From NCBI GenBank assembly GCA_029964075.1, contig CM057130.1:1736001-1800000 (forward strand): a DNA stretch of 64,000 bases, read 5' to 3'. This stretch comes from Patiria pectinifera (Eukaryota; Echinodermata; Asteroidea; Valvatida; Asterinidae). Positions 1-64,000 of the stretch are shown here, in pieces. Position 1 is the stretch's first letter, and each line of letters begins with the position of its first letter. Made by a program: the position numbers and the translations under genes. Below the pieces are notes generated by a model. The model was not told the DNA's origin. It did no database searches and saw nothing but the letters and a program-made list of their open reading frames with translations.

Positions 1-1460
1 CAGGCTGGTAGTTTATATCACAAGTCACGTCTCCTGTCAATCACAAATTAAGTCAGATAAAGCCTGCTCTACACCTTTGCGATTTTACCGGTTCAACGGA
101 TCATCGGGCCATTGGACATGCAGATGAGAGAGGTGCGCGCTGAAAAATTGGACCGATCTGACCTTACAGCTAACTACTTTTATTTATACATTAAGGAATA
201 TATGTTGAATTATCATTGTTTTAATACACATAATTCTTCAAATAAGTCAAAAGATTTGGCGCATTTTCTAATCGTATACGATTTAAGTCACCAGGGACAA
301 AATGTAATGACAACAACATGAAAACGAATGACAAAAAACGAATTTGCTTTGTCAATTCAACGCCGATTGCTACACCAGACGAATTTCACAAATTTAGGAC
401 GAATCGGTATGCTAAAAAAATGAATTATACTGAACCTTAAATGAAATCTACTGCTGACTTTCTGAAATCCAAATTGAGAATTGAGCTTGGCGATGTTCGG
501 GGACAAAATTAAAGTATCGATATAAGGAATTTGTGTGATACAAGTGTTAAAATGACCCGGAAATTGGGGTGGAAAACCTATACTATAATTCTTAAATTTG
601 CCTTCCCGGTTTGTTTTAATCATTTAACTTAAACAAACATTTTTGCAGGGTTATTCCATCAAATAAGATCATCATTACAATACAGAAACAGTAAGATAAG
701 CTGCACAAATTCAAACTACTCAGCTTTTTGTAAAGGGACACTGACCTGCCACTGAAGGATAGGAGAATATATGGAGAACACCGAAACGACCTTGCTTGTT
801 TTCATTTTCGTTTACATTCTTCTTGTGAAAAATATAAAAAAATTACGAATGAAACAAAAGTCAGAACCCTTTGAAAAACATTTCTCATATACCAATGTCA
901 ATTGTGAAACTCTGTTGTATGCTTTTATTAAAGTGCTGTCCAAACAATGGAGACAAAAGTTGCATTCAGTAGATCAGGTCAACTAATAAAAATGTTTCTC
1001 GTCCAGACATTTGAAGAAAAAAGAAAAAAGAAAAAAAGAGGCCCTTTTTTTCCCACTCAAGATGGCAGATTTTCCAAGATGGTGAATGGATTCTTCCCCG
1101 TTCTCAACTCTTTTGCTGATACTTTTGTATCCAAAGGGGCCATAACCTACAAGATTTTGAACTTACAAAAAACATAGCTACAATTTCGCTGGAAAAATAT
1201 AACAAGACGAAACATTTCATACATGTATGATTTAAAAATACAAAAAGGAGATGGGCGGCAAAAAGAAAACGAGGAAGGACAAGAAACATGTCAATTTTTT
1301 TACTTGGTGTTACAGAAACAAGAAAAAGTTAGAAGGAAAGGTGAAGAAGGTTTGAGTTTCAACTCCAGCTCCAGATTTCTCATTCCTTGTTGGTATAAAA
1401 CTGGAGTGATCTTGTGATAGGGCAGACCACTCTTTGTTGCACCTGAGCACAATGTTAGAC
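1..1460. other. AT-rich non-coding stretch upstream of the GPCR gene
   Basis: No exon or recognisable domain was found on either strand; the short open frames are low-complexity. It probably contains the promoter and 5' UTR of the GPCR gene, but no TATA box or initiator could be assigned. An imperfect copy of the ATCACAAGTC motif, which also forms the 22.56-kb array, lies near base 20. Confidence 0.5.
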
Positions 1461-1499
1461 ATGGAAATCATTGCTACAATGAACATGAACTATGGGTGA
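1461..1499 (+). promoter_or_regulatory. Short upstream ORF overlapping the GPCR start codon
   Basis: An ATG at 1461 opens a 12-codon frame ending at TGA 1497-1499. It overlaps the GPCR ATG at 1492 in a different frame. If the transcript begins upstream of 1461, ribosomes would meet this uORF first. Its use is inferred; the transcription start is not visible. Confidence 0.35.
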
Positions 1500-2886
1500 T
1501 GGCTACCAAGACAGCTCCTCTTCATCGATTGGGAGGCTCCGGAGGGACTTTCTAGGCACTTTTGATCAAACTCAACAAATATCTCGCCTTGGCATGAAAA
1601 TCATTGCACCAATTGGCCTTTTCTTGAACTTTGTCTTTCTCTTCACAGTCATTCGAGTGAAGTCCATGCGTACGATCATCAACATCTACTTATCCAATCT
1701 GGCTGTGGCTGACTCGCTCTACCTTATGACCGACTTTATATTTGCATTGTTTGCTTACAAGTTCAACACACTAGTCCAAACAGTGGTCCTAAGCATGCGG
1801 TACACGTTCCTAGCAGCTTCAAAATTCTTTGTGGTTACCATAGCAGCTGAGAGATTCTCTGCAGTGCGCAATCCTCTGACATTTAAAGAAAAGGCCTCTA
1901 AATCTCGAGCAGCAAAGATATCAGCAGGAATCTGGGTTCCAACAATTATTGTTGGCGTGATTCTTGTATTTGTACCAGACCCTGTCTTCTCTAACGTCCT
2001 CTTTTGGATTACTTTCCTCATCAACATTGTCTGTTTAATAGTCACCCCTGCTTTGTACATCTATGTAGTGGTGAAAGTTCGCAAGCAAGCAGCCCTGTTG
2101 CCGAACCGTCCCAAGCAAGGAGGCAAGGTCCTCTGTATGGTTACAACCAATACTGCTGTTTTCTTCATTCTGAACTCGCTGGACATTGCAGGTGCAATTA
2201 TAGTAATCAAATTATTAGATTATTCTTGGCCTGCCCAGGCTGTTGCGTTTGTAGAGCTTGGGAAAAAAAGTAATATCGTGAGTCTGTGTACCGGTATCTT
2301 GCAACTCATCAACAGCTCAATCAATCCCCTAGTCTACAGTGCCACAAACGCTGACTATCGTACAGCTGTAGTTGAGGCTTTCTCATTCCTCAAACTGTGC
2401 TGTCGTTGCTGCCCAAGACGGAATCCCAGCCGACCATCGCAGCCAGGGAAGCAGATTGAGCTTCGTGTGATTCCACAGGCAGCAAATAACCAAAAGCACC
2501 ATTCTGCCAGGCCAAGCTGCAGCAAGCCACCAAGCCCAGGGCATGCACAACACACAGAGAGTCAGCAGTCACTGGACAGCTGTCCAGAACAATATTCTAG
2601 ACAAAGCAGCAGCAAGGCATTCATGCACAGTCAGCAGCATGTTCAAGTGCATGTTGAGGTACATGCAGAACCAGCAGGGACCCCAGAGCCTGCAAGTTCT
2701 CATCAGGGACGATGCTCTAGTCAGACTGACTGCAAGCCATCCATGCAAGGGGAACAGTGTGTACATCCAGAACCAGCAGAGAGCCAGCAGTCACTTACAA
2801 GTACTCAGGAACAATGTCCCGGGCTGACTGGCACTGAGCCATCAGCACAAGGGCAGCAGTATGCACATCAAGAGTCAACCGTTTGA
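1492..2886 (+). CDS. Rhodopsin-like (class A) GPCR, divergent, intronless
   Basis: A single 464-codon exon encodes a seven-helix receptor, so the product should act in the plasma membrane. Helices lie near residues 36-56, 62-82, 98-119, 142-162, 170-194, 213-240 and 260-284. Class A marks seen are N46 in helix 1, LAVAD at 70-74, ERF in place of DRY at 120-122, NPLVY at 278-282 and a CCRCC palmitoylation-type cluster at 303-307. It is unusual in having Q where the helix-3 disulfide cysteine normally sits, no cysteine in loop 2, and no FxxCWxP signature in helix 6. The 155-residue Gln/Ser/His-rich tail contains degenerate repeats. Ligand and G-protein partner are unknown. If ALS2 continues to the left of the window, this gene lies within an ALS2 intron on the same strand. 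Confidence 0.88.
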   Translation: MGDGYQDSSSSSIGRLRRDFLGTFDQTQQISRLGMKIIAPIGLFLNFVFLFTVIRVKSMRTIINIYLSNLAVADSLYLMTDFIFALFAYKFNTLVQTVVLSMRYTFLAASKFFVVTIAAERFSAVRNPLTFKEKASKSRAAKISAGIWVPTIIVGVILVFVPDPVFSNVLFWITFLINIVCLIVTPALYIYVVVKVRKQAALLPNRPKQGGKVLCMVTTNTAVFFILNSLDIAGAIIVIKLLDYSWPAQAVAFVELGKKSNIVSLCTGILQLINSSINPLVYSATNADYRTAVVEAFSFLKLCCRCCPRRNPSRPSQPGKQIELRVIPQAANNQKHHSARPSCSKPPSPGHAQHTESQQSLDSCPEQYSRQSSSKAFMHSQQHVQVHVEVHAEPAGTPEPASSHQGRCSSQTDCKPSMQGEQCVHPEPAESQQSLTSTQEQCPGLTGTEPSAQGQQYAHQESTV

Positions 2887-2960
2887 AAGGTGTCAAGAAC
2901 AATGTTCTCTGGTAACTGATGAGTGCAAGCCATCCATGCAAGGGGAACTGAGTGGAAACT
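2565..2960 (+). repeat. Degenerate repeats in the GPCR tail that run past the stop codon
   Basis: The motif GAGAGYCAGCAGTCACT occurs near 2558 and 2780, and GCAAGCCATCCATGCAAGGG occurs near 2732 and 2927. The last copy is downstream of the TGA at 2884-2886. The repeat therefore covers the C-terminal tail and the start of the 3' UTR, so tail length may vary between alleles. Confidence 0.6.
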
Positions 2961-4337
2961 GACTGATGGACACCAACAGTGTTAAAGCTCAGTCTGAAAA
3001 CTTGTTTATACATGTACATGTAGATCAGGCAAACGGGAGTGCTCAGTAAATTTGATGTGAAGAAACTAAAACAAGAAATTTGCTATGGAAAGGAATGATT
3101 AGAACTAATACTGCATACCGGTAGTTAAGGGGATGAAAGGTACTGTAAATTTATTAAAAAGAATTGTTCATGACAATTTGACAACATAATTTGATAACAG
3201 AAATGAGGTTTTGGTTTGTCCTTATAGAGTAAGTATTATACTGTTTACATTCACGGTGCATACTGTGAGTACCTTTTTTTGTGAGAAAACCCTCAAATGT
3301 AACTACATGTGTCCATGTAACCCTTCCATTGTAAATATCTACTTAACAATCACTTGTCTTAATTCCAGTCACACATACATGTACATGTACATGTACATTG
3401 TAAAATTTCTGCTAAAAAGTTGCATCGAATTATGTGTGCACTTGGATCATCCTATCATGCCACCTGTGCAAGTCTGAAATAATGTTGTACGAAACTGACC
3501 CGGCCAACTTTGGGTCAGGTCGGGTCGCTTTTTCCATAATTTCAATTGGGTCGGGTCGGTTGCGGTTTTGCATTTGGATATTCGGGTTGGGTCAATTCAG
3601 TTAAGCCTTTTTGTGAAAAACCCAAAATAAACCAAGGTAGAACCAAAAAACCCCACTAAGAACCATGCTTGACCTGTTAAAAGTTTTGTGTTCTTAGAAG
3701 CTGACAAATCAAGAACAAAATGCTGTTCTTGTAGGCTGGTTATCTGACCCTACTTCAGACCAAATGGAGTAATTTATAGACGTCTGGGAGTTGTCAAGTC
3801 AGGGAACCAGACTAGATGGTTTGCACCTGGTTCACGGATGTGTAACCGATTGCAAACGCAATGTGGACTAACTAAATTTGGTAAATTGGGGGCAGTATTG
3901 AAAAAAAGTCATTTTTTTCCAATGATGGTTAGCCGGCTATAGTTGGAAATTGATACAAAAATTCCACTTTTGGAAGAAGTTTTTATGTGATGTAATACAA
4001 ACGATTATTGTTCACTAAAATGTTGCTAGTACCGTACCTACATCCGGAAGTGGTGGCAGGGATTTACAGTTCTAAGTACCTTAACATAGGGTTAAGGGAA
4101 CATTCCTGTTTTCACTTCTTCATGTACATGTAAATGTATTTGCCGCAATCTTTTCACCCATTTTCTTTCCACCCATTTTCTTTCTTTTGATCATCATGAG
4201 AAGACATTAAGTCAAAATATACTTTGAAAAAATGATTAAGTTTTTTGTTTTAAAGCGACCATGATCAGCCTATAGTAACAAGGCACCTCAGAAGGTGTCC
4301 ACTGCATTATGAAATACCCTCTGCCAACCCCTAACAG
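2961..4337. other. GPCR 3' region and intervening non-coding DNA
   Basis: No exon was recognised. Short repeats are present: a GGGTCGGGTCGGT-type stretch near 3510-3570 and an (ACATGT)n run at 3374-3398. The end ought to be the intron preceding the first visible ALS2 exon. A DH-domain exon was looked for and not found. Confidence 0.5.
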
Positions 4338-4466
4338 GAAGCCATCAAGCAGCCTGACCGTCGCCTCCTGAGAGATTCCCGCACCAAGTCCCTGACGCTC
4401 CTGAACGCTGGTAGACTGTCACAGCACTGGTTCCTTCTGTTTGCCGATATCTTCGTCCATGCACAG
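4338..4466 (+). CDS. ALS2: ALS2 exon: PH domain, first visible part
   Basis: Acceptor CTAACAG and donor GTAAGTG; 43 codons in phase 0. The peptide contains [17 protein letters not shown] and [12 protein letters not shown], matching the alsin PH strands before the FSTHH motif. Confidence 0.92.
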
Positions 4467-7400
4467 GTAAGTGATGTATTTACAATAAAAATTTCAGTTG
4501 CGTGGCTAATTTTGTTTTTTTTGCTTAGCATCCCGCTTAGCTGTCTGTTGGTGGTAGTGGTTTTGTTCAATTGATTTGCTGATCATATCCATAGATAATG
4601 ATTTTCACTTTGAAACAGAATTGTCAGTGTACCACATGTGATAATTGTACCGTCTTTTTCGTTCATTGGAACAATGTTGGAGTATTTGTTGTACCAATTT
4701 GTGTCATGTACTTGTATAGTTGGCATTAGTTGAAAATGGCTGAACAGAGCCATTGTGTATCAAACCGTTTTGACATGCGCACGAACAAAATCACCAAAAG
4801 CTTAATGAGTTAAACATTTGTTTTTGTTTTTGTTTTTTTCCCGAGTGTAGAGTCTGATTCTTGAACTGAATAGACGTGAGACCTGATGACATAATGGCTT
4901 TGCTTACATATGCGCTTTCCTATGGGAGTGAAGTCGGGACACCAGACGAAGTATGGACCGTCTGCCACATAGGAAAGCGCACATGTAAACAAAGCGTGAC
5001 GTCATTAGGTCTCAGGCCTGTTGGTTTTGAGAGAGATTGATTTCACATGATGTTTCTGCAAACTTACCTTGCTGTTATTCCCACGATGCAAACTTTGCAT
5101 TCTTATCTGAATTGGTTTTAGCAAATGGATGCGATTTGAGAATTCCGTAAAATGTTTGGTTTAAGCAGAATATCATTGGCCGTGCAAGCATTTCTCAAAT
5201 GTAATTTAAAAAAATCAGACAATTATTTTTTTTTTATTACCAAAAAAAACAACTCATCCGTTAAAACACATTTAGAACCTATGTTCTTTCATGGAATCCT
5301 AAAGCACTTTCTAAAGCTTCGTTTTTTTATTTTTTTATTTCACTGTGTTTTGTTCTAAAAAAATTAATAAAAAGATACAGGTATCTCCTTATTAAGAAGG
5401 AAGTGCAATACCTGCCATTAAATCTGGCAAACACCCCCCTCCCAACCTTCCCCCCTAAAAAAACCCCCAGTTTTCAATAATTATGTGTACGCTTTTCAGA
5501 AATGATAAAACTACTGGTACATGTATGTGCAATTTGTTTGAGAACTGTGAAAATACTTGTAGCGGTTTTGTTTATTTTGCTAAGCTTGTTAGAGTATTGT
5601 GTTCAGCTTGCCCTCAATCTCCAATACTATTACTTTGTCATATTTGTGGTTTTTTTTGTGGTTTTTTTTTTTGTGCTTGTTTTCTTTTCTTTCAGCCGTT
5701 CCCAATTTTAAGTGGGAATAGCACTTCTTAAAAGTAATATACAACATTTGCAAACATCAAAAATAAAAACTGCCAGATTATTATGAAATTCTTGACTGTA
5801 AGTGAATAACAGTCTTAAGCATCCTGTGAAATCATGGCACCTGGTGTGCTGTCATTTTCAAGAAAAGTGGAATTTATGTATCATTTCCAACGATGGTCGG
5901 CCGAAAAAATTTCTTTGTTATCGATTACACATCTGTGAATGGGTGCAAGCCAGCTAGTCTGGTTACCTGATCTGACAGTTCCCCGACCATCTATAAATTC
6001 AGAGATGCCACTTTTCTGGTTTTAACCGGAATTCCGGTTTTTAAAAAAAATCTCACAAAATTCCGCTTTTTCTGGCTGTCAATATAAAACGGGAAAAGAG
6101 AAGAAAAACCGTGGAAATGCGTTAATTTTTACCTCATTAGTGCTCTCGATTTAGTACATTTAGGCGCACGCACGGCACAACGTTGTTCGTTGAAGTAGTC
6201 TTAAAAAAAGTCTTTGTTGTTGCCTAGCCTGCATGCTATACAGGCGGCCAACGTACTTGCATGCAGTATACAATGGCGCCTCGCGCGTGCTTCATCGCGT
6301 GCGGGCGTGTTGTGCGCTAAGGTTTTTATATTTTCATTGGTTTTTCCAGCATCTATGAACACAAAACTTTAAACAGGTCAGTATAACAATATTTGCTATA
6401 AAATACTAACCCCCAAAATCAAATCCGTCCCTTTCTGAAAATTACAGCAAAGGCAAATGTTGTATATTACCGAAAAATCTGTGAACCTCATTTTATGTTT
6501 GACCTTCTATTTTTGGACTTTTTTTCCAAATATTTCTTTTGGTCAAGTCTGTAATAGGTGTTTTTTGGGGGCTGTTGGCATCATTTTTTGTAAGTGTATT
6601 AACTAATTAAACTTCATTTTCAATTCCTATCTTCTGAGACTGAGGGCAAGCCAGGAAACATAGAAAAGGTACATGTACATTTCCAATATTTTGGTTGCAA
6701 GTACAGGGCCAAATTTCATCGCCGTCTAGTGTGCATGTTTACTAAGCCATTGATCAGGTTTCTAAAAAACTTGAAGTCCGGTTTAGTGTGTGAGTTTTTC
6801 CTAACGATGCTAAAAATTTGGCCTCTACTGAAGTCTGCTGGATCATGAATGGCACAAACCGCACCTTGCAGCATGTAGCAACCAAGCATGTGAAATCTGC
6901 ATTTCCGTGGATTTCACATTTGTTATAAATTTCTCCACTCTGTTTTTTTTTTTTGGGTGGCGTGACTCCGCGTTTTAAGTCCGTCCCGTCCCGCACACAT
7001 AGTTAAATGGGTTCCTGATACAACGGTACGCATGTAGCGTGGATAGCACATACTCACAATACGACTCATACACAAGTGGTGCATCGGTAACGGGCTATAT
7101 ATATTTTTGACAATGACGGTTGATGGCGGTTTGACCTCTGCCATGTCTGCAGAATGTTGTCCTGGTTGCCTTGAACTTTCCTCTTTCCCCGTGCCCACTC
7201 ACAGGCCTGAGCACCTCAATGCAGTTCATGCAGTGCAACTCCTATAGAATCTCATCACCTAACCTGCATGCACTGGTCCTCAGGTAGTTCCTCCTGGTAC
7301 CCTTTGTAACCCCTGGCAGAATTCACAGTCCTTTTCTTACATATTTAGCCCAATGGAAACTTCTTTTCAAAATGTGTAGTTTGACTTGTATTCCAGAAAT

Positions 7401-10400
7401 AATGAAGACAGCTCAGATATGATTGTGTTAGCTAGGGCTGTGCATCAGAACGGGGTACCTGGGTACCCGACTACTGATGTCAGTAACCGGTTCCAGATTA
7501 TGAGATCGGGTACCCTACCGTATTTTACAAACTACTTAGCAAATATCTAAGAAAATGTGGGGAATTTTCGAAATGAAAACTAGGCTACATGGAAAACCAA
7601 TACAGATTTCACTTATAAATACAGTACGTGCACTTTAAGGCACGACAGATGAAGTTTCAGTTTAAACTGCAAAGCTATAAAGTCCTTCAGACAACTTCCA
7701 GGATTTTTTTTTTATATATTTTTTTTTACTGGCATCCGGGTATCTCTGTTTTACTTCATTAGGGTACCCAGTTCCAGTGTACGTGTATGTACTACCCATA
7801 CACTCTTGTTTTACTATACTCTCGAGGACAATGCTTTGTGTTTCCCTTTGTCCCTGTAATATAGCACTCTCCCATAGACTAAGCACACAAACCTACTACA
7901 GAGGACCGTTTTCAACAAAAGACCCAACTCCCAAGGACTGAAAGGATCTGTTGTTTTCCCTTTGGGTGTCTGTCCTCTTGGGGTTATGTAGAACACGTAC
8001 ATAAATGCACGCCACTAGTGTTTGCTATGTGCAGTAGTGTGTGTGAATTTTTTTCATAGGTGTGACGATGTCTTTTGATGTACGATGTGTGCATTGTCTC
8101 AAAATGAGACTTACATTACATTATTCATAAGAGGGAATTTTGCGTCGGGATGATGTAAATCAAATTAGGTTTTTCAACTTTTTGCCCTTCACTGACGTGT
8201 AAACACTGTATACTTAGTGTGTTACCTCCCGAGTGAAAGTTGGAAAAAATCACTCGGGTGGGACTCGAACCCACGACCTCCTGCTTTCTAGTGCAGATGT
8301 CTTACCACTCGACCACCGAGCTAACATGACATTGATTATAACATGAAGATTTTGCACAAGTTAAATTATTTTGGAGTTTTGTGCATGCTTGTAAAAAAAT
8401 CAAGGAAATGGATTTGTGCATGTTAACATAGCAGAATGAATGAGTAGAGAATTTTCTGGGATGTACCAGTGTTGGATGCACCGATTTTATTCAATTTTTA
8501 TGCAGGAATGTTTTTTTCCCCCACATGAAGATTTTGATGGGCCATTATTTACAGGTAGTTTGTCACTGGGTGATGTTGCATGAATTGCCTTTGTGCTTTA
8601 TTTGTGCTTCAACAAACTTTAATAGCGGTTTCTATTTTTGTCTAGGTGTACATGTACATTAATCTTTTTCTTTTACTATAAAGATGATTTTGAAAGACTG
8701 AAGTGAAATTTATAAATAGTTTGTACCGGTACATGTATGCCAAGTTGGAATTTTTCAGTTTGACAGAGTAGTAAAAGTGGGCATGTGAAGCCTTGGATAC
8801 ATGCATCTGAATTGAAACGTGACAGAAATTATCCTTGCTTTTTGCAGTTTACGAATCACCAAGCCTTCCCGTTGGCTCTCATCTGGGCTGAACCAGGGCA
8901 GCAGGCAGATCAGTAAGTTAGCAGCCGTGTTATTAACATATCCAGGGTAAAGTGCAGACACGTGTAAGACCGACAAACCACTGGACTAGTAAAAACGAAC
9001 ACAAACAATAACCAAGGACGGACTAACAAACAAACATACAACAGGGGTCAGTTGCATTACCTAATACTGAGACTAAATGAAACACTACGAGGGAAGGACC
9101 AAAAAGCTGCTCATGACAGAGAAAGAGAAAGATGCTATGCTAAATAATGGGGCAAAAGATGTATCCATTTTGGTGGAGCTTGTTCACCGTGGCCTTGCTT
9201 ACACCTACTGCCAATCTCCCCATCCAGGAACACCATCCAGCTGACGATGCCGGAAACCTCGCTCACCCTCCAAGCCCCGACGCCGGCCGAGAAGGCCGAG
9301 TGGCTGTGGTCTGTCAACCAGGCCATCGACGCCGTACTGACCAATCAGAAGCCAGGGTGTGTCTCTCCGGCCGCCGTGCCCGCTGGCCAGAAGATCCCAC
9401 CCAAACTGACCAGGCAGGGGCGTTACTTGTTCCTGGGACAACCCAAGTTCAAGGATGCTGTGTATGAGGGGACGTGGCATTTGGGAAAACCCCATGGAAA
9501 GTGAGCATCTGTTGTTCTTTGATTTTTTTCTTTTAACTTGATTAAAATCATTTTTTTAGAGCCATTTTAAAAGGTTGGGGGTTGTGCCCCTCCCTGCCTT
9601 CCCTGGCCCCCTCTCTTCTTCCTTTTCCTACCCCCACTTCTTCTACTTCCTAACCACCACCCCCCCCCCCCCACATCTCGGAAATGACCGTTTTTTTTAA
9701 TGAAATTGTAGAGACTTTGATGTTCATTGCATGTAAATGTAAAATCAGCCACCTATTTTTGCCATGCACCCTCAGTCCTGCAAAATCCTCCATTTACAAA
9801 GAGGATTTGGGAGGATTTGGGAAGGTGTTAGGGTTCTACCTTCCAGTCCGTGAAAGGTAGTGTGTTACTTACATGTACACCATGACCTACATGATCAGTG
9901 GATAACAGTGATTCTTGGGTACCTTGCTTCGACAATTAAACATTTTTTGCCTACACTTTGTCCAATATTTATGAAATTGGTGTGAAAATGTCCGCTACAC
10001 ATGAACTGGTAAGGGAACGGTCTTGAAAAAAAAAAGTGGGGAACAATATTGGAAGAAAGCAAATGAGTTGATGTCAGGAATAAAGAAATGATTTAGTAAA
10101 TAAAAGTATTCAAGTTTTTTTAGGGGGTAAGGATGATCTACAATATAACGCCTACATGAAATTAAAAAAAAGTTCATCTTCATATGACACATAATTTGAC
10201 CTTGCATTAATTACATGTTTGTGTACTATATTGAGGAGATCCATCAACTAATCTAGTCATTAACTTTGTACTTTTAAAATAGCTTTAATGGGTAATTATA
10301 AATACAATCTTTTGGGAGGCATGCGTGGCTTGTGCGTAAAGCGCTCGCCTCTCACCACTGTGGCCCTGGTTCGAATCCCGGCCGCGGACCATACATGCCA

Positions 10401-13400
10401 TAAGTGAGTAGAGTTGTGCGTTGGTTCTCTCCTGTGCCAAGAGGGTTTTTCTCTGTGCCCTCCGGTTTTCCTCCCTCCAGAAATATCAAACACTTTCGAT
10501 CTGAGGCTGTGCTCCGTGGTCATATACGGGTCGATGTGGCTGGCTGCCAAAGGCGACATGCTTGCGGCTCAATCACGTTGTAGCCGCGTCCTTCGCAATT
10601 CAGCTTCTCAGCTGTGAGTAAGGATGATTAGCCTCCCAAATTATAATTATTATTCAGTACATTCATCATACCAACTAATTGGATCCCTGTTGTACAGTCA
10701 TGCATGACCAGAAGATTAAAACCTTGTCCACCTTTTCTTTGTCAACAAGGTAATTGTTCAGCTCCATGCTAGTTTTGATGAGGACATGCACAGTTGCGCT
10801 TTTAAAACCTTGGAATTGCTAGCCAATATGCGAGGCGTTCTGGCAAAATGAGACGGAACTGGGCACAGGCCATAGTGGAGAAAATGAAAAAAACTGAATA
10901 GGGATGATTTTTTTTGTTTATTTTCACATTCATTGATATTTGTAACCTTTGATATGTCTACTAGACATGTTTTAAAGAAATAGTGCAAAAATCGTGGAAT
11001 AAAAGCATTTTTTAAGGAAAAACAAGTGGCATCTCTCATTTTGAGTCTACAAAACTCAAACTTTAAAGGCCTTTTTCTCAGTATTTTATGTCGATAAATG
11101 CGAACATTAAACAGCCATAACTTGTCAACGGAATGTCAATTTGGAGTGCAACAAACGGTACTGTAACGAGTATTTTGTTCTCTTTCCTAATATAGGTTTC
11201 CCCAGCTATTTTAACACTTATACATGTATCACACAAATTCCCTAGAACGATACTTTAATTTCGTCCCCAAACATCGTCAAGCTCAATTCCCGATTTCAGT
11301 TTCCAAAAGCCACAAATAGAATTCATTTAAGGTGCAGTATAATCAAAATTTGTAGTATCCTAATTTGTCCTGATTTTGGTAAATCGTCTCGTGTGGCGAT
11401 CGGCATTGTATTAAAAGAGCAAATTTGTCTGTTGTCATTCATTTTGATGCTGCTGTCATTACATTTTTTTTTCTCAAATCTAAAATGATACGATGAGAAA
11501 AATGTAAAAGTGGCATCAATCTAAATGGCTTCTTCTCCCTGGAGTATTACAGTCTGTACAGCGTTTGTAGTTTATGAAACATTTTGTACTTTATAAAAAG
11601 GGTTACATTACAAATGCATGGACCCAGCTAAAATACAATTGCAGTTATAAAGGCTACAGTCTAGCAGTCAACTAGTGTCTCGACTGCATGTTTTGAACCT
11701 TTAGGTGAACCTTTAACTACATATCATTATCAGTTGGTTTATATACAAACAGTGATAAACAATGAAAGATGTAACCATTCTTTCTTCTAGTATGCTAATT
11801 TTTTTAAAGTAATATAAGAAGTGGTTGATCAATTTAGAAAATGACCTAATACAGAGTACCAATACATCTAAATCCAAAAGTGTTTTTAAATGTACATATA
11901 TTCCAGCTGAGCACAATGCATTAACAGCAAACAAAATTTGAAATTTTTTCATTAAATTTTTCAGTGTAAAATTAGTATGCACTTATGCATGTATGGTATA
12001 TCATTTTATGTAATCTTAGTTTACTCGAAACATTTGCAAACGGTGTGTATCTAGCCACTGGTTGATCAAGCTTAGAAACCTACTGTTTAATTTATGCCGT
12101 CTGAAATTGTGGTGCTAATTAAGTGTCAGTCTAGTGAATGTTTAAGGTGAGGTGGACAGCATTTGGGATGCAGGCATGATGATTTGTCATTTTCCAGATG
12201 TGAAGGCAAAGTTACTATGTGTATAATCCAAGGTGTTGATTGAGTCCTCATCTCTTACGTTCCATAATTGTCCATTAAGGAATGGTGCGTCTATTTCTGC
12301 TCAGTGGATTCATCGGCGTTTGCGCACAAAACCCCTATTTCTGCAAACTTGTCTGGGACGTCGGTGCGGGTAGAATTGTTCAGCTGACAGATCTTGTGTC
12401 CCTCGTTCTTCATGAAGTTGAAGGAACGGCATCGGGGCACCTGCATGCAAGCGTTGGCGCACCTAGGGATGCTGAGGGTCGAGAACTCCTGTATGACATG
12501 ATCAAGAAGGCACGAGTTCAGAGGCGTCCCAGCTTCGTCGACGGCCAAGGCATATGTGCGGGATTGTGTGAAGGCGGCAATGATGCACCTCTTGCAAATA
12601 CCCGGAACAGATCCAGTATTGCACGACCCATCTTGCCATTTGCCATGACTGCGGATAAGGACTGCACAGTCTTCAGGACTTTCAGTACCTCCGTCTGGTG
12701 CCCCATCGGCCCAGTTGACAAACTCAGCTTTCTCTCCTTCGCAGATCCACATGGTTTCAATCAGCCTGTCGTCACAGCCAATGTTGATGTACCCGTATTG
12801 CTCTGGTATCTGACTGACGAAAAACTCATTTTCCGCTAGTGACTGCGGAGCGGCAATCTTGCCTCCGAGTTGTCGGCAGGCCAACTCTGTTGCCTCCCAG
12901 GTCGCTGGAGGGGTGAGGCGGTAGCATGAGCCACCCCATTGTTGCCATGATGGAAGGCAATATTCACTGGCTGTAGGGCTAGGGCAAGGCTCGGTTGCCA
13001 TAGCTATCAATATTTGTGAGGACATGTACCAAATGCTGACTTTCTGGAGTGAGAACATCTCGGCAGTGTGTGCACAGAGATCATCTAAGCAAGTGAATTG
13101 AGCTGAATCGAACTTGGTGTACCAGTATATGTAACCTCATAGAATTCAGCCGGGCATGAAACAATAGAACCCAAGTCAATTTGTGCAAATCAGACACATT
13201 AACCATGGCTGTCGTGCGTCGCCAACCTTCTAGCTAATGATGGATTAACTAAATTTCCGTGTGCCCAATTGGCCTTGGACAGAAACTCTTCTGGAATGGA
13301 AACTGTAGACCATCTAAATTTTATTTGTTATTTTTTATTTATGTGAGATTAGTTATATGGATGTGTCCTCGCAGTGTTTGATAGAAAAGTGCAATCTTCT

Positions 13401-16400
13401 AATGTCATACCTGTACAAATGCACTTTCTGCTTACACGTGTAGAATAAAATTCTTACTATTTTTTTCTTTCTTTGTTACATCGCCCTTTATTTGTTATTT
13501 TTTATTCATGTGGGATTAGTTATATGGATGTGTCCTTGCAGTGTTTGATAGAAAAGTGCAATCTTCTAATGTCATCCATGTACAAATGCACTTTCTGCTT
13601 ACATGTGTAGGATAATATTCTTACTATTTTTTCTTTCTTTGTTACATTGGCCTTCTGTCGTATGTATAATTAATAAATACCTTGGAGAGTTGATGGTTTC
13701 TGATTGGTCGAGACTCAATCACGTGGCTGGGCATTAACGGTGATAATGGACCAGCTTCAAAGATCAAGCGAATAAATGGCCCCTGAACCAGCATTGATCC
13801 AGCCCCGTTCAGCCTCATGCAAGCCAATGATTGGTCAAAATATAGTAACAGTCCTGCGGTAGCTTGTAACAATAGAGCACTGCACATGCGCTCAACCCCC
13901 ATCGCGTGAGACTGACGCGTGCGTACGCAACACAGTTGCTAGGGATTCGTGCGTGCGCGCGCGTAAGGAAGTTTTGAAACGACATCGTACAGCAGTGCAG
14001 TATATACTGAGGATGTTTACGACGAAAGCGTAGATCTACGATTTATTTTCTTAGAACACTTCACCCACCGACATATTTACCTTTCCTAAACCAAGCATCT
14101 TTGTAATTCCGGACACAAGGAATGTGTAAACGAGATTTCAGCTTCCTCCATCAGGTAAAGATATGAAAACATTGTTGTAATTTGTTTCGCTACGGCAGCA
14201 GTTTCTGTTGAGTTTACATCGTTATAGCTGTTAAGCAAAAATATGGCCCATGAACATGAACACAAAAAAGTCTGGAAATATCGCCGGGAAAAAGTCACAA
14301 AATTGGAGCATTTTAACTGTTTATTTCGTTAAAAAGGTATTTATTAATGGAAATAACAGTGTGAGGATCCGGTCTTCACTGCGTGATAATGACCGGGTGT
14401 GGGGGTGACCGCTGTTAATGGATTAACAGCGGTCACCCCCACACCTGGTCATTATCACGCAGTGAAGACCGGCTCCTCACACTGTTATTCCCTTATTTCA
14501 GGTGTTTCAGGAAGTCACATCAGTACTTTTTTTCCCCGTTTACAGAGTATTTATTTTGATGAATTTCTTTCTAAATTTTGCAAATGTGGGTTCCGTGGAC
14601 CATCGTCAGTTTGTTTGCTTTAATTGTTGAAAAACCCAATTTTTCCTTAAAGCTTGGTCTCAAGTTTTAACTTTGGATATATCTAAATTCTTCTCCCCCC
14701 CCCTTTTTTTTTTTGCAGAGGCACTTTACAGTGGCCAGATGGAAGGAAGTACTCTGGTCAGTTTGTGCAAGGGCAACAGCATGGGTGAGTGGCCTAGTCT
14801 TGACCTTCTTCTCTTGAGTCATTTCTCTATTATTTGTACTGTGTCACAACAGGTAACCATAGTACAAACTAAAGCCAAAGCTGTGGGAAGTATGCTTCAT
14901 CATAGTACGGGCTCCGTGCGCAAGTACCCCCTCAACGGTAATAAGAGGAGAGTTTGGGGAGACCACTTGGAGAGACATTTGAGCGCATTACAGATGACGC
15001 CTGATTTTCACGCGAAGACGCTGTGGCTTTGTGTACATTCAGAAAAAATAAGTCGTGCGTGCTACGCGCGTGAACCAGTTTGCGCATGCGGTATGTCCCG
15101 CCCACGTGGACCTCGAAAGTGGTAAAAAAGTGCCCTGTATGTTCGTGCACGGAGCCCATACATGTAGGCTTGAACTGTATTTCAATAATACCGTTTAGTG
15201 ACAATATTTTTTTATACCGAACAATACCGAATGATGTTGTATAAATACCGTTAATACTGATGATCTCAGTATGGAATTTTATTATCTCGATTTTCCCTCT
15301 TAAAGGGGGCCAGATGTGTGCAACAACAATTCGGAGGAAAAAAAAGTGACAGTAACATCTTAACACAATTTGCGCTATGGATATGGATAGGCCTAATTGT
15401 TTAGATTCCTTGTGGTCACGGTGTCAAGATAATGTGAAAATTGTGCTTGCTTGTCATCCAACATGGCCTTTGGAAGGTTTGTGCATGCTGCTTGTTTGTG
15501 GTTTCCCTTACACCTTATTGGTTGCTGAATTTTGAGGACATAATAGTCCTCCCAGATTACTCCCCCCCAGAATACAGCCATATTTTTTCTGACGGTATGT
15601 TGTGAACTCTCAAAATCCAATACCACACAAGCCTTTTAGACACTTTGTAAGAACACGTTTTATTTCCTGCGGGAATGTTACCTAATGGTGAGGGCCTGTG
15701 ACTCATAGTTACAGTGTTTAGGGTTCCAATCCAGCTTCTGGGCTTAATGTTATGTCTTCTCCAATAGTGGGGCAGAAAGGGGAAATATTTGGGGGAATTG
15801 TGCCTCTGATGATACAAGCATGGCATTTGGCACACAGTCAGAAAGATAGTTATTTGGCTATAGGGCCATCGCAGATTTGTCCTTTGAAAAAAATATAGGT
15901 AGAGTAGCAAGCAATTTTCAAAAGTTTCATAATGGCTGCCATGGCTTGTTATTCTATCTCTATTTTTCAAAGCACAAATCTGCGATGGCCATGGTTGTAT
16001 CAACAAAGGCACAATCCCATCACCTATCTGCCGTACTACAAGGCCCTTCACCGCCACTGGCTTCTGTCTAACCTCGGTGCTCACTTTAGCTGGAAGTGAC
16101 CCTTGATGGCTCCCATCTCATCAAGGTGGCAATAGAAATACATGTGAAGAGTTTATTTTCCAAAACGCGATAAAGCCATTTTGTTACCTTTAAGAATCCC
16201 GCTCTCTCCTGGCTGCTTAAAGCCAGTTTCGATGGCTGTTATATTTAAGAATACTATAAAGCAAAAAATTGAAGTTTAAAAACAGCTGTTGTATCGTTTT
16301 TATTCTTTAAAGTTTCATAACCTTGCGAATTTCCCCCTTTCTTTCAAATGGATATTTCGAGTTTTGGAAATAAACTCTTCATGTTTTCCAAGTCATTATA

Positions 16401-19400
16401 TGCCAAGAAAAATGGAGATAAAAACACCAGCCTGATAAGCCATAATGTCTCAAGATGTGTGTTATTTACTCTCTATATTTCCCCCCAGATATGGTGTGTA
16501 TACAACTCCCAGTACTGAGAAGGGCATGAAGGCACAGGTGTATGAGGGAGAATGGCAGGAGAGTTCTATGAGTGGCTATGGCACCCTAAGGTATGAGACA
16601 TTTAAGGATGCAATCAAGCTAATTGATGTCCATTGCAGAGTTGTAATGTCTGGAGTCCATGACTTGACTCGAGTCGGACTCGAGTCGATGACTCGACTCG
16701 AGTCGGACTCGAGTCAATGACTCGACTCAAGTCCGACTTGGGTCAATGACTCGACTCGAGTCCGACTCAAGTCACAATTTTGTTGATTCGACTCGACTCG
16801 AGTCCCTCATCAGAAGACTCGACTCGACTTGAGGAAGGCTTATAAGACTCGAGTCCCAAAAATAAAAGCAAAACTTTGCGAAAAATATTTGCATGACTTA
16901 TGCCGGTGCTGGTTTTTGTTCACGTCACGTTAGAATGTTCGCTAATAATGTATACATAGACACACATTAGTTGAATGGCATTCACCTTTGCACCCCGTTT
17001 TCATTTCCATTAAGAGTCAAATGTGGTGTCACCACATGTAGTAGCCGGAATGCAAAATTAAATAAGCCAAAAAATGACTTTCTCTCAAGATTGTGTTTAT
17101 TTATTGTGTAGCGTTCAAATATTTGTGACTTGAATTGACTCTAATGACTCAACTCGACTTGAGTCACTTCTTTAAAATGACTCGACTTGACTGGAGTCAC
17201 AAAAGTCAGTGACTCGTTACAACTCAGTTCCATTGTCACTTACAGCCATGCCATTAACCCGTAAGCTGTTTTAGGCTGATCCCACATAGCTGACTATACC
17301 GGTAAATCTAGTCCAACCAGCTACCATAAGGTCATGAAAGTTTTGTTGATCTCCAGTCATAGTGTTGCCTCATGTCTTGATCAAGTTTGTTCCATGCTTC
17401 CAATTGGGCCAGGTATTCCAACGGAGATATTTACCAGGGCGATTTCAACGACGGCATGCGCCACGGGCACGGCATCATTCACAGCAGCACGGGCAACCTG
17501 TACATCGGGGAGTGGCACAACGACCGTCGCCACGGCTACGGAATCATGGAGGAGAGGCTGCGGGGAGAGAAGTACATGGGCAAGTGGGAGACCGACTGTC
17601 GGCACGGCAACGGGCTGGTCATCACGATGGCCGGCTTGTACTACGAGGGCCTCTTCACGCAGAACAAACTGATGGTGAGTGAGGAGTTGTGTGATGAGTA
17701 ATGAGGCTTTTTGCTCAGAATGTAGTTAGTGTTGCCTCACGTTTTGATGACTGTTCAAACTGCTTATTGCTTTGCCTGCCATTTTGCAGGGTGTCGGCAT
17801 CCTTCTTACTGAGGATGGCACTGTGTACGAAGGAGAGCTGACTACTGGTCCTACGCTTAGCGGCAAGGTATGACTACATGCAATTATAATAATTATGTGC
17901 TGCTTATATAGCACAAAGGTCTCAAATTGCTTCACAATTATTATCCCTGTTCGTCAGGCCATGAGACCAGTTTCTGCAGCAGCTCGAGATCGGCGCACTC
18001 TGGTCTCTACCTTCACAGGTACCCATTTATACTCCTGGGTAGAGAGAGGCAGTTGTAGTAAAGAGTCTTGCCCAAGAACACAAGCACCATGTTCCTCATC
18101 AGGGTTCGAAACCACGTACCGTGGCACTTAAGTCAAACACCATAACCATTGAAGCAAAGCATCATAAACTCATACATTAAGTACGTAGTCCTTGATAATG
18201 CACAGAGTAATCCTGGGTATGAATGATCGTAGCACTCGTATTAGTTTTAGCAGTAATGAAAATTGTGCTTGTGTTCCAGAAAACAATGTGATGTCTTCGT
18301 TGCCATAATCAATCTGATGCAGGGAGGGACCCCCTCTAAGGACCCCATTTCATTGGGAGAGAAAAAAAGAGATTGCAGCGCAGTGTCTTGTCCAGGGACA
18401 CAAGCTCTATGATCCACTGGTTGGGTTTAATTCTAACTCCCCAGCATAATTTACTTGGAACCGTACCCATTCAGGCAAATTCCAACACCCACATGAGAAA
18501 TTGTACACACACACTGTTGGACTTAGTTTCTGGAGGTATGCCAAACCCAATGGAAAAGACCATCAGTTTAGGGGTACCTATCCCAACAGATTTAATCAAA
18601 ACCTGCTGTTATCTTTGATGGGTTGGGTTGGGTTGGGTTAGGGTTAAAGCCCGTGTTTTAACAGAAGCCGTTGACACCACTTGAAGCTCAAGCTTTACAA
18701 CAATTTAATTTTTAAATCAGATTTGAATGTTGTCCGTCTCTCTCGCTCTGCCAGGGACTTTTGATGTTACCCTCCGGAGACTTCTTTGACGGTACTTTCA
18801 GCGGCCTATGGGGCGACGGCGTCAAGGTCAATGGAACCTTCAGTAAAGCTGCTGACTCGACTCCTAACAGCACTAAACAAGCCAGGTCAGAGTTATCCTA
18901 GAATTTGTTTAATATTTTGAAGGGCGAGTTCTTTTGTTGATGCTAATGCGATTTTTTTTTTTTTTAACAGTCCAATAGGTAAATTCACCGTAGCGGCAGA
19001 TGACAAATGGGAAGACGTCTACAACCAGGTTCGCTCGGTGCTGGGCTTGCTGGAAAACAAGCGGCCGGACTCCCAGAAGGCCTGGGCAGCTGTTGCCGTG
19101 GCGATATCATCACGGACACGGCAAGAGAAAGACAGGTCAGATGCTTGTCCGTGAAATATTTGAAATTTAAAAAGAGAGGCGCAAATTTTTTTTAAGTGAC
19201 GATATCAGTCACGGCATGTTTGGCATATCCTTGTACTTTTACTTTGCAGGTTGCATAAGGATGAACGCAGCAAGGTAGTAGAGGAACTGCAGAAGATACC
19301 AAGCAGCGGTCATAGTAAAGGGAAGATCACTGAAGAGGACTACAAGGCAATACAGGAATACTTGGCTAAGGTAAGGATATCGAAATATAATATACTTGGC

Positions 19401-22400
19401 TAAGGAAAGGATATCGAAATATAATATACTTGTCTAAGGTAAGGATATCGAAATATAATATACTTGTCTAAGGTAAGGATATCGAAATATAATATACTTG
19501 TCTAAGGTAAGGATATCGAAATATAATATACTTGTCTAAGGTAAGGATATCGAAATATAATATACTTGTCTAAGGTAAGGATATCGAAATATAATATATT
19601 TCTATATCATTTCAACTGTACACATGCAAAACCAGATCAACAACATTCGCTGTTCGCCCACAACAGTCCTCCACAAATTTTGCCATTAACTGAACCAGGA
19701 GATCACTGAAAAACTGGTTCACACATTGATTTCATGTCATCTGAAGTTTTGCATCACATTGCCTTTCAATCTTTCCAATTCATAGATCTCAAAAACCAGA
19801 ACCTATACAGAACTCTGCCGCCAGATTTGTTGCTCTTTGTCAATCCAGCAATGCCCAAATTCTTTGCTCTCTCCACTGGTTAAATATTCATTTTCAAATT
19901 ATAAATGATTTATTGATAAAAGAGATTAGCATGGCAGCCCAGGGGCTGAATTACATCAGAATTTACATATATTCAAATGAACATAAACATTAAAAAGTCT
20001 AGTAACAAACAAGAAATATTCAACCCAAACAATGTAAAATACATGCACACTTGAAAGTACATGTGTATCATGAAGGTACAAAAACCCGTAAAATGCACCA
20101 AGTTCAATATTTTCCTTCTTGCGTACAAATGTAAAAAGAGATCGGCTATTCAGTGTTTCTCAAGAAATTATCCATGTTTATCACACCCTCCACTCAGGCG
20201 TGCAACTTTTCCTCGGATCCGCTGATTTCCTCGTTTTTTACTTCTCATGAATGCCATTACAAATTGAAAAACACTGTACAAATTCTTGTGTGGTTTGGAA
20301 TTTCCTTGTTTTTTTCTTCTAAATTCCCAGTTGCATGCCTGTCCACTCTAGCTCACAATCTCTACTTAAACAACCCGTCGTTCACAACAATTCTCACGGT
20401 CAATGGTAACTCATATTCTGAGCCCCTGCACTCTGAAAAACCCGCTCAGACATTGCATCCTGACTGCATAAACAGAAACTGATTTTAAATCCGTGTGCAC
20501 TGGTCTGAGACCAGCTTGTATGTGATATAGCATCTACACAACATGTGCATTAGTCTGGTGCCACTTGTTTTCATGAATCTTCACGATACACGTGTACTCG
20601 TTGATCTTTATATAACTGACATACAGATCCTTGTCATTTGATTGGTGGAACTCGCATCACGTGACATTCGTTATTGCTCCCATTCACGCCGGGGCTCAAA
20701 AAGTCCCATTCGCCCATGGGGAATGGGAAATACTATTCAACAGTTAGGATCATCCTTGTTCCATGACGCGGTATTTGTGTGCAAATGCATGCTGGTGTGC
20801 GCGTTCAGCGTTGCGCGTATTTTTCCAAAGAGCCAGCGCTACAGCGTTGGGTTCAAACATTTTCGTAAAGGGGTGGTTTGGAAGAGAGAAATACATTTTC
20901 GACCAATTTTGTATTGAAATAAAAGTTCAAATACATGTATATCAAATGTATAAATATTAAACAAATATTGAGTGGCTTTAAATTGTGAAATGGGAGGAAA
21001 GTCCAGATATTACCTTGCTGTAATATTCCTCCCATTTCACTCTGAGCCACTCAATATTTGTATACCATTAATAAGACTGGATAGGACACAACGCCCTCCA
21101 TCTTGTGCACGCACACGTAGTCATCGGTGAGGGTTTGAAAGTTTGAAATGCGATCGTCATACACAGACCATGCAGCACGCACACGTCCCGCATGTGCGGT
21201 CGCAAATGTTAAACCCGCACTGCACTATCCAGCTGTTTGTGTCCGCGTTTTCAGAATCTTCATTGCGTGCAAGTATATACGTGTCCTATCCAGTCTTACT
21301 AATGGAGATCAATGCGTGTACTGCAGGCAATAAGTCAACTCTCCATGTGAATGGCGAAAGTGGAAATTTTTTCATTTCTATCACATTTCCACCGCGGCGT
21401 ACTCTACAAACTTTTGAGCCATTCTGAATCCATTGGATAGAATTGTGTGCACTCTAGGACCACTGTACTAGACTTGCCTTGTTTGGGTTTTTAAAAATTA
21501 TTTATTCAATGAAACCAACAGCGGTTATCCGCCACTTACAGGTATCATGCATTAAATACATTTGTTATACATAATATTGTAAAAATTCTAAGATCCTTAC
21601 AATCCTTACCTCTTACAGGCCTTTGATACATCTCTTCACCCCCTGGGTAGACTCCTTGAGAACCTGTGTGTAGCCTACCGTGAGACCTACATAGGCCTGG
21701 GTGCTCATCGCTGGCTACTGCCTTACGCTGTGGAAGAGATCAAATCATACGTCAAGAGGATATACCAGCTAGTCCGGTGAGAAAGGATCTGTGCTTAAAA
21801 GCCAGTTCATAAAATAATGCGAAGGTCACAAAACATTCCCTGCAAAAGTTTCCGGAGTTGAAATGTGTTCAGTTTTTGTGAATTTGAAGCACGGAGATTT
21901 GCTGTGACATCAGAAATGTGCTTTTGCATTCGCTTTTGTGCCGAGAATGAACTGGTCTTGAGATGATAAAAACCATTGCTTAATTTAAAATGGGTATATT
22001 TTGGCCTTCATTGGCTGGGTGGTTTTTTTTAGCTTTCAAAAGTAGACCATTAGGGCCAATGTAAAGTAACCAGTGGCTGGGCTGTGTATTACTAGATTCA
22101 TCCAAATTCTACAAAACCAGATGTGGAGCGTTTCCAAATGTAGTACTTTCCCCTTTTTTTTTACGTGCAAATGCCACATTGGGATTTAGTGTGTCATTTA
22201 GAGCAGTGTAGGAGATTTTGTAGTGTTTTTGGGTCAATTTCACAAATTTTCACACAAAGTTGGTATCATGCTGCAATCTGTTTCATTTTGTGTACAAAAA
22301 TGTGTACGCCTCTCTTTCAAGCTTCCACTTTCATTATTTTACTTTTCCAGAGTACTGTTCAACGACCTCCCAAATGAGCATCCAAACAAACCAGAAACTC

Positions 22401-25400
22401 CAGTTCATGATCACCACACCTCAGACTTCCACTACTACTATGACTACAGCGACAGCCATCCGCCCCCAGCAGTGGAGGCAAAGATAGCCAAGTCTGCAAG
22501 CAGGAACAGGCAGCTGTCTACGGATGATATGTAAGTCAGATGTCAGTGTCGTAGTCGAGTCCATCACAAGTCCTCACAAGTCAATCACAAGTCAGTCACA
22601 AGTCAGTCACAAGTCAATCACAAGTCAGTCACAAGTCAATCACAAGTCAGTCACAAGTCAATCACAAGTCAATCACAAGTCAGTCACAAGTCAGTCACAA
22701 GTCAATCACAAGTCAGTCACAAGTCAATCACAAGTCAATCACAAGTCAGTCACAAGTCAGTCACAAGTCAGTCACAAGTCAATCACAAGTCAGTCACAAG
22801 TCAATCACAAGTCAATCACAAGTCAATCAGTCCTAAGTCATGTCATAAGTCTCTGAACCACCTTTTCACACTTCAAAATATATATTTTACAAATTTTTAT
22901 CTAGGAATACTTTTAAGCTACTTATAGGGGAGTACTTATGGGGGAGCGTGGCCCAGTGGTTAGGGTTTGTGACTCATGATCAGAGGGTTAGGGGTTTCGA
23001 ATCCAGCTGCAGGTCATATGCTGTGTCCTTAGGCATGCCACTTCACCCCTACTGGCCTCTCTCCACCCAGGAGTATAAATGGGTACCAGTATTAGCTGGG
23101 GAGCAACCTGCGATGGACTAGCATCCCATCAAGGGGGATTGGAAATATTCTCAGTCGATTCATGTAACTGAAACCAAAGATAAACGCCGGCCTGATGGGC
23201 CACATTGGTTCGTGACAGACTTAACTTTACTTTTTTCACTTTTAAGCTGACCCAAGGACAAATCTTTAGCAAAATTTCACTTTGTCCTTCCTTGTTTGTG
23301 CAGCACCTGTCATATTACGAGTGATGGTCTCCTATACCCGATAGTACTACCGCGCCTGTACCCGGCCTTGTTTACTCTCTATGCCTTGAAGAATGAGGAG
23401 GAAGATCAACAGTACCAAGACAGGTTGAGAAGACTGAATGAGAGGCCTGATATGGCCCTGCTGGCGTACCTCAAAGTGGACCAGTAAGTAGTGAAGACAG
23501 AGAGACAGATGGACTACTGACGAATGGACACACAGACTAGGTAACGAGTAGAACCAACAGTACAAAAGAAGACCGTGAGAAGCCTAATCATATGGCCCTC
23601 ATGGCATACCTCAAGGCAAACCTCAAGGTGGCTCAGTAAGTAGTGAAGACAGAGAGACAAGTGGACTGCTGATAAATGGACAAACAGACTAGGTAACGAG
23701 TAGAACCAACAGTACAAAAAGAAGACCGTGAGAAGCCTAATCATATGGCCCTCAAGGCATACCTCAAGGTGGCTAAGTGAGTAGTGAAGACAGAGAGACA
23801 AGTGGACTGTTGACAAATGGACAAACAGACTAGGTAATGAGTAGAACCAACAACGCAAAAAAGACTGTAAGAAACCTAATCACATGGCCCTCATGGTATA
23901 CCTGAAGGCATACCTCAAGGTGGATCTGTAAGTAAAGAAGACACATAGACAGATGGACTGCTGACGAATAGACAAACAGATTAGGTAATGAGTAGGACCA
24001 ACAATGCAAAAAAGAAGACTGTGAGAAGCCTAATCACATGGCCCTCATGGCATACCTCAAGGCATACCTCAAGGTGGATCTGTAAGTAAAGAAGACACAT
24101 AGACAGATGGACTGCTGACGAATAGACAAACAGATTAGGTAATGAGTAGGACCAACAATGCAAAAAAGAAGACTGTGAGAAGCCTAATCACATGGCCCTC
24201 ATGGCATACCTCAAGGCATACCTCAAGGTGGATCTGTAAGTAAAGAAGACACATAGACAGATGGACTGCTGACAAATAGACAAACAGATTAGGTAATGAG
24301 TAGGACCAACAATGCAAAAAAGAAGACTGTGAGAAGCCTAATCACATGGCCCTCATGGCATACCTCAAGGCATACCTCAAGGTGGATCTGTAAGTAAAGA
24401 AGACACATAGACAGATGGACTGCTGACGAATAGACAAACAGATTAGGTAATGAGTAGGACCAACAATGCAAAAAGAAGACTGTGAGAAGCCTAATCACAT
24501 GGCCCTCATGGCATACCTCAAGGCATACCTCAAGGTGGATCTGTAAGTAAAGAAGACACATAGACAGATGGACTGCTGACGAATAGACAAACAGATTAGG
24601 TAATGAGTAGGACCAACAATGCAAAAAGAAGACTGTGAGAAGCCTAATCACATGGCCCTCATGGCATACCTCAAGGCATACCTCAAGGTGGATCTGTAAG
24701 TAAAGAAGACACATAGACAGATGGACTGCTGACGAATAGACAAACAGATTAGGTAATGAGTAGGACCAACAATGCAAAAAGAAGACTGTGAGAAGCCTAA
24801 TCACATGGCCCTCATGGCATACCTCAAGGCATACCTCAAGGTGGATCTGTAAGTAAAGAAGACACATAGACAGATGGACTGCTGACGAATAGACAAACAG
24901 ATTAGGTAATGAGTAGGACCAACAATGCAAAAAGAAGACTGTGAGAAGCCTAATCACATGGCCCTCATGGCATACCTCAAGGCATACCTCAAGGTGGATC
25001 TGTAAGTAAAGAAGACACATAGACAGATGGACTGCTGACGAATAGACAAACAGATTAGGTAATGAGTAGGACCAACAATGCAAAAAGAAGACTGTGAGAA
25101 GCCTAATCACATGGCCCTCATGGCATACCTCAAGGCATACCTCAAGGTGGGTCTGTAAGGAGAGAAGACATATAGACAGATGGACTGCTGAAGAATAGAC
25201 AAACAGATTAGGTAATGAGTAGGACCAACAATGCAAAAAGAAGACTGTGAGAAGCCTAATCACATGGCCCTCATGGCATACCTCAAGGCATACCTCAAGG
25301 TGGTTCTGTAAGTAAAGAAGACACATAGACAGATGGAATGCGGACGCATCGCCAAACGGATTAGGTAATGAGTAGGATCAACAATGCAAAAAGAAGACTG

Positions 25401-28400
25401 TGAGAAGCCTAATCACATGGCCCTCATGGCATACCTCAAGGCATACCTCAAGGTGGATCTGTAAGTAAAGAAGACACATAGACAGATGGACTGCTGACGA
25501 ATAGACAAACAGATTAGGTAATGAGTAGGACCAACAATGCAAAAAAGAAGACTGTGAGAAGCCTAATCACATGGCCCTCATGGCATACCTCAAGGCATAC
25601 CTCAAGGTGGATCTGTAAGTAAAGAAGACACATAGACAGATGGACTGCTGACGAATAGACAAACAGATTAGGTAATGAGTAGGACCAACAATGCAAAAAA
25701 GAAGACTGTGAGAAGCCTAATCACATGGCCCTCATGGCATACCTCAAGGCATACCTCAAGGTGGATCTGTAAGTAGTGAAGACACATAGACAGATGGACT
25801 GCTGACGAATAGACAAACAGATTAGGTAATGAGTAGGACCAACAATGCAAAAAAGAAGACTGTGAGAAGCCTAATCACATGGCCCTCATGGCATACCTCA
25901 AGGCATACCTCAAGGTGGATCTGTAAGTAAAGAAGACACATAGACAGATGGACTGCTGACGAATAGACAAACAGATTAGGTAATGAGTAGAACCAACAAT
26001 GCAAAAAAGAAGACTGTGAGAAGCCTAATCACATGGCCCTCATGGCATACCTCAAGGCATACCTCAAGGTGGATCTGTAAGTAAAGAAGACACATAGACA
26101 GATGGACTGCTGACGAATAGACAAACAGATTAGGTAATGAGTAGAACCAACAATGCAAAAAAGAAGACTGTGAGAAGCCTAATCACATGGCCCTCATGGC
26201 ATACCTCAAGGCATACCTCAAGGTGGATCTGTAAGTAAAGAAGACACATAGACAGATGGACTGCTGATGAATAGACAAACAGATTAGGTAATGAGTAGGA
26301 CCAACAATGCAAAAAAGAAGACTGTGAGAAGCCTAATCACATGGCCCTCATGGCATACCTCAAGGCATACCTCAAGGTGGCTCAGTAAGTAGTGAAGACA
26401 GAGAGACAAGTGGACTGCTGACGAATGGACAAACAGACTAGGTAATGAGTAGAACCAACAGTACCAAAAGAAGACTGTGAGAAGCCTAATCATATTGCCC
26501 TCATGGCATACCTCAAGGCATACCTCAAGGTGGATCTGTAAGTAAAGAAGACACATAGACAGATGGACTGCTGATGAATGGACAAACAGACTAGGTAACA
26601 AGTTGAACCAACAGTACCAAAAAGAAGACTGTGAGAGGCCTAATATGGCCCTCATGGCATACCTCAAGGCATACTTCAAGGTGGCTCAGTAAGTAGTGAA
26701 GACAGAGAGACAAGTGGACTGCTGACAAATGGACAAACAGACTAGGTAACGAGTAGAACCAACAGTCCCAAAAGAACACTGTGAGAATCCTAATCATATG
26801 GCCCTCATGGCATACCTCAAGGCATACCTCAAGGTGGCTCAGTAAGTAGTGAAGACAGAGAGACAGATGGACTGCTGACAAATGGACAAACAGACTAGGT
26901 AATGAGTAGAACCAACAGTACCAAAAGAAGACCGTGAGAAGCCTAATCATATGGCCCTCATGGCATACCTCAAGGCATACCTCAAGGTGGCTCAGTAAGT
27001 AGTGAAGACAGAGAGACAAGTGGACTGCTGACAAATGGACAAACAGACTAGGTAATGAGTAGAACCATCAATGCAAAAAGGAAGACTGTGAGAAGCCTAA
27101 TCATATGGCCCTCGTGGCATACCTCAAGGCATACCTCAAGGTGGCTCTGTAAGTAGTGAAAACAGAGAGACAAGTGGACTGCAGACAAATGGACAAACAG
27201 ACTAGGTAATGAGTAGAACCAACAATGCAAAAAAGAAGACTGTGAGAGGCCTAATATGGCCCTCATGGCATACCTCAAGGCATACCTCAAGGCATACCTC
27301 AAGGTGGCTCAGTAAGTAGTGAAGACAGAGAGACAAGTGGACTACTGACGAATGGACAAACAGACTAGGTAATGAGTAGAACCAACAGTACAAAAAGAAG
27401 ACCGTGAGAAGCCTAATCATATGGCCCTCAAGGCATACCTCAAGGCATACCTCAAGGTGTCTCAGTGAGTAGTGAAGACAGAGAGACAGATGGACTACTG
27501 ACGAATGGACAAACAGACTAGGGTAACGAGTAGAACCAACAGGCCCAAAAGAAGACTTTGAGAAGCTTAATCATATGGCTCTCATGGCATACCTCAAGGC
27601 ATACCTCAAGGTGGCTCAGTAAGTAGTGAAGACAGAGAGACAAGTGGACTGCTGACGAATGGACAAACAGACTAGGTAATGAGTAGAACCAACAGTACCA
27701 AAAGAAGACCGTGAGAAGCCTAATCATATGGTCCTCTTGCTATACCTCAAGGCATACCTCAAGGTGGATCTGTAAGTAAAGAAGACACATAGACAGATGG
27801 ACTGCTGATGCATAGACAAACAGACTAGGCAACAAGTAGAACCAACAGTCCCAAAAGAAGACTGTGAGGGGCCTAATCATATGGCCCTCATGGCATACCT
27901 CAAGGTGGACCAGTGAGTAGTGAAAGCAGACAATGACAGACAAACATATGAACACCAAAGAAATGGTCTAACAGACTAAGTCATGAATATAAACAATAGT
28001 ACTGAAAGGACGTCGGAAAGAGGTCTGATGTGGCCATCATGGCATACCTCAAGGTGGACCAGTAAGTAGTGAAGACAGAGAGACAGATGAACAGCTCACA
28101 AATGGACCAACAGACCAAGTAATGATTGAAGCCATCAGTAGCATGAGAAGACAGATTGAGGGGCCTGATAGTATTAAAGTTGCAAAATAAACCGACAGAC
28201 GAGCACCCCAAATTATGAAGTTTGAAAGCAGTGAAATATTGGTTGTTTTTTCACAGGTTTATCGACGACTGAAATACGCTTTTCAATTTTTTTGGTTTAA
28301 ACTTGAGTTTTTAACAGGAAAGGTAAATGTTGGTCATGATAGGATCGTAAAACATACTTTGATGAATGATGCAAATTCAAAGATTTTTCATCTCATCAAC

Positions 28401-30198
28401 AGGAAATTCTGGCTTCTGGAAGACGTCATGAAGGACTCTTTGAAGGTAACGTCATTCGCAAGTTTACATACAATGTTGATAAATAATATCAATTTGAATA
28501 TATGTCACTATGCCTGCTTTTCAGCTGTTTTTAATTTTTTATCCCACTTTTAGTAGATTCAAAGGAAACAGTCTGACACAAGCTGCATATCTTGCTCCAC
28601 AGAGAATCTCTGAGATTCGCGACGTCTCCTACGTCGCGGCCGTGGAGTGCCTGCAGAACATGAGCACGACGTTCAGCCCGCGCCAGAAGCTCCTCATCAT
28701 CCACACGGCCTGGGAGGCCATCAAGGAAGCCATTGAGGTCCACAGCACAGAGAGTGTCACGCTCGGTATGGATGAGCTGTTCCCGATCTTTCAGTACGTG
28801 GTGATTCGTGCAAGGTAAGTCGGTTTGTATTGCTAACAGTCGACCATCCCATTAAGCTCACCCCCTGTGATTTGTGCACACAAGTTTGACATGTGTGGGC
28901 GTGTTCATCTATTCAAACGGTGGACAAACATTCCAGAGAACAAATGAGAACAATATCGTCCACGATTCCCAGCATACGTACGGGATTGGGGTCGTGTACA
29001 AAACCTATGGGAGTCTTCCTAAAAAGTTAGAGTACAAACAAAAGAGGGACAATAGGATGTCCACGATCGACGGTGTGAACACGCTTACATGAACACGTAG
29101 ACGACACGCGGGCCTGGAACACACAGTGTGGTATTCAGGCATGAGATTTTTCAGACTTTTGTCTGAAATCAGACACTTTAAATATGAGAGAAAGACATTA
29201 TCAGTAAAGAAACAAATGCATCTTTCAGACCATATTTGCAATTTTCAGACGTATTTTTAAATGGACAATCTCATTCCTGGGTGTTGGAGAGCTCCCTTGT
29301 TGCTGCCCATGCGCGCATTCGGCAGGGTGTAATGGATCAATGTATTGTTAACTGTTGACTTGGATGTAAGACATTTTTTCCCCCTGCGTTTCTTTTTCTG
29401 CAGGTAATCATCGTTGTTTTCCTGCAGGATTTTTTTTGGGGGCAGTAATAATACTAAAACCACCTTTAAGGTACAAAGAATCATAGTATGAACATCATTC
29501 AAAGGTGCGGTTACATGAAAAAGTTGGTATGTGTGAGAGGAAAATTTATTACAGAGGTGAGTTTTGAAGAGAGACAGGTCCCGAGTTACCGTGCACTCGT
29601 CTGGCAAGGAGTTCCAGAGACACGGTGCAAAGCTGAAAAAAGCGTGTTCTCCATGTGTCACCAAAATGGGTCATAGGGGCAAACAGTATAATGAGGTGAC
29701 ATCCTCGTAATTAAAGACCATCATTTTTTATCAAAAAAGATTCCAGCTAAATCACCTATGTCTAAAACAAGTGTAAAAGCTGCCAGGTTTTTGCCTCATG
29801 ACTAAGGAATACCTCTTCGCGAAATCTGTGAATGGAAGTTGACTCTTCAGTCATAGCGGGATATTTGTTTGCAGGCATAGCAGGATATTTGTTTTCATTT
29901 CAGGCTGAATTTCTTTGTTATGAAGCGCCCCAATCGCACATATCCCTCATTTTTTTGGGTTCATTATTCCAATGAGTTAAAGCTCTTCATATCCATGCAA
30001 TAAGTGAAAATTACCAGTCCTAAAAATGAGACATTTTCTCCTTTCAGGATACCGCACTTGGGCTCGGAGATTCAGCTCATCAATGACCTGATGGAGGTCA
30101 AGTCTGACCCGGGTCAGTGGGGTCACATGTTCACGACCTTGGAGGCCTGCTACCTGCTGACAAGATACGATAAACTACCCGAGGACTCCCTGCATTAA
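4338..30198 (+). CDS. ALS2: Alsin (ALS2) orthologue, 3' half: PH end, MORN repeats, VPS9 domain
   Basis: Sixteen exons join in phase to give about 771 residues plus a stop, close to the length of the corresponding part of human alsin. In order they encode the second half of a PH domain, MORN repeats with YxGxWxxxxxHGxG-type spacing, a linker, and a VPS9 domain ending in [13 protein letters not shown]. Alsin is a guanine-nucleotide exchange factor for Rab5 on early endosomes (VPS9 domain), and the PH/MORN region takes part in membrane binding and oligomerisation; these roles are family knowledge. All introns are GT-AG. The first visible exon begins inside the PH domain, so RCC1-like and DH exons must lie left of the window or be absent. 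The intronless lectin lies in the 9501-14718 intron. An ALS2CL-type paralogue is possible but less likely given the linker and C-terminal match. Confidence 0.93.
4878..5013. mobile_element. Foldback MITE, 136 bp
   Basis: GAGACCTGATGAC at the left mirrors GTCATTAGGTCTC at the right. Inside, GCGCTTTCCTATG pairs with CATAGGAAAGCGC and a TTTGCTTACAT-type block pairs with ATGTAAACAAAG. The same end sequence borders the larger 31672-32558 element. Confidence 0.75.
7798..7922 (+). repeat. Dispersed repeat, copy 1 of 2
   Basis: About 125 bp, containing TTTTACTATACTCTCGAGGA and CAGAGGACCGTTT, reappears in the same orientation at 61687-61812 with scattered substitutions. Family unknown. Confidence 0.75.
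8180..8322 (-). mobile_element. tRNA-derived SINE, reverse strand
   Basis: On the minus strand the head (8322 to 8251) has a Pol III A-box-like TGGTCGAGTGG and a B box GGTTCGAGTCC, with acceptor, D and T stems partly paired. The anticodon arm is imperfect (8-nt loop), so it is not a credible functional tRNA gene. The body, GAGTGATTTTTTC and onward, is shared with the copy at 52850. Confidence 0.65.
8848..8912 (+). CDS. ALS2: ALS2 exon: PH domain
   Basis: Acceptor TTTGCAG, donor GTAAGTT; 65 bp ending with two bases of a split Gln codon. The peptide [17 protein letters not shown] aligns with alsin FSTHHVFPLATLWVEP. Confidence 0.9.
8913..9227 (+). other. ALS2: ALS2 intron, 315 bp
   Basis: Short intron from GTAAGTT to CATCCAG. 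Nothing else recognised. Confidence 0.75.
9228..9500 (+). CDS. ALS2: ALS2 exon: PH end and start of MORN region
   Basis: The first base completes the split Gln codon, giving [19 protein letters not shown]. The PH-end helix [18 protein letters not shown] matches alsin. The exon ends at the first MORN unit, [13 protein letters not shown], with donor GTGAGC. Confidence 0.93.
9501..12290 (+). other. ALS2: ALS2 intron, part left of the lectin gene
   Basis: No exon of ALS2. It contains a C-rich stretch (9580-9672), a scrap of the CCTCC/GGAGGATTT repeat (9775-9830) and a SINE (10318-10500). The rest, to 12290, is AT-rich without recognised features. Confidence 0.65.
10318..10500 (+). mobile_element. 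tRNA-derived SINE
   Basis: The head contains GCGTGGCTTGTGCGTAAAGC and the B box GGTTCGAATCC (about 10369). A body follows containing CTCCGGTTTTCCTCC. A divergent relative lies at 35318-35480. Pol III transcription is inferred from the boxes only. Confidence 0.7.
12291..13058 (-). CDS. Secreted C-type lectin with PAN/Apple domain, intronless
   Basis: One 255-codon exon. Residues 1-22 form a weak signal peptide. A C-type lectin domain spans about 34-158, with six cysteines (34, 45, 61, 131, 146, 155) and the fold motif [20 protein letters not shown]/Apple-like module follows at about 183-245, with [16 protein letters not shown] and further cysteines. The usual calcium/sugar triplets are altered: APD stands where EPN or QPD is expected and WQD replaces WND, so calcium-dependent sugar binding is doubtful. 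It probably acts outside the cell, perhaps in recognition or adhesion. It is antisense to and inside an ALS2 intron. Lack of introns could mean retroposition, but no poly(A) relic was seen. Confidence 0.88.
   Translation of the reverse strand: MFSLQKVSIWYMSSQILIAMATEPCPSPTASEYCLPSWQQWGGSCYRLTPPATWEATELACRQLGGKIAAPQSLAENEFFVSQIPEQYGYINIGCDDRLIETMWICEGEKAEFVNWADGAPDGGTESPEDCAVLIRSHGKWQDGSCNTGSVPGICKRCIIAAFTQSRTYALAVDEAGTPLNSCLLDHVIQEFSTLSIPRCANACMQVPRCRSFNFMKNEGHKICQLNNSTRTDVPDKFAEIGVLCANADESTEQK
13320..13653 (+). repeat. Two-copy tandem duplication, unit about 167 bp
   Basis: TTTATTTGTTATTTTTTAT begins both copies (about 13320 and 13487). Both continue through ATGGATGTGTCCT and GTGTTTGATAGAAAAGTGC to a TTCTTTCTTTGTTACAT end, with few mismatches, indicating a recent duplication. 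Confidence 0.85.
14349..14492. mobile_element. Near-perfect 144-bp hairpin (foldback element)
   Basis: The arms, of about 68 bp, run from GGAAATAACAGTGTGAGGA to the mirror TCCTCACACTGTTATTCC. A very small spacer lies around ATTAACAGCGG near 14425. Few mismatches were seen. Confidence 0.85.
14719..14784 (+). CDS. ALS2: ALS2 exon: MORN repeat
   Basis: T-rich tract plus GCAG acceptor, donor GTGAGT. The peptide [18 protein letters not shown] matches alsin GVLKWPDGKMYSGMF. Sixty-six bp, split codons at both ends. Confidence 0.92.
14909..15157. mobile_element. MITE with GGGCTCCGTGC ends
   Basis: GGGCTCCGTGCGC at the left mirrors GTGCACGGAGCCC at the right, 249 bp overall. GC-rich inside. No clear target-site duplication seen. 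Confidence 0.55.
15655..15775 (+). mobile_element. SINE fragment
   Basis: GGGCCTGTGACTCATAG followed by a B-box-like GGGTTCCAATCC resembles the head of the SINE at 22930. Body truncated. Confidence 0.5.
15864..15990. repeat. Foldback repeat, 127 bp
   Basis: GGCCATCGCAGATTTGT at the left mirrors ACAAATCTGCGATGGCC at the right. The inner TTTGAAAAA/TTTTTCAAA extends the stem. Confidence 0.7.
16489..16590 (+). CDS. ALS2: ALS2 exon: MORN repeat
   Basis: Acceptor CCCCCCAG, donor GTATGAG. The peptide includes [20 protein letters not shown] and [12 protein letters not shown], matching the alsin segment GYGEYRIP...YVGHW. Confidence 0.91.
16591..17412 (+). other. ALS2: ALS2 intron, 822 bp
   Basis: Dominated by the GACTCGAGTC satellite near its 5' end and a decayed patch at 17120-17215. 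The rest is unremarkable. Confidence 0.7.
16660..16860 (+). repeat. Palindromic GACTCGAGTC satellite
   Basis: Reiterated GACTCGAGTC and ATGACTCGACTC blocks begin about 70 bp after the exon donor. Related degenerate blocks recur at 17120-17215. Each unit is self-complementary, so the array can form cruciform or hairpin structures. Confidence 0.85.
17413..17674 (+). CDS. ALS2: ALS2 exon: four MORN-type units
   Basis: Eighty-seven full codons plus one split base. In order: [58 protein letters not shown]. The GEKYMGKW block is nearly identical to alsin GEKYMGMW. Donor GTGAGT. Notably GC-rich compared with flanking introns. Confidence 0.95.
17790..17867 (+). CDS. ALS2: ALS2 exon: MORN repeat
   Basis: Twenty-six codons, phase 0: [18 protein letters not shown] then TGPTLSGK. 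Aligns with alsin GNGVLLSEDDTIYEGEFS. Acceptor TTTTGCAG, donor GTATGA. Confidence 0.93.
17868..18754 (+). other. ALS2: ALS2 intron, 887 bp
   Basis: Contains a reverse-strand SINE (17885-18160) and possibly a second decayed SINE piece at 18300-18470. A short (GGGTT)n run is near 18620. Confidence 0.6.
17885..18160 (-). mobile_element. tRNA-derived SINE, reverse strand
   Basis: The left end is an ATAATAATTAT-type tail. CAGGTACCCATTTATACTCC, CTTGCCCAAGAACACAAGC and a reverse B box (GGGTTCGAAACC at about 18101) are shared in order with the copies at 41690 and 53856. Confidence 0.7.
18755..18885 (+). CDS. ALS2: ALS2 exon: last MORN unit and linker
   Basis: [20 protein letters not shown] then [14 protein letters not shown], aligning with alsin [20 protein letters not shown]. 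131 bp, donor GTCAGAG. Confidence 0.93.
18971..19135 (+). CDS. ALS2: ALS2 exon: linker between MORN and VPS9
   Basis: Acceptor TTTTTAACAG after a T tract. [20 protein letters not shown] then [19 protein letters not shown], matching alsin LAVPADEKW and KAWDNIAVALTTSRRQ. Confidence 0.93.
19250..19370 (+). CDS. ALS2: ALS2 exon: pre-VPS9 helix
   Basis: [16 protein letters not shown] and [15 protein letters not shown], aligning with alsin QTLESLEFIP and VEKYDDIRKYLIKA. Its last bases, CTTGGCTAAG, and donor GTAAGGATAT form the founder of the array that follows. Confidence 0.93.
19358..19600 (+). repeat. 34-bp minisatellite, 7 copies, overlapping an exon-donor junction
   Basis: The unit is TACTTGtCTAAG + GTAAGGATATCGAAATATAA + TA. 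GGATATCGAAATATAATATA occurs seven times at 34-bp spacing. Copy 1 includes the genuine exon end and donor; copy 2 has GAAAGG instead of GTAAGG. Later copies are almost identical. Confidence 0.95.
20195..20341 (+). mobile_element. CAGGC-ended MITE, copy 1, 6-bp TSD
   Basis: Ends CAGGCGTGCAACTT and AGTTGCATGCCTG are inverted. TCCACT occurs on both sides (20189-20194 and 20342-20347). The body is about 90% like the copy at 62303-62446, judged by eye. Confidence 0.88.
20962..21060. repeat. 99-bp hairpin
   Basis: CAAATATTGAGTGGCT at the left mirrors AGCCACTCAATATTTG at the right; GTGAAATGGGAGGAA mirrors TTCCTCCCATTTCAC inside. Confidence 0.8.
21065..21305. mobile_element. TIR element, 241 bp
   Basis: AAGACTGGATAGGACAC at the left mirrors GTGTCCTATCCAGTCTT at the right. 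With CCATTARTA at the edge the terminal inverted repeat is 25 bp with one mismatch. Confidence 0.8.
21619..21776 (+). CDS. ALS2: ALS2 exon: start of C-terminal VPS9 region
   Basis: [20 protein letters not shown] and [16 protein letters not shown] match alsin DTPLHPLGRLVETLVAVY and VKEIKSYLKRIFQLVR. Acceptor TCTTACAG, donor GTGAGA; 158 bp. Confidence 0.95.
21777..22350 (+). other. ALS2: ALS2 intron, 574 bp
   Basis: Nothing recognised beyond short T tracts. Ends with ACTTTTCCAG. Confidence 0.6.
22351..22530 (+). CDS. ALS2: ALS2 exon: variable insert within the VPS9 region
   Basis: [18 protein letters not shown], then a His/Tyr/Pro-rich stretch and [12 protein letters not shown]. It corresponds to the poorly conserved alsin segment between FQLVRFLFPELPEE and YVVTSSGLL. 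Donor GTAAGT. Confidence 0.88.
22560..22835 (+). repeat. 11-bp minisatellite, about 25 copies
   Basis: Alternating AATCACAAGTC and AGTCACAAGTC units begin about 30 bp after the donor at 22531. The alternation between A and G at the second base gives higher-order 22- and 33-bp patterns. The long plus-strand frame here is a by-product of the repeat. Confidence 0.95.
22930..23225 (+). mobile_element. tRNA-derived SINE, near full length
   Basis: Head: A-box-like GGCCCAGTGGTTAGGG and B-box GGTTTCGAATCC. Body: GGAGTATAAATGGGTACC, GCGATGGACTAGCATCCCAT and a GCCGGCCTGATGGGCC end. Confidence 0.75.
23304..23483 (+). CDS. ALS2: ALS2 exon: VPS9 core
   Basis: [20 protein letters not shown] and [17 protein letters not shown] match alsin [20 protein letters not shown] and RLNKQPDIALLGFLGV. 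The exon ends CCA with donor GTAAGTAG, and its last 75 bp found the array downstream. Confidence 0.95.
23484..28075 (+). repeat. About 153-bp minisatellite, about 29 units, copied from the ALS2 exon-intron junction
   Basis: Each unit joins about 75 bp resembling the end of the preceding exon (GCATACCTCAAGGTGGA after TATGGCCCTCATG) to a donor-like GTAAGT and about 78 bp of intron (GACAGATGGACTGCTGA, ACAAACAGATTAGGTAATGA). Inner units are nearly identical and carry an internal GCATACCTCAAG duplication. Edge units near 23490 and 28060 look more like the exon and keep GGACCAGTAAGTAGTG. Units are 153 or 154 bp according to an A-run of five or six. The minus-strand frames here, up to 345 codons, arise from the repeat. 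Confidence 0.97.
28076..28402 (+). other. ALS2: End of ALS2 intron after the array
   Basis: Decayed repeat at the left, then unique AT-rich sequence ending in TCAACAG. No other feature. Confidence 0.6.
28403..28445 (+). CDS. ALS2: ALS2 micro-exon: VPS9 domain
   Basis: Forty-three bp: the first G completes CA|G, then [14 protein letters not shown]. Aligns with alsin RKFWPATLSILG. The phase fits both neighbours, donor GTAACG. Confidence 0.88.
28603..28814 (+). CDS. ALS2: ALS2 exon: VPS9 domain
   Basis: [58 protein letters not shown], matching alsin [20 protein letters not shown] and MDDLFPVFLYVVLRAR. An acceptor at 28570 was ruled out because it runs into an in-frame stop. Donor GTAAGT. Confidence 0.94.
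28815..30047 (+). other. ALS2: Last ALS2 intron, 1.2 kb
   Basis: Contains a LINE remnant on the minus strand (29520-29664) and otherwise no recognised feature. Ends CTCCTTTCAG. Confidence 0.7.
29520..29664 (-). pseudogene. Non-LTR retrotransposon fragment (C-terminal end)
   Basis: The minus-strand frame reads [20 protein letters not shown] then [11 protein letters not shown]. This is the typical APxLWNSLP...SFKxxLKTHLF end of CR1/L2/Jockey-like LINE ORF2 proteins. The reverse transcriptase and endonuclease are absent, so it is a dead 5'-truncated copy. Confidence 0.78.
30048..30198 (+). CDS. ALS2: ALS2 terminal exon
   Basis: [20 protein letters not shown] then [20 protein letters not shown] and a TAA stop. 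Aligns with alsin IRNLGSEVHLIEDLMDP...MFTTLKACYYQIQREKL. The protein ends about eight residues beyond the human C-terminus. Confidence 0.95.
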
Positions 30199-30397
30199 AA
30201 ACGTGCGCTTTGTGCCATCTACAAGCTTCAATTTCTATAAATTCAAATTTTACTAAACGTGCAAAGATACGTGTACTTAAGGGTTAGATTGGTTTTGTAT
30301 TATATTAGCGAACTAGAAAATTGTGGTAAATTTTTTTCTGCTGCACTAATGCAAGAGAGGAAAATCTAACGAAATGAAATCATCTTTGAATTTCTGC

Positions 30398-30403
30398 AAT
30401 AAA
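30398..30403 (+). terminator. Candidate poly(A) signal for ALS2
   Basis: First AATAAA after the stop (200 bp downstream). Plausible by position; no transcript evidence. Confidence 0.45.
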
Positions 30404-30576
30404 AAAACATCCAGTCTTATTCGTTTATCAGTTCTTCAAGTCCGAGCCATGTAGTTCTAATCAATGTGTTATTAAATGTATTCTTGTCCGGCCCATAATT
30501 AATGCAATGTACATGAAGATATGAAATATTTGTGGCAAGATTTCACTGAGACACATTGCTGCAATACTGTGCCACA

Positions 30577-30992
30577 GTAGGGTGCTGTGGTCCAATGGTT
30601 ATGGTGTTCGACTCGTGTGCCGTGGTACATGGGTTCGAATCCTGACAGTGGTAACATGGTGCTTGTGCTCTTAAGCAAGGCACTTTACCATTATTGCTTC
30701 GTCCTTCGGATGGGACGAAAAGCCGTAGGTCCCATGTGTTGTGTAATGCACGTTAAAGAACCCAGTAACACTTATCGCTAAGAGAAGGGGTTTGCCCCGG
30801 TATTTCTGGCAGTGGCTGCAATATGCGCCGCCGCACCTTGTAAACCCTTATAAGGTGCGACATAATGGGTCTCATATTTCTCATAGACTTCATTTACCTG
30901 TCTTTAATAATAGACATAATTCATAGCGCCTTGAGTACCTACGTGTAGTTGGTAGATACGTGAGGTATATAAGACTCTGGTATTATTATTAT
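30577..30992 (+). mobile_element. Full-length tRNA-derived SINE with ATT tail
   Basis: Head: A-box-like GTGGTCCAATGGTTATGG and B box GGTTCGAATCC (30633). Body includes CGTCCTTCGGATGGGACG, CATTACGTTAAAGAACCC-like sequence and GCGCCTTGAGTACC. The end is TATTATTATTATT. The tail suggests mobilisation by a LINE of the L2/CR1 type (inference). Confidence 0.85.
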
Positions 30993-31671
30993 TGAAGAAA
31001 ATCATCTTTGAAAGCTGCAGTATTGTGCCAGTTTGGTGAGATTTCCCTATTATGTGGGATGGAGTCAGTGCACAAGCAGTCGGGCAGTTGGGGAAGACCC
31101 TTGGGAGGGACATTCAAAGGTGCTGAATTGCAAGTTCTGGTATTAATCAAATGCTATACAAAGAAATCAACGGGGAAAAAGGATTAAATTCATGCATGAG
31201 ACAAAATTTGCTAAATCCATGTGAATTTTCTGTGGTATTAGTCCCGTTATCAAAGTGGATAAATGTTATAATGGTACCAATGCATTTACACTAACAAAAT
31301 TGTTGAACGTAAACATTGTATTTTGAGAATTTCATGAGCTTCAGGAAGTACTGTTGTTCAATGCAAGCATACAAAGCAAAAACTAAAATAACACAATGTA
31401 GATTATTATTCTCAATAATCCCTCAATATACGTGACATTTTAGGAATAACAGTTGACTCCGAGTCTAGTAAGAGCAGTGGTGAAATTTGTGACAATAAAG
31501 AGTATGACTCTGTTGTATGCAAAAAATGTGATGTTGTTGCATGATGTGGATGTGCCAGTTTTTGATGCAACTGTCAGTGAGATCGAGTTTTTGTCATGTG
31601 TGCAATTGCGCACTTAAAATGTAACATAAAAAATAAGTGTTGAATTTTCTTGTATTAGCTGGGGAATTACT

Positions 31672-32558
31672 AGACCTGAATCACAATGTCGTCACACTTT
31701 GTTTACATGTGCACTTTATTATGGGAGCAATTGGTGGCTCTTGTTCCTTCTTGCCTGGCTCCCGTAGGAAAGTGCACTTGTATGTCCAGCATGTGCCCAT
31801 AAAAATGTAGTAGTCAATCCATAAATATTAAATATACTAGCACTCTCTTTTTACAAAACTTATCTGTAGAGTCTGAAGGTACATGTTGTTGCGTCAGTGC
31901 AACAAGGTCGTAAATCCATTCTGCAACAAAGTCGTATATCGCTCCGTGCAACAAGGTCGTATCGCAACGTCCCTTGACTTTGTGTGTACATCCGGGTTAT
32001 TTTAAGTGAGATATGACCTTTTGACATTCTGAAACTCGCGTTTCACGTACAGCCCATTGTAGGAGATCCAACCTTGTTGCACGGACATGACGATATATAG
32101 TAAATATTCTACACAATGGTCTTTATCCCATCTCAATTGGACACCCCAGTCCAGAGATACAGCTAATTAAATGAAAGGACTTGAATTCCAAGTTGGGCCG
32201 CTTTTCAGATTATCTGGTATCTAATGAAAGGCATTCACATACCAAGAAAGTGTGTGAATGCCTTTCATTAGACATCAGATAATCTGAAAAGTGGCCCAAA
32301 CAGATTTTGACAGTCTTAACAAGCTTTAGAGCCTAAATGTAGCTACTTTTACATAGCCGTAACTTTTAAACCAAAGGTCCAAATCACACAGAACAAAAAT
32401 CTTGTCAAGGGTAAAGAAACACTCTCATGGTAAATGTTTTACCACCAAAAAAAACCAAAACAATTTAGATTCCTCAGAAAAAGAAGAAGTTGTTTGACTG
32501 CTACATTGTTGTTGAGCCACGCTGTAAACAAAGCGCGACGTCATTATGATTCAGGTCT
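31672..32558. mobile_element. 887-bp TIR element with a nested hairpin
   Basis: AGACCTGAATCACAATG at the left mirrors CATTATGATTCAGGTCT at the right, extending through TTTGTTTACA/TGTAAACAAAG. Same end family as 4878-5013. No transposase frame. Confidence 0.75.
32193..32300. repeat. 108-bp hairpin nested in the TIR element
   Basis: Arms of about 48 bp: TTTTCAGATTATCTG and TCTAATGAAAGGCATTCACA at the left are mirrored at the right, around a CCAAGAAAG-like spacer. Only two or three mismatches. Confidence 0.88.
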
Positions 32559-34267
32559 GTTAGGATTTTGCATTCTCGCAACTCTGTTTTAAGGGTGCGT
32601 GAAGTGCAACATGGCGCCGAAATACCATGAGTGCCGGAACTGTCAAAAAATGTACTGAACTAATTTTGATTCCATTAACCCTTGCAATTTTGCAGCAGTT
32701 AACATTCACTCTTGGGTTTTGCAGTATTTGATAAAATCAGAATTCAGGATTTAGAGCCTAAATGTAGCTACTTTTACTTAGATCCAGACATCCCAATTCT
32801 CTTAAAAGTACAAAAATTGTGTGCCATTTGGTTACTTAATTTTGGATTTGGGCAGATTTGAGGCTTTTAACAGACGTTTTTAGGTGATAAGTGTTATTAA
32901 AAAAACAATGGTGGGAATGCAGTAGTAATTCATAGAACACACTATTCATTTTCTCTGCATATGTGATGCGATCAAGCTAAATGAGTCGTTTGTCGACCCA
33001 GTAAAAACATTTTTTTTTTACAGTTTTGAAAAGAGCACAATCTCAGCATTACTGATGTGAAAACCGCATGCTGATACCATCTTTAGTTCAAAAATTATGG
33101 AAGTCGGAACACCAAGAGATGTGATGAAGTGATGTGATGAAGTGGCCCTATTTTGGCCTGAATCTCCAAATGAAAGTTCCCGACAAATGACTCATTTAGC
33201 TTAATCGCATCACATAAGTTGAAACCACCAACCAAATTTTATTTCTAATGACATGATACAAAACTGAGCTGTAATTTTAATATCTTGTAAATAAGGTTAT
33301 TGGTTTCTTTTTGTTTTTTGTTTATTTCAGTGTACATATTGTGCATGATTATATCAAAATAGATATTTATTTATGGGACCTGAAATAATATGATTATGAT
33401 GTATTATTGTAGACTCTGAATTAAATAGACTTCTTACATTTTACCAATTTCGTTTTAAGTGGATGATTTTGCAGAGGTGTGCACTACACCGACTGATATG
33501 GTTAATTGGTGAATTTGCTTTGTCACGGACATAACATTTTTAAAACAAGTAACGTCCGGGACGGAGCCATCTCCTTGACCATTAGCAGACGATGGGTGTA
33601 TAAGATTTGAGCATTTTCAGATTTATTCACTCAAGAACAAAAAAAATTGTCTTATTTGTAATGTCCGTGACGCTGGAATTTCCCAAACGGTTGGGACGTG
33701 GTCTACCCTTGTTCATTAATTTAATTTCATCGCTTGCTGTCAATGCCAAATTCCTTAAAAAAATTACATACATGTATGCATTTCATTTTTGTCACCTCTA
33801 ATACTGTTTGTGCAAAAGGCAAAAATAATAATAATATAGCTTTGTGTAATGCTGTGCAATGATCCATGTACATGTAGTTAGAAAAAAAGCGTCCGTGTTT
33901 ATAACAAGTGTTTCCAACAAAAATTAAAATTCACATTCCTTCCATTGTCTGATAAAGAAAAATCTACATATTGTTTAATAGACATGTAGAAAATTCCAGT
34001 GTATCTGGATAAAAAATTGAATCTCCAGTGAATTATTCGGTGTTATTCAACAATGGAAATATGATTTTCTGCAAAATGTGAAAGGAGTGCCTACTATATA
34101 TGTATTTAAAGGTGCAATACATTTGACTTTTCATGATTATAAAGTGTCTTAAACTGTAGCAGTAACTACATGTTGATACAGTGGTAATTAAAGTGGTCTC
34201 GGCATGAAAGTTCAGAATGATGTGCAGTGATTAGCAGTAGTAGTGTTTAAACACACACACAAATTTA

Positions 34268-34570
34268 TCAAATTTGACTATCGTGGAATTTTTTGTTGAT
34301 GTGAGAATTTTGAAACAATCTTGTGGGAGACATGATATTGTTAGGCCCAAAAAAATGTCTGCTTCCTATTACATGGCATTTGAAAATAGGGTAGGTAGGG
34401 ACATTTTTTTTGGCAAATTTTTTGTGTACAATCATATGGAGGTGTTTGCGTTTAGTCAAGGGTAAAGGTAGTAATTGATGATTTTCGGGTTTTTTTCCTC
34501 ATTTTCCCAAAAAAGTAGGGTAGGGGCTGTCAAAATAGGGTAGGTAGGGTAACCATAAGCAGAACTATTA
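34268..34570 (+). repeat. AGGGTAGGTAGGG-containing repeat
   Basis: AATAGGGTAGGTAGGG appears twice (about 34385 and 34536) with a GGGTAGGGGCTGTCAAA block between. It looks like a dispersed-element body, but its limits and family are unknown. No second copy in the window. Confidence 0.4.
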
Positions 34571-34583
34571 TTTTTTTGGTCTG

Positions 34584-34722
34584 AAGCCCGGTTCATACTT
34601 CAAGCAAAGCTTGTGCGAAGCGAAATTCATGTCGTCAACAATGGTGGACGTGCTTCGAATGTATTGTTGACGTCACAAATTTCGCTTCGCTTTCGCTTTC
34701 GCTTGAAGTATGAACCGGGCTT
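34584..34722. mobile_element. AAGCCCGGTTCATACTT MITE, copy 1
   Basis: AAGCCCGGTTCATACTTCAA at the left mirrors TTGAAGTATGAACCGGGCTT at the right, with the inner GCGAAGCGAAAT/ATTTCGCTTCGC. A second copy is at 44270-44403. Confidence 0.88.
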
Positions 34723-35317
34723 TAGTCATCTTACGAGCGGGACTGAAACATGAAATAATGTAGTGGATCTGTGTCCCACATGAGTGCGTGTGGAACATAG
34801 AGCTATATTAAATTAATATAGCTCTATGGTGTGGAATAACGAACTTGTCTTCAAGCAGACTTGGTGCACAGTAAAGACAAAACACACACAATGTACACAC
34901 ATTTTTCAGTGGTTATCCTATTACACGCGTGCGCAGTTAGGAGTAGCGTGCATATGTTAGAATATACGCAGAGTGCGATATGGACTCTGGTGTACGGGAT
35001 AATACCACACTGTTGTTGCCATGGATCGACCAATCAGAATCGAGGATTCCAGTTTGCTTGAAGATAAACGCAGAAGTACAAACTGTTTGCAATCATTTTG
35101 TGAGAGTGGTTAATAGAGTGTTTAAGTCTGTGGTGCACACAGCATGAGAACAATTTCAAGTCCAAGCTATGTCTGGTTGGAAATCATGTTAGGATCACAA
35201 AAGTGAAAGTTTTATGAGAAAAAAAAAACTGTAATGAGGAAAATAGGAAGTGTTCGGAGTATACCCCTTGAACAAACCCAGGTGGGAGTAACCCACAACA
35301 AAATGATAAGGGCGAGT

Positions 35318-35480
35318 CAGGTTGGCGTGGTGGTTACTTTCCTCGCCTTCCACCTCTGTGGCCCAGGTTTAATTCCTGCCCTGCTCCACATGTGGATTGG
35401 GTTTTCAGTCCCTACCTGATTCCGTGGGTTTCCCCAGAATATTCTTCTGGGGTTTTCCTCCTACCTCTAAAACTGTAATT
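35318..35480 (+). mobile_element. Decayed tRNA-derived SINE
   Basis: GTTGGCGTGGTGGTTACTTT, CACCTCTGTGGCCCAGG and a mutated B box (GGTTTAATTCC) are followed by a GGGGTTTTCCTCC body. Related to the copy at 10318. Confidence 0.6.
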
Positions 35481-36130
35481 TCTTCTCATTGTCTCTACAA
35501 GTTTCTTCAGGCTTGCGAGCTTACAGTGCCTGGTGTGCTTTTGGGGATTCCTTGGTATCAGTACCAGAAATATAATAATGAATATGCCTGCGCAATGAAT
35601 ATTTGGGAGCAAGTTATGGTGAATTCCTTGAAATATTGTCCATGTAAAGTAAAACCATCATTGTTTTTATCAGTATTGTCAGATGTTATAATAATGTTAT
35701 CAGTGTATGCTCATGGTAAACACTTGATCCAGTGATGGAATTTCCTCTGTGATGGAATTTCCTCTGTGCTGGAATTTCCCGTGTACCAAAGATTGTAACC
35801 TTATTAAAATCTATCAACAATAATGTTCATTTGAAGTGTATATTCTTCGGTGTGCTGGCTTATAATTTTCAGAAAGCTGATGAAGCATTTCGCTTGGTCA
35901 GACTAGTAAATGATCCGAACTCTTTCATTTTAATTGGAATATCACATTCAGGGATCTCACAGTTTGTAACTGTTTTACATTCTCAGAGTAGAACTCGTAA
36001 TTTGTATGAAGCACCTTGGAACATAGAAAATAAATGCAAAATTTGATTACAAAACAAACTAACAACACAACAAACAAACAAACTTAGATTGGATGAAATG
36101 AGCAACTCTTTAAAAGTACTTGTATCTTCT

Positions 36131-36136
36131 TTTATT
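36131..36136 (-). terminator. Possible distal poly(A) signal for KRIT1
   Basis: AATAAA on the minus strand, about 2.16 kb beyond the KRIT1 stop. Use is uncertain; other weaker variants may lie nearer. Confidence 0.25.
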
Positions 36137-36589
36137 TACACTTCCTTTGAAATAAAATACGAAATACCACTTACAATGTGCTAACAAGCTGAATACCAAA
36201 TAGAGTAATAGTATAGGGTTGATTTAAGATAATACACATTTAGAAAGTTACATCTTAGCTCCATGAAAAGTCAAAGATATGAAATGACTTCCGACACCTG
36301 TGAAGAATTTTCTTTCAAAGCATGTTTCAAAGTTCACTTTCTAACAATCAACAAGGACGTGGTATTCTGTAACTGAGAACAGTCACAGATTTGTCATTTC
36401 ATACTGACAGCAACGTGTGGGCACAAAAAGAAGCTGATGTATTTTAAAGCAAATACAAGAAGGTTGGCGTTAAGTGGATGTTCCATATTAGTTATTATAT
36501 TGAGTGTTTATTTGGGCATTTCACAATACTTCAGAATGCTGAAATCACCTATCTACTCGCCATAAATCCTGTTCACACTAGACCTGTTC

Positions 36590-36925
36590 ACACTAGACAA
36601 ATCTCAAGGTTGACGCGGGGTTGAAAACATGCAGTGTTTCACACTGGAAAATGTTCAACCCTGCGCCAACCCAGCGTCAACCCTGTGCCAACCCTGGGAA
36701 AGATTTCGCACTGGTTTGAACTCGACCCTGCTCCAGACCAGGGTTGACATTTTCAACCCGGGTTGAAACTCGTGCCTGGGATCAAAACAGTAGTAACTGA
36801 GCAAAATAAGCTCGGTTTGCACGAAACAAGTGTGAAACCGTTAGGGTTGAATGCGGGGTTGAAAAATAAACTCAACCCGGGGCGGCACTGGTTTCACCCA
36901 GGGTTGAGGTCAACGTGGGTTAAGA
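36590..36925. repeat. GGTTGA/TCAACC-rich region
   Basis: Blocks such as CAACCCTGCGCCAACCC and CAGGGTTGA occur in both orientations. TTCACACTAGAC is duplicated in tandem at 36575-36600. It may be a decayed foldback element. Confidence 0.5.
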
Positions 36926-37375
36926 GGCTCTAGTGGGAAAAGGCCAATAGTAGCATAAGACCTTTTCACACAATCGTCTTGCCTATCTACACAGGTCAAT
37001 CTTAATCAGAACTGGGTCGGCAAGGCATACCGTTCACACTTACAAACGACCACTGCCGACCAGGGTTGAGAGGCTGTGCCTGAGTAGAGTGCTGGACCCG
37101 CACCGAAGCCTTGTAGGCTTTTTGCTCGTGTGAAAGGGTTCCCCAAATCTCTGTGTCAGATCCCCAATTTTGGAGAGTGTGAGAGTCCCTATACAGTCAC
37201 TGATATGACAGGATAACACTAGGGTGTTAGTCTTAGTACACAATTCACCCTTCAACAGTGAAAAAAGGTTGGAAGGAAGGTTCATTGGCATCCTGATGCC
37301 TACGGTGCATGAACATGCAGGCGGGATGCAATCAACAAAAAAACCTGCCCTATTACACAGTACCACTGTCCTTCC

Positions 37376-37741
37376 AATTCGGACGATTCACAATGCAGTG
37401 CGCCACCAAGAGTTTGCCATAGAGAGTCCATTTTTCAAGTTTACGGTCGACAAAACATGGCCCATTTGAATGAGTGTCAGTAGACAACTTGAGCTTATTT
37501 GTTATAGACTGGGGCATAGCGTTCTGCCTCCTTACAAAAAACACCATATTAATAAAAAAATTAAAAAAAAGGGCAAACAGATACTCGAATCATACGCTTA
37601 CGAATCTACTAACCGGAAAAACGAACAATTTCAAATGTCCCGTGCTGCGAATTTGTCAACCATCTCCCACAATGCACTGGGAAAAATGAACTCTCCGTGG
37701 CAAACTTTTGGTGGCGCACTGCATTGTGAATCGCCCGAATT
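37376..37741 (+). mobile_element. 366-bp MITE, copy 1
   Basis: AATTCGGACGATTCACAATG mirrors CATTGTGAATCGCCCGAATT at the other end; the TIR extends about 45 bp through CCACCAAGAGTTTGCCA. A second copy lies inverted at 44676-45036. Confidence 0.9.
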
Positions 37742-38293
37742 GGATATCAGTTGTAGGTGTCACAGCGCCCTCTCTTGTACACACACAGAGTTCATAGAGA
37801 CGCCAATACACCTATGTCTCGTGCCCACATTTACAGCACTCTGAGGCAGGTTTTTAGCAACTTCCAGTAGTCCAACAAATTTTGCAGGAAACAAACAACA
37901 TTACTATTTAATACTGTGCACACACGTTAATAGCTTACACCTGTTTCTGATTGGCATTCCAGAGTCGCACCAAAATAAATTTGTCTAAAGATCTGAATTG
38001 AGTTTGACATGTGAAACATTAGGACCGACTTCACATGCACGACATGAAAGATCGACCGTCACAGGTACTCCGACTGACTCCAACAGAGCATCTTGATTTT
38101 AAATGTTGCTCTCGTAAATGGGAAATTAAAGTTTGCCTGACTGAAACCAAATTCTAACTCCGCGAACGTGAGTTGCTTCAAATGACTTTTTAGTTCCACT
38201 CGACTCTGGAGTGCCAGCCTAACACGGGTGTTAGCTCCTTCCCTTGCGGAACAGAGTTGTTTTGACAGAAATGGCGCCCTCTAGCGGCAGGCT

Positions 38294-38392
38294 TTAGGAG
38301 CTAGCTGTCCTGCCCATGGTTACCGATGGCTGCGTGCTGGGGACCGGCTGTCGTCCTGAAATCTTGTTGGCAAGGTTGCCGATGATTGCGGC
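38294..38392 (-). CDS. KRIT1: KRIT1 terminal exon
   Basis: Acceptor TTTTTCAG; AAIIGNLANKISGRQP then a short tail and TAA (38296-38294). Aligns with KRIT1 AGLVVKLLMKLNGQLMP. Confidence 0.88.
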   Translation of the reverse strand, partial: AAIIGNLANKISGRQPVPSTQPSVTMGRTASS

Positions 38393-41300
38393 CTGAAAAA
38401 TGATGCAACAAAGACATGACATTGGAATCTATGAGCAAGTTCAGGAAAGCACCATTAGTCAACTTGTGGTTGATTTGTGACGTAACCTACGCCTGCTCAC
38501 TAACAATAGGGCACACTAACAGCAGGGTGCAAAGTCCCTAGTCTACTGATAGTCAAAACATCATGAACTACTGGGTCCTGGCTCCCTGCCGTGCATTATT
38601 GATGCGCACGGCTACTGTTAACCAGTGATGCAATCATGCCCTTAGTTTATGGAATAAAGCAAGGGTCTATAATAATGCCAGCAGATTCGGCAATTAATTA
38701 TGCAAAACAAGACTGCGTCTTCACCTCGAGATTCTGACCATTCAGGGGGTGCCTTGTATCGGATATTAAACAAAGCCATTAAATAGTGCCCAGAATTGTT
38801 GTCATTTTAGTACTCTGGACTTGTAACAGGGCAAATGAGCTAGAAAGGGTAAAGGATAGGCAGGCGGTAGCCGTACTTGTTTGGATCTGATGGGCACGGT
38901 GCGTATTGTGCCTCCATGGTCCTGCATGTGTAGTTTGAGCGTCTGCATATCGGCTGAGCATTGCCACGTCAGACCGGGTCTGTAGCTCTCACTCAGTTTC
39001 ATGGACTGTAAAGAAAAAAAAACACCAAAATAATTAGGAAATGCTATACAATACCAACACCAACGCTGCAACCAACACATGGTCACAAGACGTTCCCTTG
39101 TAAGCCAGTGCCTGATATATTCAACACATATGAAATACACGTAGTCGCAATCCACATCTGGTTTACACAGATGGTTTCCTGGCATAGTGCCAGCATTGTG
39201 TATTTTGTATCATGTCTTCGTAAAGTTCAAACCTTACACACAATGGACCTAGGTAACACATTTTGACGGTGTTTTCACGAAGTGACAAAAACCTCAATAT
39301 CATGCAAAAAGGTAATTCCAAGATAATTGCCTTTGGAGCTAATCCTTTTTTCAAAACACCTTTTCGACTAGTTATTCGTTATGGATTTTGGAAATTCTTG
39401 CATTGTCAAGTAACGTATGCTTTGTTCTTTGCTAATTCAAAGTTGTTTATTAGAAGTCTCTCTTAATTAAACTGTAGTTCATTAATAAAGATCAATAAAG
39501 ATAATCTTCACCCCGTGAAAACAGCAAAACCCAGAGGCCTCACTATTTTTGTCCCATTAAGTTGTACACACTCTTCGTCACTTCGTGAAAATAATAAAAC
39601 GTTCTAAGAAATTGTTACATTTGCGCATCTTACGCACTGCAGCGCGCGCGCGTCTGTTCTTTATCGACTTCGTCCACGGCGTGCGCGTCCAATCCAGTCC
39701 ACTCCCATCCTAACACGTGTGTAGAGAAATGCATTATCCCTCTGGCCCTGCTAACGAGGTAAGTTTTTGGCTCTTAAGCGAAAACAAAAACACGAATTTA
39801 AGGCTTTTTCTCAAATGTTTGTTTGCGATAATTACAAAAACTCGCCAAATGCTTCTTTTTGTCAAGTGCAATAAGTTGGCCAGCAAAACTCAAAATCGAA
39901 AAATTATCGATTTTGCAGGTTTTTGTCACTTCGTGAAAACACCGTCGATTTGTGGGATCGACTGAGGAAAAAAACTTGAGAAAGGATGTAACAAGGACTG
40001 GAAAGGAAATTGAATGCCCAGTGTAAAAAGACTTGTTTTTTTCATGGCATTCATAGATTCCAGTGGTGTCAGTAACACGTATCTCCACATCGTGGGCTTG
40101 CCCAGTGACCAGGAATCCATTTCTCACTGATTGCTGCCACTCATATGCATCCACTTGTGCAGCAATGAAGCGATTGCTGCAAGGCCTGCTGCTTAGGGAC
40201 ACAAATCAGCAAAATGGCTCCTGTCTGGGTCTGAACCCACATTGCAATCTGAGTAAACTGTCATCACGTACCTTACTGATTGCATGGATGAGATGAATAC
40301 CCCTGCAGTTGACACCGACAAAGACCGGTGGCGCCTGGTTGGAACCAGACTGTCTGCCTGGTGACGGACCCAGCTGAGCTGAACCAAAGAAATAGGCTGA
40401 CCCATACACGCTGAAGCCGCGACAGTGCTCAAGGTACAACAACTGCAGTTTCTGCAATTGTCAAATCCAATACAATCCGGTATTAACTTGTGTAGTACGA
40501 AATTAAGAGTATCTTGTTTCAATCGATATTCAAAGGAAATCTGACAAAATTCATTTCTACTCACCGTGACATCTTTGACGCCTTTCTGCGTGACGTTGCG
40601 ATGCTCTGTGATTATCTTCTGCGCCCAGTTGATGGAGCGCCCTCCTTGACTCTTTGTGTCCAGCTTGATGGCTGGGATGAAATGACGCAAGTTGATGTTG
40701 CTGTGTCAAAAACAAAGAGAACAAGTTATTTTAAGATTCAAGCTGAATCCTATTTTAGTTTAAACCAAAAATATTTAAGTCACAAAAGAGATTTGTCCAT
40801 GGCGTACCAGCTAAGCTACTTCCCTACTAAGTTATTTATTTCAATTATTACCAAAAACACATTTCATTCAAAGGAGAACTGACAAACCCTAAAGTAATCA
40901 AGCACTCTACTTCAACATCTTGCATTTTTAAGGGATTTTTTTTTTTAATCACAATAAATATTCCTGCCTGAACAGGACTTACGTAAGGAAACTTGGCTTG
41001 TGCTTTCTGGGGTCATGATCACCGTAGACAATCTAAACACAAAAGAGATAATGCATAAAAGAAAAAATTTATTGGCATTTGTGGTATGTTACTGTTGAAA
41101 GATGAACATTACAGACCACATGAGAGTAACGCTGATAGTGACAAGTTTTTTCAGACTCTTCAAAAATTTCAAAGGAAAATTTTAAATGTATTTGCAAACT
41201 TTCTGTTGTACACATTTAAGCCACTGGCTTACACAACGTTTGAAAACTATTTCTTATTGTCATTATTAGCTGAGTGTTTAATCACACTATCCTTTTAAAG

Positions 41301-44300
41301 TCTTCAATTTCCCATTACAAATAGAAAAATGTAAACCAAAAGTAGGCATTTGAAAAATCTTGAACAAATGAAATGAATTTTAATTAACTGTCTCTTTTTG
41401 TCCTTTTCATGTTTACCTGCATGTACAGCCCCGCTAATGTCACTGCATCAGCATCACTGCATGGATACATCCCCTTCAGAACGTTGACAAGGCACTCGTC
41501 AAAAAGTGTCTTGACTGCATGAGCATCCTTGATCTGGTGAGAAACAAAAATAGTAATTATTTTAAGATCCGTACAGAGAATGACATGAGTCTTCATGAGA
41601 TAGGGGGCTTTTCACACTGTCCAAAATCTCTGTGTTGGACCCAGAGATTCAGGGAACCTATTTCAGACTACTACTAATAATCATAATAATAATAATCGGC
41701 ATTTAAGAACACTCTTATTAGTGAACTAGATCACAGCGCTTACAGTATTATTATTATTACCCCTGATCATTGGGCCAATTAAACATTCCAAGTACCATCT
41801 CAGCTCCCTGGGGAGCATACAGCTCGATGCTGCCTGTTAGGCGCAAGCGAGCTTATTCAATCACAATAACCATCTCTGCCCTCACAGGTACCCATTTACC
41901 TGGGCGGGGAGAAGCAATGAGTGACAAAGTGCCTTGCCCAAGGGCACACGCACTGTAACCCCAGGCTGGACTCGAACCCAAAACCCGCAGAATTACTTGC
42001 AGACCACGAATTCAATGCCCTTAACCACAAGGCCACGGCACTCCACAGACTAGCAAGAAGCCCACATGGCTTCTACACAGGTACGGTGCTCTGCACAGGT
42101 GCTATCCCACCATGATTGGGTAGAAAATAAAAATTAAAAAACGCTGGAATATGGCTAATACGTGCACGTTCCATCTCTACTGTGCGTTAAGTTTGCTTGA
42201 AGATAAATTTGTGATTCCACTCACGCTTGTGAAAAATGAACATGGAAAATGCAGTGCGTCTGTGTTTTATGTAAGGGACATAAACACTCATTACTCGCGC
42301 TCGTGGGATAACTAATATTGGAGCACACAATGCGCATATTTGAAGTAAGAGTTTCCAAAACAAGGAGGCCTTAGGCAGAGATGAAGCCACGGTTCAAACA
42401 AGTAAGGTGTGTTTACAAACACAAATGCCCCGCAACCGTGACTGTTTCCATGACATAACACATACTCTTTTAACATCAACTTACATGTACCTTGGTCACA
42501 TGGAACATTCATTGACAGCATTAGTGTCTTCTGTAGGTTTTAAATGAATTGATCCCTAATCCCTATGATCTCAGAATAAATACAAGATTTCTATTGTTTT
42601 AGCCACTGTGACCTTGACCTTTGACCTTTCGACCCCTAATGTGATAGGCCTATTTGGATTACCAAGAACGATCCACAAACCAAATTTGAAGTTCACTTGT
42701 AAAGTATTTCTCAAGTTATTGCGCTGACAAAATTTCTTTTGTTTTAGCCACTGTGACCTTGACCCTTGACCTTTTGGCCCCAAATGCAATAGGCTTCTTA
42801 GGATTGCCAAGGACAATCCACAAACCAAATTTGAAGTTCATATGTAAAGTGTATCTCAAGTTATCACGCTGACAAGTTTCTTTTGTTTTTTGCCACTGTG
42901 ACCTTGACCCTTGACCTTTTGGCCCCAAATGCAAAAGGCTTCTTAGGATTGCCAAGGACAATCCACAAACCAAATTTGAAGTTCATATGTAAAGTATTTC
43001 TCAAGTTATCGCGCTGACAAAATTTCTTTTGTTTGAGTCATTGTGACCTTGACCCTTGACCTTTGGGCCCCAAATGCCAAAGGCTTCTTACGATTGCCAA
43101 GGACAATCCACAAACCAAATTTGAAGTTCATATGTAAAGTATTTCTCAAGTTATTGCGCTGACAAAATTTCTATTGTTTCAGCCACTGTGACCTTGACCT
43201 TTGACGTTTCGGCCCCAAATGCAAAAGGCTTCTTAGGATTACCAAGGATAATCCACAAACCAAACTTGAAGTTCATATGTTAAGTATTTCTCAAGTTATC
43301 GCGCTGACAAGATTTGTCCGGACACACACACACACCCATTCCAAAATTTGTATCCTTGTGGAGACATTTCTTTGTTCCCGTGTAGTAAAGTGTTCAATTT
43401 TGAAAGTGAATTTTCAAAATGCTCTTATTTTAACCAGAATAAGTTTCCTGGGCTGAAATTTGGAATTAATATCCCTTTTCTAAAACTCTTCCATCTGCGA
43501 CAAATAAACACACCTTGGAAATTCCTAGTTTTTGAGTAAAACCCATATATCTATTTCGTGAAAACCTTGTGGAGACCTATTCATCTATAGAAATTGCCCT
43601 GTGGAGACCTTTACAATGTTTTGTTCACTATTGTGTGTGAGTCTCCACAAGGCAGCGAATTTGTGGTCACCCACACCCCTCCCCACCCACACCCACACAC
43701 CCACCCACCCACCCACGGAAGGACAAGGCGGAAACAGTATCAGGGATAACTTGAGGTGAGTTTGTTTGTGTTCTTACCGTCCTTTCGTCATCCACTGTGA
43801 GCAACGCGTCTCGTCTCAGATACAGCAACGGCTGCTCTGTTTCTGGGTTGTAATTGGTCAGCTGTCGGATGATCATACTCCACTGTTTGACGTGTAATAC
43901 TGGCTTGTGTTCTGGCCTCATCTGCAAATCTATGGAAAGAAAATCGGAAAGATTCCTGCTAAACTTGCAATAGAGCTGTCAGGACTTTAAGTCGGGTGTA
44001 ACATTTGGACAGGAAATTTGAGGTATAGTTCATGTTATGGTCGTTTACAAAATTGGATGTTGTGGTCGGGAAAAAATGCTCTCTTCTGCAATGCATGTTA
44101 AACTTTTGAAATATAAGTAGTTCAAAAGTGTTGATGTAAATTCTTCATTGTGGGCAAAATAACATGCAAAAAATGTTTATGTGTTTAGGTTGTCCGTTGC
44201 TTGCCCATTGGTTGCCTGTTAGTATCACATCACAAAAAACATGGTCTTATACAAGAAAACGGTACACTTAAGCCCGGTTCATACTTCACGCGAAAGCATG

Positions 44301-47300
44301 TGCGAAGTGAAATTCCTGTCGTCAACAATGGTGGACGCGCTTCGAATGTATTGTTGACGTCACAAATTTCGTTTCGCTTTCGCGTGAATTATGAAGCGGG
44401 CTTTATACAGTGCAAACGTTTTCAGAAATTTTGAAAATGCCAGAAATGCTACAATTGCAGAAGAACTTACAGCCCTTGGCATTTGACTACTTCTTGATGT
44501 AATGTTGAATTCTTCATGAAACCCTACAATAATGCCTTTGTATTTTTGTCTTTTGATAAAATGCATGAGTAAAACAGGGACTTACGTAAGCTCTGCGACG
44601 CTATCCATATTGCAAAGGCATGCTGACAACCTCGTGGTAACTCCAGTTGCTGCAAAAATTTAATGCATGAACATTAATTTGGGTGATTCACAATGAAGTG
44701 TGCCACCAAGAGTTTGCCACGGAGAGTTCATTTTTCCCAGTGCATTGTGGGAGATGGTCGACAAATTCGCAGCGCGGGACATTCAGTTTTAGTTTTTCCG
44801 GTCAGTAGTTTCGTAAGCATATGATTTGAGTATCTGTTTGCCCTTTTTTCCCTTTTTTATCAATATGGTGTTTTTTGTAAGACGTCAGAACGCTACGCCC
44901 CAATCTATAACAAATTAGCTCAAGTTGTCTACTGACACTCATTCAAATGGGCCATGTTTTGTCAACCGTAAACTTGAAAAATAGACTCTCCATGGCAAAC
45001 TCTTGGTGGTGCACTGCATTGTGAATCGCCCGAATTGCAATGATTAATAAATATGTACTGCAATTATCGTAATTATTAACAAAATCGTTGCGAGTTTAGA
45101 AACAATACTTAAAAACTTAGAATCTTTCCCTTCTCGGGAGTTCACATAAAATCAGGACTTTTGGTATCGTATTTTGCTATTGTAACTTTGAGTTACTACA
45201 CTGTTCATTTTACAAGCAAATATTAACTTCTTAACAATACTGGGGAATAGGAATTAGGAATTTGAATCTGAAATACCTTGAGAAGTTGTGACACTGTAGT
45301 ATTGCTGCCGGCAGGGAGTTCTAACATTACGTGGGAACCGTCAAGGTCCATCAGATGAACGTCAATTCTTACTGGCTGTCAATCAAATCAATTCAAATCA
45401 AGTCAATCATGTATCCAATCATGGCTCCAGCCCCCCCCCAAGATGTTGTCAATATTTGGTTTTTTTTGGATGCTTTTTTTTGTTTTTGGTAATTTTTTTT
45501 TAGACCCATGATTTTACCTTGGTAATATTTTCGAGTAGACACTGCAACCCTACTGTTCCACTTCAGTGGGCGCCAAGCTTGTTCTAGGATCCTGTCTACT
45601 TGGCATCCTCACAGGATGCAACTTCTCACTTCATTGACTTCGCCTTTTGCTACTTAAGTATTCACTTTCTTAGAGTTTAGGCACTCTCCTGAAGACGGTC
45701 AGAGCATACTGACCGGAACGTCGAGTTTATACCTCTGGTTCTTTTCAGAACCATTCTCTTAGTTGAGAAATTATTCGCACATGGTGTTTCCGCAAACCTT
45801 ACATTATTTAGATGTTTTCGTACACCGCGTCTGTATTGTCTCTAAAACACTTTTGTGCATGTTTTCACCAACGCATTGATAGTAACAGCAATAAATGCAA
45901 ACATTCAATTAGTTTTACACTCCGTCTTCTAGGAGAATATGAACAATGCAATCCTGCTGCCCTGGTGAACAAGGCCTAGCAGGTGTGGTCTTCTGGGGCG
46001 ACAACAATGAGACCAGCAACCGAGCAGCCTGCAGCTTGGGTCTTCAAAAAGACGTCAAATTAGCTCTTGGCCCATTGGTTCTGAAAACTAGACGGACACG
46101 GCAGGTGTGTGGGGAAGATTCTAGAATGCATCCCTCATTAGAAGGACATCTCAGGGGCGCCCTCTTGCGTTACCACTGACGTGATCACTGAGTTTGGTGC
46201 AAAGAAGTCTTCAGAATGTTGGTGTCAGTGTTAGAGTGGATGGGGCGGACCAAACTGCAGTATTGGTGCATAATCAATGGACCGATCCAGTAAGCACTGT
46301 CCCATGGTATTCTGACCAATCACAGCCACGATTTATGTCCGGCATGCGTGCACAAAAGTCTGACATGCGTGCACGCGCGTATGATGCGTGCGGCAGGAAA
46401 ATGCAGTGTGGCATTAGAGAGGAACATGTGTTAATTTGCCCACGTGCGCAGTGGGAGGGGCTTACTGGATCGGTCCATTACCCGAGTGCTAAAATAACAC
46501 CAATGACAAATGAATGAGGTTACTGTTATTGCCATCTGGCCATGAGGAGTGTTTCAATATATATGGTGTTAATAATCTATTTCACAACGTTTTTTCATTG
46601 CAATTAATCTATTTCACAATGTTTTTTCATTGCAATTTTGTTTAAACAGACGTACCCCGTTTTTGCAAGGAATTTTCAGTTCATCTTAACTGTTAACGGC
46701 CAACTGGGTGAGGCTAAATCAACTTAATTTTCTGTTAGTGAAATGTATTTAAAGGTGTTACAATGTACTGACAAGTCTGATATCACTGCAAACCTTTTAC
46801 CACGACGTTTAAAAGTACGGACCATTTATAATTACCTTTTTCTATGTCCATTTCCGGGTTTTTTTTTCATACATGAGAACAGGAATTGTATAATGAAAAA
46901 CAAAGTTTTCTGTACGTTAACAACGAACTGTAAGAGCCTCTCTCACTGAATGAATTTTGCAGCCCAAATAAAATTAAAATACATGTACATGTACATGTAT
47001 TTTGAAGAAGTCACATGTGAAATGTCGGTATCACTGTGTACATTAGCAGTCAACCTATGGTCCAACGGTTAATATTAAAGAGGTTGTGGAATGCTGAAAA
47101 TCGTTTTGTTTTTTATATTTTTATATTGTAGAGTAGACCCATATATAGCATAATGACAGACTCCCATTCTTTTCTGATGTGCGTTTATATGTTTATAAAA
47201 CTGAAATTCATCGAGTAATTTGTTGGTCGGCGAGCGCATAAATGAAATCAGCAGTCGTCGGGCTCTTCGTAAAATCAGAAAAAGCGTGACGTAATAAACA

Positions 47301-50300
47301 GGACTCGTTTATACAACGACTGTTTACTGCTGCCCAACCCGCCCCGTCAGCACGTGTGACTCGCAGTCAAGCAGTGAAAAATCAACATTTTGTAAAAGAC
47401 TCACGGAGATTGATATTCCTTCCCATTGCTTAATTTTTGGATGAGTATATTGAACAAGGACACGGTGACATCTGAGCTGTTCTTCCGTATAAATTTGAGC
47501 CCCAACTGCCCGAAAAAGAGACCAGCGAAAACACGGATACTGCAACTGGCCAGCTGAAAACGCCAGGCAACGCGGCTCTGATGAGTTGTTCGGTCTGCGA
47601 CGTTCGGCGTGAAAAAAAACCCAGCTACGTTTTATCCAAGGACTCAAAGTATTATGTTCATGATAACATTTTTAGATGAGCATCAACAGTCCTATCGCAA
47701 CTTTCTTCGTGTTTTACCGACAATCTCAAACGTTATTCTGGTAAATATTCAGTCCAAAGAGACGACAAATCGTCAGGTTGTTTTCGAATTATACGCGTAC
47801 GGCACGCATAACGCATCACGACGGTGGATGTGGTCGACCGTGTCCAGAACTAATGTTGTACGGTTAGCAGCGTCGCGGGCCCCGGTCAAGTTCCTTGCGT
47901 TGCCTGGTGCTTTTTATGTATACGTTCGCCACAAAAAATTAGTCCTCTTCTCTTTTCTTTCCTTGTGCATTTTAACCCTTGTTTTAACATCCTGAAACGA
48001 TAATTACGAATTTACTTGAATTTTGAAATTTTTAACTTTATTGTTTACCCAAAAAAAGCCGTAAAACAACGCCAGGAGACCATGTAAACCTCAGCCTGTA
48101 AACGTGGCTACAAAAAAGTACAATTCATAAATCATAGTCATGCTCCGTTCATAAAACAAAAATCTCTGGACTTACAACATGTTCGGGATCCCGGTTGAAA
48201 ACAAAATTCACTGGTCCCGAAATTTAACGAGCACTATCATTATTTTCAGTACCTAATTAAGACTTTATTCAAGAAATTCCAGTAGCAGAGAATTTGTCAT
48301 TCGATCAAAAGAAGTTCTTGGGAAAATGGAGGCCCGTCACATAATCAGCACTAACGTAAGGAAAACTACGCGGTCCTTTTTCTACGCATTTACCTTCAAT
48401 TTGCAACGCGTGCGCGTATGCTGCGCAGATAATGGAGGGTCGAGGATACATTTGAACGGTTCTACGGTTCTTCAAGATTGGCAACGGACAAATGGTCCAA
48501 AACAGTCTTCCCTATAAATCATTAACAAATCATACCGGTATCTCTATTATTTCTTGTCCATGCAATTTCAACAAATCTCTTGAGAAAAGAAGATTCTTGC
48601 CGTACGAAATGTACAGTGCATGATCAGTGCTCTATCCGTTAATTTGGCTGAAATCCAATCTCGTGTTTTCGCACGGTACCCTTCGGACAAACTGCATGGC
48701 TACGGAGGATTCTTATTACTCCATGCTGACACCCGGACGGGAAAGCTGGAAATTTATTGCAAACAAAATGCGGTGTGATTACAGCCAGCGACTGACACAA
48801 TTATAGGCATGTAGGTTTGCCTTGGCCTAGTGCGTTTGCTACCCGTACACGTATCAACAACGAATTATTTTGAAATTCCAACACCGTTACCGGTGTCAAA
48901 ATCTACGGTCCCGGGCCCAGCGGCCGGGCCCGGGCCGGCCAGCGGCACAAGTACACCCGTGAATTTCCAGCCAACTTTACATACATAGCGCGTGTCACGG
49001 TGATGTGATATGGCGATGTGCATGTACTTAACTTATGTGAACGATCGAACGATGTTGATGAACGCAGACATTTCTTACTATGGTTGGCCGTTAGGGCAAA
49101 CACAAAAGAATGATCCCCGATCTATAAATAAAATGATGTGTAACTATCAAAACACTGAATAATCAATAGAAAGTACCAAAAAGTCAATGGAGATATCTTC
49201 CTATTAAATTCTAAACTTGCCCATTAGAATTTCAGGGGTAAAAGCTGTTGCCAACTACGGTTGAATTTATGGAGCATGTGGCTGCCCATACAAAATGTCG
49301 CTCAGAGTAATTGTAAACAAAGTCATGTCGTTGCGCGGAGTGATTTGCAAAAAGTTTCGCTGGAACTACGCTGCATCGGGAGTCCTGTTTATTACGTCAC
49401 GATTTACTATGTTTTGTTTGCTGCCCCCAACGACGACTTTTACACAAATTGCACGTTCGGGTCGAAACAGGACCTGAAAAACAGCTCGAAAAAGTACCTT
49501 TTGTATTCATTTCATGACAGAAACAATAGGCGTTTTTATTTCATCACACCCTAGGCTACATATACCCGAAAAATGACGGAAATGTCTTCGAGCATTCCAC
49601 AACCTCTTTAACCATCATGTTCAAGCATGTACGGAAAAAAGGGCGGAGCTATTCCAGGGTCAAAGGTCGCCTGCAGTATGAGGTGTGCAAAGCTACGGAA
49701 ATAGACAAGCTGGTTCTAGTGTACGTAGGACCTTTACTTTAACCCATATAATTTGCCTTGCCGTAGCTTAGTAGGCCTCGAGCATGGCCGTCGCGAGGGG
49801 GGGGGGGGTCTACATGTACCATAGCTGTGGTCTACCTACATGTACATAGGTGCCACTAAGTGTAGTGGTAAAACCCTAAGACAGCAAGAGTTACTCTGTA
49901 AAAAAAAAAGCCAGAATGACTTGGCTACGGCTGGATATAACACATGGGCCTATGGGAAGTGGCTGCAGCCGCTTGCATAGGCACGTGTGTCATGTCTAGC
50001 CATAGCCATTAATTCAGACACGACCTTAAAAAGTCCATCCTCGTTTTCAGTTCTATTTTTGTTGTTGTAATTGAATCAGAGAAGTTTCCTACCGGTTTCT
50101 GTGTGGCTTCTTTGAGGAGAGCAGCTACCATTTCCCACTCATTCTGTCGAGATTCCTCGCACAGATTCAGTGGAGTCCGATCTTCCTTGTCAACGACCGT
50201 CTACAACGCAAAATAAAAATAATTCAAATGTAACTTTTGTAACTGATTGGAAATAGCCTGGCTTTCAGCAGATATATCATTATGTACGCACATGTACAAT

Positions 50301-53300
50301 GTGACCAGAGGAACTCATTCCGATCCAAATTTTCCGAATACTTCAGAAACCTTTGTATGGCCAAAAAAAAAAAGTAATCGGTCTCTGGTCAGCGCGCGCG
50401 TCGATTTTAATCATGCGCGTCAACCTTTTTTTCCCTTCAAATTAACACAGAAGCTACAACAGCGCCCTCTATTGCCGCACCTCCTCAAATTTTTTTACCA
50501 AGGAGCACCAAGGAATGGGGAAATTGCACCAAGGCAAATGATAAAGGGCACAAAGGCAAATTATGGAGGACACCAATGTATTATGAGGACACAAAAAGCA
50601 AAATAGTACCCACCTTGTCTGTACAATACAAGCTTGAAAAAATAAAAAACCACCCCCCCCAAAAAAAAAACACCACCGCATCGCCGCATCAATTCCGGAA
50701 CTTCGGTCTGACCAGAGACCGATTATTATTTTTTTTTGGCCTAACTAGCAAACTTGTGTTCCTACAGATTGATAACTGGCCTCATCTGCATCATAAATTG
50801 CATCATTAACACGGCAATTGTTGCTTCTTAATTCCGTTTTGATTATTTTTCCATGAATATTACTGCACTGCTAGGTGCAGCATTTTACGCGTACAGAACA
50901 AGGTACCAGCTATGTGCGTATGACGCACATAAATTGAACATCCAGTGTGGCATTAGGCACACATGTTGACACCAATGTGCGTCTACAATGTATTACCCAT
51001 GCTGAACCTACCTTGTCTATGTCAGGGTGTGTGACCAGTAGCTGTACAACTGCTGCATGGCCGCGGAAAGATGCAAAATGGAGAGGAGTTGATCCGTTCT
51101 CATTCCTGAAAACAAGACAATCAGAAGTGCCATTACAGTGGAACGCCGCTATACCGAACACTGCTTTACCAAACATTCGGCTATACCGAACATCATCCTT
51201 GGCTCCCGATTTTGATGTACAAAACGTACCGAACATCGTTATTGAAAAAAAGTCAACAGATTAACAAAAAAACCTACCAGTTGTACACGTATTAAACACT
51301 GATTGGGCCACTTTTTAATTCCCGAACATCAAACCACCCATGGTTACATCATGTTTGAATGTTGAAGAGCGATAGTTGAGTATTATTTCCCCAAGGAATA
51401 AAAGGGAAAACCACCCGAGTTGCTAAAGTTTTGTGACAACTCCTCGTGCGGCGGCGGAATGTGAGAAATGCCAGTTCAGTGACTTCACTATTGGTCAAAA
51501 GAGGGTATCGCGGAAAAAGTTGAGGGGGCGGCTTCCCCCGGCACTTTTAATAGGGTTAAGGGAACAATGCAAATTTTGACCAGCAGGTAAGTCGAGGTTG
51601 AATCTGGAGGTAAATGGTAACACCTTGTAAAACCTTGAGGCAAACCTCCAGTAACTTACCACCTTTTAACCTTGCATTTTCCTAAGCTAAGCATACATTC
51701 ATGACAATAACTTACTCTGCGTTAGGTGAACAGCGTCCATTCTGTAATAGCGCCCTCACAGCATCCGCGTGACCATTCCTATATACAAATATTCGTTTAA
51801 GTTTATAGCTACATGCGTATATAATAATGTTGATAAAGCTGTAAGAAAAATAATTGGACACCTCAAAAATGCACTAGCTCTTTACACACACACAAAAAAC
51901 CTTATAGCACACATGCATGAAAGACATTGCTTTTTTGAGAAGCCGCATGTGAAAAGAAACATGTCTAACATTTCTGCATTTATTTTTTGCCAGATTTTGT
52001 TTACTTACCAACATGCATAATGAAGTGGTACCCACGAATGCATGTCCGGCTGGTCGGCATGGTAACCCACAGTGACGAGTTGTTTGATTGTTTCGGCATC
52101 GCCTTCGTACGCTGCGCTGTGCAGTGGAAACTGATCTACCCAACTATATCAACAAAATCAGAGGAATTTTCTTGTTAGTGCTGAATGTAAGTAGATCTTT
52201 TCAGAGATGGCTTTTGGGGGAAAACAAATTGAAAGTAGGCATGAAGGTCTGGAGTGATGCATTTTTTACAACTAAATCTGAAACCTCTGAAAACAACGTG
52301 GAGTTTACTGCAAACATTCGCCACATGCAACAACCTGGTAGCTTTGCAGCATAGTTTTACATTATAGCATGTGTCATACATTGGTAGGTTAAGGCTTTGA
52401 TATTCCAGTCATAAAATACTTAGATGTTTCTACCATAGAAACTGTTTTTATACTGACGATTGGTAGAAGAGTTCCAAATTGCGCTTGCAATACAGATCTG
52501 CCATTTCATCAAATTCATTGATGCTTCATAAAAAAATCAGATTTTGAGAAAAAAGACAAATGTTGGAAAGTTGAAAAAGTCTGAATTATACTTCATCTAT
52601 GTCCTTTAGTCTAAAATTTGTTGATAAAACACCTATCAACTGTTGTCCCAGCCACACACAAAAACAAACATTAGCCTTCAGGATTTCATTTCACCAATTC
52701 CCTACGCCAAAAATTTAAGAGACAATCATCACCCTTGTCGGCGAAAATTTCCACTTATTTTATGTTGACTGAAGTTCAAAGAGGGGATGTTCAAAATCGT
52801 CAAAAGTCAGACTCTGAATTGTACTACATGAGTCAATCACAAGTCACATCATGTCTGCTCTAGTAAGCAGGAGGTCGTGGGTTCGAATCCGGCCCAACTG
52901 AGTGATTTTTTCTCACAATCACTTGACACAACACCGAGTATTTAGCGTTTATAAAATACGTCGGTGTACGGCAAAACACAATATTGAATTTACACCACCC
53001 CGATGCTAATTCCATACTTATGAAAAATCACATCACAATGTAGCATTGCTTCAGTTGCTAGCATCATGACTTTTGGCATATTCCCAATCCCTTCGATTAC
53101 GGGTTCTGACTAGCACCCCTCGAACAAAGAAACTGACAAATTGAGAAACAGCAAACATAGGCTTGATGTAGGTTTAGTAGGCTTGACATAGGCTCAGTTG
53201 GAAGAACGCCAGCATGATAATCCTGAGATCGTAGATTCAAACCCCGCTCCAGTCAATTTCTTTCTTAAATTTTAAAATTAAAAATAAGGCTAGAATTATC

Positions 53301-54840
53301 ACAGCTCTTTTTACGAAGAATATTGCCGACGTACTTCTCTGGAGGGGCATGAATTGTAGTTCGCTGGGCCTCACTGTACGTTGCTCTCAACTTGCTGTAG
53401 TCGGGCACTCCCATTCCAAAGAACGGATTGATCACAACTTTGTCGGCACTTATAAAGTCATTGAGTTTCTGCAAATTACAAAAAAAATATTGGCAAAATA
53501 GCAGGATTGCATAAAACTAAAAATTGATCATATTTTATCCTCATTGGTTGAAAATTGTATTACTCCCAATATTTTTAATTCCTTGAGTTTTCTTTTGACA
53601 AATCGAGTGGTCCTAAAACAAGTGGAAAGATACAATTTAAATTACAGAAGAGTTTTTACTTCAAAACCTCAATGCACAAATTCCTTATTATATACCAATG
53701 TTGCATTTGTTTTCTTTCAAAACTGAATGTACCAATTTACTGAGCGAACAAGAAAAGGGCCATTGCAAAAAATAGGTTTTAGAAAAAAAATTCTCCCTAT
53801 TTCAACTTGAAATTACAGTACGTGGAAACTTAACATCGAAGGATAATAGGGGCCTAATAATCGGCATTTAAGAACACTCATATTAGTAAACTAAATCACA
53901 GCGCTTACAGTATTATTATTACCCCTGATCATTGGGCCAATGACACATTCCAAATACCATCTCAGCTCCCTGGGGAGTATACAGCTGGATGCTGCCTGTT
54001 AGGCGCAAGCAAGCTTATTCAATCACAATAACCATCTCTGCCCTCACAGGTACCTATTTACTCCTGGGTGGAGAGAAGCAATGAGTGACAAAGCGCCTTG
54101 CTCAGGGGCACACGCACCATGACCCCGGCTGGACTCGAACCCACAACCCGCAGCTTTACCCACAGACCACGAATCCAGTGCCCTTAACCACGAGGCCACA
54201 GCACTCCACTAGGATGTATGAAATAGTTATAACGCATAATGTAACTAGATTAGTGCGTTTAAAACAAATATGTATAATGCAAAAGTGTGTTGCTGATTTC
54301 GGAGGATGCACTGTGTAAAGGTCTTGGGCCGGACCTTGTGTTGTTTACGCTCAGCCGTGCATAAAGTTAGGCCTACATTTGATTATACTTGAATCCTCCG
54401 CACTGCTCCAAGATGTCACTTTCTCTGCCTCAACATATTGACAGTGGAGGATTTTGCAGGATTGAGGCAGTGGTCACCCCTCCGAGGGCAACATTCAAGA
54501 AAAAAATGTAGGATTGTGCAGTATTGAAGCTGCATCCTAGCAAATATACCTAAGGAGTTAGGGTTAATAATGGAACTAATGAACATGTATCAAAGCACAC
54601 GTAATTGTGAGGCAAGCTTACTGGATCATCAACAGGAAGATCAGTCTGTGGCAGGAACACCGGATTAATGACGGCCGCATTGCAATGCTCCAACATCTTC
54701 ATCTTGGTCAGGGCCTCGGCCGGTGAAACCCTGTAATCCGACTGGCTGATTTCTGTCACGTAGGCCGGGTTGGTGACGTTGCGACGGATGCGTTCCTCGG
54801 CCGAGCGCTGTCTGTATCGGGAGCCCGAGGAATGATGCAT
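38294..54840 (-). CDS. KRIT1: KRIT1 (CCM1) orthologue: NPxY/F motifs, ankyrin repeats, FERM domain
   Basis: Fifteen minus-strand exons join in phase and follow human KRIT1 from the NPxY region to the C-terminus. All three NPxY/F-type motifs are present (NPAY, NPVF, NPFF). Then come VDQFPLHSAAYEG and ankyrin units, a linker, and the FERM lobes ending near AAIIGNLANKIS. KRIT1 is a scaffold that binds Rap1 (FERM), ICAP1 and CCM2 (NPxY/F), controlling cell junctions; that is family knowledge. Introns are GT-AG. The protein ends with an extra Pro/Ser/Thr-rich tail of about 20 residues. The N-terminal Nudix-like part was not found between 54841 and 64000, so it lies further right or is lost. Confidence 0.94.
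38877..39005 (-). CDS. KRIT1: KRIT1 exon: FERM F3 lobe
   Basis: Forty-three codons, phase 0. SMKLSESYRPGLTWQCSADM and QTLKLHMQDHGGTIRTVPIR, then SKQ, match KRIT1 ALLISLKYGCFMWQLG and HTKQ. Donor GTACGG. Confidence 0.9.
39265..39946. mobile_element. TIR element, 682 bp
   Basis: GACGGTGTTTTCACGAAGTG at the left mirrors CACTTCGTGAAAACACCGTC at the right; the perfect inverted repeat is about 30 bp including ACAAAAACCT. CACTTCGTGAAAA recurs inside at about 39579. No transposase frame was recognised. Confidence 0.82.
40272..40451 (-). CDS. KRIT1: KRIT1 exon: FERM F2-F3
   Basis: KLQLLYLEHCRGFSVYGSAY then PPVFVGVNCRGIHLIHAISK, matching KRIT1 LQNCWEIPTYGAAFF and VIPVYVGVNIKGLHLLN. Sixty codons; donor GTACGT. 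Confidence 0.95.
40565..40700 (-). CDS. KRIT1: KRIT1 exon: FERM F2
   Basis: NINLRHFIPAIKLDTKSQGG, INWAQKIITEHRNVTQKGVK, matching KRIT1 [20 protein letters not shown] and ILHEYKNLSTSEGVS. One split base at the 5' end, donor GTGAGT. Confidence 0.92.
40983..41032 (-). CDS. KRIT1: KRIT1 exon, 50 bp: FERM F2
   Basis: IVYGDHDPRKHKPSFL plus two bases of a Thr codon, aligned with KRIT1 IVYGNYESKKHKQGFL. Acceptor GTTTAG, donor GTAAGT. Not visible as a long frame because it is so short. Confidence 0.92.
41417..41533 (-). CDS. KRIT1: KRIT1 exon: FERM F1-F2
   Basis: IKDAHAVKTLFDECLVNVLK then GMYPCSDADAVTLAGLYMQ, aligning with KRIT1 [20 protein letters not shown] and GFYTAPDAKLITLASLLLQ. Thirty-nine codons, phase 0. 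Confidence 0.95.
41690..42043 (-). mobile_element. tRNA-derived SINE, reverse strand, in a KRIT1 intron
   Basis: Begins with an ATTATTATT-type block. It has CTCAGCTCCCTGGGGAGCAT, TGCCTGTTAGGCGCAAGC, CAGGTACCCATTTACC and a reverse B box (GGACTCGAACCC, about 41969). Nearly the same as the copy at 53856-54209. Confidence 0.85.
42044..42595 (-). other. KRIT1: KRIT1 intron segment
   Basis: No recognised feature between the SINE and the 145-bp array. Confidence 0.5.
42596..43320 (+). repeat. 145-bp tandem array, 5 units, with TGACCT half-sites
   Basis: Units begin near 42597, 42742, 42887, 43032 and 43177. Each has GTGACCTTGACCYTTGACST, then AACCAAATTTGAAGTTCA (AACCAAACTTG in the last unit), then TTCTCAAGTTATYGCGCTGA. 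The last unit leads into a (CA)n run at 43323. The spacing explains the two overlapping minus-strand frames here. Confidence 0.95.
43349..43655. repeat. CCTTGTGGAGAC repeats
   Basis: CCTTGTGGAGAC occurs at about 43354 and 43564, CCCTGTGGAGAC at about 43600, and the inverse GTCTCCACAAGG at about 43641. Probably a decayed foldback element. Confidence 0.5.
43778..43929 (-). CDS. KRIT1: KRIT1 exon: FERM F1
   Basis: LQMRPEHKPVLHVKQWSMII, NPETEQPLLYLRRDALLTVD, matching KRIT1 [20 protein letters not shown] and QLFLRRDVRLPLEVE. The acceptor is CCATAG (upstream end 43929), because only that join restores the phase with the previous exon. Confidence 0.95.
44270..44403. mobile_element. AAGCCCGGTTCATACTT MITE, copy 2
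   Basis: Same ends and centre (GTCGTCAACAATGGTGGACG, TTCGAATGTATTGTTGACGT) as 34584-34722. A TA or TTA duplication may flank it. Confidence 0.87.
44586..44649 (-). CDS. KRIT1: KRIT1 exon: FERM F1
   Basis: QLELPRGCQHAFAIWIASQS, matching KRIT1 LSQETQQYFTIWICSENLS. Sixty-four bp, acceptor TTTGCAG, donor GTAAGT. Confidence 0.9.
44676..45036 (-). mobile_element. 361-bp MITE, copy 2, inverted
   Basis: The body reads in the reverse direction to 37376-37741 (GGGCCATGTTTTGTC here, GACAAAACATGGCCC there). Ends GGGTGATTCACAATG and CATTGTGAATCGCCC. It sits 26 bp from a KRIT1 exon. Confidence 0.9.
45277..45375 (-). CDS. KRIT1: KRIT1 exon: FERM F1 start
   Basis: PVRIDVHLMDLDGSHVMLEL then PAGSNTTVSQLLK, matching KRIT1 [20 protein letters not shown] and NTTVQQIME. 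Thirty-three codons, donor GTATTT. Confidence 0.92.
45672..45725 (+). ncRNA. Hammerhead-ribozyme-like motif, probably degenerate
   Basis: Stem AGAGT/ACTCT (45672-45687), core-like CTGAAGA (45689-45695), a 7-bp stem CGGTCAG/CTGACCG, then GAAC (45716-45719) where GAAA is canonical. This order matches hammerhead stem I, core, stem II, core. Stem III and the cleavage site could not be placed, so self-cleavage is doubtful. Such motifs occur in Penelope-like and related retroelements (family knowledge). Confidence 0.4.
46276..46479. mobile_element. 204-bp MITE
   Basis: AATGGACCGATCCAGTAAGC at the left is a perfect mirror of GCTTACTGGATCGGTCCATT at the right. Confidence 0.88.
46571..46636 (+). repeat. 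Two-copy 32-bp tandem duplication
   Basis: AATCTATTTCACAAYGTTTT then TTCATTGCAATT is present twice in a row with one substitution. Confidence 0.9.
47079..49607. mobile_element. 2.5-kb TIR element flanked by TTAA
   Basis: AGAGGTTGTGGAATGCT at the left end is perfectly mirrored at the right, and TTAA flanks both sides (47075-47078, 49608-49611). A second inverted motif, CGTGACGTAATAAACAGGAC, lies about 200 bp in from each end. TTAA targets are used by piggyBac and Kolobok groups. No transposase was recognised; the two largest frames (47609-47995 and 49261-49554, plus strand) match nothing I know. Probably non-autonomous. Confidence 0.82.
50093..50200 (-). CDS. KRIT1: KRIT1 exon: last ankyrin unit
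   Basis: TVVDKEDRTPLNLCEESRQN then EWEMVAALLKEATQKP, matching KRIT1 [20 protein letters not shown] and AAKLLKEAINKP. Acceptor GTTGTAG, donor GTAGGA. Confidence 0.95.
50359..50741. mobile_element. 383-bp TIR element
   Basis: AATCGGTCTCTGGTCAG mirrors CTGACCAGAGACCGATT. An A tract plus GGCC on the left is mirrored by a T tract plus GGCC on the right, so the full inverted end is about 34 bp. Confidence 0.82.
51012..51105 (-). CDS. KRIT1: KRIT1 exon: ankyrin repeat
   Basis: NENGSTPLHFASFRGHAAVV then QLLVTHPDIDK, matching KRIT1 [20 protein letters not shown] and NHPETD. Acceptor TTTTCAG, donor GTAGGT. Confidence 0.95.
51716..51778 (-). CDS. KRIT1: KRIT1 exon, 63 bp: ankyrin repeat
   Basis: NGHADAVRALLQNGRCSPNA, aligned with KRIT1 [20 protein letters not shown]. 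Acceptor TATATAG, donor GTAAGT. The split codons complete W at one end and E at the other. Confidence 0.93.
52009..52143 (-). CDS. KRIT1: KRIT1 exon: first ankyrin units
   Basis: WVDQFPLHSAAYEGDAETIK and QPDMHSWVPLHYAC, matching KRIT1 [20 protein letters not shown] and SDHWAPIHYACW. The acceptor is ATATAG at 52144; a nearer TAG would break the reading frame. Confidence 0.95.
52850..52990 (+). mobile_element. tRNA-derived SINE, truncated head
   Basis: AGCAGGAGGTCGTGGGTTCG with B box GGTTCGAATCC, then GAGTGATTTTTTC and CCGAGTATTTAGCG. The same order occurs on the minus strand at 8180-8322. Confidence 0.7.
53190..53255 (+). mobile_element. tRNA-like SINE head
   Basis: A-box-like GGCTCAGTTGGAAGAACGCC and B box GATTCAAACCC at about 53233, within 66 bp. 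The stems are incomplete, so not a functional tRNA. Confidence 0.55.
53335..53468 (-). CDS. KRIT1: KRIT1 exon: third NPxF motif
   Basis: DKVVINPFFGMGVPDYSKLR matches KRIT1 [20 protein letters not shown] almost residue for residue. Acceptor TTTGCAG; donor GTACGT after GAGAA. Confidence 0.96.
53469..54621 (-). other. KRIT1: KRIT1 intron, 1.15 kb
   Basis: Holds the SINE at 53856-54209 and a short CCTCC/GGAGGATTT repeat (54390-54545) related to that at 59470. Confidence 0.7.
53856..54209 (-). mobile_element. tRNA-derived SINE, reverse strand
   Basis: Same order of blocks as 41690-42043, including CTCAGCTCCCTGGGGAGTAT and GGACTCGAACCCACAACC. Recent enough to be aligned by eye over about 350 bp. 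Confidence 0.88.
54622..54840 (-). CDS. KRIT1: KRIT1 exon: NPAY and NPVF motifs (5' limit uncertain)
   Basis: EERIRRNVTNPAYVTEISQS and CNAAVINPVFLPQTDLPVDD match KRIT1 LERIKTNVINPAYATESGQ and CIYNPLFGSD. Donor GTAAGC. The 5' end is either a splice acceptor (GATACAG, exon end 54811) or an ATG at 54840. The residues upstream (MHHSSGSRYRQ) do not resemble KRIT1. Confidence 0.85.
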
Positions 54841-55980
54841 AATGCTGGATGGCTTGTGACTTGTCAAATTTTTATTTTTAATAAAAACGAATCAAATATT
54901 GCAGAACGATTGTTTACTCTGGAACTGGCACATTTTTGTTGATATGGTCAGTGTTGGTCAACTTAAGACAATGATCACTTTCAGGAATTGAAGGGCATTT
55001 TTGTCCTGATCTCCTGTACATGTAAATGCTTGAAAAAATATGGTCACATCTTAAGACACACATATGGAAGCGCAAGATGCAGGATGGAGTTCTACTGTAG
55101 TTTCACAGCCAAGATCTGAAAGAGAAAAGAAATATTGTGATTCATGAAAATGTTCAGTAAAATTCCACTTGCTTGATACTTTCATAAGCAGTTGTCTATT
55201 TTTCGATCATCTAGTTGTACCAGAACTGCACTGCACTGAACATGGGCAGTGCAGTGAATGTTTGGGGGGGGGAGAATTTGATAGGCACATTAGCCCTATA
55301 AATGTGGCCAATTTACTGGACTACCTCCTAAATAAAGGCCACACTTCCACCATGTACAAAAACATGTACTGTAGAAGCATACTCACCCTATTTATAAGCT
55401 AATCAGAAAGTGCTGCCTTTTTCAGATGTCTATTTTTCCTGAAATTTCCAGATTCTTTTGCACACATTTGCGTATCAAAATTTTAACATAAAATTTCACG
55501 AAAAATCCCCCCATCTGAACTGAAAAAGGCAGCACTTTCTGAATAGCCTATAATTATAAAATAATATTAAGAGGGAGTAGGCCTATATGCTTCTAAAGCA
55601 AAAATCAACTACAAACTAAGCCTAAATGTGAAAATCAAAATTTGACAAAGTTCTACATGTTTTTGTAAATGGTGGAAGTGTGGCCTTTATTTACGGAGGT
55701 AGTCCAGTAAATTATTGGCCACATGATTTATGGGGCTAAGTAATAATATTGATCACTTGACATGCTTGATAAGTTGATTGAGATGATCATGTTTTCCTTT
55801 CTTTTTCTCACTGAATAAAGTCATACATACCTTACAAAGGAATTATTCTTCGCATCTCAATCTATCAACATTCAATATAACATTAATTAATAACAAAACT
55901 CAGTTACTCCACCCAGTTGGTTGAACAATGAATCATGGATTAACAATCACAATACACACGTACACGTACACATGCATGAC
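54841..55980. other. Region right of the first visible KRIT1 exon
   Basis: No KRIT1 Nudix exon found. A good minus-strand acceptor (T/C tract plus CAG near 55117) leads only to a short frame and could border a 5' UTR exon. A foldback element follows at 55291. Confidence 0.4.
55291..55738. mobile_element. 448-bp foldback element
   Basis: TAGCCCTATAAATGTGGCCA at the left mirrors TGGCCACATGATTTATGGGGCTA at the right. Further arms ACTGGACTACCTCC/GGAGGTAGTCCAGT, GGCCACACTTCCACC/GGTGGAAGTGTGGCC and AGAAAGTGCTGCCTTTTTCA with its mirror are visible. Confidence 0.85.
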
Positions 55981-55986
55981 ATGTAC

Positions 55987-57762
55987 ATGTTGTGCCCATT
56001 CTTGAAAATCACGCATTCTCGAAAATGGGCAGGCACATTTTCGAGAATGTGCAACTGGATCCTTGCTCAATCTTGGCAAAAAATAACTCTTCCAGATTGA
56101 GCGCACATTCTCGAGAATGCGCGACAAGATAACGGTCTTGTCGATGCCGAGCACCGGCTGCGCTTGGCAAGTCTAGCTGAATCCTCGTTCACTGATTCTT
56201 AATAATTACACTGTTGCAACGCAAGGCGCTGAAAAGTAGAGTGGATATGAAAAGTGTACGCGTATTGGGGGAGGGGACCAGGGGAAAAAATAAGAAGAAA
56301 GAATTCAGATTTTTGGGATAATAAAAGGGGGGGGGGCGTAAGAATGAAGAATGTGAAGAATGAGAATGAATGCTGCGACATCCCATAGTGCTAATGCTAT
56401 TTCCCATTTAAATTGCCACCATGGGCGTCGCGAGGGGGGGGGGGGAAAGGGGGGGCACTTGCCCCCCCTGGAAAAGCAAAAAAAAAAAAAAAAAAAAAAA
56501 AAAGAAAAAAGGAAAAGAAAAAAAGAAAGAAAAAGAGGCGCGAAGACAAAGTGGTGTAAATTTAATGAGTGGGAGGGGGGGGGCAAAATGTCCCTGCCCC
56601 CCTCTAAAACTGATAAATCGAGAATGTGTTGAGAAATACAAGCATATTTGGGCAAAAAACATTTTTGTGCCCCCTCTAGAAAAAATCCTGGCGACGCCCA
56701 TGATTGCCACCAATTTATTGTTCACACCCCACCATAACGTCGCAGAGCTCAACCTCGTCCCCAGTGCTTACTTTATTTCCAACCGCGTTTCCAATAGTAA
56801 ACCCTGGATAGGAAACTTTCTTCCTGTATCCTGATTGGATACCGCAATTGGCTAGTAATGGATTTTTATCGTGTACTTGGTGCTATATATTCACAACGTG
56901 CAGTACGTGTTGTTCGCGATCATTCGTCCACGCCTTCTCGAAAATACTAATTTCCTTTCCATTTTGCTCATATTAATATAAAATATGATACTGCATGTTG
57001 TCTTGATAAGATCGTAACAGTTTGATTTCAAAAATCGTGTTTCGTAACTCACGCCGTGCTTGCGCTGCTACGAATTGACTCTGTTTTTACCCCAGACACC
57101 GCATACAAAAACAAACGCTAATGTGTAACACATATCCAGGCACCAGACTGTTCCTCATTTGCATACGTCTGCAAAAATCTTGCACATGCAAATGATCCAA
57201 TACCAGGGTGAGAGAGCAGGTAGTGGTGGGCGCGTACTGCTCGACACCCTGGGGACGAGGTTGCGCAGAGCTGGATTCTATCTAGTCAAAAGAGCAATTT
57301 TGGCAGCTTCTGGACATCGTTTTGTTTTTTTCGTGGCACGCATATGATACATACAGGGACTTGTACTTGTCTAGCCTAAACAAAGCACTTCCCAGACTAG
57401 TTCCCAGTCCTCCGTCATTACAAAACTTCCCATAAGTAGGCAGGAAAAAGCAATAATAACAGGTTTAATTTGATTCAAATTATCGTAGTTATACGAGTAC
57501 AGAAGCATGGAACATTTTCTTTCCTCTTTATATGAATTGTTTCCCTTTTAACCGCTATACAATTCATTTAACATAATTATGTCGTGCAATGTTTGTTAAG
57601 ATTGGGCAAAATTCATAAATTGTGCACGTGGTATTCCCACCCAATCTTAAGAATGAGCGCTCATTTTCAAGAATGAGCGCTCATTTTCAAGAATGGGCGC
57701 TCATTCTTAAGAATGAGCGCTCATTTTCGAGAATGCGTGATTTTCAAGAATGGGCACAACAT
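55987..57762. mobile_element. 1.8-kb TIR element with subterminal repeats
   Basis: ATGTTGTGCCCATTCTTGAA at the left is mirrored at the right; the perfect inverted end is about 41 bp. TACA flanks both sides if the TIR starts at TGTTGTG. Many GAATGAGCGCTCATT and CATTCTCGAGAATGCG units lie just inside both ends. It contains another MITE (56421-56702) and no transposase. Confidence 0.85.
56421..56702. mobile_element. MITE nested in the 1.8-kb element, 9-bp direct repeat
   Basis: ATGGGCGTCGC and GCGACGCCCAT are inverted ends. ATTGCCACC occurs at 56412-56420 and 56703-56711. The interior has G, A and GGGGGG tracts that give spurious Lys-rich frames. Confidence 0.87.
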
Positions 57763-59460
57763 ACATAACATTGTGCTTAACCACAGTATAGTGCGCCCTC
57801 GCGCGCCTAGTCGCGCCCTAGGCGTGAGGGCGCACTACTTGCATGCCGCACAAGTTAGCATGAAAGACATGAAATTAGAACGACTGACGCGATGACAGGT
57901 CTTGTTTACTTGTTTTTCAACCGATGGACGTGTGCGATCATGTACAGTTTTTAACGATTAATTAAATTGTGAGTTTATCAAAACTGGTGTATGTCAACTG
58001 TGCTGATTGCTGTGCCCTAATTTGACATTTGACATTTACTGGACATTGCTGGAGTGGACAAACATGACAAACGAAGGTTCAACTTCAAAGGTAGGCAGTC
58101 ATGGCAGTGTAGACGAAATACGGGCGTTTGTGTAGTTGCGGACCCCGTTCCAATAAGGGAACCAAAATCTACTTCTAATCTATTTTAAACTTTGGGACTC
58201 ACCTAAGGTAAAGGTAATGTAGGCTAGATGACGATGACACTATGTTATAACTTTGTACATGTATATCTGCAAGATTAATTTTGTGGGAAGAGGGTTGGGT
58301 TTTGATTTTTGAGGGAAGGGTAAAACGACGACAGATGAGAGACAAAACTCACGAACATGGCAACTAATTTTAAAAGTGCGCCCTCACGTGTTTACAAATT
58401 GTACATATTTCTGAAAAAAAAACCCAGAAGCTGGTTTCTTCAGATTTCACCCCCCCCCCAAACGGTCTTCAAACTGCCTTATGCGCCCCTGTAGGCTGTA
58501 TATAAAAAAGCTGTAGGTTTCAGTGGGATTCGGAAATACAAATGGTGGTGGTTAGGTTCACATACCGGTACATGTCCTATCTTTGGGAAGAGAAGAGGAA
58601 TTTGACCTTCAATTGGGAAACCGATCCTCGTCGTGCTGGAATTGAATTCAATATGGTGGCTCCCAGGCATGCCAGGAAAAAGAATTAAAAAAGCGATTCG
58701 TAGAGTCCTAGTTACTCAGACTATTTAGCGTCCTGCCTTTTTGGAAAAAAGGAAGCGGGAGGCCCATTTGTTTTTTTCCCCTCCAAAATGGCAGCCCGAC
58801 AGGGCTATTTTTCAAGATGGCCGCAATTTTTTTTTAAAATGGCCGCCATTGGACTCGGGAAATGAAATAGCAGAGCTTTATATGGCTCGTTCAACAGGCC
58901 CAAATGATGTCACTATTGAAAATTTATAATTTTTTCGTTAAAAAAACCCCCAAACAAACAATTAAAGGAGGCGGCCTCCAAAAAGGAAGTGGGCGGGGAC
59001 ACTAGACATGTTTTTTAATATTGCCTAACTGCAGGATTAATGTTGTGGAAAGAGGGCATGGTTTGATATTTTAGGGAAATTATGGGGTAAAAGTGACATC
59101 GATAAAAATGAAACTAGGCCTACTGAAACAAGTTGGCCAATAGTGTCCAAGCAGGTTTGGTAGACCATCGGTGATAAGTTGATGCAGCTTGCTTCCCTAC
59201 TCGTCTGGTTTCACATTAGAAATATGTACTGTTTGGTATCTTTTGGTACCTGTTTCCAGAACTGTTAAGGTTTTTACAAACCTTACAGAAAGACCAGTTG
59301 AAGTTGCTGTACTTGATAGCAGAACATTCTCAGTTTTTTTCCGACCTCCACTCTCTCCTGTGGCGAAATGTTCAGCCTCAATATTTCACAAGTATTATCC
59401 TGAACACAGCCACGGCAGTGGAACTGGCCGGTTCTTCTTAAGAAGCCCCTAGGCCCTTTT
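57763..59460. other. No gene recognised
   Basis: A short palindrome, GCGCGCCTAGTCGCGCCCTA, is near 57797. The remainder has no domain and no clear repeat. Confidence 0.5.
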
Positions 59461-59464
59461 TGCT

Positions 59465-59880
59465 AAGAACCATCCTCAATCCTCCAAAATCCTCCAAAAT
59501 TTTGCAACAGCACATAAATTCTTCAAATTGTCAGACCTGCCTCAAAATGCATTCATCGTCAATCCTCCAAAATCATCCTCATGATCCCAAAATTTTGCAC
59601 TCGTGTTTAAATGAAGGATAACCAAAGCCGCTTCAAACTCATCAGCCAGTCCTGCCTCAAAATGTATTCATCCACAATCCTCCAAAATCATCCTCATCTT
59701 CAAACACCATTCATCCTCAATCCTCCAAAATCCTACTACATGTATGCTTCAATCACCATTCATCCTCAATCCTCCAAAATCCTCATGTGATTCAATCATC
59801 ATTCATCCTCAATCATTTGGAATCCTCCAAAACCGGCAGGAGGATTTTGGAGGAGTGAGGAGGGTTAGGGTTTGAAGCCT
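59465..59880. repeat. CCTCAATCCTCCAAAATCCTC repeat, foldback-like
   Basis: ATCCTCCAAAATCCTC variants recur about ten times. The right end is the inverse (GGAGGATTTTGGAGGAGTGA) and both ends carry GGGTT/CCTAGG-type sequence. Related scraps are at 9775-9830 and 54390-54545. Confidence 0.75.
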
Positions 59881-61686
59881 AAAGAGGACTCAGAGGTTTG
59901 GGACTTCAGAATTTGCTCTTTATAAGCAGAACCTCTTTATAAAAGTGCTCTTTATAATGAGAGTCGACTGTATATATCACTCTGTATACATGTACGGTAC
60001 CATACAAAATCCAGTACATACACTGTACATGTTCACCACATACTGAGGCACTGTTTGACTGGACCCATGTAATGATTATCATGAAATGACATTTGAAGAC
60101 GGTGGGGCCGTGCCCAGCATCCTCTTCATCATCTTGAGTGGTGCATACATGCATGACATGACATGATATTAAAGACATGAACTGTGTAAATGTGGACCTG
60201 ATCTTCAGTACTTGCAATCATGCGCATAATTTGATTCTTTTCTCATTCTAAAATCCAGTACTGTAACGTGAAAATATGATAGCCACACTTTGTTTAATTG
60301 TAGGCAGTATCACTGTCACCTACTTAGAAATTAGAAATTTCAATTTTCAGCGGACACAATTTCAAATTTTGAAGATTTCGAGAAATACGGTATGTACGTA
60401 AAACTTTGTAATTTCTATTCAAAGCATATGTACAGAGTCTTTTAATTATTTCATGGGAACATCCCCTGCTCATTTCTGAAAGACTTTTCTTTCTTCAATT
60501 CTTCAAGGACAGGCCAGAAGACGTCTTCATGCATGATGCACACAATTTACAAATTCAGCTATCCTTTAAATATTAATAATACACACATTGTGCACATATT
60601 CTGACTCACAACCACGTGTGTCCTGCCGAGCGCAGATGTAATGAAATCACCAAGTTTTTCTGAGCAATTGCAAAATGTGGGATAATGGATAGCCCTCTTA
60701 AAAGTTTTGGAGGTTAATCTAATAAAGATCTTGGAAGAGGTTGCATTCACTGCATTGATGATGCTACGATGACTGTGCACTCGGGTAGATGATGTTGCGC
60801 TTTGATTGTAAATGGGCTGCTGAGCAGTCATCTCTCATCGTCCATGCAGTATGCACACATGGTGTAGAAACATGTACGTGTTTTACATGCAAGTAACAAG
60901 GATAGAATTCCACTGGTGTAATACATTTGCATCCTATGTTGTACGATGTATTTTATGTAATGTAAATTTAGCCTTTGTACGGTGTACACGTTAAAGCTAC
61001 AGTCCATCATTTGTAATTTGTGCATTTTGTTCGTTTGAAGCAACAAAAGAGTTCAAAATCTAATGAAGGATACTGAGCAACTAACCTGATGAAGTTTCCG
61101 CTAAGCTTCAGCTGTACATTCCGAGAAAAACAACATTCTAAGATCTCAATTTCAAATCAAAAGTTACTGAATCATGTTTTGAGTTGTTTTGAATTGCAGC
61201 TATACACGACGTCGCGCACTGATCCAACGAATTATAACAACCGCGCGCGCGTGTGTGTCGTTCCAATACTTGTGCGCGCTGCGCTGAATAACAAAACGAA
61301 CTACTAATTTAAATTTTCCTACGGTGCGTCTTAAGAATCACCGTTGGAAATTCCTTCTTTCGTTGATTACTTCAAAATGACAGCTTCCCAGAAAGAATAA
61401 TTTCACAGGGAGTTTTAGTTCCCTTACTATCTTTCAACCAAGTTTGTTTTTCAACAATAATTACGCCAGTTACTTTTCGGATGGCTGCAAATGATGGACT
61501 CTAGCTTTAAAGTGGTCTTGTGTGAACAAAACAAAAACCAAATGGTACAAATATACATACATGTATGTCTCTGCCAACATGCAGAAGAATTTCTGTATAA
61601 TTATTACTATTCGTACTTCACATCATCAAACCTCCGTGTTAGCAGGGTCCAACATGGAGATTGTTTGAAACCCTTTCACACTAGTA
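59881..61686. other. No gene recognised
   Basis: AT-rich, with several ACATGTAC motifs. The open frames resemble no known protein. Confidence 0.5.
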
Positions 61687-61812
61687 CCCACTCTTGTTTT
61701 ACTATACTCTCGAGGACAATGCTTTTTGTTTCCCTTTGTCCAGGTAATATGACACTCTCCCACACACTAAGCTCTCAAACTTAATACAGAGGACCGTTTC
61801 CAACAAAAGATA
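61687..61812 (+). repeat. Dispersed repeat, copy 2 of 2
   Basis: Same order of blocks as 7798-7922. Confidence 0.75.
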
Positions 61813-62302
61813 CAAAATCTAAAATCTATTTAATCTACGGCTGACCAGCATACACATTGGTGTAACTGTGAACAGTATGCCTTGTAGGATTCCATCTTGT
61901 GACTGAGTCCCGCATATTACTTTCAACTTGGGATTGAAGTACAATACTAAAAGGCAAGATAACATTGTGAAAAAAACCTATCATACACCTATACCATAAG
62001 TTCTAACATCTGAGCTCTCTTGTCTTGACTGGCTAGCAGTGGCTAGCTAGAGGGAAGACAGCTTGATGAAACAGGCTAATTCAAACAAATCCGCATTGTT
62101 GGTCCCCAGGGAACCCATTACTCTCTGGTAGGAGGCTGGTGGAAGCAATCAGTTGCACAATGGCCCGCCTAGGGACAGGCAATGCTGTCCACTGTCTAGA
62201 CTTCATTTCGTATGGTTCACTGCACGGAATCATGAACCAAGGCTTTGCACAGATTTTGCAGAATTTATGGTGAAACAGTTACTAAAGAGTGGGTTGTAAG
62301 TA

Positions 62303-62446
62303 CAGGCATGCAACTTTTCCTCGGATCCGCTGATTTCCTCGTATTTTGCTTCTCATAAATGCCATTACAAATTGAAAAACACTGCACAAAGTCTTGTGTG
62401 GTTTAGAATGTCCTCGTTTTTTTCTTAACTCCCAGTTGCATGCCTG
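62303..62446 (+). mobile_element. CAGGC-ended MITE, copy 2, 6-bp TSD
   Basis: CAGGCATGCAACTT and AGTTGCATGCCTG ends; TAAGTA flanks both sides. Body as in 20195-20341. Confidence 0.88.
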
Positions 62447-63270
62447 TAAGTAGCAGTTTGTTGCCACAGCATTTGTATGCACATGTGTTGATTAGCCAAA
62501 TTTCAAACAAATTAAAATTTACAAACAATAATATTTTAAGCGAACTACCCAAACTATTGTTTTTAAATTTAGTAGACCAATGTGAAGGGTACGTACACAT
62601 GAATGCACTTCTTTTCAATAGTCTGATACTTTTCTTGTCCAGGGGGCGTAATTGCAATTCTTGCCTGGTGCCTGTAATTTGCAACTTTATAATCAATACA
62701 AGACCCTATTTTTAGCAACCCCTTCTATAATATTCTACATTGGGGGGGACCCCTAGTACCCATGGTATTTGGGTCAGCCAGTGCCTGGATCATGCATGCA
62801 GGCTCATGTTCCTAGTTGGAGTTCACATGCAATGATCTACAATTTCATATCAGATTTCCAATTTTCGCACCAGTACAGGCACATACAAGTAGATTTACGG
62901 CAGCTGTTGTACATATCAGCCATTCCATGTAAGGGTCATCACCAAACTCAAAAATTGAAGTGAAAGGAATAAATGTTTGTCAGTTATATTTGATAAGAGG
63001 AATATTGAAACTATCTAAATCTCAAAAGATTTTTAAAAATAAATCATTTGATCTAAAGTTTCAGCCTCCTGAACATGGATGAATTTTGTGGGCAAAACGG
63101 AGGGTCAGGGGTATAAATCACAAACTGAGGAAGTAATTGAAGCTCATTCATAAGATTGTGCTTTATCTGCATACATTTGGTAGCTATTCCAGTCTATTTG
63201 ATAAAACATTGAGAATTTTTCCAAATGTCTTCAGTATTTTCCCACTATTTCATCGTGAAAACACCCTCAA
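62447..63270. other. No gene recognised
   Basis: AT-rich sequence without a recognisable domain or repeat. Confidence 0.45.
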
Positions 63271-63276
63271 AAATAT

Positions 63277-63480
63277 GTCACGCGAGTCACAAAATAGGGC
63301 TTTTTTTCAGATTACTTAATAACTAGAGAGGGATTCAGCTAGTGTTTGATATTTGTAAATGAAATAGTGGTGGTTTATCAATAAAAGTATGAATATTCTT
63401 ATTTGCTCTACATTCCTTGTAGAAAAAACTATCTCAAGAATGTCACGCGAGTCACACAAGATGTATGTCACGCGAGTCAC
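63277..63480 (+). repeat. Three TGTCACGCGAGTCAC copies
   Basis: The 15-mer occurs near 63276, 63438 and 63466. The core GTCAC/GAGTCAC is partly self-complementary. The last copy touches the MITE at 63481. Confidence 0.8.
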
Positions 63481-63833
63481 CAGGGGCGGATCCAGGAATT
63501 TTTGCAGGGGGGGGGGGGTTCATCAGCCAAAAAATGTGAAAATGTACGCACGTTTTTTTCTCCGGACACTTGGCCTCCGTAAAATCAAAAACTGGGGGGG
63601 GGGGGGGGGCTGGTACTAATTTAAATCGGGGGTACTGTTGAAATTCGACGAGTTTTAACACATTACAGAATGGTGTACCGTATTTTGAACAGGCGGACAT
63701 TAGACCAGTATAATTTTTTGGGGGGTGTCACAGCAGGGGGTTCAACTAATTTTTTAGGAATTTGTATGAGAATTTTTGTTTTACAGAGCTGGGGGGTTTC
63801 ACCCCCAAAACCCCCCCTCAGGATCCGCGCCTG
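63481..63833. mobile_element. CAGGGGCGGATCC MITE, 353 bp
   Basis: CAGGGGCGGATCC at the left mirrors GGATCCGCGCCTG at the right (one mismatch). GTCAC flanks both sides. G tracts of 10 or more lie just inside the left half. Confidence 0.85.
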
Positions 63834-64000
63834 GTCACAAGCGAAGCCAGGAATGTTTCATTTACATGTGATACAAAGAAACAATGCCATATTAAATTAT
63901 AGAATTGGAATTAAGTCTTTAATTTAAGCATTAGTTATGTAACAAGAAATTGAATCAGTTTTTTACAAATGTATTTAGTCGAGTCTCGTTAATACAAAAT

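Follow-up and report, generated by a model that had tools for sequence, protein, structure and literature searches.

How can one intron of a conserved gene carry 31 donors of nearly equal pairing with U1 and give one sensible product? This question is raised by a tandem array found in the window analysed here, that is, the whole stretch of 64,000 nucleotides from Patiria pectinifera (GC 0.408, CpG o/e 0.63). The answer that we favour, with a probability of about 0.85, is that the array is a minisatellite of the mirage type, made of tandem duplicates of a donor junction and tolerated through use of the first donor.

The host gene looks like alsin (ALS2), in agreement with an earlier note on this DNA. 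Pfam matches to VPS9 (exon 28603-28814, E=4.9e-12) and MORN (17423-17674, E=3.1e-13) exceed the cut-offs, and a weak match to alsin PH (9148-9501, E=1.6e-4) lies below. The gene is named after this order of domains, which we take to be that of ALS2. A PDB search with the VPS9 exon returned weak matches only, VPS9A appearing at E=0.84. The gene map, derived from open frames and splice sites, comprises 11 exons between 9228 and 28814 and is possibly incomplete, chiefly between 9501 and 16489. The exon whose 3' end seeds the array (23304-23483, plus strand), recognised by its open frame and splice sites, ends in AYLKVDQ and is followed by the donor GTAAGT at 23484. It joins in phase, with no stop, the next exon (28403-28445, plus strand, acceptor CAACAG before a G, 71% pyrimidine tract), which was assigned by this phase-compatible join, and then the plus-strand exon 28603-28814. 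The array exon had been taken for the VPS9 exon, an assignment that Pfam does not bear out. It finds in this exon (23305-23481) neither VPS9 nor anything else above cut-off, and VPS9 falls in the exon at about 28603-28818.

The array extends over 23408-28170 on the plus strand and is composed of the exon end with its own donor, 30 full extra units and one truncated unit. TRF gives a period of 153 with 27.1 copies and 94% matches for 23750-27905. From 23484 to 28062 there are 31 donors, the exon's own included, separated by 141-163 bp (153 or 154 bp in 23 of the 30 spacings). Past the last donor, at 28062, the truncated unit consists of an intron-like part and then exon-like sequence up to 28170, and its score against the exon, 39, was reached by none of 2000 shuffles. 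An array of about 29 copies at 23409..28075 had been described previously; it is real, but the count is 30 full extra units and the limits 23408-28170 fit better. The repeat begins within the exon (near 23408), which leaves the exon's acceptor and first ~100 nt outside. This position of the start contradicts a tandem exon duplication, as in clusters of mutually exclusive exons. Although the units do carry exon-like sequence and a donor, they hold only the last ~75 nt of the exon, lack its acceptor and first ~100 nt, and contain indels that change the frame, which renders such a duplication scarcely credible.

The exon-like parts of all 30 units score 28-65 against the last 75 nt of the exon, above the maximum of 27 (mean 14.3) of a null of 1000 dinucleotide shuffles, in which the exon end was scrambled and compared with a single core unit, as the earlier note had anticipated; unit 3, with 28, exceeds it barely. 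Local identity to the exon is 74-87% over 24-66 nt, a figure taken for some units over 24-50 aligned nt, and the true intron start is 73-96% identical to the intron-like parts. Exon end and intron start occur in this order within the units, in register with the true junction. Judged from these alignments, the array units are copies of the exon-intron junction. The homology of ~75 bp attributed to each unit is thus present but not as a clean copy of 75 bp: relative to the exon, most units show deletions of ~7-8 nt and 2 nt, an insertion of 3 nt and a 12-nt internal duplication, and these indels alter the reading frame. The majority unit differs from the exon at 3/22, 4/22 and 6/23 sites of codon positions 1-3, and at 9/68 sites in the intron part; the counts per codon position are too few for a conclusion about coding selection on the units. 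The consensus donor claimed for each unit is found, as GTRAGT, in 29 of the 30 decoys, the exception being that at 25155 (GTAAGG), and 23484-28170 contains 30 GTRAGT sites when the real donor is counted. Homogeneous units of 153 bp look like those of a satellite, and an ordinary satellite or mobile repeat might lie here, its similarity to the exon being due to chance or later conversion. However, the units match both the exon and the true intron start in register, and the rest of the 64-kb window holds no other copy of the unit (a single 13-bp match, E=0.11), so that this origin is highly improbable.

The homogenisation of inner units, already suspected, is evident in a core of 16 consecutive units (23928-26384, plus strand; donors 24082-26231 and neighbours) defined by alignment, neighbour identity and tree. 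These units are nearly identical, many of them identical, most have GGATCT/GTAAGTAAAG, and neighbour identity is 0.93-1.00 across most of the core. In a midpoint-rooted tree of 31 rows and 151 kept columns, the bootstrap of which is rough and not settled, one clade (97/97) contains 18 units, including two scattered ones whose presence there reads as a sign of exchange. Could the copy number be partly an artefact of assembly? Over the 151 columns there are two sets of five identical rows, and the ten identical-type core units could reflect assembly choices. However, 23 of the 31 rows differ and both ends of the array grade into unique sequence, and an artefact is considered distinctly unlikely.

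The distal edge (27772-28170, plus strand, from alignment and tree) comprises the units with donors 27913 and 28062 followed by the truncated unit. The two full units lack the 12-nt duplication and are the only ones to retain GGACCA; exon-proximal units read GGCTCA and GGCTAA. The idea that edge units keep exon-like sequence is therefore correct for the distal edge but not for the exon-proximal one. Since overall identity to the junction is lowest (0.80 and 0.75) in the very units that keep GGACCA, the order of ages is unsure. The growth outward from the junction proposed in the earlier note was dropped: identity to the junction is not significantly correlated with unit number (Spearman 0.16, p=0.39), and the tree places the exon so that the two distal units lie on one side of it and the remaining 28 on the other. 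The alignment is best described as a homogenised interior with a divergent distal edge and no gradient away from the exon.

With respect to splicing, the dozens of decoy 5' splice sites that had been announced are strong ones. Pairing energies with U1 are -7.0 to -7.3 kcal/mol for 29 of 30 decoys and -7.2 for the real donor, from which these 29 differ by at most 0.2 kcal/mol; the decoy at 25155 reaches -4.8. The array contains 30 of the 54 plus-strand GTRAGT sites of the window. Should the exon be spliced from a decoy, whichever of the 30 it is, an in-frame stop follows at residue 60, directly after VDQ, and among the 31 donors the authentic one alone keeps the frame open. Since decoys are as good as the real donor and only the real one preserves the frame, position must decide, and donor choice is probably exerted via exon definition and by the real donor being transcribed first.

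A different view is that the array is used, its donors or pseudo-exons yielding regulated alternative or poison isoforms that lower the level of alsin. The equality of 29/30 decoys with the real donor in U1 pairing agrees with such a use, and so does the position of the decoy stop, which precedes the next junction by a long distance (151-4577 nt), as would be expected of a target of nonsense-mediated decay. Acceptors are less favourable to it. CCAACAG, put forward earlier as an acceptor for pseudo-exons, does occur in 10 of the 30 units, at the corresponding position, but without a pyrimidine tract (29-35% pyrimidines upstream versus a mean of 70% at the 11 acceptors of the gene map, a value slightly off because 16538 stood for 16489 among them), and pseudo-exons from this motif were judged unlikely for that reason. 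Among 12 listed of 516 AGs, other sites in the array (..CTCAAG) have 71% pyrimidines upstream in many units and 82% in one. These sites also speak for a used array, and because of them pseudo-exons appear unlikely rather than excluded. In addition, the passages available from PMC3087553 and PMC3902484 report normal splicing for genes with mirages. Taken together, a used array seems unlikely. AATAAA and ATTAAA are absent from the 4687 bases of the array, which is uninformative because a single unit recurs throughout.

The tolerated junction duplicate would have arisen as follows. A segment straddling the junction, with ~75 nt from the exon end and ~77 nt from the start of the following intron, would have been duplicated in tandem and expanded to 30 extra units through unequal exchange or slippage, its middle becoming homogenised. 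A duplication across the donor would leave the first exon-donor copy intact, and this is why the array could be tolerated. If the spliceosome keeps the first donor, all sequence up to the sole real acceptor, 28403, would be removed with the intron. Having donors but no good acceptors, decoys would compete only by serving that exon as late donors, each adding an immediate in-frame stop. We infer the mechanism of duplication, the use of the first donor and the tolerance alike.

Repeats of this kind, called mirages, are known in amphioxus from Adh3, the globins BflGb6 and BflGb9, troponin C and PGBD5. The passages available from PMC3087553 and PMC3902484 describe them as minisatellite-like: an exon-intron boundary is repeated in tandem, many of the copies carry splice signals, the interior is homogenised while the edge is excluded from concerted evolution, and the length varies between haplotypes or cells. 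Units are of 150-160 and 157 bp in the globin mirages (PMC3087553) and of 60 and 108 bp in those of PGBD5 (PMC3902484), and, according to PMC3902484, those of Adh and troponin C give rise to no aberrant mRNA. The alsin array likewise has a unit that spans an exon-intron boundary, of 153 bp, near the globin values, and a homogenised interior with a divergent edge (the bootstrap being rough); its units of 141-163 bp, like the 34-bp unit of another array described below, compare with the minisatellite sizes of 10-72 to 150-160 bp given in the amphioxus passages. It differs in the number of extra units, 30 against 3-7 in those passages, in its alsin-like host and in that this host has a further array at a donor. 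From its structure, by which alone the likeness was judged, the alsin array would be a large, long example of an already described repeat, and it fits every feature tested. Neither an alsin mirage nor a mirage copy number near 30 was found in the open-access papers searched.

Other known systems are more distant. In the intron gain of Rogers 1989 (cited in PMC3087553, in the passage available), tandem duplication of AGGT-containing exon segments also carries splice signals inside a gene; however, the alsin array lengthens an existing intron from its donor end, and no new one is observed. The excerpt of PMC3948165 describes a 38-bp VNTR in intron 6 of TERT that acts on splicing. Both cases are tandem repeats within an intron, but in TERT they are situated over 1 kb away from the junctions, and those of alsin are copies of a junction.

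The array is not the only one at a donor of this gene; like the amphioxus precedent, the others had escaped the earlier note. A screen of its 11 donors and 11 acceptors (22 tests; introns longer than 3 kb were tested over 3 kb) revealed two donors with clear spanning arrays, 23484 and 19371, and one probable relative, 22531. At 19371 (U1 pairing energy -10.0), seven copies of a 34-bp unit occupy 19358-19598 on the plus strand. This unit joins 13 nt from the end of exon 19250-19370 to the first 21 nt of its intron, its junction-spanning score of 91 is reached by 0/500 null draws, and the donor GT is kept in six of the seven copies, that at 19405 being GA. At 22531, a probable third array, an 11-bp minisatellite of 24.8 copies without exon (22558-22829, plus strand), begins 27 nt past the donor and resembles the first 42 nt of that intron (score 26, 0/500 null draws), so it was probably seeded just inside the donor. 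None of the 11 acceptors showed a junction-spanning match above chance. Arrays sit at donors more often than random placement predicts: reshuffling of the five arrays located between 9 and 30 kb, with windows set once the data had been seen, gave P=0.018 for two that span a donor and P=0.0026 when three that span or lie near one are counted. With arrays at two, probably three, of the 11 donors and no clear one at an acceptor, the pattern suggests that it is duplications across a donor that are tolerated.

Given that 22 tests were made, three further matches were left uncounted. At 20-38 nt upstream of donor 19136, the exon has a stretch similar to part of the ensuing short intron (19100-19215; score 26, 0/500, non-spanning), perhaps an old single duplication; donor 28815 has a weak match (8/500), and acceptor 16489 a match inside the intron (3/500). 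There is also, at 16653-16774, an array with a 29-bp unit, ACTCGAGT-like and in part palindromic, which lies 62 nt past donor 16591 and in which no exon similarity was found.

The array is a natural test of donor choice among many look-alikes. Variants of its length among individuals would make measurable both the effect of donor position and number on splice choice and the growth of an intron from its donor end. A function as a docking platform for U1 snRNP can also be imagined: with ~30 strong donors and no good acceptors, the array would recruit U1 at many points of the intron, which would shield the transcript from premature cleavage or assist definition of the upstream exon, and alsin output would then be tuned by array length. 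U1 is described as restraining premature cleavage and, in PMC11289892, as acting via deep intronic sites in SMN genes; for the alsin array, the platform is a speculative and very unlikely role.

Some other elements were observed in the window. On the minus strand, an open frame of 362 aa runs across the array (24289-25377) and is taken as a by-product, since 153 = 3 x 51. A 145-bp tandem array of 5.1 copies with TGACCTTGACC motifs and no tie to an exon is located at 42582-43315. Rfam identified nothing beyond a tRNA-like sequence (8250-8322, minus strand; RF00005, 49.9 bits), and a single-exon reading frame at 1495-2883 is that of a rhodopsin-like GPCR (7tm_1, E=3.2e-16).
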